A stretch of DNA of 64,000 nucleotides from Luteimonas huabeiensis HB2 (lineage in GTDB: Bacteria > Pseudomonadota > Gammaproteobacteria > Xanthomonadales > Xanthomonadaceae). Positions 1 to 64,000 of the stretch are shown here, piece after piece. The notes beneath the pieces were generated by a model. The model did not search any database, was not told where the DNA came from, and saw only the letters and a program-made list of their open reading frames with translations. The position numbers were made by a program, and so were the translations under genes. The DNA lies in NCBI RefSeq assembly GCF_000559025.1, contig NZ_JAAN01000035.1:1-64000 (forward strand). Reading direction: 5' to 3'. The stretch's first letter is position 1. Every line of letters begins with the position of its first letter.

Positions 1-3000
1 GGCCGCCACGTTGGCGATCTGCCGCTCTTCCCCGGCCGCGCCGACCGACACCGTGTGGTCGCGGTCGGCCACCGAGCCCCGGCCCAGGGCCACGCTGCCT
101 TCGCCGCCGGCCTCGCTGTCGGAACCCAGCGCCAGCGAGTGGTCCCCGTGGGCCTGGCTGGAGTTGCCCAGCGCGGTGCTGTTGAAGCCGCTGGCGCTCG
201 CGGCGCCGCCGATCGCCGTCGCGTAGTCGCCGGAGGCCTCGGTCGGGAGCAAGCCCCAGAACGCACCGCCCACCGCCACGCTGTTGTCGCCGCTGGCGAT
301 GGCGTTGGCGCCGACGGCGGTCGCGTCGTAGTTGCCCGCCACCGCGCCGAAGCCGACGGCGGTGCTGTTGTCGGACTGCGCCTCGGCGCCGTAGCCCAGC
401 GCGGTCGCGCCGAAGCCGCTCGCGGTCGCGTAGCCGCCATAGGCCGACGCGGCGTCGGCGCTGGCCTCGCTGCGGAAGCCGGTGGCCGTGGCCTGGGTAC
501 CGGAGGCCTGCGCCTCGCTGCCGGTGGCGGTGGCATAGGCGCCGTCGGCGATCGCGCCGGCGCCGCTGGCGGTGGCGCCGATCTCCTGCGCCTGCGCCCC
601 CGTGCCCAGCGCCGTGCTCGATTCGCCCCAGGCTTCGGCGTAGGCGCCCAGCGCCACCGCGCTCGCGCCGCCGGCGACCGAGTTGAAGCCCACCGCCGTC
701 GCCGCCTGCTCCAGCGCGAACGCGCCGCTGCCGAAGGCCGAAGACGCTTCCGCGGAGGCGTTGCTGCCCGAGCCCACCGCGGTGGCATAGTCGCCGTCGG
801 CCGTGGCGTTGGAACCGGCGGCCAGCGCTTCCTCGCCGGTCACGAAGGCCTCGCCCTCGCCGGTGGCGCGGAAGTACCACCGTGTTCGCGCGGTCGGCCC
901 GCGACCCCTGGCCCAGGGCCACGCTGCCGTCGGCGCTGGCGACCGCGTCGGCGCCCAGGACCACGGTGTTCTCGCCGTAGGCCTCGCCGAAGTTGCCGAC
1001 CACGGTGCTGTTGTCGCCGCCGGCGTAGGCGGCGCCGCCGATGGCGGTGGAGAAGTCGCCCGCGGCCTCGGTCGGCAGCAGGCCGGCCAGGGAGCCGCCG
1101 ACGGCGACGCTGTTGATGCCGCTGGCGAGCGCCGCCTGGCCGACCGCCGTGCTGTAGCTGCCGGAAGCGACGCTGTCGGAGCCGAGCGCCACGCTGCTCG
1201 AGCCCGATGCGGTGCTGAAGTTGCCCAGCGCGGTGGCGTTGAGGCCGGTCGCCGCGGCATAGCCGCCGATCGCGGTGGCGTAGTCGTTGCCCGCCTCGGC
1301 CAGCAGGCCGAACGCGGCCGCCGACTCGCCGCTGGCGATGCTTTCGGCGCCGACCGCGGTGGCGCCCTCGCCCGAGGCGTCGGCGTAGAAGCCGACCGCG
1401 GTGGCCTCGATGCCGGAGGCACTGGCGAGCGCGCCCGAGGCGAGGCTGCCGTCGCCGCTGGCGACGGCGCCGGCGCCGGTGGCCGTGGCCAGTTCGCCGG
1501 ACGCCTCGCTCTCGGCGCCCAGCGCGATCGCGTACTCGCCGCTGGCGCTCGACGCCGCACCCAGCGCGAGCGCGTTGGCCGCCATCGCCGAGGCGTTGAA
1601 GCCGATGGCGGTGGCGTTGGCCTCCAGCGCGAAGGCGCCGCTGCCGAACGCGGACGCGCCCTCGGCGAGCGCCACCGCGCTCGAGCCCACGGCGCTGGAG
1701 TAGTCGCCGTCGGCGGCGGCGTTGGCGCCGGCCGCCAGCGCTTGCTCGCCGGTCACGAAAGCCTCGCCCTCGCCGCTGGCCTTGAAGTAGCGCTGGGTGC
1801 CCTCGGCGAGGTCCGCGACTTCTTCCAGCTGGGCGACGTTGACCGCGTCGTGGGCGTCGACGCCGTCGGACACGTTGACGATCCGCCGCGTGGCCGGATG
1901 CCCGCCGGCGCCGGTGCCGTTGCCGACCGAGACCACGTTCTCCTGGGTGGCGCGGGAACCCGCGCCCAACGCGACGCTGCTGGCGCCGTTGGCCCAGGCG
2001 CTCAGGCCGAGGGCGGTGGCGTTGGCGCCATAGGCATAGGCATCGCGACCGATGGCGGTGGCGCCCGCCGCGGTCGCCCAGGCGAACTGGCCGACGGCGG
2101 TGGTGTGGTCGGCGGTGGCCCAGGCCGAACCGCCGACCGCGACGCCGTTCAGGCCGGTCGCGCTCGACGACGAGCCCAGCGCGACGCTGGTCGCCCCGCT
2201 CGCGGTGGCGCTGATGCCCACCGCAGTGGCTCGCGCGCCGCTCGCCTCGGTGCCGTAGCCCAGCGCGGTGGCGAAATCGCCGGTCGCCTCGCTGAAGCCG
2301 CCGTTGGCGGTCGAAGCCAGACCGCTGGCGATGCTGCGGTAGCCGGTGGCCGTGGCCTGGGTGTTGCTCGCCGTGGCGGCCGCGCCGGTGGCGCTGGCGT
2401 AGGCACCGGTGGCCTGCGCGCCCGCGCCCAGCGCCGAGGCGCCCTCGGCGGATGCCGTGGTGACCTGGTCGAGCACGATGGCGCCGTCTTCGCCCACCGC
2501 ATACAGCGTGCCGCCGATCGCGGTGCTGGAATCGGCCTCGGCGACCGCGCCATAGCCCGAGGCCAGCGCGTACTGGCCGCCGGCCAGGGCGCCGGTGCCG
2601 AGCGCGGACGCCCCCACGCCGTAGGCGGTGGCGCCCGCGCCGACGGCCGTGGCGTAGTCGGCCTCGGCGTAGGCGCCGGAACCGGCGGCGGTGGATTCCT
2701 CGCCGGTGGCGAAGGCCTCGCCCTCGCCGGTGGCGGTGAAGTAGCGACTGTCGGCGGTCGCCGCCTGCAGCTGTTCCAGGTTCACCGCGTCGGTGGCCTC
2801 GGTGCCGGCCGCCACGTTGGCGATCTGCCGCTCTTCCCCGGCCGCACCGACCGACACGGTATGGTCGCGATCGGCCAGCGAATCGCGGCCCAGGGCGACG
2901 CTGTTCTCGCCGGCGGCGACCGCGCCCGCGCCGAACGCGCTGGCGTCGTGGCCGCTGGCGAGCGCGCCGGCGCCGACGGCGGTGCCGTAGTCGCCTTGCG

Positions 3001-3748
3001 CGGCCGCGTCGTAACCCACGGCGGTCGCCGCATAGCCGCTCGCCGCGGCGTAGCCGCCGTAGGCCGAGGTCGCGTCGGCGGTCGCCTCGCTGAGGACGCC
3101 GGTGGCGGTGGCATGGGTCCCCGAGGCCAGCGCATCGCTGCCGGTCGCGGTGGCGTCGTCGGCCTCGGCGACCGCGCCGGCGCCGGTGGCGGTCGCGCCC
3201 TGCGCGTCGGCGCGCGCCCCGGCACCGATGGCGATGCCCGCATCGCCCCACGCTTCGGCGCCGGCCCCCAGCGCCACCGCGCCCTCGCCGGCGCCCAGCG
3301 CGTTGTAGCCGATCGCGGTCGCGGCTTGCTCCAGCGCGAACGCGCCGCTGCCGAAGGCCGACCCGCCTTCCGCCGTCGCCTGCGCCGCCGCGCCCACCGC
3401 GGTCGCGTAGTCGGCTTCCGCGGCCGCGCTGGCGCCGAGCGCGGTCGCGTCGCTGCCCGTGGCGAACGCGCCCTCGCCGCAGGCGACCGCGCCGGCGGCA
3501 TCGGCGGTTCCGACCGGGTTGCCGTCGGCGTCGTAGCACACGGCCTGCGCCAGCGCCTCGCCCGGCACCGCGGCCGTCGCCAGGCCCATCGCGATCGCCA
3601 GCGCCAGCGCCGCCAGGGCGTGCCCGGTCACCGTCTTCGTCGTGCCGTCGTCCGTCCGCATCCCGGCGCTGTCGCCCGAGGCCAGTTCCGATGCCACGAC
3701 CAGCTGACCCAGCGAGCTGTTCCACACTTTTCGATAGATGCGGTTCAT
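1..3748 (-). CDS. trimeric autotransporter adhesin (YadA/Hia type), 5' part only, frameshifted
   Basis: Surface adhesin of the type Vc class, exported by Sec and anchored as a trimer in the outer membrane. It begins with an extended signal peptide region (MNRIYRKVWNSSLGQLVVA), then a hydrophobic core and an AQA cleavage region near residue 70. After that come hundreds of residues of YadA-head repeats such as ATAVG, SVALG and SSAFGSGA, with neck motifs (DAVNLEQL near residue 320, DAVNVAQL near 640). The membrane anchor must lie beyond the left edge. A good ribosome site (AGGAAGGG) precedes the ATG. Coding runs in one frame from 3748 to about 877 and in a different frame from 876 to 1, because a neck segment of about 110 bp is missing at 871-884 (see findings). 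Unless this is an assembly error at a repeat, the anchor would not be made in frame and the gene would be broken. Confidence 0.85.
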   Translation of the reverse strand, partial: MNRIYRKVWNSSLGQLVVASELASGDSAGMRTDDGTTKTVTGHALAALALAIAMGLATAAVPGEALAQAVCYDADGNPVGTADAAGAVACGEGAFATGSDATALGASAAAEADYATAVGAAAQATAEGGSAFGSGAFALEQAATAIGYNALGAGEGAVALGAGAEAWGDAGIAIGAGARADAQGATATGAGAVAEADDATATGSDALASGTHATATGVLSEATADATSAYGGYAAASGYAATAVGYDAAAQGDYGTAVGAGALASGHDASAFGAGAVAAGENSVALGRDSLADRDHTVSVGAAGEERQIANVAAGTEATDAVNLEQLQAATADSRYFTATGEGEAFATGEESTAAGSGAYAEADYATAVGAGATAYGVGASALGTGALAGGQYALASGYGAVAEADSSTAIGGTLYAVGEDGAIVLDQVTTASAEGASALGAGAQATGAYASATGAAATASNTQATATGYRSIASGLASTANGGFSEATGDFATALGYGTEASGARATAVGISATASGATSVALGSSSSATGLNGVAVGGSAWATADHTTAVGQFAWATAAGATAIGRDAYAYGANATALGLSAWANGASSVALGAGSRATQENVVSVGNGTGAGGHPATRRIVNVSDGVDAHDAVNVAQLEEVADLAEGTQRYFKASGEGEAFVTGEQALAAGANAAADGDYSSAVGSSAVALAEGASAFGSGAFALEANATAIGFNASAMAANALALGAASSASGEYAIALGAESEASGELATATGAGAVASGDGSLASGALASASGIEATAVGFYADASGEGATAVGAESIASGESAAAFGLLAEAGNDYATAIGGYAAATGLNATALGNFSTASGSSSVALGSDSVASGSYSTAVGQAALASGINSVAVGGSLAGLLPTEAAGDFSTAIGGAAYAGGDNSTVVGNFGEAYGENTVVLGADAVASADGSVALGQGSRADRANTVVLPRHRRGRGLRDRRGSAGRRFQRHGRRRLCHRGGLGQQRLRGSVFGLRQRRVRAGAGGDGGGLQLGRRRRERGGAGRLRRSLGRIEHGAGHGGAGAGDRRHRQRRRRDRRRRLCHRHRQRGAGLRYPGHGHRLPQRGQRRRRVGLWRLRDRERLRRDRAGLRRRGAVRQQHRRRLRRGGGQLRRDRRRRQRHRQRRQQRGGGRCVLGLAPDRGLRRLRDGDRRRRERQRLQQHRAGQLQPGPRGPLAGAGFRQRGRRRRQRGPGPGLGGRPRPHGVGRRGRGRAADRQRGG
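871..884 (-). other. frameshift/deletion junction inside the adhesin gene
   Basis: Reading the minus strand, the upstream side ends ADRANTV. In the sister modules that position is followed by SVG...RQIANV...DAVNLEQL...R and then YFTATGEGEAF. Here the sequence jumps directly to YFRATGEGEAF with about 110 bp missing and the frame shifted by one. Head repeats are read cleanly on both sides, in different frames. Confidence 0.7.
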
Positions 3749-4344
3749 CGAGACTGCCCTTCCTATGTTGTGAGCCGGAGTTTCGGGAGTGCATCCCTCG
3801 GGCCTCTCGCTGAATGGAGAAGCGGCGAAGGGTCTGCTTCAGGCGCGGCGCGCCAGGGACGACGACAGAAAATCCTCGGGAGCGACGCGCGCGGCGTCGC
3901 GGAACGACCTGGACAACTGAATCTTCCCCTAACAGGTCAAAGCGTGACCCGATACTCCTACTGACTCTCTGCGTCAGTCAATACCCCGCGCACTCGACGT
4001 TGACGGCAGAACACGCCAGCCAAAGTGACGCCATGCGTCACTGAATGGGCCTGCAGGAGACGAAAAAACGTCGCCAAGCGATTGATTCAGCATCCGTTTT
4101 GCTTGACAGACGGGACGCAACGCGTCCTCTTCCAGGAGGTCGTTGCAGGGGCCGAGGGCAGGCACGGTCCGGCGTTTCGGCCGGCCCGGCTATTGATAGT
4201 TTTTAACTATTGAGTTGCCCCAGACGATGCATGCACCGGCTGCCCATTGCACGGGTCCGTCGGCCAGACGATGCCGGGCGAATGTGTCGCCCGCCCACGC
4301 GCCCAGGCGCAGCGCGACAGCGACGAAGGTGGCGCGCAGCGCCG
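3749..4344. other. non-coding region upstream of the adhesin, with several small palindromes
   Basis: I see no convincing gene here. The stretch is noticeably less GC-rich than its surroundings and holds three dyads: GTGACGC-CAT-GCGTCAC at 4025-4041, GGACGC-AAC-GCGTCC near 4113-4127 and ATAGTT-TTT-AACTAT at 4196-4210. It should contain the adhesin promoter and possibly regulator sites. I cannot assign a promoter with confidence. Short open frames cross the region on both strands but show no recognisable family. Confidence 0.4.
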
Positions 4345-4600
4345 GCTCAGGGCGCGTTCGCACGCCTGCGGCGTGCCCCCATCCGCCTTCGGCACCTTCC
4401 CCCGCTTGCGGGGGAAGGAAAAAACAGGATGCTCCCCGCTTGCGGGGGAAGGAAAAAACAGGAGGGTCCCCGCTTGCGGGGGAAGGGAAAAACAGGGTGC
4501 TCCCCGCTTTGCGGGAGGGAAGAACAGAGTGCTCCCCGCTTTGCGGGGGGAAGGAAAAACAGAGCGCCCCCCCCCCCGCTTGCGGGGGGTAGGGAAAAGG
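4345..4600. repeat. tandem array of palindromic intergenic repeats next to the purL 3' end
   Basis: About six units of roughly 35-40 bp are built on the core CCCCGCTTGCGGGG, each followed by a GAAGG(A)AAAAACAG spacer. The array is preceded by the fuller form CCATCCGCCTTCGGCACCTT. The last unit contains a run of 11 C (about 4567-4577). The same cores recur at 27.5, 35.05, 57.7-57.95 and 62.3-62.5 kb, so this is a dispersed family, not a local duplication. Units may fold as hairpins behind purL. Confidence 0.85.
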
Positions 4601-4602
4601 CC

Positions 4603-7600
4603 CTAGCCCACCGCCCGCCGGGCGTTGCGGAACATCCGCATCCACGGCGATTCGTCCGGCCAGTCCGCGGGATGCCAGCTGAAGTTGAGGCTGCGCAGGG
4701 TGCGCTCGGGATGCGGCATCAGGATGGTGGCGCGGCCGTCGCGGCTGGTCAGGCCGGCGATGGCGTCGACGGAGCCGTTGGGGTTGGCCGGGTAGGCCAT
4801 GGTCGGTTCGCCGTCGTGGTCGAGGTAGCGCAGGGCGACGATCGCCTGCGCGGGGTCGCCGCCGTCGAAGCTCGCGCGCCCTTCGCCGTGGGCGATCGCC
4901 ACCGGCAGGCGCGAGCCGGCCATGCCGGCCAGGAACAGCGAAGGCGATTCGGCCACGCCCAGCAGGCCCAGGCGCGCCTCGTACTGCTCGCTGCGGTTGC
5001 GCAGGAAACGCGGCCAGTGCTCCGCGCCCGGCACGATCTCGCGCAGCTGCGAGAGCATCTGGCAGCCGTTGCACACGCCCAGCGAGAACGTGTCGGCGCG
5101 CGCGAAGAAGGCGGCGAAGGCGTCGCGCAGCTCGGCGCGCTCGAGGATGGAGGTCGCCCAGCCGCGACCGGCGCCGAGCACGTCGCCGTAGCTGAAGCCG
5201 CCGCAGGCGACGAGGCCCTGGAAATCGGCCAGCCGCGCGCGGCCGGCGATCAGGTCGCTCATGTGCACGTCCACCGCGGCGAAACCGGCGCGGTCGAAGC
5301 CCGCCGCCATCTCGGTCTGGCTGTTGACGCCCTGCTCGCGCAGGATCGCCACCCGCGGCCGCGCCGTGCCGATCACCGCGGGAGCGGCCGGGGCCTTGGC
5401 GGGATCGAAGCTCAACCGCGGTTGCAGGCCGGGATCGTGGAAACGGCGCGCGCGGGCGAACTCCTCGTCGGCGCACGCCGGGTTGTCGCGCAGGCGCTGC
5501 ATCGCGTGGCTGACCGACCACCACGCATCGAACAGCGATTCCCAGCTCCACTCCGCGCGCACGGTGTCGCCGTGCAGCACGCGGATGGCGGGCGCGGAGA
5601 CCGGACGGGCGATGCGCTGCGCGCACTCGACCAGGCCGTGGCGCTCGACCAGGTCGGCGAAGGCGACGCGGTCCTCGGCGGCGATCTCCACCACCGCGCC
5701 CAATTCCTCGGCGAACAGCATGCGGAACACGTCCTCGCTGCGCTCCGCGCCCCAGCCGTCGAGGTCGATGTCGAGGCCCACGTGCGAGCAGAAGGCCATC
5801 TCGCACAGCGCGGCGAAGGCGCCGCCGTCGGACCGGTCGTGGTAGGCGAGCAACAGGCCCTGCGCGCGCGCGTCGCGGATCAGCTCGAAGAACGCGCGCA
5901 GGCGCGCGGGGTCGTCGAGATCGGGGCATGCGCCGCCGAAGGCGTCGTGGCACTGGGCGAGGATGGAGCCGCCCAGGCGGCGGCGCCCGCCGCCCAGGCC
6001 GATCAGCCACAGTTCGCTGTCGCGGCGGCGCGACAGCAGCGGCGTGAGCTGGCCGCGCACGTCGGCCACCGGCGCGAACGCGCTGACCACCAGCGAGACC
6101 GGCGAGACCGACTTGTGCGCCTCGCCGCCGTCGCGCCACTGCGCCTGCATCGACAGCGAGTCCTTGCCCACCGGGATGCTGAGGTCGAGCTCGGGGCACA
6201 GCTGCATGCCCACCGCCTGGACCGCCTCGAACAGGCGCGCGTCCTCGTGCGCGTGGCCGGCGGCGGCCATCCAGTTCGCCGACAGCTTGATCCGCTCCAG
6301 CGAGTCCACCGGCGCGGCGCACAGGTTGGTGATCGCCTCGCCCACGGCCATGCGCGCCGCGGCGGCGGCATCGATCAGCGCCAGCGGCGCGCGCTCGCCG
6401 ATCGCCATCGCCTCGCCGGCGGTGCCGTCGAAGCCGGCCAGCGTGATCGCGCAATCGGCCACCGGCATCTGCCAGGGCCCGACCAATTGATCGCGCGCGG
6501 TCAGGCCGCCCACGGTGCGGTCGCCGATGGTGATCAGGAACTGCTTGGCCGCCACCGCCGGGTGCGCGAGCACGCGCAGCGCGGCATCGTGCAGGTCGAT
6601 CGCCTGGCCCGACAGCGTGGGCCAGCGCACCGGCGCCGGGCGCTCGGCGTCGCGGTGCACCTTCGGCGGCTTGCCGAACAGCACGTCCATCGGCAGGTCG
6701 ATGGGGTGGGGCTGGGGCTCGAGCCGGGACTCGGGACCCGGGACTCGGGACTCGGGAAAAGCGGTGTCGGCGGTGCGGGGAGATCCTACGGTCGCCGGGG
6801 AAGGAATGGCGGACGACGCGCCCTCGGCATCCACGGGGGCATCGCCCCGAGTCCCGGGTCCCGGGTCCCGAGTCCCGGCCTCTTGCAGCACCCCATGCCC
6901 CACCCGCAGGTGTTCCTCGGCGGTCGCGTAGCCGACCACCGCGAACGGGCAGCGCTCGCGCGCGCACAGCGCGGCGAATTCATCGACCCGTTCGGGCGCG
7001 ATGCCGAGCACGTAGCGCTCCTGCGACTCGTTGCACCACAGCTGCATGGGCGAGAGCGAAGGGTCGTCGCTGGGCACGCGGTCGAGGTCGATCACCCCGC
7101 CCACGCCGGAATCGTGCAGCAGCTCGGGGATCGCGTTGGACAGGCCGCCGGCGCCGACGTCGTGGATGGAGAGGATGGGATTGTCCTCGCCCAGCGCCAC
7201 GCAGCGGTCGATGACCTCCTGGCAGCGGCGCTGCATTTCCGGGTTCTCGCGCTGCACGCTGGCGAAGTCCAGCGCCTCGTCGCTGCTGCCGCCGGCCACC
7301 GAGCTGGCCGCGCCGCCGCCCAGGCCGATCAGCATCGCCGGCCCGCCCAGCACCACCACCGCCGAGCCCGGCGCCAGCCGCCGCTTGGCGACCTGTTCGC
7401 GGTCCACCGCGCCGAGACCGCCGGCGAGCATGATCGGCTTGTCGTAGGCGTACGCGAAGCCGCCCTCGCCGTGCGGCAGCTCGAAGCTGCGGAAGTAGCC
7501 GGCCAGGTTCGGGCGCCCGAACTCGTTGTTGAAGGCGGCCGCGCCGATCGGGCCGTCGAGCATGATCTCCAGCGCCGGGGCCAGCCGCGGGTTCAGCGCG

Positions 7601-8634
7601 CGCGGGCGCTCCCAGGGCTGCGGCAGCGTGGGAATGCGCAGGTGCGAGACCGAGAAGCCGCACAGCCCGGCCTTGGGCCGGCCGCCGCGCCCGGTCGCGC
7701 CCTCGTCGCGGATCTCGCCGCCGGCGCCGGTCGCCGCGCCGGGGAACGGCGAGATGCCGGTCGGGTGGTTGTGGGTCTCCACCTTGATGCAGAACGCGCT
7801 GTCGACCAGCGGGCCGGCGGCGTACTCGCCGGTCGCGGGGTCCGGCCGGAAGCGGCGCGCCGGATAGCCTTCCACCACCGCCGCGTTGTCGCTGTAGGCC
7901 GACAGCGTGTACTGCGGCGTGTGCGCGTGGGTGTTGCGGATCATCCGGAACAGCGACAGCGGCTGCGCTTCGCCGTCGAGGGTCCAGCTGGCGTTGAAGA
8001 TCTTGTGCCGGCAGTGCTCGGAATTGGCCTGCGCGAACATCATCAGCTCGACGTCCGAGGGCGCGCGCCCCAGCTCGCCGAAGCGCAGCCGCAGGTAGGC
8101 GATCTCGTCCTCGGCCAGGGCCAGCCCGAGCCGCTCGTTGGCGGCCTCCAGCGCCTCCAGCGGGATCCGCTCGAGCGCGCCGCGCGGCGGCGCCGCGAAC
8201 AGGCCCTCGGCCTCGTCGGCTGCGGCGAGCAGGGATTGCGTCATCGGGTCGTGCAGCAGCCGCTCGACGGCCGCCGCGCCCTCGCCGTCGGGCCAGCCGG
8301 CCAGATCGAAGCGGGTGCCGCGCTCGACCCGCCGCACCGCCAGCCCGGCGCCGCGCAGCAGCTCGGTGGCCTTGCTGGCCCACGGCGAGATCGTGCCCAG
8401 GCGCGGGGAAACGAAACGCGAGACCGCGCCCTCCGGCGTGGGCGCGAGATCGCCGTCGGCGTCCAGGATGCGGCGCAGGGCGGCGAGATCGGGCGTGGCG
8501 CCGTCCTCGGGCCGGATCCAGTACACGTACCGGGCGCCGAGCAGGCGCAGGCCTGGAACGCGGGATTGCAGGCGGGCTTCGAGGCGTTCCAGGCGGAACG
8601 CGGACAGGGCCGGCAGGCCCTCGAGGACGATCAT
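4603..8634 (-). CDS. purL: phosphoribosylformylglycinamidine synthase
   Basis: Fourth step of purine synthesis: ATP- and glutamine-dependent conversion of FGAR to FGAM in the cytoplasm. The protein is 1343 residues, slightly longer than the single-chain proteobacterial enzyme (about 1295). The N-terminal PurS-like part begins [18 protein letters not shown] synthase motifs follow ([38 protein letters not shown]). The C-terminus is a class I glutamine amidotransferase with nucleophile Cys in GVCNGCQ and a later PHPE motif. I chose the start at 8634 because homology begins there; the open frame continues far upstream without meaning. An insertion of about 50 residues rich in [11 protein letters not shown] and [11 protein letters not shown] lies just before the conserved [19 protein letters not shown] and is encoded by a repeat element at 6721-6880. 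Confidence 0.97.
6721..6880. repeat. inverted-ended repeat element inserted in frame inside purL
   Basis: The left end carries GGGACTCGGGACCCGGGACT and further copies. The right end (about 6846-6880) carries the inverted complement CCCGAGTCCCGGGTCCCGGG. The middle, about 90 bp, has no motif I recognise. The element looks like a small non-autonomous palindromic insertion whose length kept the purL frame open. Related GGGACTCGGGA sequence occurs between holC and pepA. Confidence 0.75.
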
Positions 8635-8705
8635 GTCCGGCGGCTGGGTAAGGCGGGGGCGGTATTGTAGCGGACCGCCCCGGGCCCGGCCGGCGCGCGC
8701 GCCGG

Positions 8706-9548
8706 TCAACCGCCGGCGGCGTTCTTCTGCAGGTTCTCCAGCGCCTCGAGCAGCGCCGCCGGCGGCATGTAGCCCGGCAGCTGGGTCCCGTCCTCGGCGA
8801 CGATCAGCGGCGTGCCGGCCAAGCCGATGCGCTGGCCCAGCGCGTAGTGGCGCGCGACCGGGCTGGTGCAGGCGCGGCGCGGCACGTCCTGGTCGGCCTT
8901 GGCCGCGGTCAGCGCGGCGGCGCGGTCGGGCGCGCACCACACCGCCTCCATCTTCGCGAAGTCCTCGCTGGCCGGCCCCATGCGCGGGAAGGCCAGGTAC
9001 TCCACCGCGATGCCCAGGCGGTTGTACTCGGCGATCTCCTGGTGCAGCTTGCGGCAGTAGCCGCATTCGACGTCGGTGAACACGCTGACCGTGTACTTCG
9101 GCGAGGCCGGCGCGAACACGATGCGTTCGCTCTTGGGCACCTCGGCCAGCAGCGCGCGGCGGATCTTGGCCACCGCCTCCTCGCTGAGGTCGCGGCGCGC
9201 GGGCACGTCGAACAGGCTGCCCTGCAGCAGGTAGCGGCCGTCGTCGCTGACGTAGACCACCTGCCCGCTCACGATCACCTCGCGGAAACCGTCGATCGGC
9301 GCCGGCCCCACCGCCTCCACCTCGATGCGCGGGTTGATGGCGCGGATGGCCTCGACCGCGCGCGCCTCGGCGCTGCCCGGGGCGACCTCCGGGCCGGCCG
9401 GCGCGGGCGCGTCCGCCGGGGCATCGGCGGCCTGCCCGTCCGTCGCGCCGGGCGCCGGCGCCTGCGCGCAGGCGCTCAGGCTGAAGGAGGCGACCAGCAG
9501 GGCCAGGACGGCCGGGGGAGACAGCAGCGACTTCGTGCGGGCGAGCAT
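8706..9548 (-). CDS. dsbC: thiol:disulfide interchange protein DsbC family, lipoprotein form
   Basis: Periplasmic disulfide isomerase/reductase. The 280-residue chain starts with a signal peptide ending in a lipobox (LSAC, Cys27), so it is probably membrane-tethered rather than free like E. coli DsbC. A proline/alanine-rich linker (residues 28-60) leads to the DsbC/G dimerisation domain (about 62-135) and a thioredoxin fold with active site CGYC (Cys162-Cys165). It lies 72 bp downstream of xerD on the same strand, the E. coli xerD-dsbC arrangement. The cis-proline loop is GTPLIV near residue 240. Confidence 0.93.
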
Positions 9549-9620
9549 AGGCGGATCCAGGCGGCGCGTCTTGGCGAAAGCCGGATTGTCGCATGCCCGG
9601 CGCGCGATGCCGGCCCGCGG

Positions 9621-10592
9621 TCAGCCCCGCGGGTGGTGCCGCGCATGCAGGCGCTTGAGCTGCTCGCGCGCGACCAGGGTGTAGATCTGCGTGGTCGACA
9701 GCGAGCTGTGTCCGAGCAGCATCTGCAGCGCACGCAGGTCGGCGCCGTGGTTGAGCAGGTGGGTGGCGAAGCTGTGGCGCAGGCCATGCGGGCTGACCCG
9801 CGCCGGATCGAGGCCGGCGATCGCCGCGCAGCGCTTCACCGTGGCCCAGAACGCCTGCCGCGACAGCGCGACGCGGCCGGCGCCGAGGAACAGCGGCTCG
9901 GTACCGGCGACCTGCGCGCCACCACGGCCGGCCAGCAGCGGCCGGGCTTCGGCCAGGTAGCGCTGCAGCCAGTGCTGCGCCTCCTCGCCCAGCGGCACCA
10001 GGCGCTCGCGGCTGCCCTTGCCGGTCACCCGCAGCGCGCCCTGGCGCAGGTTGACGCCGTTGGCCGCCAGGCCCACCAGCTCGCTCACGCGCAGCCCGCA
10101 GGCGTACATCAGTTCCAGCATGGCGCGATCGCGCAGGCCCTCCGGCGTGGACAGGTCGGGCGCCGACAGCAATGCCTCGACCTGCCGCTCGGTCAGCGCC
10201 TTGGGCAGCGGACGGCCTTGCTTCGGCGCTTCCAGCAGCGCGGTCGGGTCGTCGGCCCGGGCGCCGCGCGCGGCCTGGTACCGGTAGAACGCGCGCAACG
10301 CCGACAGCAGGCGCGCATTGCTGCGCGCGGTATAGCCCTGGCGCGCGCGCCAGGCCAGGTAATCGAGCAGATCGGCGCGCGTCGCCCCGCCCACGCCACC
10401 GGCGCGGCCATCGAGCCAGCGCGCGAGCAGGACGAGATCGCGGCGATAGCTGTCCAGCGTCTGCCGCGCCAGCCCGCGCTCGGCCCAGGCGGCGTCGAGC
10501 CAGGCGTCGATGGCGGCCTCGTCCTCGCCGCGCAGCGGCGGCAGGGCCATCGAAGCGGCGCGGCGATCGGCGGGCGTGGCGAGCATGCGCAC
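9621..10592 (-). CDS. xerD: tyrosine recombinase XerD
   Basis: Site-specific recombinase that works with XerC at dif to resolve chromosome dimers. It has 323 residues with an N-terminal SAM-like core-binding domain (about 25-110) and a C-terminal catalytic domain. Catalytic residues are visible: Arg in ACGLRVSEL, HxxR in [14 protein letters not shown], His in [14 protein letters not shown], and the nucleophilic Tyr in that last motif. A second start ([10 protein letters not shown]) lies 14 codons further in and is equally plausible. The downstream neighbour is dsbC. Confidence 0.95.
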
Positions 10593-10658
10593 AGCGTAGG
10601 CGCTCGGCCGCGCGCACGACAGCCCGGGCGCGCGGCGGGGCCGTTATCCTTGGCGGCG

Positions 10659-11183
10659 ATGACCGCGACCGCCGACCGCTCCGCCCCACCCGCACGCCCG
10701 CGCCCGTGGATCGGCTGGCGCCTGGCGGCGCTGTTCTACGACCTGTGGCCGGCGGTGGCGCTGTGGTTCGTGCTGGGATTCGTCTTCGCGCTGGGCTACA
10801 CCTTCCTCGGCCACCACGACCCGCACGAGAACATCGCGCCGTTCAGCGGCCTGCAGTGGCTGCTCTGGGCCTGCTGCTGGATCGTGACCGGCCTCTACGC
10901 CACGGCCAGCTGGCGCCGGGGCGGCCAGACCCTGGGCATGCGCCCCTGGCGGCTGCGCGCGGTCGCCGCCGACGGCGACGCGGTCGGCGCGCGCGCGGCC
11001 TGGGTGCGCTACGCCGTGGGCACGGTCTCCCTGCTGGCCGGCGGGCTCGGCTTCTGGTGGGCCTGGTTCGACCGCGACCGGCTGACCTGGCACGACCGCG
11101 CCAGCGGCACCCGGATCGTGCGGGAGCCGAGGTCAGGGGTCAGGGGTCAGGGAAAAGCTGAAGGCACGCGCGCGTCGCGATGA
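10659..11183 (+). CDS. RDD family integral membrane protein
   Basis: A 174-residue membrane protein of unknown transport or structural role. Its RDD-domain features are [16 protein letters not shown] at the N-terminus, then a second hydrophobic span ([18 protein letters not shown]), the conserved [13 protein letters not shown] loop and a third span before [15 protein letters not shown]. The last 17 residues (starting RSGVRGQGK) are not part of the family. They are read from a repeat element lying between this gene and valS. The start is placed at the ATG before [13 protein letters not shown]. The gene is divergent from xerD. Confidence 0.85.
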
Positions 11184-11245
11184 GCCTTAGCCTTTAGCCG
11201 CTTTTCCCTGGCCTCTGGCCTCTGGCCTCTGGCCCCCGCCCCCCG
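11129..11245. repeat. inverted repeat element between the RDD gene and valS
   Basis: GGTCAGGGGTCAGGGGTCAG on the left and, after a short centre, an inverted GGCCTCTGGCCTCTGGCCTC-type run on the right, joined by GGGAAAAGC and GCTTTTCCC arms. The element fills the gap between two converging genes and contributes the last codons of the RDD gene. It probably forms a long hairpin in both transcripts. Confidence 0.7.
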
Positions 11246-11249
11246 ACCC

Positions 11250-14021
11250 TCACAGCCTGCCCCGCTGCGCGGCCAGGCCCTCGCGCTGCGCGGTCCAGTC
11301 GGCCAAGCGCGCGCGCTCCTGCTCCACCACCGCGGCGGGTGCGTTGGCGACGAAGGTGGCGTTGCCGAGCTTGGCGTTGCACTTGGCGATCTCGGCATCC
11401 ACGCGCTTGAGTTCCTTGTCCAGCCGCGCGCGCTCCGCGTCCAGATCGACCAGGCCCTCCAGCGGCACGAACAGGCGCAGCTCGCCGACCACGGCGGCGG
11501 CCGAGGGCGGCGGATCGCCGGCGAGCTCGCGGATGCCCGACAGGCGCAGCAGGAACGCGAGCTGCGAGGCGAAGCGCGCGATGCGCGCGGCGTCCTGGGC
11601 GGCGGCGCCCTGCACCAGCAGCTCCACCTGCCGCGCGGGCGACACGCCCAGCTCGCTGCGGACCCGGCGCACCGCCGAGACCATCTGCCGCAGCCATTCC
11701 ACGTCCGCCTCGGCGGCGGCGAAACCGGCGACGTCGATGTCGCCCGCCTGCGGGTAGCGCTGCAGCGAGATGGTCTGCGCGTCCACGCCCAGCCGCGGCG
11801 CGACGTGCCCCCACAGTTCCTCTGTGACGAAGGGCACCAGCGGGTGCAGTAGCCGCAGCAGCGCCTCCAGCACGTACAGCAGGGTGTGGCGGGTGCTCTC
11901 GGCCGCGGCCGCGTCCTCGCCGTTGAGGGCAGGTTTAGCCAGCTCCACGAACCAGTCGCAGAACGCGTTCCAGGCGAACTCGTACAGCCCCTGCGCGAGC
12001 AGGTCGAAGCGGTACGCGGCGAAATGCTCGGCGGCCTCGGCGGCGGCGCGGTCGAGCCGCGCCAGGATCCAGCGCTCGGCGTCGGTGCGCGGCTGCGGCG
12101 CGCCGGCGAAGCGCGCGCCGTCGGTGTTCATCAGCACGAAGCGGGCGGCGTTCCACAGCTTGTTGCAGAAGTTCTTGTAGCCCTCGGCGCGGCCGAGGTC
12201 GAACTTGATGTCGCGCCCGGGACCGGCCAGCGCGGCCATCGTGAAACGCAGCGGGTCGGCGCCGTGCGCGGCGATGCCGTCGGGGAATTCCTTGCGCGTG
12301 GCCTTCTCGATCTTCGGCGCGTCCTTGGGCTTCATCAGCCCGGTGGTGCGCTTGGCGACCAGATCCTCCAGCGCGATGCCGTCGATGATGTCGATCGGAT
12401 CGAGGATGTTGCCCTTCGACTTGGACATCTTCTGCCCGTCCTTGTCGCGGACCAGGCCGGTGATGTAGACGTCGCGGAACGGCACTTCGCCGACCAGCTT
12501 GTCGGTCATCATGATCATCCGGGCGACCCAGAAGAAGATGATGTCGAAGCCGGTCACCAGCACGCTCGAGGGCACGAAGGCGTCGAAGCCGCGCTCGGCC
12601 ATCGCATCGGCATCGGGCCAGCCCATGGTGCTGAACGGCCACAGCGCCGAGGAGAACCAGGTCTCCAGCACGTCCGCATCCTGGCGCAGCTCGCCGCGAT
12701 AGCCGGCCTCGGCCGCGCGCGCGCGCGCCTCGTCGAGGTCGCGGCCCACGTAGACCGAGCCGTCGTCGCCGAACCAGGCCGGGATCCGGTGCCCCCACCA
12801 GAGCTGGCGGCTGATGCACCAGTCCTGGATGTTCTCCAGCCAGTGGCGGTAGGTGCCGAGCCAGTTCGGCGGCACGAAGCGCACGTCGCCGTTCTCGACC
12901 CGCGCCAGCCCGCGCCGCGCCAGCTCGTCCATGCGCACGAACCACTGGTCGGTCAGGTAGGGCTCGATCACCTGGCCGGTGCGGTCGCCGCGCGGCACCT
13001 GCAGCTTGTGCGCCTTCGTCTCGACCAGGAAGCCGCCGGCTTCCAGGTCGGCCAGCACCGCCTGGCGCGCCTCGAAGCGGTCCAGGCCGCGGTAGGCCTC
13101 CGGCACGTCGCCGGTCACCTTCGCCTCGGGGGTGAAGACGTTGATCAGCGGCAGGCCGTGGCGCTGGCCGACCGCGTAGTCGTTGAAATCGTGCGCCGGG
13201 GTCACCTTGACCACGCCGGTGCCGAACTCGCGGTCCACGTAGGCGTCGGCGATCACCGGGATCTCGCGCCCGGTCAGCGGCAGCCTGACCGTCTTGCCGA
13301 CCAGGTGCGCGTAGCGTTCGTCGTCCGGGTGCACCATCACCGCGGTGTCGCCGAGCATGGTCTCCGGGCGCGTGGTCGCCACCACCACCTCGCCGCTGCC
13401 GTCGGCCAGCGGATAGCGGATCGACCACAGGTGGCCGTCCTCTTCCTCGCTGACCACTTCGAGGTCGGAGATCGCGGTCTTCAGCACCGGGTCCCAGTTG
13501 ACCAGGCGCTGGCCGCGGTAGATCAGGCCCTCGTCGTACAGGCGCACGAACGCCTCGGCGACCGCGCGCGAGGGGCCCTCGTCCATGGTGAAGACGCTGC
13601 GGCTCCAGTCCCCGGACGCGCCCAGCCGGCGCATCTGCCGCTCGATGGTGCCGCCGGATTCCGCCTTCCACTCCCACACCTTGGCGACGAAGCCCTCGCG
13701 GCCCAGCGAATCGCGGGTCTCGCCGCGGCCCTCGCGGCCGAGGTTGCGCGCCACCACCATCTCGGTGGCGATGCCGGCGTGGTCGCTGCCGACCTGCCAC
13801 AGGGTGCGGTAGCCGCGCATGCGGTGGTAGCGCACCAGCGCGTCCTGCAGCGTGTGCTGGAACGCATGCCCCATGTGCAGGGTGCCGGTGACGTTGGGCG
13901 GCGGCAGCAGGATGCTGTAGGCCGGCCCGTCGCCCTGCGGGGCGAACACGCCCGACGCCTCCCAGCGCGCGTACAGCCGGGACTCGAAGGACTGGGGGTC
14001 GTAGCTGGGGGCGAGGGTCAT
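11250..14021 (-). CDS. valS: valine--tRNA ligase
   Basis: Class I aminoacyl-tRNA synthetase that charges tRNA-Val; 923 residues, the usual length. The HIGH motif appears as HMGH (49-52) in [14 protein letters not shown] and the KMSKS motif as [10 protein letters not shown]. The connecting CP1 editing domain lies between them ([18 protein letters not shown]). The C-terminus ends in the Val-arm coiled coil ([20 protein letters not shown]...). The start ATG follows directly from the family N-terminus ([20 protein letters not shown]). holC lies upstream on the same strand, as in many gammaproteobacteria where holC and valS are adjacent. Confidence 0.98.
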
Positions 14022-14163
14022 GGGCGGGCGCCGGAGATGGGGGATTCGGGGTTGGGACCGGAGAGCGGGGACCGGAAGCCGCGGAATCCACGGAGGCCGT
14101 TGCGTTCGCCGTACTTCGTTCCGGCGGCCGCCGAATGCCGAGTGCGCTCCCCGCCTTCGACTG

Positions 14164-14586
14164 CTACATATCGTATTTGGTCGGCTCGATGCCGCGCGCC
14201 TTGTAGTGCTTCCAGCGTTCGCGCAGCGGGCCGCGGGCGGATTCGTCGGCGGGCACCACCTCCAGCACGCGCTCGAAGCCGTCCGGCACGGGCGCGTCGC
14301 GCAGGTTGATCACCACCGGCCGCTGCGGCGGATCGAACTCAGGGCTGGCGATCAGCACCGGGCAGGCGTCGTCCTCGTCGTCGGTGCCGGCGATCTGGTG
14401 CGGGATGTAGACCTCGTCGCCCATGTCCCACAGCAGGTCGTCCAGCGCCTCGGCCTGGGCGCGGTCGCGCGCCAGCACCAGCGTCCAGAGGTCGGCGTCG
14501 TAGGCCTTGCGCGCCAGCTCCGCGACCAGCCGCAGCGGCTCGTCGCGAAAGCGCGGCTTGGCGATCAGGTAGAAATCGGCGCGCAT
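14164..14586 (-). CDS. holC: DNA polymerase III subunit chi
   Basis: Clamp-loader accessory subunit that links the psi subunit to SSB. The 140-residue protein has the typical start [11 protein letters not shown] and the [20 protein letters not shown] and [12 protein letters not shown] segments. It lies between pepA and valS on the same strand, matching the pepA-holC-valS order of E. coli. The gap to valS (14022-14163) contains further GGGGATTCGGGG-type repeat sequence. A candidate partner, psi, is encoded at 18954-19211. Confidence 0.94.
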
Positions 14587-14601
14587 GGGGAGCCGGGACT
14601 C

Positions 14602-16107
<1,506 letters not shown>

Positions 16108-16275
16108 CGACCAGATTCCATCAGCGGGTGAGGGGCGCGCGGTGCGCTCGGCGCTTTCTTTACAACCATTCCCTACAATGGCCCGCTTGCGGTCGCGGCC
16201 GCGCGGGCCCGAACCTGGGCCGGCACCGCGAAGCGCCGGGAATGGACCCGCTAGTCTAAAGCAACCCGCCGGACG

Positions 16276-17361
16276 ATGCCGAAACTCGATACCTACCTGT
16301 TCCGCGAATTCGCCCAGGCCACCTTCGCGGTGCTGGTGGTGCTGATGGTCGTCAGCCTCGGCGGCGTGTTCGCCGACGTGCTCGGCGACATCGCCCGCGG
16401 CCGGGTCCCCGCCGGCATGATGCTGTCCCAGCTCGGCCTGCAGGTGCTGAACTATCTGCCGCTGGTCCTGCCGCTGGGGCTGATGCTCGGGCTGCTGCTT
16501 TCGGTGGGCCGGCTCTACCGCGATTCCGAGATGCCGGTGCTCACCGCGGCCGGCGTCGGTCCCGGCCGGCTGCTGCGGCCGGTGATGATGCTGATGGTGC
16601 CGGTGGTGGCGTTCGTGGCGCTGTGCTCGCTGTGGCTGGGCCCGTGGGCGCGCGACTACTCGCAGCGGATGATCGAGGCCGGCAACCGCAGCCTGCTGCT
16701 GGCCGGCCTGGAGGCCGGCCGCTTCGTCGAGCTGCCGGGCGGGCGCGGCGTGGTCTACGTGGGCGGGATGTCCGACGACGGCAGCCACATGGCGCGCGTG
16801 TTCGTCTACCAGCAGGACGAGGCGCGCATGGACGTGACCACCGCGGCCACCGGCGTACTGAAGGTCGAGGGCAGCGGCGACCGCTTCCTGGAGCTCGGTG
16901 ACGGCTTCCGCGTGGAGGGACCGCTGCGCGAGGGGCTCGACTTCCGCATGATGCGCTTCGCCAGCAACGAGCTGCAGCTGCCCGATGCCGAGGGCCGGCG
17001 CGACGAAGACGACCCCGAGACCGCGCCCACCCTCGCGCTGCTCGGCGACGACCGGACCGAGGCCCGCGCCGAGCTGCATTTCCGCATCGCGCCCCCGTTG
17101 CTGGCGTTGGCCTTCGGCCTGCTGGCGGTACCGCTGGCGCGCAGCCCGCCGCGGCAGTCGCGCTACGGCCGCACCATGCTCGCCTTCCTCGGCTATTTCG
17201 TCTCGGTGAACCTGGTGCTGCTGGGGCAGGACTGGATCGCCGACGGCAAGCTTTCGCCGGGCCTCGGGCTATGGTGGCTGCTGCTGCCGCTGCTGGCCTT
17301 CGCCATCTGGAGCTACGTGCGCGACGGCCGGCTCGGCCGCCGCAGGAGGGCCGCGCGATGA
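16276..17361 (+). CDS. lptF: LPS export ABC transporter permease LptF
   Basis: Inner-membrane half of the LptB2FG complex, which extracts lipopolysaccharide and feeds it to LptC. The 361-residue protein begins [20 protein letters not shown] and has six predicted membrane spans with a periplasmic beta-jellyroll (about 135-265) between spans 3 and 4. The [13 protein letters not shown] cytoplasmic coupling segment, which contacts LptB, is clear. It overlaps lptG by 4 bp (ATGA), so the two are translationally coupled. The gene is divergent from pepA, a common arrangement in gammaproteobacteria. Confidence 0.96.
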
Positions 17362-18467
17362 GGCTGCTGCCGCGCATCCATACCGTCTACGTGGCGCGCA
17401 CGGTGCTGGTCACGGTGCTGCTGACCTGGGCGGTGCTGGTGGGCGTGGACCTGGTGGTCAGCGGCCTGCTGTCGGAGATCGACAACATCGGCGAGGGCAA
17501 CTACACCGCCGCGACCGCGCTGACCTACGTGCTCTACACCGTGCCTCGGCGCGCCTACATGATGTTCCCCACCGCCGCGGTGATCGGCGCGCTGATGGGC
17601 CTGGGCCAGCTCGCGGCCACCTCGGAACTCACCGCGCTGCGCGCGCTGGGCCTCTCGCGCCGGCGCATCAGCCTGGCCGCCGCGGTGCCGCTGGTGGCGC
17701 TGACCGCGCTGATGATCGTCAACGGCGAGACCCTGGGCCCGTGGGCGCAGCGCGCCGGCGATACCCTGAAGGCCGCGGCCCGCTCCAACGACATGGTGGT
17801 CGCGCGCTACTCGGGCCTGTGGGCGCGCGAAGGCAACACCTTCCTCAACGCCCAGGTCGGCCAGCAGCGCAGCGAGGGCGACCGCCAGTGGCTGGAACTA
17901 GGCGACGTGCGCCTGTTCGAGTTCGACGACGACGGCCGCCTGGTCTCGGTGGCGCGCGCCGAACTGGCCGAGCACACCGGCTCGGGCTGGCTGCTGCGCG
18001 GCGTGCACCGCACCTGGTTCGAGGAGCGCGCGGTCACGCGCACGGAGGCGATGGAGGAGACCTGGGCCTCGCAGCTCGACGCCGCCTCGCTGGCCACCGC
18101 CGGCAACCTGTGGCGGCCGCGCTACCAGACCGCGGCCGACCTCAAGCGCGGCATCGAGTACCGCGAGCGCAACGGCCTCGACGCCGCCGAGTACGAGGAG
18201 CATTACTGGGGCCGCTGGTTCTACCCGTTCAACGTGCTGGCGCTGTGCCTGGCGGCGATCCCGTTCGCCTTCGGCAGCCTGCGCAGCGGCGGCCTGGGCC
18301 GGCGGCTGTTCATCGGCGTGGTGTTCGCGCTGGGCTTCTGGCTGCTGCAGAACCAGTTCGTGCGCCTGGCCGGCGTGTACCGCTTCGATTTCCGCATCGC
18401 CTACCTGATCCCGCCGCTGCTGATGATGGCGATCTCGTTCGCGCTGTTCCGTCGCCGCAGCGGCTAG
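17358..18467 (+). CDS. lptG: LPS export ABC transporter permease LptG
   Basis: Second permease of the LptB2FG exporter, 369 residues. It starts [20 protein letters not shown]. The coupling segment is SELTALRALGLSRRRI, with a large periplasmic domain between about 130 and 280 and three C-terminal spans. Start and lptF stop overlap in ATGA. The gene is followed tail-to-tail by rimI with only 4 bp between the stop codons and no recognisable terminator. Confidence 0.96.
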   Translation: MRLLPRIHTVYVARTVLVTVLLTWAVLVGVDLVVSGLLSEIDNIGEGNYTAATALTYVLYTVPRRAYMMFPTAAVIGALMGLGQLAATSELTALRALGLSRRRISLAAAVPLVALTALMIVNGETLGPWAQRAGDTLKAAARSNDMVVARYSGLWAREGNTFLNAQVGQQRSEGDRQWLELGDVRLFEFDDDGRLVSVARAELAEHTGSGWLLRGVHRTWFEERAVTRTEAMEETWASQLDAASLATAGNLWRPRYQTAADLKRGIEYRERNGLDAAEYEEHYWGRWFYPFNVLALCLAAIPFAFGSLRSGGLGRRLFIGVVFALGFWLLQNQFVRLAGVYRFDFRIAYLIPPLLMMAISFALFRRRSG

Positions 18468-18471
18468 CCGG

Positions 18472-18957
18472 TCAGGTCTCGTCGGGCAGCAGTTCGAGCG
18501 CCATCACGATCGCGTCCTCGCGACCGCCCACGGCCGGGTAGTAGCGCGGGCGGCGACCGATCTCGTTGAAGCCCTCGGCATGGTAGAGCGCGATCGCGCC
18601 GGGATTGGACGGGCGCACCTCGAGGAACACCCGCGCCGCGCCGTGCCCGCGCGCGATGCGCAGCAGCGCACGCAGCAGACGGCGGCCGTGGCCGCGGCCC
18701 TGCGCCGCCGGCGCCACGCAGACGTTGAGCACGTGCGCCTCGTCGGCGGCGACGCTGAGCACGCCGTAGCCGATCACCGCGTCGCCCTCCTGCAGCAGCC
18801 AGGCCGGGTAGCCGGCGCGCAGGCAGTCGCGGAAGATGCCCGCGGTCCAGGGGAACGGATAGGCCTGCCGCTCCACGACCATCACCGCGTCGAGGTCGGC
18901 CTCGCGCATCGGCCGCAGTTGCGGCGCCGCGCCCTCGTCCGCCGCCCGGGCGCTCAT
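18472..18957 (-). CDS. rimI: ribosomal protein S18-alanine N-acetyltransferase
   Basis: GNAT acetyltransferase that acetylates the N-terminal alanine of ribosomal protein S18. The 161-residue protein contains the RimI opening LDAVMVVERQAYPFPWTAGIF, the acetyl-CoA loop VAPAAQGRGHGRRLL and the C-terminal NPGAIALYHAEGFNEIGRRP. The ATG overlaps the stop of the upstream short gene (ATGA), which fixes the start. It is the third gene of a coupled pssA - holD-like - rimI series. Confidence 0.94.
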   Translation of the reverse strand: MSARAADEGAAPQLRPMREADLDAVMVVERQAYPFPWTAGIFRDCLRAGYPAWLLQEGDAVIGYGVLSVAADEAHVLNVCVAPAAQGRGHGRRLLRALLRIARGHGAARVFLEVRPSNPGAIALYHAEGFNEIGRRPRYYPAVGGREDAIVMALELLPDET

Positions 18958-19211
18958 CCGCGGCGGGCCCGCAGCGCGCGCAGGCGCGGCCACAGGGCGC
19001 GCTTGGCGGCCGCGGTGCGCAACTGCGCCGGCGCCGGCCACTCGCCGCACAGGCGCCCGGCCTCGGGATCGTCGGGATCGACGCCGGCGGCGCGCAGCAA
19101 CGCCCGCGACAGCGGGTCGTCGGGCGCCGGCGGCGCTGCCGGACCGGCGCGGCGATAGAGCCGATAGCCCAGCGCCTCGAGCGCGCCGCGCTGGACGCCG
19201 TCCCAGTTCAC
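18954..19211 (-). CDS. holD: probable short DNA polymerase III psi subunit (HolD-like), 85 residues
   Basis: A GTG start overlaps the pssA stop (GTGA), and the stop overlaps the rimI start (ATGA). E. coli holD also sits directly before rimI. From memory of the E. coli psi sequence, three stretches look alike: an N-terminal WDGVQRGALEALGYRLYRR resembling the DnaX-binding WQLQQLGITQWSLRR region, DPLSRALLRAAGVDPDD resembling DPLVSDVLRALTVSPDQ, and LRTAAAKRALWPRLRAL resembling LRANPTARAALWQQI. E. coli psi is 137 residues; here most of the middle is missing. The match is by eye and the assignment is an inference supported mainly by position and these three motifs. Confidence 0.6.
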   Translation of the reverse strand: MNWDGVQRGALEALGYRLYRRAGPAAPPAPDDPLSRALLRAAGVDPDDPEAGRLCGEWPAPAQLRTAAAKRALWPRLRALRARRG

Positions 19212-20032
19212 GCCGCCCTCTGCCGCGCGCGGCGGCGCCAGATCCACTGCGCCGGACCCGACAGCAGATACAGCGCGGAAGCGGCCAGCAGCGTCCGCGG
19301 CGGATCGATCCACAGCGCGATCAGCACCGCCACCGCGATCGGCAGCGCCACGAACGGCACCCGGTCCGAGCGCGGGCCGGTGCCGCTGCCCTTGAAGCTG
19401 GTGTAGCGGATGCGGCTGACCATGGCGAGGCCGGCCACGACCGTCACCGCCAGCGCGGCGTAGCGCAGGTCGGCGCCGCGCAGGCCGAGCTCGTCGCAGG
19501 TCCACACGAAGCTCGCCATCAGCCCGGCCGCGGCCGGACTGGCCAGGCCGATGAACCAGCGCTTGTCGACGACGTCGACCTGGCTGTTGAAGCGCGCCAG
19601 CCGCAGCGCGGCGCAGGCCGCGTACAGGAACGCCGCCAGCCAGCCGATCTTGCCCAGCGTCGGCCCGTCCAGGCGCAGCGCCACCAGCGACCAGTGGTAC
19701 ATCACCAGCGCCGGCGCCATGCCGAAGCTGATCAGGTCGGCGAGCGAGTCGTATTGCACGCCGAACTCGCTCTGGGTGTTGGTGAGCCGGGCCACGCGGC
19801 CGTCAATGCCGTCCAGCACCGCGGCGACGAAGATCGCCACGCAGGCGGCGCCGAAGCGGCCCTGCGAAGCGGCGATGATGGCGAAGAAGCCGGCGAACAG
19901 GCCGCCGGTGGTGAACAGGTTGGGCAGCAGGTAGATGCCGCGCCCGCGCAATCGCGGCGCCGCGGGCGGCGGCGGCGCCCGCCCCGTCGTGCCCTGCTGC
20001 GTATCGTCCCGTTCCGGTGCGTCCCGATCCAT
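19208..20032 (-). CDS. pssA: CDP-diacylglycerol--serine O-phosphatidyltransferase
   Basis: Makes phosphatidylserine, the precursor of phosphatidylethanolamine, in the inner membrane. The 274-residue multi-span protein carries the CDP-alcohol phosphatidyltransferase motif DGIDGRVARL...EFGVQYDSLADLISFG (about residues 74-105), with the aspartates that bind metal and CDP. It is the integral-membrane (Bacillus-type) enzyme, unlike the peripheral E. coli PssA. Several spans follow, and a basic C-terminus ends RRRARQRAA. It heads the coupled group with the holD-like gene and rimI. Confidence 0.93.
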   Translation of the reverse strand: MDRDAPERDDTQQGTTGRAPPPPAAPRLRGRGIYLLPNLFTTGGLFAGFFAIIAASQGRFGAACVAIFVAAVLDGIDGRVARLTNTQSEFGVQYDSLADLISFGMAPALVMYHWSLVALRLDGPTLGKIGWLAAFLYAACAALRLARFNSQVDVVDKRWFIGLASPAAAGLMASFVWTCDELGLRGADLRYAALAVTVVAGLAMVSRIRYTSFKGSGTGPRSDRVPFVALPIAVAVLIALWIDPPRTLLAASALYLLSGPAQWIWRRRARQRAA

Positions 20033-20157
20033 CGCGCGAGTCTAGCAGGCCGCCGCGCGCCGACCGTGCGGCGGCGACGGCCGCGCCGCCGACTTGCGCC
20101 CCCGTCGGCGCGATGCTGCAATCGGCGCACGCCACGGCCCGCCAGGAGAGCTTCGCC

Positions 20158-20565
20158 ATGCGCCACCCGGTCACCGGTTTCGCCCTCGGGCTCGCCCTCG
20201 CGTTGCCGGCCGGCAGCGCCGCGGCGCAGGAGATCTACCAGTGGAAGGACGCCAGCGGCGTCACCCACTATTCCGAAAGCCCGCCCGAGCGCGGCGACTA
20301 CACCCGGCGCCGGATCGCGCAGCCGGCACCCGCGCAGCCCGCGGCGGCGGCCGCCGCGCCCGCGCAGGCCAGGACCGCCGCTGCCGCGCCCGCGGACCCG
20401 CGCGCGGCGCAATGCGAGACCGCGCGCGGCAATATCGAGATCCTGAGCGGCGACGCGCCCGTGCAGCAGGACGACGGCAGCGGCGCGCCGCGCACGCTGA
20501 CCGACGCCGAGCGCGCCGCGCAACTGGAATTCGCGCAGGCCGCCGCGCGCGCCTACTGCGACTGA
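20158..20565 (+). CDS. DUF4124 domain periplasmic protein
   Basis: A 135-residue secreted protein of unknown function. A cleavable signal peptide (ends GSAAAQ) is followed at once by the DUF4124 motif EIYQWKDASGVTHYSESPP. A proline/alanine-rich stretch and a short C-terminal part (AQCETARGNIEIL, ERAAQLEFAQAAARAYCD) follow. The tail is typical of small Lysobacteraceae proteins with this domain. An AGGAG ribosome site precedes the ATG. The gene stands alone between pssA (divergent) and proS. Confidence 0.85.
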   Translation: MRHPVTGFALGLALALPAGSAAAQEIYQWKDASGVTHYSESPPERGDYTRRRIAQPAPAQPAAAAAAPAQARTAAAAPADPRAAQCETARGNIEILSGDAPVQQDDGSGAPRTLTDAERAAQLEFAQAAARAYCD

Positions 20566-20703
20566 GCGCGGGCGGCGTCGGCCGCCGGCGGAAGGTTTTC
20601 GCGCAGAAACTCCGCGTCTTCGCCGCCGGTATCGCCGCTGCGCCGGGATTCGCCCGCGTTCCGGTGGCACAATGCCCGGCTCCGCCGCCACCCGACCGCC
20701 CCG

Positions 20704-22410
20704 ATGCGCCTGTCGCAGTTCCATCTCCATACCAGCAAGGAAACCCCGGCCGACGCCGAGATCGTCAGCCACCAGCTGATGCTCAAGGCCGGCATGATCC
20801 GCCGCCTCGGCGCGGGCCTGTACACCTGGTCGCCGCTGGGCCTGCGCGTGCTGCGCAAGGTCGAGGCGGTGGTCCGCGAGGAAATGAACCGCGCCGGCGC
20901 GATCGAATTGCTGATGCCGTCGGTGCAGCCGCGCGAACTGTGGGAGGAGAGCGGGCGCTGGACCAAGTTCGGCGACCAGTTGCTGACCTTCCAGGACCGC
21001 AAGGACGCCTGGTACTGCTACGGCCCGACCCACGAGGAAGTGATCACCGATTTCGCCCGCGGCGAGCTGTCGAGCTACCGCCAGTTGCCGGTCACCTTCT
21101 TCCAGATCCAGACCAAGTTCCGCGACGAGATCCGCCCGCGTTTCGGGGTCATGCGCGCGCGCGAGTTCCTGATGAAGGACGCCTACTCGTTCGATCTCGA
21201 CGATGCCGGCATGGCGCGCCAGTACCAGACCATGTACGACGCCTACGCGCGCATCTTCACCCGCCTGGGGCTGCGCTTCCGCGCGGTGGAGGCCGATACC
21301 GGCGCGATCGGCGGCAGCGCCTCGCACGAGTTCCACGTGCTGGCCGATTCCGGCGAGGATGCGATCGCGTTTTCCACCGGCTCCGATTACGCGGCCAACG
21401 TGGAACTCGCGCAGGCCGCCGAGCCGGGCCCGCGCCCGGCGCCGGCCGAGCCCATGCGCCGGGTGGACACGCCGACGCAGCGGACCTGCGATGACGTCGC
21501 CGCGCTGCTGGGCATCCCGCTGGCGCGCACGGTGCGCACGCTGGCGCTGGTCGGCGAGGACGGGCGCTTCGTCGTCGCGCTGCTGCGCGGCGACCACGCC
21601 GCGAACCCGATCAAGCTGGCCAAGCAGCCCGGCCTGGGGGACTACCGGCTGGCCACCGAGGCCGAGATCGCCGAGCACCTGGGCAGCGAGCCCGGGTTCC
21701 TCGGCCCGGTCGCGCCGAAGACCGCGGTCCGCGTGATCGCCGACCGCGAGGTCGCGGCGATGGCGGACTTCGTGGTCGGCGCCAACGCCACGGGCTTCCA
21801 CCTGGCCGGGGTCAACTGGGGCCGCGACCTGCCGGAGCCGGAGCGGGTCGCGGACCTGCGCGACGTGGTCGACGGCGACCGCGCGGCCGACGGCGGCGAG
21901 ATCCGCATCGCCCGCGGCATCGAGGTCGGCCACGTGTTCCAGCTCGGGCGCCGCTACGCCGAGGCGATGGGGTTCAGCGTGCTCGACGAGCACGGCAAGG
22001 CGGTGGTGCCGGCGATGGGCTGCTACGGCATCGGGGTATCGCGCATCGTCGCCGCGGCGATCGAGCAGAACCACGACCCGGCCGGCATCGTCTGGCCGGA
22101 ACCGATGGCGCCGTGGCGGGTGGCGGTGTGCCCGATCAATCCCAAGCAGAACCCGGACGTGACCGAGGCGGCCGAGGCGCTGTACCGCGAGCTCGGCGAG
22201 GCCGGCGTGGACGCGCTGCTGGACGACCGCGGCCTGCGCCCGGGGCCGATGTTCGCCGACATCGAACTGATCGGGATCCCGCACCGGGTGGTGGTCTCCG
22301 AACGCGGCCTGGCGGCGGGCACTTTCGAATACCGCGCCCGCGCCGGCGGCGAATCCGAGAATCTGGACCGCGGCAGCCTGCGCGTGCGCCTGGGGCTGGA
22401 CGCCAGCTGA
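20704..22410 (+). CDS. proS: proline--tRNA ligase
   Basis: Class II prolyl-tRNA synthetase of the bacterial (ProRS1) type with the INS editing domain inserted between motifs 2 and 3; 568 residues, as expected. Motif 1 lies around [18 protein letters not shown]. Motif 2 includes [27 protein letters not shown]. The insertion (about 230-390) has the editing-site region [18 protein letters not shown]. Motif 3 is [18 protein letters not shown]. The anticodon-binding domain ends the chain. Two GC hairpins without T-runs follow at 22482-22520. Confidence 0.97.
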
Positions 22411-22714
22411 ATCCCGGCGCCGGGCGAGGGCGCCGACCAAAAGGCCGACCCCGCCCCATAATCGCGGCCGCGGATCCGATTATCCCCGCCGCGCGCGGCG
22501 GGGATTCCGGCCTGGAATCCGGGCGAAATCCCCTAAAAATCCGCGCCCGCCGCAGCGTGCGCGGCGGCCCGCCGGGCGCCTCGTGGAATCGGCGCCTGAC
22601 GGCCCTGATTCGGTGCGATTACCGAATCGGGTATATCCCTGCCGATTTCGTTCCATTATCATCCCCGATCTGCCCAGGACGGCGCCTTTCCTTCCATCCA
22701 TTTCTGGAGCAAGC
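22411..22714. other. proS - H-NS intergenic region with hairpins and an operator-like dyad
   Basis: No gene is visible. Just after proS there are two palindromes: ATCCCCGCC-N6-GGCGGGGAT at 22482-22505 and GGATTCC-N5-GGAATCC at 22502-22520, possibly a termination structure lacking a T-run. Nearer the downstream gene lies a perfect 8-bp dyad (listed separately) close to the A/T-rich GGGTATATCC, the most promoter-like sequence here. Confidence 0.5.
22607..22628. promoter_or_regulatory. 8-bp inverted repeat upstream of the H-NS-like gene, candidate operator
   Basis: GATTCGGT-N6-ACCGAATC is a perfect dyad centred about 97 bp before the start codon and just upstream of TATATC, which could be a -10 element. 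The regulator is not known. Autoregulation or a helix-turn-helix repressor site are both possible. Confidence 0.4.
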
Positions 22715-23077
22715 ATGGCCATCGACCTGAACACCCTGTCCGCACGCGAGCTCGATTCGCTGATCAACCAGGCGAAGAAGCGCAAGACCACGCTGAAGAA
22801 GCGCAAGTCCGCGGCGGTGGTCCGGCGCAAGATCGAAGCCCTGGCCCGCACCGAGGGCTATACCGTGGCCGAACTGTTCGGCAGCGCGGGCACCGGGCGC
22901 GTGCGCAAGGCCGCGGCGCCGGCCAAGACCGCGCGCAAGCTGGGCAAGGTTCCGCCGAAGTACCGCAACCCGGCCAACAAGGCCGAGACCTGGACCGGTC
23001 GCGGCAAGCACCCGCGCTGGCTGGCCGCGGAACTCGCCAAGGGCAAGAAGATCGAGGATTTCCTCATCAAGGCCTGA
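22715..23077 (+). CDS. H-NS-family nucleoid-associated DNA-binding protein
   Basis: Small (120 residues) histone-like silencing protein. The N-terminal half is a basic coiled coil for oligomerisation (ARELDSLINQAKKRKTTLKKRK). A flexible linker rich in K, A and P (about 68-80) follows, and the C-terminal H-NS DNA-binding motif reads KYRNPANKAETWTGRGKHP and then RWL. The TGRG loop is the AT-rich minor-groove contact of the family. It is followed by a strong intrinsic terminator, so it is monocistronic. Xanthomonas relatives are the XvrC/H-NS-like proteins; the exact orthologue is uncertain. Confidence 0.92.
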   Translation: MAIDLNTLSARELDSLINQAKKRKTTLKKRKSAAVVRRKIEALARTEGYTVAELFGSAGTGRVRKAAAPAKTARKLGKVPPKYRNPANKAETWTGRGKHPRWLAAELAKGKKIEDFLIKA

Positions 23078-23102
23078 TCCGCGCCACGCGGCCGAACCGG
23101 AA

Positions 23103-23127
23103 CGCCGGCCCCCGGGCCGGCGTTTTT
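23103..23127 (+). terminator. intrinsic terminator of the H-NS-like gene
   Basis: Perfect stem CGCCGGCCC-CC-GGGCCGGCG followed by five T. It lies 26 bp after the stop codon. The converging exporter gene ends just beyond it. Confidence 0.9.
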
Positions 23128-23143
23128 CGTTGCCGGCGCCGGG

Positions 23144-24394
23144 TCAGAGGCTCTTGCGCGCCGGCAGCAGCAGGCTGCCGAACATCAGCCCGGCCACCAG
23201 CGCCAGCACGATGTTGAGCACGCCGAGCATCGCCTGCTGCCCGACTGCGATGTCCTGCTGCTGGAACAGCGTCATCAGTCCGCGCAGGCTGGCGCTGCCG
23301 GGCACCAGCATGATGATGCCGGGCACGCGGATGATCGCCCCGGGGCGGTTGGCCCAGCGCGCGTAGCCGTTGCCGGCCGCGGTCACCAGCAGCGCCGAGG
23401 CGAACAGGCCGATCGAGGCGCCGAGCGCCAGCCCGACGTAGCGCGAGACCAGATAGCCCGAGATCGCGGCCAGCATCACCAGCGGGTAGTCGCGGCGACC
23501 GGCGCGGAACAGCACCGCGAACGACAGCGCGGTCAGCAGCAGCGCGCCCCACTCCACCCAGTCCGGCTGCGGCCGCAGCGCGCGCACCTGCGGCTCCACG
23601 CCGGCCAGCCGGGCCACGGTGAGCGCGATGATGGTGCCCACCGTGAGCTTCATGACGGTGGTCAGCGCCCCCGCCAGCCGCGCCGTGCCCGAGACCAGGT
23701 GCTGGCTGGTCAGCTCGTTGACCGCGTTGGTGAGCGCCATGCCGGGCAGCATCACGATCAGCGAGGCGATGACGACGGTATTGAGATTGAGCGGCGCCAC
23801 GTAGCCCGCCACGCCGATGGCGACCAGGCCGGCGATCATGCCGGCCACCGCATCGGAGGATTCGCGCATGCGCGCGCTGCGGCGGGTGGCGAGGTCGAGC
23901 TGCCCGATCAGCAGGCCGATGGCGGCCGCGGTGGCGATGTCCAGCCAGGGCAACCGCCACAGCCCAGCCACGCCGGCGGCCACCATGCCGTAGGCCAGCA
24001 CGTGCACGGTCTTGGCGCGCCAGTCCGGCTTGACCCGGTCCAGCGCGCGCAGCGCCGCGTGTCCTTCGGCCAGATCGATGCGGCCGGCCACCACTTCCTC
24101 GGTGATGCGGTCGGCCTCGCACAATTTGTAGAGGTCGGTATCGCCCGGCGCCATGCGGATCACCCGGGTGGTGTCGCTCTCGCCGGGCGGCCGGTGCGGG
24201 TCGCTGAAGGACAGGATCATCCCGGTCGGGTTGACCCAGGGTTCGCAGTCCAGCTCCAGCTGCTCGGAGACCTCCATGACCGCCGCCTCCAGGCGCTGGG
24301 CGGTGGTGCCGTAGGCATGCAGGTGCTCGGCCAGTTCGACCACGAAGGCGATCCGGGCGGCATAGCCGTAGGTGCGCGGGAGCGGGCGGTCCAT
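23144..24394 (-). CDS. threonine/serine exporter family protein (ThrE type, fused)
   Basis: Inner-membrane exporter of small hydroxy amino acids by family. The 416-residue protein joins the two halves that occur as separate proteins elsewhere. The N-terminal ThrE/DUF1212 part (FVVELAEHLHAYGTTAQRLE, VNPTGMILSF) is followed by about ten hydrophobic spans, including the second-half motif PGIIMLVPGSASLRGL. I prefer the start at MDRPLPRTYGYA; an ATG 14 codons earlier (24436) is possible but the extra residues look non-conserved. It lies divergently from the MCE operon. Whether it exports threonine is not shown by sequence alone. Confidence 0.85.
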   Translation of the reverse strand: MDRPLPRTYGYAARIAFVVELAEHLHAYGTTAQRLEAAVMEVSEQLELDCEPWVNPTGMILSFSDPHRPPGESDTTRVIRMAPGDTDLYKLCEADRITEEVVAGRIDLAEGHAALRALDRVKPDWRAKTVHVLAYGMVAAGVAGLWRLPWLDIATAAAIGLLIGQLDLATRRSARMRESSDAVAGMIAGLVAIGVAGYVAPLNLNTVVIASLIVMLPGMALTNAVNELTSQHLVSGTARLAGALTTVMKLTVGTIIALTVARLAGVEPQVRALRPQPDWVEWGALLLTALSFAVLFRAGRRDYPLVMLAAISGYLVSRYVGLALGASIGLFASALLVTAAGNGYARWANRPGAIIRVPGIIMLVPGSASLRGLMTLFQQQDIAVGQQAMLGVLNIVLALVAGLMFGSLLLPARKSL

Positions 24395-24516
24395 CCGCAC
24401 AGGATCGCACGCCGCCCCCACCGCCGCACCCGCCACCCTGCGCGCGCATGCACAGCCCGATCACGGGATTGCGTACTCTATGCGCCATCGCATCCGCCCA
24501 GGAGCCGCCCCGCCGC

Positions 24517-25623
24517 ATGCCCGCCTCCGCGCCCAGTCTCGACGCCGATCCGAAGAGCGGCCGGATCAGCCTGCGCGGCCGCTGGACGCTCAGCCATGCC
24601 GGGGCGATCGGCGACTGCCTGCGCGAAGCGCCCGAGGGCACGCGCGAGGTCGACGCCACCGGGGTCGAGCGGCTGGACTCGGTCGGCGTGCTGCAGCTGC
24701 TGCGCTTCGCGCAGAAGCGCGAGCTGGACTTCGACGGCTTCCGCTTCCGCGAGGACCATCGCGCGCTGGTGGCTGCGATCGAGGACGTGCACGACGACCG
24801 CCCGGGGCGCAAGCGCGAATACGGCTTCGCCGCTGCGCTGGGCCGGCTCGGCTACGCCGTGGTCGACAACGGCCGCGAGATCATGACGCTGATCAGCTTC
24901 CTGGGCGAGAACCTGGCCAAGCTGCTGCGCCTGGTCAGGGAACCCTCGCGCTTCCGCCTGACCCCCACCGTCAGCCACATGGAGCAGGTCGGCCTGGACG
25001 CGGTGCCGCTGGTGGTGCTGCTGTCGTTCCTGGTCGGCGCGGTGATCGCCTTCCTGGGCTCGACGATCCTGGCCGAGTTCGGCGCGCAGATCTTCGTGGT
25101 GGAGCTGGTCAGCATCGCCTTCCTGCGCGAGTTCGGCGTGCTGCTGACGGCGATCATCCTGGCCGGCCGCACCGCCAGCGCGTTCACCGCGCAGATCGGC
25201 GCGATGGTCAGCCGCGAGGAGGTGGACGCGATCCGCACCCTGGGCCTGGATCCGATCGACCTGCTGGTGCTGCCGCGGGTGATCGCGCTGATGATCATGC
25301 TGCCGCTGCTGACCTTCCTGGCGATGATGGCCGGCCTGGCCGGCGGCCTGACCGTCGGCGCCTTCAGCCTGGAGATCCCGCCACAGGCGTACCTGGCGCG
25401 GTTCCAGGACACCTTCGAGCTGCGGCACATGCTGGTGGGCCTGGCCAAGGCGCCGGTGTTCGCGCTGCTGATCGCGCTGATCGGCTGCCTGGAAGGGCTG
25501 CAGGTGGAAGGCACCGCGCAGTCGGTCGGCGAGCGCACCACCTCGAGCGTGGTGCAGGCGATCTCGCTGGTGATCGTGCTCGACGCCCTGGCCGCGATCT
25601 GGTTCATGGAGATGGGCTGGTGA
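24517..25623 (+). CDS. mlaE: MlaE-family ABC transporter permease with N-terminal STAS domain
   Basis: Permease of an MCE-type lipid transport system of the inner membrane. The 368-residue protein carries an N-terminal STAS-like domain (about 1-100; VDATGVERLDSVGVLQLLRF) fused to an MlaE/YrbE permease. The permease shows the family signature ILAGRTASAFTAQIGAMVSREEVDAI (split here as ILAGRTASAFTAQIG and AMVSREEVDAI) and later spans to the C-terminus. In E. coli the STAS part is the separate protein MlaB. The ATG at 24517 has AGGAG upstream. The stop overlaps the ATPase start (GTGA). Confidence 0.9.
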   Translation: MPASAPSLDADPKSGRISLRGRWTLSHAGAIGDCLREAPEGTREVDATGVERLDSVGVLQLLRFAQKRELDFDGFRFREDHRALVAAIEDVHDDRPGRKREYGFAAALGRLGYAVVDNGREIMTLISFLGENLAKLLRLVREPSRFRLTPTVSHMEQVGLDAVPLVVLLSFLVGAVIAFLGSTILAEFGAQIFVVELVSIAFLREFGVLLTAIILAGRTASAFTAQIGAMVSREEVDAIRTLGLDPIDLLVLPRVIALMIMLPLLTFLAMMAGLAGGLTVGAFSLEIPPQAYLARFQDTFELRHMLVGLAKAPVFALLIALIGCLEGLQVEGTAQSVGERTTSSVVQAISLVIVLDALAAIWFMEMGW

Positions 25624-26471
25624 GCGCGCCGGGCACCGGGACTCGCGACGACGCCGCCCGCGCCGACGCCGGCGGCGAGGACATCGTGGTGCGCGTGCGC
25701 GGCCTGGAGAACCGTTTCGGCCGTCAGGTGGTGCACGAGGGCCTGGACCTGGACGTGCGTCGCGGCGAGATCCTGGGCGTGGTCGGCGGTTCGGGCACCG
25801 GCAAGTCGGTGCTGATGCGCTCCGTGCTGGGCCTGCGTCACCCCGACGCCGGCCGCATCGAGGTGTTCGGGATCGATACCGCCGACGCCGACGACGAGCA
25901 GCGCGCCTACATCGACCGCCACACCGGCGTGCTGTTCCAGGACGGCGCCCTGTTCTCGTCGCTCACCGTGGGCGAGAACGTGGAGGTGCCGCTGAAGGAA
26001 CACTACCCCGGCATCGACGCCAAGCTGCGCTACGAGCTGGCGCTGCTGAAGGTGAAGCTGGCCGGCCTGCCGGCGGACGCGATCGACAAGCTGCCGGCGC
26101 AGCTTTCCGGCGGCATGCGCAAGCGCGCCGGCATCGCCCGCGCGCTCGCGCTCGATCCGCCGCTGCTGTTCCTCGACGAGCCCACCGCCGGCCTCGACCC
26201 GATCGGCGCCGCCGCGTTCGACGAACTCGTGCGGACCCTGCAGGAGGCGCTGGGACTGACCGTGTTCCTGATCACCCACGACCTCGACACGCTGTACGCC
26301 ATCTGCGACCGCGTGGCGGTGCTGGCCGACCGGCGGGTGCTCGCGGTCGGCCCGCTGGCGGAGATCGAGCGCGTGGATCACCCCTGGGTGCAGTCCTACT
26401 TCCACGGCCCTCGCGCGCGCGCCGCGCGCGACGGCGCCGCCTCCAACGATGCACGCGCGCTGGAAGCCTGA
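25620..26471 (+). CDS. mlaF: MlaF-like ABC transporter ATP-binding protein
   Basis: Cytoplasmic ATPase of the MCE lipid transporter. The GTG start overlaps the permease stop by 4 bp; the first family-like residues are VVRVRGLENRFGRQVVHEGL. It has Walker A GGSGTGKS, Q-loop VLFQDGALFSSLTVGENV, signature LSGGMRKRAGIARAL, Walker B LLFLDEPTAGLDPI and a switch His in LITHDLDT. At 283 residues it is a full-length single-domain ATPase. It ends 2 bp before the MCE protein. Confidence 0.93.
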   Translation: MSAPGTGTRDDAARADAGGEDIVVRVRGLENRFGRQVVHEGLDLDVRRGEILGVVGGSGTGKSVLMRSVLGLRHPDAGRIEVFGIDTADADDEQRAYIDRHTGVLFQDGALFSSLTVGENVEVPLKEHYPGIDAKLRYELALLKVKLAGLPADAIDKLPAQLSGGMRKRAGIARALALDPPLLFLDEPTAGLDPIGAAAFDELVRTLQEALGLTVFLITHDLDTLYAICDRVAVLADRRVLAVGPLAEIERVDHPWVQSYFHGPRARAARDGAASNDARALEA

Positions 26472-26473
26472 CC

Positions 26474-27400
26474 ATGGAAACCAAAGCCAACTACGTCCTC
26501 ATCGGCGCCTTCACCATCGCGGTGACGGTGTTCGGCCTGCTGTTCGCGCTGTGGGCGGCCAAGTACGCCTCCGACCGCAGCTGGCAGGACTATGCGGTGG
26601 TCTTCACCGAACCGGTGACCGGCCTGTCGGAGGGCAGCAGCGTGCAGTACAACGGCATCGCCGTGGGCACCGTGCAGAGCCTGCAGCTGGCGCCCGACGA
26701 CCCGCGCCAGGTGGTGGCGCAGCTGCGGCTGGACGCGCGCGCGCCGGTGCGCACCGACACCCGCGCGCGCATGTCCATGACCAGCCTCACCGGCTCGCCG
26801 ATCATCCAGCTCACCGGCGGCAGCCCCGATCTGCCGCGGCTGGTGGACGTGTCCGACCGCGAGGTGCCGATCATCCTCACCGAGCCGTCGGCGCTGCAGA
26901 ACATCGCCGATACCGCCAACCGGCTGGTGGAACGCCTGGACGACGTGCTGAGCGAGGAGAACGTCGCCAGCATCTCGCAGACGATGGCCAACATCGAGCG
27001 CGCGACCGGTTCGCTGGCCGACAGCCGCGAGGACATCCAGGGCCTGCTGGCCTCGGCGCGCTCGGCCAGCCAGCGCCTGGAGCAGACCCTGGAGACCACC
27101 CAGCGCACCGTCTCCAACATCGACCGCGAACTGGTGCAGGAGCTGCCGCGCCTGGTCGCCCGGCTGGATTCCACCCTGGCCAAGTTCGACTCCGCCGCGG
27201 ACGGCGCCGACGCCATCCTCAACGAGAACCGCGCGGCGATCAGCAGCTTCGCCAACGACGGCCTGTCCCAGCTCGGTCCGACGCTGTCGGAGCTGCGCGC
27301 GCTGGTGCGCGACCTGCGCCGCATCAGCGACCGCCTGGAAGGCAACCCCGCCCGTTACCTGCTGGGCCGCGACGCGCCCAAGGAGTTCGAGCCCGAATGA
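26474..27400 (+). CDS. mlaD: MCE (MlaD) domain protein
   Basis: Periplasmic lipid-binding subunit anchored by one N-terminal span (YVLIGAFTIAVTVFGLLFAL). A single MCE domain (about 40-120; YAVVFTEPVTGLSEGSSVQY, GIAVGTVQSL) is followed by a long helical region (about 140-300) predicted to form a coiled coil. At 308 residues it is much longer than E. coli MlaD (183), resembling MCE proteins that build a needle or barrel extension. It overlaps the lipoprotein gene (ATGA). Confidence 0.92.
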   Translation: METKANYVLIGAFTIAVTVFGLLFALWAAKYASDRSWQDYAVVFTEPVTGLSEGSSVQYNGIAVGTVQSLQLAPDDPRQVVAQLRLDARAPVRTDTRARMSMTSLTGSPIIQLTGGSPDLPRLVDVSDREVPIILTEPSALQNIADTANRLVERLDDVLSEENVASISQTMANIERATGSLADSREDIQGLLASARSASQRLEQTLETTQRTVSNIDRELVQELPRLVARLDSTLAKFDSAADGADAILNENRAAISSFANDGLSQLGPTLSELRALVRDLRRISDRLEGNPARYLLGRDAPKEFEPE

Positions 27401-28233
27401 GCCCCCCAACCCATCCTCGACCTGTTCCGCGCGCTCCGGAACGCGCCCCGGACGCTCGGCATCGTGACGCCTGCCCGGCACCATCGCCCCTCTCCCGCCC
27501 GCGGGAGAGGGGTTGGGGCGAGGGCACGCCCCGTGAGGGCGCCCCCCGCCCCCGCGCCCTCTCCATCGCCCTCGTCCTGACCCTCGCAGCCGTGCTCGCC
27601 GGCTGCGGCAGCCTGCTCGGCGGAGGCGGCTCCGACGAGCGCGCGACGATCTATTCGCCGCAGGTGCGGGTGCCCGCCGACCCGGCGTGGCCCCAGGTCG
27701 AGTGGCAGCTCGCGCTGGCCCGGACCACCGCGCCGCGGATGGTGGACAGCCCGCGGATCGCGGTGCGGCCCACGCCTGCCGAGCTGCAGGTCTACGCCGG
27801 CGCCACCTGGGCGCAGCCGGCCACGGACATGGTGGAAGGCGCGATCCTGCGCACCTTCGAGGACTCCGGGCGGATCGCCGCGGTGGCGTCCGCCGGCACC
27901 GGGCTCCGCCCGGATTACCGGCTGGTACTGGACCTGCGCCGGTTCGAGGCCGATTACGCCGGCCAGGCGACGCCCAGCGCCACCATCGAGCTCAACGCCA
28001 AGCTGCTGTACAACCGCGACCAGCGCGTGGTCGCCTCGCGGACCTTCCTCCAGGCCGTGCCGGCCGCCGGCACCGAGGTCGGGGCGGTGGTGGCCGCCTT
28101 CGAGCAGGCGCTGGCGCGCATCGGCGGCGAGGTGGTCGGCTGGACGCTGGCCAGCGGCCAGGCCGACGCGCAGCGTCCGCGACCGGCCGCGCCGGCCGGC
28201 CCCCGCTTCGAGCCCACGGGGCCCGCGCGCTGA
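27397..28233 (+). CDS. ABC-type transport auxiliary lipoprotein (PqiC-like) with repeat-derived leader
   Basis: Outer-membrane-directed lipoprotein completing the MCE operon. The mature part matches the ABC auxiliary/PqiC family (TIYSPQVRVPADPAWPQVEW, RIAVRPTPAELQVYAGATW, and DYRLVLDLRRFEADY). The lipobox LAGC puts the lipidated Cys at residue 70, far from the start: the normal signal core ALSIALVLTLAAVLAGC is preceded by about 50 extra residues. Part of these ([13 protein letters not shown]) is read from a palindromic repeat at 27483-27545. I find no ATG, GTG or TTG closer to the signal core in this frame. The ATG overlaps the MCE stop. Confidence 0.85.
   Translation: MSPPTHPRPVPRAPERAPDARHRDACPAPSPLSRPRERGWGEGTPREGAPRPRALSIALVLTLAAVLAGCGSLLGGGGSDERATIYSPQVRVPADPAWPQVEWQLALARTTAPRMVDSPRIAVRPTPAELQVYAGATWAQPATDMVEGAILRTFEDSGRIAAVASAGTGLRPDYRLVLDLRRFEADYAGQATPSATIELNAKLLYNRDQRVVASRTFLQAVPAAGTEVGAVVAAFEQALARIGGEVVGWTLASGQADAQRPRPAAPAGPRFEPTGPAR
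27483..27545. repeat. palindromic repeat inside the lipoprotein leader
   Basis: CCCCTCTCCCGCCCGCGGGA and the following GAGGGGTTGGGGCGAGGGC match the form seen downstream of thrB (62290-62330). It is coding here, giving [13 protein letters not shown] between the start codon and the signal peptide core. Confidence 0.8.
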
Positions 28234-28288
28234 GGCGGTTGCAGGTCGCGCGCCAAGACGGGGCGACCGCTCGCGTGCCAGCGCGATC

Positions 28289-29644
28289 CTACGCGGCGGC
28301 GCCGTCGGCCTCGGGCCGGAACGACAAGGTCGCGATCACGCCGCGGACGGGGCCGGGCACCACGCGCACGCTCCAGCCGTAGAGCGCGCACAGGCGGCGC
28401 ACGATCGACAGCCCGATGCCGCCACCCTGCGAATGCTCGGCGTGCGAGCCGCGGTAGCCGCGCTCGAACAGCCGTGCCGCGTCCTCGGCGCTGAGGCCGG
28501 GGCCGCTGTCGATGACCTCCACCGCCTGGTCGAGCACCCGCACCACCACTTCGCCGGCCTGGGTGTACTTCACCGCGTTGCCGATCAGGTTGCCCAGCGC
28601 CACCGCGACCGCGGCCTCCGGCGCATCCACCACCAGGCTGCCCTGCCCGCTTTCGAGCCGCAGCTCCAGCGCCTTGACGCCGACCTGGGCGCGGTGCGCG
28701 TCCAGCAGCTGCTCGGCCACGCGCACGACGTCGGTGGCGCCATGCCCGCGCTCGTTGCGCGAAAGCAGCAGCAGCGCGCTGATCAGGTCGGTGCACTGCT
28801 GCTCCGCGCGCTGGATGCGCAGCAGCCGGGTGCGGATCTTCTCGTCCAGGTCCGGCCGCGCGAGCAGCAGTTCCACGGCGCCCTTGATCACCGCCAGCGG
28901 CGTGCGCAGCTCGTGGCTGACGTCGGCATTGAACTCGCGGTCGCGCTGCACCACCTCGGTCAGGCGCGCGGCGTAGTCGTCCAGCGCGCTGGCCAGCTGG
29001 CCGACCTCGTCGTCGGGGAAATGCGCGGCCAGCGGCTCGGGCTGGCCGGGGCCGGAGCGACGCAGGCGGTTGGCGAGCTCCGACACCGGGCTCATCACCC
29101 GCGAGGCGGCCCACCACCCCACCAGCAGCGACAGCAGCGAGAACACCACCACCGAGCCGTAGATCGCGCGCTGGAACTGCGCCTCGCCGCGGATCGACTC
29201 GGTCATGTCGTAGGCCAGGAAGAACCACTCGCTGTCGGTCTTGCGCACCGCCAGCCGATAGGAGAAGGTGCCGTCCTCGTCGGTCCCGGTCAGGCTGTGG
29301 TTGCCGTTGCCCAGCTCCACCCACTCCGGGAAGTCGCGCCGCAATCGGTCGATCCGGTCCGGGGTGAACACGTACGCGCGCATCTGCTGGACCGGCAGGT
29401 CCGGGCTGCGCGTGGGATCGCTGTAGTACAGCCGCGCGTACTCGTCGATGTTGCGGTTCATCACGTCCTCGACCAGCGCGTTCTCCACCCGGTTGCGGGC
29501 GTACTGCGTGGCGAACGCGAACAGCAGGGTCAGGCCGAGGCCGAGCAGCAGGAACGAGAGGATGATGCGGCTGCGCAGGCGGCGGCGGTAGCGCCGCGCG
29601 CCGCGCAACGGCGCCGGGGCACCGTGCCGGTCAGCTGCCGCCAT
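28289..29644 (-). CDS. colS: sensor histidine kinase, ColS/VgrS-like
   Basis: Inner-membrane sensor of a two-component pair, 451 residues. Span 1 (about 27-47), a periplasmic domain (48-160), span 2 (about 161-183), a HAMP-like segment, the HisKA box FNADVSHELRTPL, and an ATPase domain with N box NLIGNAVKY, G1 DSGPGL and G2 GGGIGLSIV. The periplasmic domain contains an ExxE motif (EWVE, residues 107-110); in Xanthomonas VgrS an ExxE motif of this domain binds ferric iron. It overlaps the regulator gene by 14 bp. The regulator is close to Xanthomonas ColR/VgrR, which suggests the name; the stimulus is an inference. Confidence 0.88.
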   Translation of the reverse strand: MAAADRHGAPAPLRGARRYRRRLRSRIILSFLLLGLGLTLLFAFATQYARNRVENALVEDVMNRNIDEYARLYYSDPTRSPDLPVQQMRAYVFTPDRIDRLRRDFPEWVELGNGNHSLTGTDEDGTFSYRLAVRKTDSEWFFLAYDMTESIRGEAQFQRAIYGSVVVFSLLSLLVGWWAASRVMSPVSELANRLRRSGPGQPEPLAAHFPDDEVGQLASALDDYAARLTEVVQRDREFNADVSHELRTPLAVIKGAVELLLARPDLDEKIRTRLLRIQRAEQQCTDLISALLLLSRNERGHGATDVVRVAEQLLDAHRAQVGVKALELRLESGQGSLVVDAPEAAVAVALGNLIGNAVKYTQAGEVVVRVLDQAVEVIDSGPGLSAEDAARLFERGYRGSHAEHSQGGGIGLSIVRRLCALYGWSVRVVPGPVRGVIATLSFRPEADGAAA

Positions 29645-30314
29645 CGGGCGCCGCGATGCGGTAGCCGATGCCGTGACGGGTCTGGATCAGCGGAACCTCG
29701 AAGGGCTTGTCCACGACCGCGCGCAAGCCGTGGATGTGCACGCGCAGGGAATCGGAATCCGGCAGCTCCTCGCCCCAGACCCGGGTCTCCAGCTCCTGCC
29801 GCGTGACGACCGCCGGCGCCGCCTCCATCAGCGCCTGCAGGACCTTCAGCGCGGTGGGATTGAGCTGCAGCAGCTTGCCCTGGCGCCGCACCTCGAGCGT
29901 GTCGAGGTTGTACTCCAGATCGGCGACCTCCAGCACCCGCGTCTGCACCCCGCGCCCGCGCCGCGACAGCGCGTTGAGCCTCACCTCCACCTCCTGCAGC
30001 GCGAAGGGCTTGATCAGGTAGTCGTCGGCGCCCGAGTCGAAGCCGGCCAGCTTGTTGTCGAGCGAGTCGCGGGCGGTGAGCATCAGCACCGGAGTCTGCT
30101 TGCGCGCGTCGTTGCGCAGCTTGCGGCAGACCTCGAGCCCGTCCATGCCGGGCAGGTTGAGGTCGAGGACGATGGCGTCGAAGTCGTGCACCACCGCCAG
30201 GTGCAGGCCGGTGACGCCGTCGGCGGCGAAGTCCACGGTGTGGCCACGGTCTTCCAGGTAATCGCCGAGATTGGCGGCGATGTCCTGGTTGTCTTCAATC
30301 ACGAGTATGCGCAT
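29631..30314 (-). CDS. colR: response regulator, ColR/VgrR-like (OmpR family)
   Basis: DNA-binding response regulator of 227 residues. Receiver domain with acidic pair EDN (7-9), phospho-acceptor Asp51 in IVLDLNLPGMDG and Lys in YLIKPFALQEV. The OmpR-type winged helix follows (LQLNPTALKVLQALMEAAPA, SDSLRVHIHGLRAVVDKPF, TRHGIGYRI). The start MRILVIEDN at 30314 fits the family exactly; an upstream in-frame ATG at 30359 adds meaningless residues. It is cotranscribed with the sensor kinase downstream. In Xanthomonas this pair controls iron/TonB-receptor and envelope-stress genes. Confidence 0.9.
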   Translation of the reverse strand: MRILVIEDNQDIAANLGDYLEDRGHTVDFAADGVTGLHLAVVHDFDAIVLDLNLPGMDGLEVCRKLRNDARKQTPVLMLTARDSLDNKLAGFDSGADDYLIKPFALQEVEVRLNALSRRGRGVQTRVLEVADLEYNLDTLEVRRQGKLLQLNPTALKVLQALMEAAPAVVTRQELETRVWGEELPDSDSLRVHIHGLRAVVDKPFEVPLIQTRHGIGYRIAAPDGGS

Positions 30315-30404
30315 CGGGGTGTCTTGCAATGGCCAAAGGTGGGAATGCTGTCTGCGCACACTGTACCGAAGTGTGAAACCGGCGGAAGCACTCCGCCGGC
30401 GGCG

Positions 30405-30887
30405 TTACTTCGTAGCTTCAGGATTGCGCTGGAGTCCCCGCATCCAGGTCTCGGCCTCGTTGCGTTGGCCACGCAACTCGGCAACCGTTCTGCACACCGT
30501 GATCGAACGGCGCGTCCCGGAAGGCCGTTCGCGCTGGCAGACCAGGCGGCTGTCCGCGGCGGCCTGTCCGAGCAGCGCCCGGACCCGCTCCTGTTGACTG
30601 AAAACCTCCGCCTTCGCCCGCGGCGTCAGCCGGTCGACGGTATCGACACTGCCGAGTTGGCTCTCGATCGAATCGAGCAGCCCCAGCACCTCGCTGCGCT
30701 GCTCGGGCGAAATCTCGGAATAGCGCTGGCCGGTCGCCAACTCGCTGCGGATCCGCTGCGCTTGTTCGTCGAACCCGCCACCGAGCGCATCGAAGCGCTC
30801 CGGCTGCGCGAAAGCGCCGCCGCACGCCAGAATCGCAACCACCCCCATCGCCATCGCCGCGATACGGCTCGTCTTCATCTTTCTCAT
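30405..30887 (-). CDS. small periplasmic protein of unknown function
   Basis: A 160-residue protein with a signal peptide (MAMGVVAILACGGAFAQ). I do not recognise a named domain. The middle is helical and acidic (FDEQAQRIRSELATGQRY, EQRSEVLGLLDSIESQLG). The C-terminus has two cysteines in SRLVCQRERPSGTRRSITVC followed by RTVAELRGQRNEAE, a tail seen in many short Lysobacteraceae proteins. The ATG at 30887 follows GAGGGGG closely; a second ATG three codons in is possible. It lies upstream of colR on the same strand, and behind a terminator and a candidate structured RNA. Confidence 0.7.
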   Translation of the reverse strand: MRKMKTSRIAAMAMGVVAILACGGAFAQPERFDALGGGFDEQAQRIRSELATGQRYSEISPEQRSEVLGLLDSIESQLGSVDTVDRLTPRAKAEVFSQQERVRALLGQAAADSRLVCQRERPSGTRRSITVCRTVAELRGQRNEAETWMRGLQRNPEATK

Positions 30888-31040
30888 CTGCCCCCTCGCT
30901 TTGGACGCTCCTGATTCGAGGAGCGGAACCTGACGTTTATCCCTAGACATAACGGGCCGCGGGATCCAGCCTCGTCCGCGCCCGCCCCGATTCTGGCACA
31001 AACGCGCGCGCCCGGCCCCGCGTCGCCGCGCAGGGGCCAC

Positions 31041-31070
31041 AAAAAACCCAGGCGGACACGCCGCCTGGGT
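31041..31070 (-). terminator. intrinsic terminator between rimK and the small periplasmic gene
   Basis: On the minus strand: ACCCAGGCGG-CGTGT-CCGCCTGGGT followed by six T. Either it ends rimK transcription, or it is the expression platform of the structured leader just before it. Confidence 0.88.
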
Positions 31071-31152
31071 GAGAAAAGGTACCGCCCCGATGACCGTCTT
31101 CCGGGCCGGCGCAACCGGCCTTGGACCACGGAGCCTCACCCTACCGGCCGGG
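31071..31152 (-). ncRNA. candidate structured RNA element (riboswitch-like or small RNA)
   Basis: Between the rimK stop and the terminator, the minus strand reads CCGGTAGGGTGAGGCTCCGT, a strong hairpin GGCCGG-TTGCG-CCGGCC, and then GGGGCGGTACC, whose TACC can close on the initial GGTA. The GGTGAGGCTCC-like motif resembles the opening of M-box magnesium riboswitches, but the rest of that consensus is not evident. The arrangement of compact fold, terminator and then gene suits a riboswitch or an independent sRNA. Function unknown. Confidence 0.4.
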
Positions 31153-31166
31153 CGATTAAGCAGGCG

Positions 31167-32105
31167 TTAAACGCGCGGTAGCCGCGCGTTACGCGCGCGG
31201 CCGCGGACCCGGCGGGGGCGCTGCGGCGCGCGCCCGGCCTCGGCGACCACGTGTTCCACGATCAGGCCCGCCACGTCCAGGCCGGTCGCGCCCTCGATGC
31301 CCTCCAGCCCGGGCGAGGCGTTGACCTCGAGCACCAGCGGCCCGCGCGCCGAGCGGATCAGGTCCACCCCGGCCACGCCCAGGCCCAGCGCCTGCGCGGC
31401 GCGCACCGCGGCCGCCTGCTCCTCGGTGCTGGCCTCGGCCGGCGACCCGGTACCGCCGCGATGCAGGTTGGAGCGGAAGTCCCCGACCGGGGCCTCGCGC
31501 CGCATCGCGCAGACCACCCGGTCGCCCACCACGAAACAGCGCAGGTCGCAGCCTTCCGCCTCGCCGATGAACTCCTGCACCAGGAAGGTCGCATACAGGC
31601 CCCGCAACGCTTCGATCACGCTGCGCGAGGCCGACGGCTTCTCGGTGAGCATGACCCCGGCGCCCTGCGCACCCTCGTTGAGCTTGATGATGTGCGGCGG
31701 CGGCCCGAGCATCGACAGCAGATCCTGGGTGTCGTCCGGATTGTCGCCGAACACCGTCACCGGCAGGCCGATCCCCTGCGCAGCGAGGATCTGGTGGCTG
31801 CGCAGCTTGTCGCGGGCGCGGGCGATGGCCGCCGAGGGATTGGGCGTGTAGACGCCCATCAGCTCGAACTGGTGCAGCACGGCGTTGCCGTAGCGCGTCA
31901 CCGAGGCGCCGATACGGGGAATCACCGCGTCGAAGTCCGCGATCGGGCGGCCCTTGTAGTGCATGGAAAACCCGTCCGACGCAATCCGCAGGTAGCACCG
32001 CAGCGGGTCGAGCACCCGCACGGTGTGGCCGCGCCGGCGCGCCGCCTCGACCAGCCGCCGGGTGGAATACAGGCGCGTGTTGCGCGAGAGGATGGCGAGC
32101 TTCAT
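31167..32105 (-). CDS. rimK: RimK-family ATP-grasp ligase (S6 modification protein)
   Basis: ATP-dependent ligase that adds glutamate residues to the C-terminus of ribosomal protein S6. At 312 residues it is close to E. coli RimK (300). It starts [21 protein letters not shown], with the N-terminal domain [19 protein letters not shown], the ATP-grasp region [17 protein letters not shown] and the metal site [21 protein letters not shown]. The basic C-terminal tail ([17 protein letters not shown]) is extra. It is followed by the candidate RNA and terminator. Confidence 0.93.
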
Positions 32106-32251
32106 GGGGCAGCGGGTGCAGGGGACGCGACGTTATACCGCAGCGGCAGCGACGCCCGCGGCAATCTCGCCGCCGGCCCCTCCATCGGGATCGATGCCTC
32201 GCTCGCCGGACCGGAGGGTGGAGGCCGGGAGCGCCCCCCGCCGGCCGCGCT

Positions 32252-32773
32252 TCAGCCGCCGCAGTTCTCGCCTTCCACCCGCAATTGCGCGGCATACAGC
32301 GCCGGCTCCGGCCGCTTGCCCGCATCCGCGTCGGCCTTGGCCTGATCCAGATAGATGCGCGCGCGCCCCTGCGCGTCGAGCGCAAGCCCGCCGGCGCCGG
32401 GCTTGCGCCAGATGCGGGCGACCGCGGCCTGGCCCGGGCAGGCGGCGCTGGGGATGCGGATCTCGTCGTGGTAGATCCAGCCCTGGGCAGGGTCGGGACG
32501 TACCTCGTCGGCGTTGACCAGGCGCGCGCGCGGCTGGCAGCCGGGGTAGCTCTCCTTGACCGAGAAGCGGTACGGCGGCTCCGCCTGCCCGGTGAAGACG
32601 CCCTCGATGCGGGCGCAGGCCTCGGGGATCTGGCGCAGCGTATGCGCCGCGCCGACCGCCTGCGGGGGCGCCGGCTCGCGGGCGACCTCCGGGTGCTCCT
32701 GCGCCGGGGCGGAGACGGCCGCGCCCGAAAGCAGCGCGGCGGCGAGGAGCGGGACGCATCGGTTCCAGGGCAT
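32252..32773 (-). CDS. secreted protein of unknown function
   Basis: A 173-residue protein with a signal peptide ([20 protein letters not shown]). The mature part has cysteines in [34 protein letters not shown] and the C-terminal GENCGG, so disulfides are likely. No domain is recognised. Similar proteins occur in Lysobacteraceae as hypotheticals. I took the ATG giving [10 protein letters not shown]; a start at 32803 would lengthen the n-region. It is divergent from hppA. Confidence 0.7.
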
Positions 32774-32981
32774 GGCGGCGACGCCGGTCGGGAAGGGGCG
32801 CACAGGCTGTCACGCCATCGCTGAATCCCGCTTCCACGCGCCCCCGGCACGCGTTTGCCGCACTGCGGTTGGCGCGGCCTCGCGGCCCTGTGCCATAGTC
32901 GCCGGGCATCACCGCTGTGCAGGAGAGGGTCGCCCTCGTCTTGGCGGGCGCCCCCTGGCATCTCATTCCGGGAGGGGTCGT

Positions 32982-35012
<2,031 letters not shown>

Positions 35013-35158
35013 CGCGAAGCGGTCCCGCGTCCCGCCTTCGCCCTTCCCCCGCTTGCGGGGGAAGGGATGGGATGGGGGCGCGCCGACGGCGCCCATCAAG
35101 ATCATCAACATCGTCGCATTGTTGATGGTGCCGCTGCTGTAGCGCCGGGCGGCCGCCG

Positions 35159-35184
35159 CGCCCCTCCCGCCGGCGGGAGGGGCG
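35159..35184. terminator. GC-rich perfect hairpin between converging hppA and receptor genes
   Basis: CGCCCCTCCCGCC and its exact complement GGCGGGAGGGGCG form a 13-bp stem with no loop bases spare. There is no T-run, so termination is plausible but unproven. It could serve both converging genes. Confidence 0.5.
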
Positions 35185-35214
35185 GAACCAGGCCCCGGGT
35201 CGGGGCCTCCGGCC

Positions 35215-37440
35215 TCAGAACTGCTTGCCGACGCTCAGGTACACGTTGCGGGCCAGGCCGGTGCGCGAGCTGGTCTCCACGCCCGAGGCGATCAGCCGGC
35301 GGTCGTTGAAGACGTTGTTGATGCCGAACAGGAACTGCGTGCTGCCGTCGAGGAAGCCAACCGACGAGGCCATCGGCCGCCAGCGCAGCTGCAGGTTGGT
35401 CTGGCCGAACGACTCGCGCACGTAGTGGTAGACCTTGCCGCCGGAGAGCAGCGTCTCCGGATTCTGGTCGGGCGCGAACCAGTGGGTGTAGTCCGCCGAG
35501 ACGGTGAAATCGTCGCGGAACGGCCGCCACTGCACGCCCAGCCTTGCGCGATCGGCGAACGCCGAGGGCGTCTTGTGGCCGGTCTCCACGTCGCGCATGT
35601 CCAGCGTCTCGAAGGTCGCGAACAGGCCCCAGCGCTCGCGGTCGTAGGCGGCCTCGATCTCCAGGCCCTCGCGATCCACGCCGTCGACGTTCTCGTAGCG
35701 CACGTACTCGCTGTCGGCCGGCGACTGCGAGCCATAGTCGACCACCAGCCGGATCATGTCATCGATGCGGCCCCTGAAGTACATCGCCTTGGCGCGGAAA
35801 CGGTCGTCGGCGGCGAACAGGCCGCTCCTGGCCCAGGAGAAGCCCGCCTCGTACTCCGACGAGGTCTCCGCGCGCAGGTCCGGGTTGGGCTGGTACCAGT
35901 AGTGGATGTTGAGCGGGCCCGAGGACGAGGTCTCGTGCGGGGTCGGCGCACGGAAGGCCTCGGAGTAGTTGGCGAGCAGATGGAGGCCATCGGCCAGCGC
36001 GTAGCTCACGCCCACGCGCGGCGAGAAGCGGCTGTTGTCGTAGTCCTCGGCGACGCCCTGCACCTCGCGCTCGAAGCGGTCGTAGCGCCCGCCCAGCTGC
36101 AGCGCGAGGCGATCGTCCAGCCAGCGCGATTCGTGCTGCACGAACACGCCCAGGTCGCGGTACTCGTTGGGCATCGAGTTGAAGCTGGTGATCTCGCCGT
36201 CGAGCACGTACAGGCCGTCCTCCTCGCGGTGCTCGTAATCCAGCCCGAGCAGCAGCCGGTGGCCGACCGCGCCGGTGGCGAACCGCATCAGGTTCTGCGC
36301 GCTGAAGCCCCAGCGATCGTCCTGGTTGCGGTAGTAGAGGTCCACGCCGCGCTCGTAGCCGCGCTCGTAGTGGGCGCGCGTGCGGTAGGCCGACAGCGAC
36401 AGGTCGAGCCAGGGGTTGCCGGCCGGATTCAGCGCGTAGCCGAGCACGCTGTCGCGCTGCCGGCGCTCGCCGATCACCGCGCCGTTGGCGGGACTGAAGG
36501 TGGCGTGGTACAGGCTGTTCCAGCCGGTGCGGGCGTCGATGGACTGGTCGTAGTGGCTCAGCGTGAGCCGGTGACCCTCGGCGAAGGTCCAGCCCGCCTT
36601 GAGGAACGCAGTGCCGATCTCCTCGTCGTTGTCGGCGACGTTGCGGCGGGTCCGGCCCTCGTCGTCCTGCAGCCGGCCGACCTGGGCCATGTCGCCGCGC
36701 TCGGCGCGCTTGACGAACGCCAGCAGCTCGAACGGCGAGCCTTGCGGGGCGATCGCGAACGCGCCATAGCCCTGGACCTGGTTGTTGGAGTCGAACCGGT
36801 AGCTCGCCGCCACGCCGGCATCGCGGCCCGGGCGCAGGAAATCGGCGGCGTCCTTGGTGGTGCCGCCGATCACGCCGCCGATGGCGCCGCCGCCGTAGGA
36901 GATGCCCGACGACCCTCGGACCACGTCCACCTGCTTGAGCAGATCGCTGTCCATGCTGAACCCCGAAACCTGGTTGGCGAACAGGTTGGCCGAACGCCGC
37001 ACGCCGTCCTGCATGACGATCACGCGGCTCTCCGAGCCGTGGCCGAAGCCGCGGATGGTGAAGTGCTGGCCGATCGCGCGGCCGGCATCGTTGCCGGTGT
37101 CCACGCCCGGGATCTTCTTCAGCGACTGGATCAGATCGGGCGTGTCGTCGAGGTCCTCCGGCACCAGCACCGACGCCGAGCCCGGATACTTCAGCACGTC
37201 GATGCCGAAGCGCGTACCGACCACGGTGATGCGGTCGAGCTCCTGCGTCGGCGCGTCGGACGGCGCGGCGTGCGCACGGCAGGCAGGCGGCAGCGCGGCG
37301 GCGACGCAGGCGTCCGGTTCGGCATGGGCGGCGCACGAGGCGCGGGAGGACGCGAGAGCGGCGTCGCAGCCGCCGGCGGCAAACGCGAGCGCCGGGCAGC
37401 CGGCCAGCGCGAGCGCCGCGGAAAGCGCGGTGTGTTTCAT
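35215..37440 (-). CDS. TonB-dependent receptor, heme/hemoglobin type
   Basis: Outer-membrane active transporter of 741 residues. It has a signal peptide ending FAAG and a Cys-containing N-terminal spacer. A TonB-box-like ELDRITVVGTRFG precedes the plug (PGVDTGNDAGRAIGQHFTIR, LLKQVDVVRGSSGISYGGG). The 22-strand barrel ends VYLSVGKQF with the terminal Phe. The barrel carries the FRAP box (SEAFRAPTPHE) and an NPDL box (YQPNPDLRAE) with histidines nearby, the arrangement typical of heme receptors such as HemR/HmuR. The substrate is an inference. No heme-degradation or ABC genes are adjacent. It converges with hppA. Confidence 0.88.
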   Translation of the reverse strand: MKHTALSAALALAGCPALAFAAGGCDAALASSRASCAAHAEPDACVAAALPPACRAHAAPSDAPTQELDRITVVGTRFGIDVLKYPGSASVLVPEDLDDTPDLIQSLKKIPGVDTGNDAGRAIGQHFTIRGFGHGSESRVIVMQDGVRRSANLFANQVSGFSMDSDLLKQVDVVRGSSGISYGGGAIGGVIGGTTKDAADFLRPGRDAGVAASYRFDSNNQVQGYGAFAIAPQGSPFELLAFVKRAERGDMAQVGRLQDDEGRTRRNVADNDEEIGTAFLKAGWTFAEGHRLTLSHYDQSIDARTGWNSLYHATFSPANGAVIGERRQRDSVLGYALNPAGNPWLDLSLSAYRTRAHYERGYERGVDLYYRNQDDRWGFSAQNLMRFATGAVGHRLLLGLDYEHREEDGLYVLDGEITSFNSMPNEYRDLGVFVQHESRWLDDRLALQLGGRYDRFEREVQGVAEDYDNSRFSPRVGVSYALADGLHLLANYSEAFRAPTPHETSSSGPLNIHYWYQPNPDLRAETSSEYEAGFSWARSGLFAADDRFRAKAMYFRGRIDDMIRLVVDYGSQSPADSEYVRYENVDGVDREGLEIEAAYDRERWGLFATFETLDMRDVETGHKTPSAFADRARLGVQWRPFRDDFTVSADYTHWFAPDQNPETLLSGGKVYHYVRESFGQTNLQLRWRPMASSVGFLDGSTQFLFGINNVFNDRRLIASGVETSSRTGLARNVYLSVGKQF

Positions 37441-37596
37441 GATCGATCCCCAGGAGTGAGTGACGGTACGTCGCTGGCGTGCACGCACTCGCTGGCGGCG
37501 CGGATGGTACGCCGGGGATCGCTGCGCCGCAACGCGCGGTCGCCCCCGCGCCGGGCGCGTGCGATCATCGGGGCCCGTTCCCCGGCCGGCCCGCCC

Positions 37597-38541
37597 ATGC
37601 ACAAGTTCCTGCGCCCCCTGCGCCCCGGCGACTACCTCTGGTACCCCGAGGCCGCGCCCGAGGGGCCGGTAGTCCTGGTCGTGAGTCTCGACGAACAGCG
37701 CGCCTACGCCTACCGCAACGGCATCGCGATCGGGGTATCGACGATCAGCTCCGGCCGCGAAGGCAAGGAAACGCCCACCGGGGTGTTCACCATCCTGCAG
37801 AAGCGCCGCGACCACCGCTCCAATCTCTACAACGATGCGCCGATGCCCTACATGCAGCGGCTGACCTGGGACGGCATCGCCCTGCACGGCGGCCCCCTGC
37901 CCGGCTATCCGGCTTCGCACGGCTGCGTGCGCCTGCCGCAAGCCTTCGCCGAAAAGCTGTTCGCCGTCACCCGCAACGGCGACACCGTGGTGGTGGCCGG
38001 CGGTCCGGCCGCGCCGGCGAGCCTGGTGCATCCGGCGGTGCTGGCGCCGGTCGATGCCGCCGGCCGCCCGCTCGCGCCCCTGCCCGCCGCCGCGGCCGCG
38101 TGGAACGACGACGCCGATGTCGACGGGCCGCTGAGCGTGCTGGTCAGCCTGGCCCAGCGCCGCGTGTACGCGCTGCGCGACGGCGTGCCGGTCGGCGAGG
38201 CGGCGCTGGAGGTGGAGCCGGGCTTCGAGGTCGGCGGCTCGGTGCTGATGGTCGTCGGCAGCGAGACCGAAGCCGTGCCGAGCCTGATCGATCCGGACCG
38301 GCCGCGGCACCGCTGGACCGCCTATCCGCTGCTGGGCGTGGATGCCGAATCGCTGGCGGTGCTGCAGTTGCGCCTGCAGCAGCGCCCGCTGCGGGTGGAT
38401 CCGGCCTTCGCGCAGCGTCTCTATGCGGCACTGGCCCCGGGCGCGACCGTGCTGCTCACCGACCTGCCCGCGGTGCGGCCGGATCCCTCGGCGCAGCCGC
38501 GGGCGCCGGTGCTGGAATCCGACCCCGGCGACGGCAGCTGA
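37597..38541 (+). CDS. L,D-transpeptidase (YkuD) with a degenerate second copy of the domain
   Basis: YkuD-fold enzyme of peptidoglycan cross-linking or lipoprotein attachment; 314 residues. Catalytic residues: His97 in ALHGGPLPG and SHGCVR (Ser107-His108-Gly109-Cys110). Residues about 178-290 repeat the fold without the catalytic motif (LSVLVSLAQRRVYALRDGVP matches VVLVVSLDEQRAYAYRNGIA; RVDPAFAQRLYAAL matches RLPQAFAEKLFAV). No signal peptide is visible from the chosen ATG, which is odd for a periplasmic enzyme; no better start is evident upstream. It is followed by a second YkuD-type gene. Confidence 0.85.
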   Translation: MHKFLRPLRPGDYLWYPEAAPEGPVVLVVSLDEQRAYAYRNGIAIGVSTISSGREGKETPTGVFTILQKRRDHRSNLYNDAPMPYMQRLTWDGIALHGGPLPGYPASHGCVRLPQAFAEKLFAVTRNGDTVVVAGGPAAPASLVHPAVLAPVDAAGRPLAPLPAAAAAWNDDADVDGPLSVLVSLAQRRVYALRDGVPVGEAALEVEPGFEVGGSVLMVVGSETEAVPSLIDPDRPRHRWTAYPLLGVDAESLAVLQLRLQQRPLRVDPAFAQRLYAALAPGATVLLTDLPAVRPDPSAQPRAPVLESDPGDGS

Positions 38542-38579
38542 ACCGGCCGCGCGCGCCGCGCGCTGCTATCCTCGCGCCC

Positions 38580-39383
38580 ATGCGCCGCCTGCTCCCGACC
38601 TGCCTGTTCGCCGCCCTGCTGCCGGCGATGGCCACTTCCGCCGCGCCGGCAACCTCCGCACCCGACGCGCCGCCTGCCGCGAACCCGGTCCCGCCGCACG
38701 CCGCGGCGCGCCTGGCCAAGGCCGTGCCCGCCCCGGACCCGCTGCTGGAACGCCTGGCCCGCAACGCGCCGGCGCTGGATCGCGACGTATTGCGGATCGC
38801 CACCCGCGCGCTCGGCTGCGCGATGCGCCAGCCGGGCGCGACCGCGCCGCGGACCCTGGGCGTCATCGACTACTCGCTGCCCTCGACCCAGCGCCGCCTG
38901 TGGGTGTTCGACCTCCGCGACGGCGCGCTGCTGTTCGAGGAATGGGTGGCGCACGGCCGCAACACCGGCGAGAACCTCGCCACCCGCTTCTCCAACGTCG
39001 AAGGCAGCTTCCAGTCCAGCATCGGCGCCTTCCTCACCGAGGAGAGCTACGTCGGCCGGAACGGTTACTCGCTGCGCCTGCGCGGGCTGGAGCCCGGCTT
39101 CAACGACCTGGCGCGGGAACGGGCGATCGTCGTCCACGGTGCGCCCTATGTGAACCCGCAGGCGGCCGCCGGCCAGGGCCGTCTCGGCCGCAGCCTCGGC
39201 TGCCCCGCGGTACGGCCGGCGATCGCGCGCGAGCTGATCGACACCATCCGCGGCGGTTCGCTGCTGGTGGCCTACTACCCGGACCCGGAATGGCTGCGGA
39301 CCTCGGAGCTGCTGCTCGAGGACTGCGCCGGCGCCCGGCTCGCGAGCCACGGCGCGACGGCGGACGCGGTCGCCGCGCACTAG
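38580..39383 (+). CDS. murein L,D-transpeptidase catalytic domain family protein (YkuD_2 type)
   Basis: Periplasmic protein of 267 residues with a signal peptide (LPTCLFAALLPAMATSAAPA) and a proline-rich linker. The catalytic-type domain has VIDYSLPSTQRRLWVFDL, HGRNTGENLATRFSN, IVVHGAPYVN and the nucleophile motif LGRSLGCPAV (Cys). These match the family sometimes annotated as YkuD_2, distinct from the classic YkuD of the preceding gene. The gap to that gene is only 38 bp, so both are probably one transcript. A perfect hairpin follows. Confidence 0.85.
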   Translation: MRRLLPTCLFAALLPAMATSAAPATSAPDAPPAANPVPPHAAARLAKAVPAPDPLLERLARNAPALDRDVLRIATRALGCAMRQPGATAPRTLGVIDYSLPSTQRRLWVFDLRDGALLFEEWVAHGRNTGENLATRFSNVEGSFQSSIGAFLTEESYVGRNGYSLRLRGLEPGFNDLARERAIVVHGAPYVNPQAAAGQGRLGRSLGCPAVRPAIARELIDTIRGGSLLVAYYPDPEWLRTSELLLEDCAGARLASHGATADAVAAH

Positions 39384-39385
39384 CT

Positions 39386-39409
39386 CCGGCAGGAGCGCGC
39401 TCCTGCCGG
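39386..39409. terminator. perfect palindrome between converging genes
   Basis: CCGGCAGGAGC-GC-GCTCCTGCCGG lies between two facing stop codons. No T-run on either side. Probable bidirectional terminator or barrier. Confidence 0.55.
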
Positions 39410-39410
39410 C

Positions 39411-40064
39411 TCAGGCGGCCTCGAAGCGCTGCGCGGCCACGTCGAACCACGGCGTGCACAGCAGGGTCTGCCGTGCGGCCAGGTCGAAGCCGCCGCGCCA
39501 GACCTCCACGCCATCGATTTCTTCGGGCTGGGCGAATGCCTCGGTGTCGAAGGGCGCGACGCCCAGGCACCAGCGGATCCGCCGCGGTTCGCGCTCGGTC
39601 GGGGGCGCGAACGCGAACTCGCCCGTCAGCGAACCGCCGGGCTCGACCCGCGCCGCCAGCGGCGTCGGCGGGACCGTGGGCGACGGCTCGGGCAGCGGAC
39701 GCGCGGCATGGCGCAGGACGACATCGCCGGGCACCTCCTCCTGGAAGTGCGGTGCGCCCACTGCACCGCCGTGCTGCCGGCCGACCAGCACGGCGTGGCG
39801 GTCGCCGCGATCGAAGACCGCCAGCGGCGCCTGGCCGAGGTTGTCGAACCGGTAGCGCACCTCCACGGCCCCGGTCCTGGGCGTGTAGGCGAAGCTCGCG
39901 GTCAGCCGGCCGCCGGCGGCCTCGACGGTGGTGGTGCTGGGCTCGGACATGGGCGGGGTTCCTGACGGGGCGCGGTCGGCCGACTGCGCGCAGCCCGCGC
40001 AGAGCACGGACGCCAACAGTGCGGTCAGTCGCAACGGTACGGGAAACGAGGGGCGGTTGGACAT
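39411..40064 (-). CDS. lipoprotein of unknown function
   Basis: A 217-residue lipoprotein (lipobox LCAGC, Cys about 25). The mature domain reads like an immunoglobulin-like beta protein (FAYTPRTGAVEVRYRFDNLG, PLAVFDRGDRHAVL, RVEPGGSLTGEFAFAP) with no named family that I recognise. Near the end, RIRWCLGVAPFDTE and QTLLCTPWFDVAAQ contain two cysteines. It stands alone between the L,D-transpeptidase pair and the RTX gene. Confidence 0.7.
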   Translation of the reverse strand: MSNRPSFPVPLRLTALLASVLCAGCAQSADRAPSGTPPMSEPSTTTVEAAGGRLTASFAYTPRTGAVEVRYRFDNLGQAPLAVFDRGDRHAVLVGRQHGGAVGAPHFQEEVPGDVVLRHAARPLPEPSPTVPPTPLAARVEPGGSLTGEFAFAPPTEREPRRIRWCLGVAPFDTEAFAQPEEIDGVEVWRGGFDLAARQTLLCTPWFDVAAQRFEAA

Positions 40065-40214
40065 GGACGGGCCTCGGGAAAGGCGTGGGCGCGGCGATCC
40101 GTGGATCCGCAGGCTAGCCTAACGGACGACGGGCGACCTGCATGCGCGCAGGCCGCCCGTCGCACCATCCCCTGATCGCGGGTTCCATACGACCCGGGCG
40201 CGGGCCGTCGGCGC

Positions 40215-41747
40215 CTACAGCGCGTAGCTGGGACGATCCGGCAGGCCGAGCTCGCGGCGCAGGCCGTTCTCGGTCAGGTGGATCGGGTTGTGGGTGGTGG
40301 GGGGCGTGCGCGGGTCGCCGTCGAAATCGTAGGCGGGGGCGGAGGTCTCCAGCCCCACGGCCTGGCGCTCGGCGTTCGGCACGCGGCCGTCATCCGGACC
40401 CTCGCCACGGTAGGTGCCCGGCAGGAAGGTGCCGTTCACGCCGTTGTAGGCATGCGACATCTCGTGGTACAGCACCACGGTCGGGGCCGGGAACGCGTCC
40501 ATGTGGAAGGACGGGTTGTAGCTGATCGTCACGTCGCCGCCCGCGCCGGGGCGGCCGTTGACGATCTCGGCGCTACCGCGGCCGTGGGTCTGGGCGTAGC
40601 CGTTCTGCTCGTTGGCCAGCTCCTGGATGGTCACCCGGTTGCCCTTGCTGGCGGCCGCGGCATCGAACTCGCTCAGCATCTGGGTGCCGTTCGGCGAGGC
40701 GCGCAGGAAGTCCAGCTCGGCCTCGATGCGCTGGCGGAACTGCTCGGAGCCCTGCACCGTCACGGTATTGCCGGCGTTGGCGTCGATCTCGACGTTGACC
40801 ACGGTCGGCCGTGCGTTGGTGGCGGCGTTGATCAGGTCGCCGACCTCGGCGTACACGGCGCCCCGGTCGCCGGCGCCCTCGACGGTGTCCTGCCCGAGGC
40901 CGGTGTAGATGTAGTTCTCGCCGGAGGCGTCGGCGTGGATGGCATCGTCGCCGCGGCCGCCGGAGAGCACGTTGTGGCCGGTGCCGCCGCGGATCTCGTC
41001 GTTGCCGCGGCCGCCCTCGATGAAGTTGAAGCCGTTGCCGCCCTGGATGACGTCGTCGCCGTCGCCGCCGAAGATGATGTTCTCGCCGTCGGTGGCGGTG
41101 ATCACGTCGTCGCCGTTGCCGCCGTCGATGTCGTTGCGGCCGCCGATGGTCTCGATGGTGTCGTTGCCGTCGCCGCCGAAGATGCGGTCGTCGCCCATGC
41201 CGGTGCGGATGGTGTCGTCGCCGGCGCCGGCATCGACGACCAGGTTCACGGTGACGTTGGGGGCGGCGACGATGGTGTCGTTGCCGTCGCCGGTGCGCAG
41301 GGTCAGCTCCTGCTGGGTATTCAGGCGCACCGCGTACTGCTCGCCGTTGACGTCGATGTCGAGCGTGCCGTCGTCGCGCTGGCTGATCTGGATGTGATCG
41401 TCGCCGCCGCCCTTGGTGGTGAAGACCACCTGGTCGCTGCTGACGTAGCCGCCCGCGTCGGTGCGCTCGCGGGTGACCGTCGCCTGCTGGCCCTCGTGGA
41501 GCTGGGCGTGGGCGACCGGCTTGCCGTCGGGGGTGCGGGTGGACGGCAGGCTGGTGCCGCGGTCGTTGCCGCTGATCGGGATCGCGGTGTCGGCGACGTT
41601 GCGCATCGCCCGCTCGACCGGCGCGGACTCTCCGGGGCTCAGCGGCGCTTCGGCGAAGCGATCGGTCTCGGCCGCGCGCTGGTTGTCCCAGTAGCCCTGG
41701 GGAGCCAGTGGGGCGGAGGTCTGGAGGCTGCTGTCGAAGCTGGACAT
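40215..41747 (-). CDS. RTX-repeat protein with C-terminal M91/NleD-like zinc metalloprotease domain
   Basis: A 510-residue protein without a Sec signal. The N-terminus (1-105) is unassigned. Residues about 150-290 hold calcium-binding RTX nonapeptides (GAGDDTIRTG, GGDGNDTIET, GGNGDDVIT, GGDGDDVIQ, GGRGNDEIRG, GGRGDDAIH), typical of type I-secreted proteins. Residues about 330-510 contain a zinc motif HEMSH (428-432) in VVLYHEMSHAYNGVNG, then NAERQAVGLE and NENGL-type segments (here LTENGLRRELGLPDRPSY). This resembles the M91 family of NleD/XopG effectors. No type I exporter genes are nearby. Likely a secreted protease or toxin; target unknown. Confidence 0.8.
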   Translation of the reverse strand: MSSFDSSLQTSAPLAPQGYWDNQRAAETDRFAEAPLSPGESAPVERAMRNVADTAIPISGNDRGTSLPSTRTPDGKPVAHAQLHEGQQATVTRERTDAGGYVSSDQVVFTTKGGGDDHIQISQRDDGTLDIDVNGEQYAVRLNTQQELTLRTGDGNDTIVAAPNVTVNLVVDAGAGDDTIRTGMGDDRIFGGDGNDTIETIGGRNDIDGGNGDDVITATDGENIIFGGDGDDVIQGGNGFNFIEGGRGNDEIRGGTGHNVLSGGRGDDAIHADASGENYIYTGLGQDTVEGAGDRGAVYAEVGDLINAATNARPTVVNVEIDANAGNTVTVQGSEQFRQRIEAELDFLRASPNGTQMLSEFDAAAASKGNRVTIQELANEQNGYAQTHGRGSAEIVNGRPGAGGDVTISYNPSFHMDAFPAPTVVLYHEMSHAYNGVNGTFLPGTYRGEGPDDGRVPNAERQAVGLETSAPAYDFDGDPRTPPTTHNPIHLTENGLRRELGLPDRPSYAL

Positions 41748-41965
41748 GGACGGGCCCTGGAATCGGTACGGTGGTGTACAGATACGGGATGGTATGGGCG
41801 CGGCGAAAGCTAGGGCGTACCCCAAGTTGGGGGCGACCCCAGCACGCGGGCGGATCCCAGGCCCGGTCCTCGCTCGCTGCACCGCAGCAGCGCGCTCGGT
41901 AGAATGAGCGGCTTTCCCCTTTCCCGGACGCGCCCGCCGCGCCCGCCTACCGGAGTCGTCATCGC

Positions 41966-42499
41966 ATGGGCCTGGACCTCGTCACCACCGGCAAGAACCC
42001 GCCGCACGAAATCAACGTCGTCATCGAGATCCCGAAGGACGCCGAGCCGGTGAAGTACGAGGTCGACAAGGCCAGCGGCGCGATCTTCGTCGACCGCGTG
42101 CTGTCCACGCCGATGCGCTACCCGTGCAACTACGGCTACGTGCCCAACACCGTCTGCGGCGACGGCGACCCGGCCGACGTGCTGGTGATCCTGCCGCTGC
42201 CGCTGGTGCCGGGCTCGGTCATCCGCTGCCGCCCGGTGGGCGTGCTCAAGATGTCCGACGAGGCCGGCAACGACGAGAAGCTGCTGGCGGTGCCGGTGGA
42301 GAAGGTGTTCGCCGGTTACGCCCACGTCGACGACCTGGACAAGGTCTCGGCGCACTGGCTCGAGCGCATCGGCCACTTCTTCGAGCACTACAAGGATCTC
42401 GAGAAGGGCAAGTGGGTCAAGGTCGACGGCTGGGGCGACGCCGCCGAAGCGCGCGCCATCCTGGAAGCGGCGATCGCCGCCTATCGCGCCGAGTCCTGA
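41966..42499 (+). CDS. ppa: inorganic pyrophosphatase
   Basis: Soluble family I pyrophosphatase, 177 residues, hydrolysing pyrophosphate to drive biosynthesis. Active-site stretch: [25 protein letters not shown] with the three catalytic aspartates in DGDPADV (given here in parts [11 protein letters not shown] and [10 protein letters not shown]), plus [22 protein letters not shown] -10-like hexamer lies at 41900-41905, about 60 bp before the start. It is transcribed away from the RTX gene. Confidence 0.96.
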
Positions 42500-42623
42500 C
42501 GGCGGCGACGGGCACGTGTCGCAGTTCGCGCAAGCCGCGGCCGGCCGCGCCCGACGCCGGTGCTAACATCCGCCCCGGCCGGGACCGGGCGGATCGGGCC
42601 CGGCCGACAGGGGGAAACATCGC

Positions 42624-43748
42624 GTGCGCATTCTGTTCGTGGGCGGAGACGACAGCTTCCCGCCCGGATTCGTCGATCTGGTCGCCGATCTCGACGCGAG
42701 CTGGCAAGTCCATCGGGTCGGCGACGGCGGCGCCGCCAGCGCGCAGGCCGCCGCCGCGGCGCTCGACGTGGTGGTGGTGGCGCCGACGCTGCCGGACATG
42801 CCGGCCGCGACGCTGCTGGGCCAGATCCGCACCCTGCGCCCGGAGACCTCGCGCATCGCCCTGATCGCCGCCGGCCAGCCGCCGCCGGTGCGCGTGCTGT
42901 CGCTGGCGCACCGCTTCCTGCCGCTGCCGCTGGGCGAGGAACTGCTGCTGGAGGCGGTCGGCAGCCTGGAGGAGCTGCGCGACCTGCTCGGCGATCCGCG
43001 CCTGCGCGAGCACATCGGCCGCATCGACCGCCTGCCCTCGCCGCCGCAGACCTATCTTGCGCTGATGCAGGCGCTGGAGGCCGACGAGGACACCGGTGCC
43101 GCCGACATCGCCAGGCTCGTGGCCGGCGATCCCGCGATCGCGGCCAAGGTGCTGCAGCTGTGCAATTCCGCCTATTTCGCCGCCGGCCGCACCATTGCCG
43201 ACCTGCGCACCGCCGTGACTCGCCTCGGCCTGGCCACGCTGCGCGACCTGGTGCTGGCCAGCGAAGTGTTCGCGCAGCCGGCCGCGGCCGGCGCCGATCG
43301 CCATGCGCTGCAGCAGCGCGCGCTGCTGGCCTCGCAGCTGGCCCGGCGCATGCTGCCCGAGGCCAGCGCCGAACTCGGCGCCACCGCCGCCCTGCTCGCC
43401 GACATCGGCCTGCTGCTGCCTGGCGTGCGCGACGAACGCGAGACGACATCGCCGGCCCCGCCCGACGCGCCGGGCCATACCGAGGCCGGGGCCTACCTGC
43501 TCGGCCTGTGGGGCCTGCCGATGCCGATCATCGAGGCCGTCGCCTTCCAGCGCACGCCGGCGCGCTCGAGCACCCGCAGCTTCTGGGTCACCGGCGCCGT
43601 GCACGTCGCCACCGCGCTGGCCGCCGGCGCCGCGGTGGACGAGGACTATCTGCAGCGTGCGGGCGTGCTGGAGCGCCTGCCGGCCTGGCGCGGGCTGGTC
43701 GATGAGCTGAGCGCGCGGTCGTCGCGCGCGGGGGCTGAGGCGGTGTGA
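42624..43748 (+). CDS. HDOD domain protein with degenerate receiver domain
   Basis: Signal-output protein of 374 residues with a GTG start behind AGGGGG. Residues 1-115 look like a receiver fold (MRILFVGGDDSF, VVVVAPTLPDMPAATLLGQI), but the phospho-acceptor position is Ala (VVVVAP) and the later Lys is not evident. Residues about 130-330 are an HDOD domain (RIDRLPSPPQTYLALMQALE, GDPAIAAKVLQLCNSAYF, and LRTAVTRLGLATLRDLVL), a non-catalytic HD relative common in Lysobacteraceae two-component and c-di-GMP networks. The target is unknown. Confidence 0.85.
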   Translation: MRILFVGGDDSFPPGFVDLVADLDASWQVHRVGDGGAASAQAAAAALDVVVVAPTLPDMPAATLLGQIRTLRPETSRIALIAAGQPPPVRVLSLAHRFLPLPLGEELLLEAVGSLEELRDLLGDPRLREHIGRIDRLPSPPQTYLALMQALEADEDTGAADIARLVAGDPAIAAKVLQLCNSAYFAAGRTIADLRTAVTRLGLATLRDLVLASEVFAQPAAAGADRHALQQRALLASQLARRMLPEASAELGATAALLADIGLLLPGVRDERETTSPAPPDAPGHTEAGAYLLGLWGLPMPIIEAVAFQRTPARSSTRSFWVTGAVHVATALAAGAAVDEDYLQRAGVLERLPAWRGLVDELSARSSRAGAEAV

Positions 43749-43785
43749 GGCGCAGCTGATCGGGATCACCAGCTCAGGAGAAAAT

Positions 43786-43812
43786 AAAAAAGCCCCACTC
43801 CAATGGGGCTTC
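43786..43812 (-). terminator. intrinsic terminator of the low-GC secreted gene
   Basis: Minus strand: AGCCCCA-TTGGAG-TGGGGCT followed by six T, 25 bp after the stop of the minus-strand gene. It may also act weakly on the converging HDOD transcript. Confidence 0.88.
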
Positions 43813-43836
43813 AAAACGTAACTCCTCAGCAAGCAA

Positions 43837-44742
43837 TCAATAAATAACTCTTGTCACTCTGCACACTTTTTCGGCGCCGACCCCACTACATACGATCGAA
43901 GTAATCGCGCCACCTGCCGCCCCCACAAACGTCATCGTAGCGCCCAGACGGCCAAAATGATCAGCCATGGGACCAAGATTATCCCCACCCCCATTCGTCC
44001 AAGTACCCCTCACATCATCAATGCTTGATGGAATGGCCTGCCCTGCTGCAGTCCTAGCAGAATCTTCAATATAGGTTCCGAGAGGGCTATCTATATCGAC
44101 GGTGAATTGAACATAACTTCCATCTGTGAACACAACCTTGAAAATCAGCCCCGCTTGATCACGCAAGCCCAGGTAGGAAGTCACCAATGATTTGAGATCT
44201 TGCAATGCGCCTATCAAGTTGGAAGATGTGACTTGCGATATAACGCCAGCGTCACCAACTGCCGAAGAAACCATAGACCGCATATTGTAATCCTTGACGA
44301 ATTCATATGCGGTTTTAGTCCGGTGACTAGCAGGAAGACCCAACATGTGAACTGGAACGTTGAACATGGGACGCAGATCACCGCCAATTGCATGAAGCGT
44401 GTGAGCTTTATTCAGCTCATTAACAGCCTCCACAGGCGGGATACGTTCTAAAGCAGTCGAACTTGCAACTGCAGCGGTGGCGCCCTCCACATTCATGGGA
44501 GTACCAGGCGGGCCGCCCGGACCGCTCCCCCCGGAAGTAACGTGCCAGTATTCAATTCGATTGTTCGTTAGGCTGTACACCAAATGGTGGCCCTGACCAG
44601 CAGATATAGCCCGCCCACGGAACTGGTCGCTAGTCGCGCAGCTATCGCATCTGAGGGGTTTATAAAACTGGGCCTCGGCTCGAGAAGCAGCCAGCATAGA
44701 CGCAGCAAAAACACCCGCCAATAAAATGCCCTTGACATCCAT
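43837..44742 (-). CDS. low-GC secreted protein of unknown function, probably acquired
   Basis: A 301-residue protein with a clear signal peptide (ILLAGVFAASMLAASRAEAQ). I recognise no domain. The mature part has two Cys in RCDSCATSDQFRG, then RAISAGQGHHLVYSLTNNRI, a Gly/Pro loop and a C-terminal GGAITSIVCSGVGAEKVCRV. Base composition is strikingly lower in GC than all neighbours, with AAT, ATA, TCA and AGA codons that are rare elsewhere in the window, suggesting recent transfer. The first codon is taken as ATG at 44742; a TTG one codon earlier is possible. The ribosome site is weak. The gene has its own terminator. Confidence 0.75.
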   Translation of the reverse strand: MDVKGILLAGVFAASMLAASRAEAQFYKPLRCDSCATSDQFRGRAISAGQGHHLVYSLTNNRIEYWHVTSGGSGPGGPPGTPMNVEGATAAVASSTALERIPPVEAVNELNKAHTLHAIGGDLRPMFNVPVHMLGLPASHRTKTAYEFVKDYNMRSMVSSAVGDAGVISQVTSSNLIGALQDLKSLVTSYLGLRDQAGLIFKVVFTDGSYVQFTVDIDSPLGTYIEDSARTAAGQAIPSSIDDVRGTWTNGGGDNLGPMADHFGRLGATMTFVGAAGGAITSIVCSGVGAEKVCRVTRVIY

Positions 44743-44856
44743 CAATTCATTCCATCCAAGGAAAAGGGGAGACTGAAGCTAACATATGGTTAAACTGAAG
44801 GCAAAACACTTTCAATTGCGAGACTGATGCAAAATACAGATTTATCGCGGACTCTT

Positions 44857-44886
44857 AAAAAAAGAGGCGGGCCTTACGGCCCGCCT
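44857..44886 (-). terminator. intrinsic terminator of the TonB receptor gene
   Basis: Minus strand: AGGCGGGCC-GTAA-GGCCCGCCT followed by C and a run of T. It lies just after the receptor stop. Confidence 0.92.
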
Positions 44887-44900
44887 CCTCTTTCTACCGA

Positions 44901-47789
44901 TCAGAAGCGCTGCTGGTACTTCATGTAGGTGAAACGACCGAAGTCGAAGCCACCATAGTACGAGAAGCCGCTACTCGGCCCCGCGTAGACCACCTGCCCT
45001 TCGCGATCGAACACGTTGTTCACGCCAAACGAGACCGTGGCGTTCCACGGCGCGCGCCAACGAATCTGGACGTCGTTGAACGTGTTGGAACCCATCTCAT
45101 TGACGCCGTACGCGATCCCATCGTGATCGATATAGCCCGGGTTGTTGCAAATCTCCGCGAGCGATTCGATCAGGCAGCTTTCCCGGAAGCCCGAAAAATA
45201 ACGCGCCGTCCAGGTCGCACCGAAGTCGCCGTACTCCCAGTTCAGATTGGCTACCGAGCGGATACGGAAGACGATGCCCGAACCCGCCCAGCCGACGTTG
45301 GGCTGCGGGGTGGTGTTTTCGGTGTTGTCCGCCTTGGTCTCGAAGTTCGAGTAGTAGGTGCTCTGCCAGTTAACCGAGAAATCGCCGAAGCGCGTCTCGG
45401 GAAGCCGGTAGTTGACCTCGAAATCGAAGCCCTCCACGTCCCAGTAGCCGGCGTTGCGCCCGATCCGGGTCAGCGAATCGACGACGCCATCCTCACCACG
45501 AGTGAAGTACTGGCACTGCGAGGCGATGTCGTAGACATAGCAGTCCCTGAGGATGCCGTTGGCGGTAAACGCGGTGATCACGTTGTCGATCTTGGTGCGC
45601 CACCAGTCCAGCGACACGCCCAGGCCTTCAACGTAGCTCGGGCTGTAGACGACGCCCAGCGAACGGCTGGTCGTGGTTTCCGGGGTCAGGTTGGGGTTCG
45701 AACCGCTGAGGAACGGCGTACCGGTCTGGCCGCCATAGGCGGGGCTGCCGCCCTGACCGAGTTGAACGAAGCCGGCGTAGTTAGCGATGTCGCCCGCGCA
45801 ACGCGCATAGACATCGGCATTGCTCGCCGCAACTCCGTTCACCGTGTCGCACGGATCGGAATAGTAGTCGAACGTCTGGCCGACGCCGCCGTACAGATCG
45901 GACACCGACGGAGCGCGGAAACCTTGGGCCCAGGTTCCGCGGACCAGCAGGTCTTCGATCGGGCGCCAGCGGAAGCTCGCCTTGCTGTTAGTGGTATCGC
46001 CAAAGACATCGTAGTCGGAATAGCGGCTGGCGACGTTGAGCGAAAGCTCCTGAGCACCCGGCAGGTCCGCCAGCAACGGGACGTCGAGTTCGAGGAAGAA
46101 CTCATCGACCGAGTAGCCGCCCGAGGTCTCCTGGGCCGCCAGGTTGGTCGAGTTGCCGGTCTGGGCGAAGGCGTCGGGCGAGTAGCGACCTTCGACCTTC
46201 CGGTGCTCCACACCGGCTGCGAAGCCGAGTTCGCCGGCCGGCAGTGCGGCGATCACGCCGCTGACGTCGGCGAAGTAATTGTGCGTGGTCGTCTCGGAGG
46301 TCGCGTTTTCCCAAAGGAAGAACTTGTTCTGGATATCCGGGTTGGCCAGCGAGTTCGGACCTTCGCTCAGCACCGGGCTCCACGGGATGCAATCGCCCAG
46401 CGAAATCGGCGCATCCGGCGTACCACACTGCACGACGCCGTCGGCGTTCAGGAACGACGGTCCGACCGCCTGGGCGACGGCCAGCTTGTTGAAGTCACCG
46501 CGGGCACGGATGGTGGCATCGCCGCGGGTGTACAGATAGCCGGCATTCCAATCGAGGAAGCGGTCGCCGAAGTCGAAGGTGCCCTCGAAGATGCCGCTGA
46601 AGCGATAGGTATCGAGCTTGCGGTCGGTGGTACGCGGCACCTCCCAGCCACGGCGGCGGAAGTTCAGCACCTCACCGGTCGGGTTGAAGTAGCTGTCCGC
46701 GCTGATCGGCGTCTGCACGTCGACGTTAGCGCTCTGGTACGGATAGCCGGCGACCTGCACGCTGGTCTCACGACGGTTGAAGCTGGCGTCGGTGACGAAG
46801 CGGGTATTGTCGGTCAGATCGAAAGAGGCGCTGGTAAAGAGCGACAACCGCTCCATTCCCGTCTTGACCATCATCTGCTCGGCAGCGCGGCTGGAGTCGC
46901 CGTACTCACCATCGAACGGATCGAGCTGGGCACGGTAGTCGCCCAGATTGGTCGGGTCGCCGCCGTCGCGCAGGACAAGCCATGCGTCGGGCGCCCTGGC
47001 GTTCGGCTGGTCGGGATTGCGGATGTTGCCGCGCGCACCCACCATCGTCCAGCTGTAGGGCTCCAGCGCAGCCGGGCCCGGATAGGTGTCGAGCGCCCAC
47101 CAGCGGTCGCGCGCCCAGACCGGCTTTTCTTCGTCGTACTGGACGCCGAAGGTAATCGCGCTGCGCTCGCCGACCGAGCCGATGGTGAAGTCGAACGACT
47201 GGGTCTGGCCGTCGCCTTCGCCGTACTGGCCGATGTAGGCATTGGCTTCGGCGCCGTCGAAGTTGCGACGGGTGATCACGTTGATCACGCCGGCCACGGC
47301 GTCGGAGCCGTACAGGGCCGACGCGCCATCCTTCAGCACCTCGATGCGCTCGACCATCGACGACGGGATCGTCGCCAGGTCCTGCAGGCCGTCGTTGTTG
47401 ACGCCCAGGCGGCGGCCGTTCAGCAGCACCAGGGTGCGCTCGGGGCCGAGGTTGCGCAGGTCGACGTAGGTGCCGCCGGGGCTCTCGCCGGCGTTGAGCG
47501 GCGAGCTGCGGCTGAGCGCCGGGGAGCCGGTGACCGCGATGTTCTGCAGGATGTCGCCGACGGACTGGAAGCCCTGGTTCTCGATGTCGGCGCGCGAGAT
47601 CGACAGAATCGGCTGCGCGGTCTCGACGTCGACCTTGCGGATGCGCGAGCCGGTGACCTCAATGCGGTCGAGCGTGGTCGCGCCGCTAGCTGCGCCGTCT
47701 TGGGCGAAGGCGGCCGACGCGGGGACGAGCGCCGTCAGGATGGCGGCCGGGAGCAAGCCCCGCCGCATCGCTGGAATGCGAGCTTTCAT
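44901..47789 (-). CDS. TonB-dependent receptor, large Xanthomonas/Lysobacter type
   Basis: Outer-membrane receptor of 962 residues. Signal peptide (LLPAAILTALVPASAAFAQ) and TonB-box region TTLDRIEVTGSRIRKVDVE. The plug has DILQNIAVTGSPALSRSSP, PERTLVLLNGRRLGVNNDG and VLKDGASALYGSDAVAGVIN. The barrel includes GFRAPSVSDLYGG and NPNLTPETTTSRSLG and ends FTYMKYQQRF. It belongs to the large-receptor group abundant in Xanthomonadaceae, whose substrates are mostly unknown (peptides, sugars). GC content is a little lower than that of the neighbours. A GGAGAGAG ribosome site precedes the ATG. An AraC-type and a CadC-like regulator lie upstream on the same strand. Confidence 0.93.
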   Translation of the reverse strand: MKARIPAMRRGLLPAAILTALVPASAAFAQDGAASGATTLDRIEVTGSRIRKVDVETAQPILSISRADIENQGFQSVGDILQNIAVTGSPALSRSSPLNAGESPGGTYVDLRNLGPERTLVLLNGRRLGVNNDGLQDLATIPSSMVERIEVLKDGASALYGSDAVAGVINVITRRNFDGAEANAYIGQYGEGDGQTQSFDFTIGSVGERSAITFGVQYDEEKPVWARDRWWALDTYPGPAALEPYSWTMVGARGNIRNPDQPNARAPDAWLVLRDGGDPTNLGDYRAQLDPFDGEYGDSSRAAEQMMVKTGMERLSLFTSASFDLTDNTRFVTDASFNRRETSVQVAGYPYQSANVDVQTPISADSYFNPTGEVLNFRRRGWEVPRTTDRKLDTYRFSGIFEGTFDFGDRFLDWNAGYLYTRGDATIRARGDFNKLAVAQAVGPSFLNADGVVQCGTPDAPISLGDCIPWSPVLSEGPNSLANPDIQNKFFLWENATSETTTHNYFADVSGVIAALPAGELGFAAGVEHRKVEGRYSPDAFAQTGNSTNLAAQETSGGYSVDEFFLELDVPLLADLPGAQELSLNVASRYSDYDVFGDTTNSKASFRWRPIEDLLVRGTWAQGFRAPSVSDLYGGVGQTFDYYSDPCDTVNGVAASNADVYARCAGDIANYAGFVQLGQGGSPAYGGQTGTPFLSGSNPNLTPETTTSRSLGVVYSPSYVEGLGVSLDWWRTKIDNVITAFTANGILRDCYVYDIASQCQYFTRGEDGVVDSLTRIGRNAGYWDVEGFDFEVNYRLPETRFGDFSVNWQSTYYSNFETKADNTENTTPQPNVGWAGSGIVFRIRSVANLNWEYGDFGATWTARYFSGFRESCLIESLAEICNNPGYIDHDGIAYGVNEMGSNTFNDVQIRWRAPWNATVSFGVNNVFDREGQVVYAGPSSGFSYYGGFDFGRFTYMKYQQRF

Positions 47790-48086
47790 TAATTCTCTCT
47801 CCAGAATTGCGTTAGTGACGCGTTAAGACGCCTTCGCACGTTAACGTTTCCACAACGTTACATGCTTTGCAGGCACGGCCCTCTGACTTTGCCGATCCTG
47901 TCCGAACGTTCTCGTCTCAGCGTCCATTGCGTCCCGACGCGCGGCCAGCAATCTGAACGCCCCCCCCCCCGCCCGCGCCGCCTCCAGTGGCGACCGCGCA
48001 CGAGGCGCGGCCCGACGCGGGCGGGCCCGCAACGGGGGTGTGCGCAGTTCCAGGAGGCGAGAAATGGACCGCGCGGCGGGCGCTGC
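47790..48086. other. intergenic region upstream of the TonB receptor
   Basis: No gene seen. The part near the receptor is A/T-richer (TTAACG repeats and ACGTTACATGCTTTGC on the plus strand) and should hold its promoter. A run of 11 C lies at about 47960-47970. Otherwise nothing notable. Confidence 0.5.
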
Positions 48087-48929
48087 CTACGCAGCGCTCC
48101 GTGGCCCGATCGCGCGATACCGGGTGGCCGAGGTTCCGAACCGGGCACGGAACGCGCGCGCGAAGCTGCAGCAGTTGTCGAAGCCGCACGAGGCCGCGAC
48201 CTCGCTCACCGTCATCTGGGTGGTCCGCAGCAGGTCGGCCGCGCGCTCCAGCCGCAGCCGCGCAGACAGCGCCTGCGGGCTCTCGTCGTACAGGCTCTGG
48301 AACGCCTTGGAAAAGTACCAGCTGGAGAAGTTGGTCATGTCGGCGAGTTCGCCGATCCGGACCACGCGATCGCTATGTCCCTCGAGGTAGAGCCGTGCGC
48401 GCTGCATGCGGCCGAAGACCTGGCGCTTGCGGCTGCGCGATCGCCCGGGGCAGAGCTGCACCCGCTCGGCCAGGTCGCGCTGCGCCCGCGCCATGTGCAG
48501 CAGGATCGGACGCAGCGCCTCGGACTCGCCGCTCTCCTTGGCGGTGCGCCAGAGGCGCATCGCCACGCGCCGGTCGCGGCTGCCGAAGCGCCCCCTGCCG
48601 GGATAGAGGATCTCGTCCGACAGTTGCTCAAGCGCCTGGAGATCGTGCGCGGTCAGCAGCAGCCCGAGGCCCAGGCCCTGCTCGCTGCTCTGCAGGACGG
48701 GGTGCGAGTCGCGCTCGAACACCATCCACTCGCCCCGGCGCAAGCGGAACCGGCCTTCCTTGCAATCGATCCACAGGTGCCCCCTGACCGCCATCCAGAC
48801 CGAGCAGGCCCCGCCGGTCACGCGGACGCTTCCCATCCTGGACAGCGCCACGCAGGCCGGCGGCCTCGGCGCGTCGTCGAGGTCGAACTGGAGCATCTGG
48901 CCGCGGTCGGCCCAGGCAGGATCTCGCAT
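48087..48929 (-). CDS. AraC-family transcriptional regulator
   Basis: A 280-residue regulator. The N-terminal part (1-170) is a cupin-like sensing region (GHLWIDCKEGRFRLRRGEWM). The C-terminal double helix-turn-helix (about 185-275) shows RIGELADMTNFSSWYFSKAF and MTVSEVAASCGFDNCCSFARAFRARFG (second part given as SEVAASCGFDNCCSFAR). It lies upstream of the TonB receptor on the same strand, about 300 bp away, and may control it. The ligand is unknown. Confidence 0.9.
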   Translation of the reverse strand: MRDPAWADRGQMLQFDLDDAPRPPACVALSRMGSVRVTGGACSVWMAVRGHLWIDCKEGRFRLRRGEWMVFERDSHPVLQSSEQGLGLGLLLTAHDLQALEQLSDEILYPGRGRFGSRDRRVAMRLWRTAKESGESEALRPILLHMARAQRDLAERVQLCPGRSRSRKRQVFGRMQRARLYLEGHSDRVVRIGELADMTNFSSWYFSKAFQSLYDESPQALSARLRLERAADLLRTTQMTVSEVAASCGFDNCCSFARAFRARFGTSATRYRAIGPRSAA

Positions 48930-49040
48930 CGTGGCGTCGTATCTGGAGAGGGAGGGGCGTTTGATACCCCGCCTCGCCCGGCCCTTTGCGAATTCCCGGC
49001 GAATCTTGTGCGAAATCGATCGGAAATCCGTACGAAATTG

Positions 49041-51404
49041 TTACGACGCCAGGATGTTCTTCTGGATCAATGACTTGACCAGCGCGATCAGGTCTTTCCT
49101 CGGCCGCGGGCGCAGTTGCGCGAAGCCGATGTCGGAGCTCTCGTCGACCACCATCGCCACGTAGAGGGTTCCGGTGCGCCGATCCACGCTGAAGCCCGTG
49201 GTCGCGCTGTGTCGATCCCGCGCCAGGCAGGCAACGCGGGCAACCGGCCCCGTCCTGTGCAGCTCGCTCAGGCAGGCGGGCGTGGACACGACATGGTCCA
49301 CGCCATCGCGCACCGAGGGCGACCAGGACCGATAGTCGCGCCGGGTCGGCCGCGCCCGGTCGCGCAAGCGGATGCTGTCCGGAGCCAGGCTCGCGTCCGC
49401 CTCCCAGAGCCCGTCCGAGGACAGGCGCGTGAACAGAACGCGCCGCTGCTCGGGCTGGTAGCGGAACTGCGAGACGTCGGGGACGGTCCGGACCGCGCGC
49501 CATCCCCCGTCCGGCCCGCGTTCGTACAGGACCAGCCGCATGGCGCCGGCCGCCGCCTCGGTGCCGACCAGCAGCCGGCCGTCGTCGAGCCTTGCGCCCT
49601 GCAGCGGCCGGCGTTCGGGCACTGCAAGCCTGGTCGCGGTCGCGCGGGCGGCGTCCACCTCGAACAGCGCCGTATCGCCGTCCGCCCCGGGATCGAGCCC
49701 CGCGGCCACGAAGCTGCGGCCGTCCGCCGACCAGATGGGCGGATGGTTGCCCTCCGGATTGAGGCCCGCCACCGGGATCGGCGTCGCCTCGGGCTCCAGC
49801 AGGTCCGCCAGCCAGAGCTCGTACGGGCCGGCCCGGTCCGAGGCGAACAGGAGTCGCCGCCCATCCGGGGACACGACCGGCAGGTTGTCGCGGCCCGACG
49901 ACGCGAAGAGGCGTTCCTTGCGCGGCGTTCCGTCCTGTCCGATGTGGACGCGGAACAGGCCGAATTGCGGGCGGCGCCTCACGAACGCGAGGGCGCCGTT
50001 GGCCAGCGAGGCGGTGGGATTCTGCGCATCGTCGACGCCGAGGTCGCGCACGTCGCCGCCCGGCAGATCCAGGCTGAACAGCCGGACCTGCGCGTCCACC
50101 CGGCGACCGAAGATCACCGTTTCGTCGGAGAGCCAGGCCCAGCCGCGCAGATCGCCCTGCAGGTCGGTCAGGCGCTCCGCCTTGCCGCCGGCGGCCGGCA
50201 CCCGCCACAGGTCGCCGAGCTGGGGGTTGCGCGCGAACAGGATCCAGCGGCCGTCGGGCGAGTAGCGCGGGGCATGGTCGATGACGCCCGGCTCGTGGTC
50301 GTAGTCGATGGCGCGCCATCGGCCGCTGGCGAGATCGAGCACGCGCAGGCCCGGTGCCGGAACCGGGCCGTCCATCGTGCCGAACACCAGGCCGCGCCCG
50401 TCCGCCGTCCAGTCGAAGCTCACCGTCTGCGCCCCGGTGCATCGCAGTACTTCGCGCGCGGCGCCGCTGCCGTCGGCCGGCGCGATCATCACGCTGCAGG
50501 CGCCGTCGTCGCCCCGGCGCAGGAAGGCGATATCGCGCCCGTCGCGGGACCATCTCGGCTCGCTCTCGCTCATCCCGGACGCGCCGCGGGTCAGGCGCCG
50601 CGGCGGCGCGCTGCGCGTGGGCTGGACCATGATCGTGCCCTGGAGGCGCTCGCCGTCCGCGGACACGTAGGCGACCTGCCGCCCGTCGGGAGACAGCGTC
50701 GGCGAGGCGCGCAGGCCGAGCGAGGAGGTGATGAGCCGGTAACCCTGGTCCGTCCCCTCGCCCAGCAGGACCGAAGCCTCGCCCGTGCCCTGCCCCCACC
50801 ACCACAGGGCGGCGGCACCGATCGCCAGCAGGCCGATCAGCGCCGACAGCGCCAGCCAGGCCGCCGGCCGGACGCGGCGCCCGCCGGAATCGACCGCCGA
50901 CGTCGTCGCGACGGGATCGGCCTCCGCGGATTCGCCGGACCGGTCCGCGCCGCCGTCCGCGGCCTGCGGCCGCAGCGCACGAGGCGCGTCGTCGGGCGGT
51001 TCCGGCACGGCCGGCCCGGTTTCTTCGACGGCCGGCCCGGTTTCTTCGATCGCCGGCTCCACGTCGCGCATCAGGCGATAGCCGCTCTTGGCGATGGTCT
51101 CGATGTACGCACGTCCCTCCGCCGCCCCGCCGGGGCCGCTGCCGAACGCCTTGCGCAGTTGGGCGATCGCCTGATTGAGGACGTCGTCGGTCGGCAGCGT
51201 CTCCGGCCAGACCGCAGCGAGCAGGTCCTGGCGCGAAACGACCTGGTGCGGCTGCGCGGCGAGTACCCGCAGCACGGCCAATGCCTTCGGCGTGATGCGG
51301 ACGCTCCCGCGCCCGCCCTCCATGGTGATCTCGCGCGTGGGCGCATCGACGAGCGCCTGCCCCACCCGCCAGCGGTCGCCTTCGATGGCCCGAACGGTCT
51401 CCAA
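49041..51404 (-). CDS. CadC-like membrane regulator with TolB-type beta-propeller
   Basis: Membrane-spanning one-component regulator, 787 residues. Residues about 30-115 form an OmpR/CadC winged helix (ITPKALAVLRVLAAQPHQVV, DDVLNQAIAQLRKAFG, AYIETIAKSGYRLM). A repetitive Glu/Pro linker (EETGPAVEETGPAVPEPP) leads to one span (about 181-206; AWLALSALIGLLAIGAAALW). The periplasmic part is a WD40-like/TolB propeller (SPTLSPDGRQVAYVS, EPRWSRDGRDIAFLR, APRYSPDGRWILFARNP, PVVSPDGRRLLFASDR, PPIWSADGRSFVAAG). Such proteins are common in Xanthomonadaceae next to TonB receptors. The signal is unknown. Confidence 0.88.
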   Translation of the reverse strand: METVRAIEGDRWRVGQALVDAPTREITMEGGRGSVRITPKALAVLRVLAAQPHQVVSRQDLLAAVWPETLPTDDVLNQAIAQLRKAFGSGPGGAAEGRAYIETIAKSGYRLMRDVEPAIEETGPAVEETGPAVPEPPDDAPRALRPQAADGGADRSGESAEADPVATTSAVDSGGRRVRPAAWLALSALIGLLAIGAAALWWWGQGTGEASVLLGEGTDQGYRLITSSLGLRASPTLSPDGRQVAYVSADGERLQGTIMVQPTRSAPPRRLTRGASGMSESEPRWSRDGRDIAFLRRGDDGACSVMIAPADGSGAAREVLRCTGAQTVSFDWTADGRGLVFGTMDGPVPAPGLRVLDLASGRWRAIDYDHEPGVIDHAPRYSPDGRWILFARNPQLGDLWRVPAAGGKAERLTDLQGDLRGWAWLSDETVIFGRRVDAQVRLFSLDLPGGDVRDLGVDDAQNPTASLANGALAFVRRRPQFGLFRVHIGQDGTPRKERLFASSGRDNLPVVSPDGRRLLFASDRAGPYELWLADLLEPEATPIPVAGLNPEGNHPPIWSADGRSFVAAGLDPGADGDTALFEVDAARATATRLAVPERRPLQGARLDDGRLLVGTEAAAGAMRLVLYERGPDGGWRAVRTVPDVSQFRYQPEQRRVLFTRLSSDGLWEADASLAPDSIRLRDRARPTRRDYRSWSPSVRDGVDHVVSTPACLSELHRTGPVARVACLARDRHSATTGFSVDRRTGTLYVAMVVDESSDIGFAQLRPRPRKDLIALVKSLIQKNILAS

Positions 51405-51587
51405 TTCAGATCGCGGTCAACAAGATGAGCCCTGCATGATGCCAACCCAACGCTGAACGCCTGGCAAGGCAACGCGCGGATTCGGCAAAGTCGGCGTCCA
51501 GCCGGCGCGCCACCTGGGGCACGACCTAGTGTCCGGCCCCGCGCCACCACGCCTAATCTGCCGGCAGTTCCGCTCGGATCCCTTGCC

Positions 51588-52331
51588 GTGCCAGAGATCG
51601 CCGCCTCGCCGCTTCCGGCCCCAGCGCCGCTGCAACTTCCTGGCCAGGGCCTGCGCGCGCTGGACGCCGCCGCGGCCGCCGGCCTCGACCTCGACGCGCA
51701 CATCGCCGAACTCGCCGAATCGGGCGAACTGTCCGGGTTCCTGTCGCAGACCGATGAGGCGCTGGACCTGGCCGCGCAATCGCCGATCTTCGCCCAGCAG
51801 CTGGATTCCCTGCTCGGCCGCATTCGCGATGGGCTCGGCGCGCTGGCCACCGAACGCCTGGACGCCGCCGATCGCGAGCGCGTCGAGCAGACGCTCTCGC
51901 GCCTGGATGCCTACCTGCCCGAGCCGCCGGAGGCGCCCGCGGCCGAGGTGCCGGGCGGAGGGCTCGAGGCGCACGAGGACGTCGGCGGCCACCTGATCGA
52001 GCGTCACGTCGGCAAGAGCGAGCAATGGCTGGCCGATCGCGTCGCCAGCGAGAACATCAGCGCGGCGTCGAGCTTCCGCGACCTGCCGGCCGCCGAGCAC
52101 TTCGTGGCCGAGACCCTCGCCGAGCACCGGGACCGCATCGACGCCTGGCTCGACGGCCAGGGCGGCAACCGCCTCGTGGTCGATGCCCGCTTCGACGCCA
52201 GCACCGGCATCTCGGTGCAGCGCGGCGACACCCGGGCCGAGGACGTGTTCTCCGTCCGCCTCGTGCTGGAGCGTTCGAACGCGCTGGACATCGGCTATAG
52301 AATCGTGACCGGCTACCCGACCCCGCCCTGA
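51588..52331 (+). CDS. RNase A-like toxin (CdiA-CT RNase A domain) with short N-terminal domain
   Basis: A 247-residue protein with a GTG start and no signal peptide. Residues 1-120 are helical and unassigned (LRALDAAAAAGLDLDAHIAE). Residues about 133-247 match the bacterial RNase A-like toxin domain of contact-dependent inhibition CdiA C-termini: GGHLIERHVGKSEQWLADR, ISAASSFRDLPAAEHFVAE, and the end YRIVTGYPTPP. His140, Arg151, Thr241 and Tyr243 have the same spacing (11, 90, 2) as the four catalytic residues I recall for the Yersinia CdiA-CT RNase A enzyme (His175, Arg186, Thr276, Tyr278). An immunity-like gene follows after 14 bp. No CdiA/CdiB, type VI or type IV secretion genes are in the window, so the delivery route is unknown. 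Confidence 0.82.
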   Translation: MPEIAASPLPAPAPLQLPGQGLRALDAAAAAGLDLDAHIAELAESGELSGFLSQTDEALDLAAQSPIFAQQLDSLLGRIRDGLGALATERLDAADRERVEQTLSRLDAYLPEPPEAPAAEVPGGGLEAHEDVGGHLIERHVGKSEQWLADRVASENISAASSFRDLPAAEHFVAETLAEHRDRIDAWLDGQGGNRLVVDARFDASTGISVQRGDTRAEDVFSVRLVLERSNALDIGYRIVTGYPTPP

Positions 52332-52345
52332 GCCGCCGCGACCGC

Positions 52346-52636
52346 ATGAGCGACTATCCCGCGCTTGAGAACTTCTTCGCCGCCTACTTCCATCAGGACT
52401 GGGCCGCCGAACACGCCACCGCGGACGCGGTGATCGACTACTACCGCGGCGCCGAATCCGCCGACCAGCTGGCGGCCGCGCGCGAAGAACTCGACCGGCT
52501 GTTGGCCCAGGGCTACGACGAACACGCGCTGGCGCAGCTGGCGCGCAGGCTGGGATCGGAGTACGACCCGACCCGCGACGGCCGCAGCTGGCAGGACTGG
52601 CTGGATTCGCTGCGGCGGCGGCTGGCGCCGCCCTGA
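52346..52636 (+). CDS. CdiI-type immunity protein for the RNase A-like toxin
   Basis: A 96-residue acidic cytoplasmic protein that by position and sequence neutralises the upstream toxin. It fits the CdiI_2 immunity pattern: YPALENFFAAYFHQDWAAEH, then AREELDRLLAQGYDEHALAQ, then LGSEYDPTRDGRSWQDWLD. It starts 14 bp after the toxin stop, so the two are one transcript. Known members pair with RNase A-like and other toxins, so the cognate relation is inferred. Confidence 0.85.
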   Translation: MSDYPALENFFAAYFHQDWAAEHATADAVIDYYRGAESADQLAAAREELDRLLAQGYDEHALAQLARRLGSEYDPTRDGRSWQDWLDSLRRRLAPP

Positions 52637-52667
52637 CCGGGCCGCACCGGCCGCACCGCGCGCGCTC

Positions 52668-53264
52668 TTACTGGGCCGCGCCGCTCGCGCCGGCGCGGTG
52701 CGGGTAGCGGGCGAAGATTTCCGCCACCGCACTGTTGATGCGCGCGGACCGCTCCGCCGGGTCGCGGCTGCTGCCCACGCGCCCCACGGCGATGCCCTCC
52801 CAGACCAGGCGGTTCTGGCGCACGTCGATGATGTCGATGTTCATCGTGCCCTCGGTGTAGCGGTAGACCTGGGTGCGGTCGTTCCAGTACGGCACCGCCA
52901 CGTAGCCGCGGGCGCGATAGCTGTAGTAATAGGCGTAATCGACGGTCGGCACGCTGCTCACGTCGGTCCGGCGCTCCAGGTAGGCGTTGATGTTGACCTT
53001 CAGATCCGGATTGCGTTCGTCGTAGCGGTAGCCGCGGCTCTCCATCTGCGCGCGCACCGCCGCCTTGGCGACCTCGCTGGCGGCGGTCTCGTAGCCGTCG
53101 CGCTCGATGGCCAGGGGGGAGTAGAACGCCCAGGTGCGGTAGGCGGAGAAGTCGGCGCGGGGGTCGGCCTCGGTGGTCACCCGCGGGCCGGTGGCGCAGC
53201 CGGCCAGCAAGGCGAGCGCACAGGCGGCCGCGAAGCAGACGGCGAAGCGGCGGAACGTGCTCAT
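52668..53264 (-). CDS. DUF4136 lipoprotein
   Basis: A 198-residue lipoprotein (lipobox LAGC in LALLAGCATGPRV). The DUF4136 pattern is clear: DFSAYRTWAFYSP, AVRAQMESRGYRYDERNPDL, KVNINAYLERRTD, GTMNIDIIDVRQNRLVWEG and the C-terminal INSAVAEIFARYP. Function unknown; these proteins are common in proteobacterial envelopes. A GGAGAG ribosome site precedes the ATG. It converges with the immunity gene with about 30 bp between stops. Confidence 0.88.
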   Translation of the reverse strand: MSTFRRFAVCFAAACALALLAGCATGPRVTTEADPRADFSAYRTWAFYSPLAIERDGYETAASEVAKAAVRAQMESRGYRYDERNPDLKVNINAYLERRTDVSSVPTVDYAYYYSYRARGYVAVPYWNDRTQVYRYTEGTMNIDIIDVRQNRLVWEGIAVGRVGSSRDPAERSARINSAVAEIFARYPHRAGASGAAQ

Positions 53265-53379
53265 GATCGTCTCTCCAGTACGGGGCCGGGCCGGCGCCCG
53301 CCCTCGCGCGCACAGTACCCGCCCGGCCGTGGTCCGGCCGCGACGGCGGCTGAACGGATTCATCCGGCCCGCACCCATC

Positions 53380-55441
<2,062 letters not shown>

Positions 55442-55553
55442 CGCCATTAGACCGGGAAACCCGGGAGGACGCCAGCACGCAGAGACGCCATCACGCCGCC
55501 GCCGGCCCGCCCTCGCCGATCCTCGTGAAGGCATTGTGAAACCGTGGGCGGAT

Positions 55554-55579
55554 TCGATATATTTCTTCAAATATATCGA
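55554..55579. promoter_or_regulatory. ModE-box-like operator upstream of the TonB receptor
   Basis: TCGATATAT-N8-ATATATCGA, a perfect dyad. Against the ModE consensus ATCGNTATATA-N6-TATATNNCGAT-type box, the spacing is exact and the core CG-N-TATAT is kept in both arms, with differences only at the outermost and innermost positions. It lies 38-63 bp before the receptor ATG and about 280 bp before thiC. It stands out as the only AT-rich palindrome in a GC-rich gap. Confidence 0.75.
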
Positions 55580-55616
55580 CCGCGGCCACGCCCGGACGCG
55601 GCAAGGGGACTTCCGG

Positions 55617-57674
55617 ATGACCATGCCGTTCCACCGCGGCCTCGCCGCCGCCGTCGCCTGCGCGCTGGCTGCGCCGCCGTGCCTGGCCCAGGCCGCCGGC
55701 GCGGACGATGCGTTCACCCTCGGCCGCCTCACCGTCACCGGCGAGCGCCTCGTCTCGCCCGTGGTGGGCGACGACGTAATCGAGCGCGAGGAACTGTGGC
55801 GCTTCGATACGCCCACCCTCGTCGATGCGGTCAAGCTGGTGCCCGGCGTGACCGCCACCCAGGACACCAACGGCCGCCGCAACGAGCACGACATCCTGAT
55901 CCGCGGCTTCGGCCGCTGGCAGGTGCCGCTGTCGATCGACGGCGTGCGCATCTATCTGCCCGCCGACAACCGCCTCGACTTCCGCCGCTTCCTCACCGCC
56001 GACCTGGCCGAGATCCAGGTGCGCAAGGGCTACGTGTCGGTCGTCGACGGCCCCGGCGCGATGGGCGGCGCGATCAACCTGGTCACGCGCAAGCCGACCC
56101 GCGCGTTCGAATCGCAGTTCCAGGCCGGCGTGGACCTGGGCCGCGACGGGCGCCACGATGCCTGGAACGGCTACGCCTCGGTCGGCACCCGGCGCGAGCG
56201 CTTCTACGCTCACGCCAGCGTCGGCTACCAGGATCGCAAGCGGTGGCGGCTGCCGGGCGCCTACACGCCGACCTCGATCCAGGCCGCCGGCGCGCGCGAC
56301 CGCTCGGCCAGCCGCGACTCGCGGATCAACCTCAAGCTCGGCTTCGTGCCCAACGCGACCGACGAGTACACCCTCAGCTATACCCGCCAGGACGGCAGCA
56401 AGGGCGCACCGCTCAACGTCCACAACGATCCGCCGAACCCGCGCAACAGCTACTGGGACTGGCCGACCTGGGACATCGGCAACCTGTACTTCCTGTCCCA
56501 CACGCAACTGGGCGAAACGTCGTTCCTGAAGACCCGGCTGTTCCACAACACCTTCGACAACGTCCTCGACGCCTACGACGACGACACCTACACCACCCAG
56601 TCCAACAACGGCCGCTTCCGCAGCGTCTACGACGACGAAGGCTATGGCGGCAGCGTCGAGTTCGGCTTCAGCCCGGCGTCCGGCGCCCGGACCCGGCTGG
56701 CCGCGCACTGGCGCAGCGACCGCCATGCCGAGTACAGCCTCAATCGCCCGACCCACCCCACGCTGAGCAGCCGCGAGCCGACCCAGCGCAGCCGCGAGGA
56801 CACCTGGTCGCTGGCCGCCGAGCACGCCTGGCGCGCCGGCGAGGCGGTTGAGCTGGTGGCCGGCGCCAGCTATGACCGCAACGAGATCAAGCTCGCCCAG
56901 GACTACGACGCCGCGCGCGGCGTGTACGCCTACCCGACCGGCGGCAGCGACGCCTGGAACGGGCAAGCCGCGGCGTACTGGACGCCGGAGGACGGCTCGC
57001 GGTTCGGCCTGAGCCTGTCCTCGCGCACCCGCTTCCCGACCAGCTTCGAGCGCTTCAGCACCCGCTTCGGCACCGCGCTCCCCAACCCCGACCTGTCCAG
57101 CGAACGCGCCACCCAGTTGGAGCTGTCCTGGCGGCGCGAATTCTCGACCGATGCGCGCCTCGAGGCGGCGGTATTCCATGCCGACATCGCCGACATGATC
57201 CAGACCGTCATCGTCGATCCCGACCCGCAGACCACGCAGACCCGCAACGTCGGCGCTGGCAAATCCTACGGCGTCGAGCTTGGCGGCCAGGCCCCCGTGG
57301 CCGAGACGCTCGTCGTCGGCGGCCACGTCACCTGGCTGCGCCGCGTCATCCGCGATCCGCTGCAGCCCGGCTACCGGCCCATCGGCACGCCCTCGCACCA
57401 GGCGCTGCTCTACGCGAGCTGGACGCCGTGGGCAGCGTGGACGTTCACCCCGAGTCTGGAATACGCCGGCGACCGCTGGAGCGACGGCCCCGGCGGCGGC
57501 TACCTGCGCACCGGCCGCTACACCCTGGCCGGCCTGCAGATCGAATGGCAGGCGCGGCCCGACCTGCGCTTCGCCGTGGGCGGCCGCAACCTGCTCGACG
57601 AGACCTACGCACTGGCCTGGGGCTTCCCCGAGGAAGGGCGCGCCTTCTACGCCAAGATGCAGGTCGGCTTCTAA
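55617..57674 (+). CDS. TonB-dependent receptor, probably ModE-controlled
   Basis: Outer-membrane receptor of 685 residues. I set the start at 55617 (AAGGGGAC ribosome site); an upstream GTG would place the ModE box inside the gene. Signal peptide to AQAAG, TonB-box-like FTLGRLTVTGERLV, plug GVTATQDTNGRRNEHDILIR and VRKGYVSVVDGPGAMGGAIN. The barrel ends FYAKMQVGF with terminal Phe. It is smaller than the other two receptors and similar to siderophore- and cobalamin-class receptors. The operator and the ModE-like gene downstream suggest a molybdenum-linked substrate. That is an inference. Confidence 0.88.
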   Translation: MTMPFHRGLAAAVACALAAPPCLAQAAGADDAFTLGRLTVTGERLVSPVVGDDVIEREELWRFDTPTLVDAVKLVPGVTATQDTNGRRNEHDILIRGFGRWQVPLSIDGVRIYLPADNRLDFRRFLTADLAEIQVRKGYVSVVDGPGAMGGAINLVTRKPTRAFESQFQAGVDLGRDGRHDAWNGYASVGTRRERFYAHASVGYQDRKRWRLPGAYTPTSIQAAGARDRSASRDSRINLKLGFVPNATDEYTLSYTRQDGSKGAPLNVHNDPPNPRNSYWDWPTWDIGNLYFLSHTQLGETSFLKTRLFHNTFDNVLDAYDDDTYTTQSNNGRFRSVYDDEGYGGSVEFGFSPASGARTRLAAHWRSDRHAEYSLNRPTHPTLSSREPTQRSREDTWSLAAEHAWRAGEAVELVAGASYDRNEIKLAQDYDAARGVYAYPTGGSDAWNGQAAAYWTPEDGSRFGLSLSSRTRFPTSFERFSTRFGTALPNPDLSSERATQLELSWRREFSTDARLEAAVFHADIADMIQTVIVDPDPQTTQTRNVGAGKSYGVELGGQAPVAETLVVGGHVTWLRRVIRDPLQPGYRPIGTPSHQALLYASWTPWAAWTFTPSLEYAGDRWSDGPGGGYLRTGRYTLAGLQIEWQARPDLRFAVGGRNLLDETYALAWGFPEEGRAFYAKMQVGF

Positions 57675-58035
57675 GCCGGATCGGCATTCGGCGCGCCAGG
57701 CTTCCCCCACCTGCGGCGGCCATCCTGCGCTTCCCTTCCCCCGCCTGCGGGGAACATCCTGCTTTGCCCTTCCCCCGCAGGCGGGGAGCAGTCTTTTTTC
57801 CTTCCCCCGCAAGCGGGGAGCATTCTCTTTTTCCCTTCCCCCGCAAGCGGGGGAAGGTGCCGAAGGCGGATGGGGGGGGTACGCCGCAGGCGTGCAAAAG
57901 CCGCCCTCATCCGGCGCTGCGCGCCACCTTCTCCCGCTTGCGGGAGAAGGAAGGCTATGCATCCGCTTGCAGGAGAAGCGGCAGGCGCTGCAGGAAGGTC
58001 GATACACCCAGGACTCGCTCGCCCCGGCGACGGCG
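57675..58035. repeat. palindromic repeat array between the receptor and the ModE-like gene
   Basis: About five units with cores CCCCGCCTGCGGGG, CCCCGCAGGCGGGG and CCCCGCAAGCGGGG lie at 57735-57860. They are followed by the full-length form (GGTGCCGAAGGCGGATGGGG, then CTCATCCGGCGCTGCGCGCC and CTTCTCCCGCTTGCGGGAGA at about 57930-57950). No gene is seen here. Unit orientation is opposite to the array at purL. The array separates two converging genes. Confidence 0.85.
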
Positions 58036-58389
58036 CTACTTCAGTCTCTGCCGCAACTGCGCGAGCTCGGCGGCCACGGCCTCGGCGCTGCGCGCTTCGA
58101 TCCTGCGGTACAGCGCCAGCACCTCCTCGCCCATCGGCGTCAGGCTGGCGCCGCCGCCGCCGCTGCCGCCCTTGCTGGTCTGCACGACCGGCTCGCTGAA
58201 GTAGCGGTTCATCGCATCGATCAGGTCCCAGGCGCGCTTGTAGCTCATCGCCATGCGGCGCCCGGCCGCGGAGATCGAGCCGGTCTCGCGGATGCCTTCC
58301 AGCAGGTCGGCCTTGCCGGGGCCGAGCACGATGTCGGGGGCGAACAGCACCCGCAGCCGCAATCGTCCCGCCCTGTCCGGTCCCGCCAT
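58036..58389 (-). CDS. ModE-like winged-helix regulator without molybdate-binding domains
   Basis: A 117-residue protein matching only the N-terminal DNA-binding and dimerisation domain of ModE (E. coli ModE is about 260 residues with a C-terminal pair of MOP folds). Visible features: LLEGIRETGSISAAGRRMAM, SYKRAWDLIDAMNRYF, VVQTSKGGSGGGGASLT and PMGEEVLALYRRIEA. The helix GSISAAGRRMAMSYKRAW is the recognition helix-turn-helix. It is the likely protein for the box at 55554-55579. How it would sense molybdate without MOP domains is unclear; a separate ModG-like protein is one option. Confidence 0.88.
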   Translation of the reverse strand: MAGPDRAGRLRLRVLFAPDIVLGPGKADLLEGIRETGSISAAGRRMAMSYKRAWDLIDAMNRYFSEPVVQTSKGGSGGGGASLTPMGEEVLALYRRIEARSAEAVAAELAQLRQRLK

Positions 58390-58485
58390 GCCGCTTTCCT
58401 CGTCCCGCCTCCCGGCGATGATAGCCGTGGCGCCCCGCGCGCGGCGCTTGACGCGGCGCAGCAAGGTCGGGTATTGCTGTCGCCC

Positions 58486-58629
58486 ATGCCGCATCCGCAC
58501 GCCGCTGCCGTCACCGCCCCCCGCATCCCGCACGCCGCGGGCCGGGCGACGGCCGCGTCGATCGCGATTACCACCACCACCGGCACCGGTACCACCGGCC
58601 CCGGGATGCGGACGCGCGCACGCAATTGA
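58486..58629 (+). CDS. thrL: thr operon leader peptide
   Basis: A 47-codon open frame beginning MPHPHAAAVTAPRIPH. Near the end it has an Ile/Thr run, SIAITTTTGTGTTG, with seven Thr codons (all ACC) and two Ile codons, then stops about 100 bp before thrA. E. coli ThrL has the same logic (Thr and Ile codons). Ribosome stalling at uncharged tRNA-Thr or tRNA-Ile would control attenuation. A hairpin follows (CCGCTTCCCG with CGGGAACGCGG, 58649-58674) but it lacks a clear T-run, so the terminator is not certain. Confidence 0.8.
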   Translation: MPHPHAAAVTAPRIPHAAGRATAASIAITTTTGTGTTGPGMRTRARN

Positions 58630-58725
58630 TCTGACCCCTGCCGCTCCGCTTCCCGAACCCGGGAACGCGGACGCACGAGGTCCACGCCCGAACGAGAACG
58701 CGGACGCCCCTACCGGAGCTTCCCG

Positions 58726-61287
58726 ATGTCGTCGTCCGCCGCCCTCTCCGATCCGCCCCACGCGCCCGCCGCCCCGCCGTCCCCCGCTTCCGCCGGGTGC
58801 CGGCTGCACAAGTTCGGCGGCAGCAGCCTCGCCGATGCCCAGCGCATCCGCGCCGCCGCCGGCCTGGTCGCTGCGGACGCGGGCCCGCGCGTGGTGGTGG
58901 TCTCGGCGATGCGCGGCGTTACCGACGCCCTGGTGGCGCTGACCGCACGCGCCCGCAACGGCGAGGACTGGCGCGAAGGCTGGCAGGCGCTGCGCCAGCG
59001 CCATCGCGACACCGCACTGGCGCTGGCACCGGCCGAGCCCGAGCCGCTGCTGGCCGCGCTCGACGCCGAGAGCGACGCGCTGCGGGCCGACCTCGACGCG
59101 CTCGCTGCCGGCGCCGGCGACGCCGATCGCCTGAGCGAGCGCGCCTGGGGGCACGGCGAACTGTGCAGCGCCTGGCTGATGCACGCCGCGCTCGGCGGCC
59201 ACGCGGCGGGCTGGGCGCGGCTGGACGCGCGCGAGGCGCTGGTGGTGCGCGCGGGCGAGATCGGCATCGCCCTGGATCGCGACGCCAGCCTGGCGCGGCT
59301 GCGCGCCTGGCGCGCGCGCCACCCGCAGCCGCACGTGGTCGCCACCGGCTTCGTCGCCCGCACGCCCGACGGCCACGCCACCACCCTCGGCCGCAACGGC
59401 AGCGACCATTCCGCCGCCCTGCTCGCCGACCTGTTCGATGCGGCGGCGGTGACCATCTGGACCGACGTCGACGGCGTGCTCTCGGCCGACCCGCGGCTGG
59501 TGCCCGATGCCGTGCGCCTGGCCTCGATGTCCTACGCCGAGGCCTGCGAGCTGGCCTACTTCGGCGCCAAGGTGCTGCACCCGCGCACCCTCGCCCCGCT
59601 GCAGGCGCGCGGCATCCCGCTGTCGATCCGCAACACCCTGGACCCGTCCGCGCCCGGCACCCTGATCGCCGCGCGCGGCGAACCGGCGCGCTCGCCGGTC
59701 AAGGGCCTGAGCCTGGTCGACGGCATGGCGGTGCTGGAGCTCGCCGGCAGCGGCATGACCGGCGTGCCCGGGGTGGCGGAGAAGCTGTTCGCCGCACTGC
59801 ACGGCGCCGGGGTGTCGGTGACGATGATCTCGCAGGGCTCGTCCGAACACTCGATCTGCTGCGTGGTGCAGCAGGCGCAGGCCGCGCTGGGCCGCGCGGC
59901 GATCGAAGCGGCGTTCGCGGACGCGGTCGCCGCCGGCCAGGTCGAGGGCGTGCGCGTGGAGGACGGTCTGTGCGTGCTCGCTGCGGTCGGCGACGGGATG
60001 GTCGGCACCCCGGGCGTCGCCGCGCGGCTGCTCGGCGGGCTGGCGCAGGCGCGGGTCAACGTGCGCGCGATCGCGCAGGGCGCCAGCGAACGCAACCTGT
60101 CGGTGGTCGTCGCCCAGGCCGAGGCCGCGCGCGGACTGCGCGCGGCGCACTCGGCGTTCTGGCTCTCGCCGCAGACGCTGTCGGTCGGCGTCATCGGCCC
60201 GGGCCACGTCGGCCGCGCGCTGCTGGCGCAGCTGGCGGAGGTGGCGCCGGCGCTGCGCGCGCGCTCCGGCGTGGACCTGCGCCTGCGCGCGCTGGCCGAC
60301 AGCCGGCGCATGGTGCTGGACGCGGCGTCGATGACGCCGGCCGAGGCGCAGGAACGTCTGCTCGCCGACTCCGCCCCCGCGGCCGACCTGGACGCGTTCG
60401 CCGCCCACGTGCGCGCCGCCCACCTGCCGCACGCGCTGATCGTGGACTGCAGCGCCAGCGATGCGGTGGCGGCGAAGTACCCCGCGTGGCTCGCCGCCGG
60501 CATCCACGTGGTGACCCCGAACAAGCACGCCGGCAGCGGCGACTGGGCGCGCTACGCGGCCATCCGCGCCGCGCAGCGCGAGGGCGGCGGCCGCTTCCTC
60601 TACGAGGCCACGGTGGGCGCGGGCCTGCCGGTGATCCAGACTCTGCGCAGCCTGCTCGACACCGGCGACGCGCTGCACGGCATCGACGGCATGCTGTCCG
60701 GCACCCTGGCCTGGCTATTCAACGCCTACGACGGCGCGCGCCCGTTCTCCGCGCTGGTGCGCGAGGCGCGCGCGCTGGGTTACACCGAGCCCGATCCGCG
60801 CGATGATCTGTCCGGGCTGGACGTGGCCCGCAAGCTGGTGATCCTGGCCCGCGAGGCCGGACGCGAGCTGTCGATCGACGACGTGGACGTGGAGAGCCTG
60901 GTGCCCGAATCCCTGCGCGACGTGCCGCTGGAGACCTTCCTCGAGCGCCTGCCCGAACTGGACGCGCCGATGCGCGCGCGCCTGGACGCCGCGCGCGCGC
61001 AGGGCCACGCGCTGCGGCATCTGGCGCGGCTGCACGCCGACGGCCGCGCCAGCGTGGGCGTGGTCGCGCTGCCGGCCGACCACGCCTGCTGCCACACCCG
61101 GCTCACCGACAACCTGGTGCAGTTCCGCAGCGCGCGCTACGCCGAGAATCCGCTGGTCGTGCAGGGGCCCGGCGCGGGCCCGGAGGTCACCGCCGCCGGC
61201 GTGTTCGGCGACGTGCTGGCCATCGCCAACGCGCTGGGCCGGCAGGCCGGGCTGCCGTTCCTGCGCCACGGCGAGGCCGCGGCATGA
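58726..61287 (+). CDS. thrA: bifunctional aspartate kinase / homoserine dehydrogenase I
   Basis: First and third steps of threonine synthesis, 853 residues. The N-terminal aspartokinase starts with KFGGSSLAD (29-37) and has [16 protein letters not shown] and [15 protein letters not shown]. Two ACT-type regulatory segments follow (about 320-470; [38 protein letters not shown]), as needed for threonine feedback. The homoserine dehydrogenase has the nucleotide loop [15 protein letters not shown], then [15 protein letters not shown] and [16 protein letters not shown]. The stop overlaps thrB (ATGA). It is preceded by the leader peptide gene. Confidence 0.97.
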
Positions 61288-62327
61288 GCGCGCCGGCGAT
61301 GGAAGCGAGCGCGTTCGCGCCGGCCAGCGTGGGCAACATCGGCGTCGGCTTCGACCTGCTCGGCCACGCCATCGAGGGTCCGCGCGACGTCGCCCACGTG
61401 CGCCGCATCGAGGCGCGCGAGGTGCGGATCGAGGCCATCGGCGGCGAGGTCGCCGGCGCCCGTGCGATCCCGCTGGAGGCCGCGCGCAATACCGCCGGCG
61501 CAGCGCTGCTGGCGCTGCGCGAGGCGCTGCGGCTTCCCTTCGGCTTCGCGCTGCGCATCGACAAGGGCATCCCGCTGGGTTCCGGCCTCGGCGGCTCGGC
61601 CGCCTCCTGCGTGGCGGCGCTGGTGGCGGCGAACGCGCTGCTCGACGCGCCGCTGCCGCGCGAGGCGCTGTACCCGTACGCGCTCGACGGCGAATCGGTC
61701 TCCAGCGGCAGCCGGCACGGCGACAACGTCGCGCCGATGCTGCTGGGCGGCGCGGTGCTGGCGACGCCGTCCCGGCTGCTGCCGCTGCGCGTGCCCGACT
61801 GGCTGCACGCCGTCGTCGTCCACCCGGATCAGGTCCTGGAGACGCGGCGCTCGCGCGCGGTGCTGGCCGAGCCCTACCCGCTGCACGACATCGTCGCGCA
61901 CGGCGCGCACCTCGCCCAGTTCGTGCTCGGCCTGGAGCGCGGCAATCCGGAGCTGCTGCGCGCCGGCCTGCGCGACATCCTGGTGGAGCCGCGGCGGGCC
62001 GGGCTGATCCCCGGCTTCGCCCAGGTGAAGCAGGCCGCGCTCGACCACGGCGCGCTGGGCGCCAGCATCTCCGGCGGCGGCCCCAGCGCGTTCGCCTGGT
62101 TCGAATCGCGCGCCAGGGCGCAGGCCGCCGCGCCGGCGATGCGGCAAGGCTTTCGCGACGCAGGCTTCGATGCCCGCGCCTACGTGAGCCCCGTCGCGGC
62201 CCAGGCCGCGACCCTGATCCCATCCTCCCCGGCGCCCACGCTCGGACACCCTCCGCACGGCCGATCGGAGCGGCTCCCGCATGGCACCCACGCCCCTCTC
62301 CCGTCCACGGGAGAGGGGATGGGGTGA
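61284..62327 (+). CDS. thrB: homoserine kinase, with a repeat-derived C-terminal tail
   Basis: GHMP kinase making O-phosphohomoserine, 347 residues against about 310 in E. coli. Family features: [17 protein letters not shown], the ATP loop [17 protein letters not shown] (97-113), [17 protein letters not shown] and the C-terminal [14 protein letters not shown]. The family ends near residue 312 (AAQAATLI). The remaining 35 or so residues ([15 protein letters not shown] at the end) are read through spacer and into a palindromic repeat. The start overlaps the thrA stop. Confidence 0.95.
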
Positions 62328-62505
62328 GGGCCGACGCGCGGCGTTCTTCCAAGAGCCCCTCATCCGCCCCTTCGGGGCACCTTCTCCCGCTTGCGGGAGA
62401 AGGAACAATCATGCTCCCGCTTGCGGGAGAAGGAACAATCACGCCTCCCGCTTGCGGGAGAAGGAACAAGCACACCTCCCGCCCGCGGGAGAAGGGACAG
62501 CCCCC
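62290..62505. repeat. palindromic repeat array between thrB and thrC
   Basis: It begins with CCCCTCTCCCGTCCACGGGA and GAGGGGATGGGGTGAGGGC, the form also found inside the lipoprotein gene. It continues with CTCATCCGCCCCTTCGGGGC and four units with CTCCCGCTTGCGGGAGAAGG or CCGCCCGCGGGAG cores (62383-62495). The thrB stop lies inside the first unit and thrC starts right after the last. An open frame through the array joins thrC but is unlikely to be used. Confidence 0.88.
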
Positions 62506-62506
62506 C

Positions 62507-63805
62507 ATGAACTTCGTCAGCACCCGCGGCCACGCCCCCGCCTCCTCCCTCGACGACGCGCTGGCCGCCGGCCTCGCGCCGGACGGCGGCCTGTACGTGC
62601 CGGCAGCGATCCCGACGCTGGAAGACGTCGCGCCGCTGCCCACGCTCGCCGCCACCGCGCAGCGCCTGCTCGCGCCATACTTCGCAGGCTCGCGCCTGCG
62701 CGACGCGCTCGCCGCGATGTGCGCCGAGGCCTACGCCTTCGATGCCCCGCTGCGGCCGCTGGCCGGCGACGGCGACCACGCGCTGGAGCTGTTCCACGGC
62801 CCGACCGCGGCGTTCAAAGACTACGCGGCGCGCTTCCTCGCAACCGCGCTCGCCCGGCTGCACGACGGCGACGACGAGGACACGGAAATCGTCGTCGCCA
62901 CCTCCGGCGACACCGGCGCCGCGGTGGCGGCCGCGTTCCACGGCCGGCCGGGCTTCCGGGTCACGATCCTCTACCCCGAGGGCCGGGTCTCGCCGCGCCA
63001 GGCGCACGGGCTGGAGTGCTGGGGCGACAACGTGCGCGCGTTCCGGGTGGCCGGCAGCTTCGACGATTGCCAGCGCATGGCGAAGGCGGTGCTGGCCGAT
63101 GCCGGCCTGCGCGCGCGGCGCCGGCTGACCTCGGCCAACAGCATCAGCCTGGGCCGGCTGCTGCCGCAGATGGCCTACTACGCCCACGCCAGCGCCCGCT
63201 TCCACGCCGAGACCGGCGCGCGGCTCGGCTTCATCGTGCCCACCGGCAACCTCGGCAACGCCTGCGCGGCGGCGCTCGCGCAGCGCATGGGCGCGCCGAT
63301 CGGTCCGATCCTGCTGGCCTGCAACGCCAACGACGCGCTGCCGCGCTACTTCGGCGGCGAGGACTACGCCGCGCAACCCACCCGCGCGACGCTGGCCAAC
63401 GCGATGGACGTCGGCGCGCCGAGCAACTTCGAGCGCCTGCGCCACCTGTTCGGCGGCAACGACGCGGCGCTGCGCGCGGCGATCGGCGCGGTGTCGGTGG
63501 ACGACGCCACCATCCGCGAGACGATCCGCAGCGCGCCGGCGCGGCACGGCATCGTGCCCTGTCCGCACACCGCCACCGCGCTGCACGCGCTGGAGGCCCT
63601 GCGCGCCCGCGGCGACGCGCGCCCCTGGGCGGTCGTGGCCACCGCGCACCCGGCCAAGTTCGAGACCATCGTCGAACCGCTGGTCGGCCATGCGGTCCCA
63701 CCGCCGCCGGCGCTGGCCGAGTGCCTGGCGCGCCCGGCCAGAGGCGACGACCTGCCGGCCGACGACGACGCCTTGCGCCGCCTGCTCGCGGACGCGCCGG
63801 GTTGA
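62507..63805 (+). CDS. thrC: threonine synthase
   Basis: PLP enzyme that makes threonine from O-phosphohomoserine, 432 residues. The PLP lysine is Lys104 in FHGPTAAFKDYAARF. Other motifs: STRGHAPASSLDDALAAGLA, ATSGDTGAAVAAAFHG, SANSISLGRLLPQMAYYA and VPTGNLGNACAAALA. I chose the ATG at 62507 because the enzyme's usual N-terminus (MNFVSTRG) begins there; upstream codons are repeat sequence. Translation of thrC is therefore separated from thrB by about 180 bp of repeats. Confidence 0.96.
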   Translation: MNFVSTRGHAPASSLDDALAAGLAPDGGLYVPAAIPTLEDVAPLPTLAATAQRLLAPYFAGSRLRDALAAMCAEAYAFDAPLRPLAGDGDHALELFHGPTAAFKDYAARFLATALARLHDGDDEDTEIVVATSGDTGAAVAAAFHGRPGFRVTILYPEGRVSPRQAHGLECWGDNVRAFRVAGSFDDCQRMAKAVLADAGLRARRRLTSANSISLGRLLPQMAYYAHASARFHAETGARLGFIVPTGNLGNACAAALAQRMGAPIGPILLACNANDALPRYFGGEDYAAQPTRATLANAMDVGAPSNFERLRHLFGGNDAALRAAIGAVSVDDATIRETIRSAPARHGIVPCPHTATALHALEALRARGDARPWAVVATAHPAKFETIVEPLVGHAVPPPPALAECLARPARGDDLPADDDALRRLLADAPG

Positions 63806-63889
63806 TCGAAGCGCGCCGGCATCGGTCGCGCCGAGAACCTGCCGCGCTCGCCGTCCGCCCCGCGCGCGGCGGCTCCGCGCCGGCGTTCC

Positions 63890-64000
63890 TCAGGCCGCGG
63901 CGCTTTCCGCCGGCGCGCTCGCGCGACGCGCTTCCACCGCGCGCGCCAGGCGCTCCAGCACGCGCACCGAATCCTCCCAGCCCAGGCAGCCGTCGGTGAT
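63890..64000 (-). CDS. 3-deoxy-7-phosphoheptulonate (DAHP) synthase, C-terminal end only
   Basis: The last 36 residues of a gene that enters from the right edge: ITDGCLGWEDSVRVLERL, then ARAVEARR and an alanine-rich tail with stop at 63890. The ITDACIGWEDT...L..LA.AV..RR ending is typical of the AroF/G/H-type enzyme of the shikimate pathway. Which of the isozymes it is cannot be told from this piece. It converges with thrC. Confidence 0.85.
   Translation of the reverse strand: MTDGCLGWEDSVRVLERLARAVEARRASAPAESAAA

Follow-up and report, generated by a model that had tools for sequence, protein, structure and literature searches.

The 247-aa toxin and the CdiI_2-family protein encoded next to it are probably an effector-immunity pair of the Luteimonas type III secretion (T3SS) regulon, a reading to which we assign a probability of about 0.6. 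If so, the T3SS would export a nuclease toxin against which the producing cell protects itself, as the sequences suggest. The pair lies in a stretch of 64,000 nucleotides of Luteimonas huabeiensis HB2, here called the window. A preliminary description of this DNA had named an orphan RNase A-like toxin with a CdiI-type immunity gene and an undescribed delivery or adaptor domain. Its account of the family, the catalytic spacing and the CdiI_2 partner holds, and its terms "orphan" and "undescribed delivery domain" are not the best reading. The lead to delivery comes from regulation and co-occurrence, both of which are beyond view from one window.

Table 1. Features of the window that bear on the toxin locus and its candidate regulon
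Feature	Position	Strand	Remarks
Toxin gene	51588..52331	+	247 aa; purifying selection
Residues 1-22, variable N-terminus, candidate secretion signal	51588..51653	+	low-confidence prediction
Residues 23-112, helical bundle common to longer polymorphic toxins	51654..51923	+	profile matches
Bacterial RNase A domain, residues 134-244	51987..52319	+	carries His140, Arg151, Thr241, Tyr243
Immunity gene, CdiI_2 family, 96 aa	52346..52636	+	PF18593 E 2.3e-27; 5e3e_A E 6e-6
Promoter box CTGGGGCACGACCTAG	51514..51529	+	two mismatches to CTNGGGTNNNCCCNAG; 74 nt 5' of toxin start
-10-like element GCCTAATCT	51551..51559	+	37 nt after box start
RTX repeats and peptidase M91 (HopH1/NleD-type), 510 aa, second candidate regulon member	40215..41747	-	PF14891 E 4.2e-48; PF00353 E 1.4e-19
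Two adjacent boxes before RTX-M91 gene	41810..41842	-	T3SS-only matrix

The toxin and its immunity protein

The profile search that the preliminary description had proposed for the C-terminal part of the toxin matched the RNase A-like family PF18431 well above the cut-off (110.5 bits against 27), covering positions 1-113 of the 113 in the profile. The domain extends to residue 244 of 247 and is the only Pfam family matched in the toxin. The four residues proposed as catalytic, H140, R151, T241 and Y243, align onto the active-site residues H175, R186, T276 and Y278, with the spacing that had been claimed. RNA cleavage is a candidate activity of this domain.

The same kind of search, also proposed earlier, placed the 96-residue partner in the CdiI_2 family (PF18593, 96 bits). 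A homologous partner is found 3' of the toxin gene in 27 of 27 loci, the window included, with BLASTP identities of 54-100% to the window partner. One genome, G006, resembles a case of orphan immunity: a CdiI_2-like gene adjoins a WHH toxin and PF18431 is absent from the genome. At the Luteimonas abyssi locus (L053:5692-8865, - strand), a 1057-aa protein with no Pfam match over cut-off is encoded directly 3' of the immunity gene.

The dN/dS ratio is low in the toxin part (0.03-0.26 in nine pairs), in the N-terminal part (0.10-0.31 in nine pairs) and in the partner (0.06-0.21 in seven pairs). The toxin and its partner are working genes and not debris.

The N-terminal part of the toxin

Structure prediction places five helices inside residues 23-109, and this helical module recurs in larger proteins. 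Four longer proteins adjoin the toxin locus in relatives (two of 414-415 aa, one of 431 aa and one read partly), and their match to the module has profile E-values of 9e-19 to 1.5e-14 in a search of these four sequences; in a whole-genome profile search the region of residues 23-112 gave E 1e-5. The long toxins are built of a hydrophobic segment, then the helical module, then a toxin domain. Pfam was applied to two of them: one has Endonuclea_NS_2 at its C-terminal end, with a YezG-like immunity gene after it, and the other ends in Colicin-DNase/WHH and is followed by a SUKH gene. Three toxin-immunity combinations, counting RNase A with CdiI_2, are accordingly found behind a common helical module, as in polymorphic toxins. 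A Sphingomonas relative of 369 aa combines the long front part and the hydrophobic segment with the RNase A domain, and a CdiI_2 gene (E 5e-21) adjoins it. The module is missing entirely from two Luteimonas versions of the toxin (L026 and L027).

Because the module recurs in longer polymorphic toxins, the first ~110 residues of the toxin resemble the rear end of a polymorphic-toxin chassis rather than a separate adaptor. An undescribed delivery or adaptor domain is not the best reading of a module that also stands before other nucleases and that two versions of the toxin do without.

The extreme N-terminus is predicted with low confidence (pLDDT of 51 and 43 in the first two 10-residue blocks). 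S, T, P, N and Q make up 36% of residues 2-26 in 17 toxin rows, compared with 23% on average and 36% at the 90th percentile in 44 window genes, a composition that is only suggestive of a secretion signal.

A promoter box common to the toxin gene and T3SS operons

The 26 toxin upstream regions each contain a palindromic box followed after 16-17 nt by a CCTANNCT-like element, and a best-match box is found 5' of 26 of 26 toxin genes, in both cases with a matrix fitted to those same sequences. In 19 of 26 loci, the distance from the box start to the chosen start codon is 71-79 nt; outside the window, gene starts and "intergenic" calls come from an in-house codon-usage caller and may be off. Shuffles of the window, 192 kb in total, gave two matches of at least 15 and none of at least 17 with the toxin-fitted matrix. 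The box remains with the toxin despite a different neighbour gene, for example in L003 and L009.

A second matrix avoids circularity, as it was built from 21 sites taken solely from T3SS cluster loci (in some cases both strands of a single palindrome count as sites). With this matrix, the toxin box scores 11.6 on the + strand and 16.2 on the - strand and is the second-best place in the window. The best lies before the RTX-M91 gene, which has the same box 78 nt upstream; one box there scores 19.2 and 17.7 on its two strands, and the adjacent one 14.3. The next place in the window after these two promoters scores 11.4, barely under the + strand value of the toxin box. Over 14 genomes, a match of at least 8 precedes 11/13 toxin genes, 11/11 RTX-M91-type genes and 3/4 long toxins, compared with 3/190 other genes, one of them a ppa gene missed by the classifier (Fisher, toxin vs other, 6e-14). 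The ppa genes (9/9) and TolB-like genes (2/7) were counted apart, as these can have a divergent intergenic region in common with an effector gene. At the same threshold 23 of the 26 toxin promoters are matched. Conversely, the toxin-only matrix at a threshold of at least 14 detects an intergenic box in 10/10 T3SS cluster loci, of which five (L041-L045) had been retrieved when no motif was yet known and the other five were cut to contain sites already found, and in 0/4 T6SS clusters.

Exact copies of CTNGGGTNNNCCCNAG follow the same pattern. Strand-hits number 4, 7, 12, 15, 11, 11, 9 and 1 in eight T3SS-positive congeners, against 0, 0, 1, 0 and 2 in five T3SS-negative congeners, and two outgroup genomes without SctJ have three each. 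An exact site lies at most 12 kb from SctJ in all eight T3SS-positive congeners. In the own genome, the T3SS cluster contains SctV, SctN, SctR, SctS, SctD, SctJ and a needle protein over cut-off and SctI below it, together with a histidine kinase and a LuxR-type response regulator. As sequence evidence the shared box is strong, and the toxin gene and the T3SS operons may be expressed together as one candidate regulon.

Outside T3SS clusters and toxin promoters, 31 sites were read in seven genomes, with one G044 site near its T3SS omitted. Counted by eye, 28 of them are outside called genes, three are inside, and 25 have a predicted start no more than 160 nt away. The genes led by the box encode M91-type proteins, Ntox44 (E 8.6e-16), DUF1521 (E 6.3e-32), DUF4474, LysM proteins and, with weak matches under the Pfam cut-offs (E 0.001-0.009), lipase-like proteins, after which come ankyrin genes; several have no Pfam match. 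Because three further box-led genes are TonB-receptor-like by eye, the box may not be exclusive to T3SS-linked genes. No box was found at the T3SS region or the toxin locus of Sphingomonas.

We take the DUF1521 Pfam family to be the NopE-type proteins. PMC6506597 describes NopE-type proteins as secreted by the T3SS in Bradyrhizobium, and a homologue from Vibrio as encoded in a T3SS cluster. HopH1/NleD-type peptidases are named as T3SS effectors in PMC3482391.

Several other features were noted. At L083, L094, L099 and L103, an ankyrin-repeat gene is placed like an immunity gene after each box-led lipase-like protein (at L103 both assignments were judged by sequence only). A peptidoglycan-type enzyme with SLT, LysM and M23 domains stands behind a box inside the G054 T3SS cluster (L044:14801-16159). 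RTX-M91-like proteins adjoin ppa in many Luteimonas loci. In the window, a YadA-type trimeric autotransporter with an ESPR signal is encoded at 2-3748 (- strand), its gene running past the left end. A 302-aa ORF with a signal-peptide-like start (43837-44745, - strand) lies in the kilobase of lowest GC (0.51, 44001-45000) and was possibly acquired.

Distribution of the toxin and of secretion systems

The toxin protein has matches in 28 of 101 genomes at E <= 0.001, the own genome included; G006 matches via the helical module only. PF18431 is found in 27 of the 101: 26 belong to the genus and the remaining one to the family outside it. The 26 named loci comprise 19 from Luteimonas, four from Lysobacter or unnamed Lysobacteraceae, two from other MAGs and one from Sphingomonas yantingensis. 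In many relatives the locus is near thiC/ppa; in the window, a TPP riboswitch (55349-55443, - strand, 61.8 bits) precedes thiC.

The T3SS was counted as present when SctJ exceeded 140 bits. The scores that follow are under 88 and come from reading frames about as long as flagellar FliF, and the curated cut-off of 162 is passed by only 29 of 101 genomes. By this measure 47 of the 61 family genomes sampled have a T3SS. It is present in 27/27 toxin genomes vs 20/34 other family genomes (P 6e-5), and within the genus in 26/26 vs 20/26 (P 0.011), both from raw counts that ignore kinship. The distant toxin holder Sphingomonas yantingensis also has a T3SS, as do 25 of 151 Sphingomonas genomes, itself included. 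With a T3SS in every toxin genome and a box common to T3SS operons, "orphan" is not the best description of the toxin.

Alternative explanations

The pair could be a cytoplasmic toxin-antitoxin or phage-defence system that never leaves the cell. No signal peptide was seen by eye on the toxin, the immunity gene is adjacent in 27/27 loci, and the sequence is conserved, with many relatives keeping its place near thiC/ppa. However, the toxin shares its promoter box with T3SS operons, and its helical module is that of polymorphic toxins whose immunity genes are YezG-like or SUKH; we regard this explanation as unlikely.

About equally unlikely, if anything slightly more so, is that the RNase is T6SS cargo, carried on Hcp or VgrG into rival bacteria while CdiI_2 provides self-immunity. 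The own genome has a T6SS, and TssB is enriched in toxin genomes, both in the family (15/27 vs 3/34, P 8.5e-5) and in the genus (14/26 vs 1/26, P 6e-5), where the association is stronger than that of the T3SS; kinship is ignored in these counts too. Nevertheless, a TssB match is missing in 12/27 toxin genomes, and none of four T6SS clusters has the intergenic box. Pfam matched no PAAR, VgrG, Hcp fusion or MIX/FIX marker in the toxin; the absence of PAAR and VgrG counts against this explanation, although cargo effectors need none of these.

It is improbable that a longer toxin was cut down to the present one, leaving a relic or storage cassette that lacks its own means of delivery. The long relatives, among them the Sphingomonas form with the same RNase domain, do carry a front part and a hydrophobic segment that are absent from the 247-aa form, but the N-terminal part that it retains is under purifying selection too, and its promoter is conserved, with the box at a similar distance from the start codon in most loci.

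A contact-dependent inhibition (CdiA/CdiB) toxin is very improbable: both domains are of CDI families and the own genome has two ShlB-type matches elsewhere, but the 247-aa chain has PF18431 as its sole Pfam match and is no large CdiA, ShlB was matched in 7 of the 20 toxin-bearing genomes searched, and no CdiB was recognised by eye among the window genes.

Proposed mechanism and significance

As an effector-immunity pair of the T3SS regulon, the genes would work as follows. A regulator would bind the palindromic box and so activate T3SS operons and scattered effector genes jointly; a guess from position is that this regulator is the histidine kinase with the LuxR-type response regulator of the T3SS cluster. 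The toxin would be kept inactive in the cytoplasm by CdiI_2, would exit via the T3SS using its unstructured N-terminus, and its RNase A domain would cut RNA inside the target cell.

The strong conservation of the toxin domain, unlike that of an arms-race toxin, speaks against this reading. Together with the single fixed partner, it makes an arms race with rival bacteria somewhat less likely and would agree with a eukaryotic target; it would also fit an immunity protein that doubles as a chaperone. On the other hand, the Ntox44, NS2 and HNH nucleases and the genes placed like immunities speak for bacterial targets. We tentatively consider, at odds well short of even, that the Luteimonas T3SS is a weapon against bacteria whose regulon delivers polymorphic toxins, several with an immunity-like gene. 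Such a regulon would deliver RNase A, NS2 and HNH nucleases, Ntox44, and lipase-like and peptidoglycan-type enzymes.

Injectisome effectors are known as host-directed proteins and are not known to need an immunity gene. A T3SS regulon with nuclease toxins and cognate immunities would imply either an antibacterial T3SS or a self-protection problem alien to ordinary effectors; in the former case, a type III injectisome would do what T6SS and CDI are known for. The box also offers a simple means of listing candidate effectors of the little-studied Luteimonas T3SS.

Comparison with known systems

HopH1/NleD- and NopE-type effectors are host-directed and are not known to have immunity genes. The Luteimonas toxin differs from them in having one. 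The likeness lies in the related families M91 and DUF1521, which stand behind the same Luteimonas box; PMC3482391 covers the HopH1/NleD metallopeptidase type and PMC6506597 the autocleaving NopE type.

X-T4SS effectors are known to carry a C-terminal secretion domain. In the Luteimonas toxin the RNase domain reaches the C-terminus, and VirB4 showed no association with the toxin; it is thus not placed among these effectors. What it shares with the bacteria-killing X-T4SS effectors of Lysobacteraceae (PMC6536674) is related bacteria and effector-immunity pairs.

Polymorphic toxin systems (Zhang et al. 2012, PMC3482391) resemble the present one in having a common module before swapped C-terminal nucleases with matching immunities. 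The closest counterpart in domain content is CdiA-CT/CdiI of Yersinia kristensenii (PDB 5E3E), with an RNase A domain, all four catalytic residues and a CdiI_2 partner. According to PMC9086364, the Yersinia domain forms the tip of a large CdiA that CdiB exports, whereas the Luteimonas domain belongs to a protein of 247 aa whose gene has a T3SS-type promoter box.
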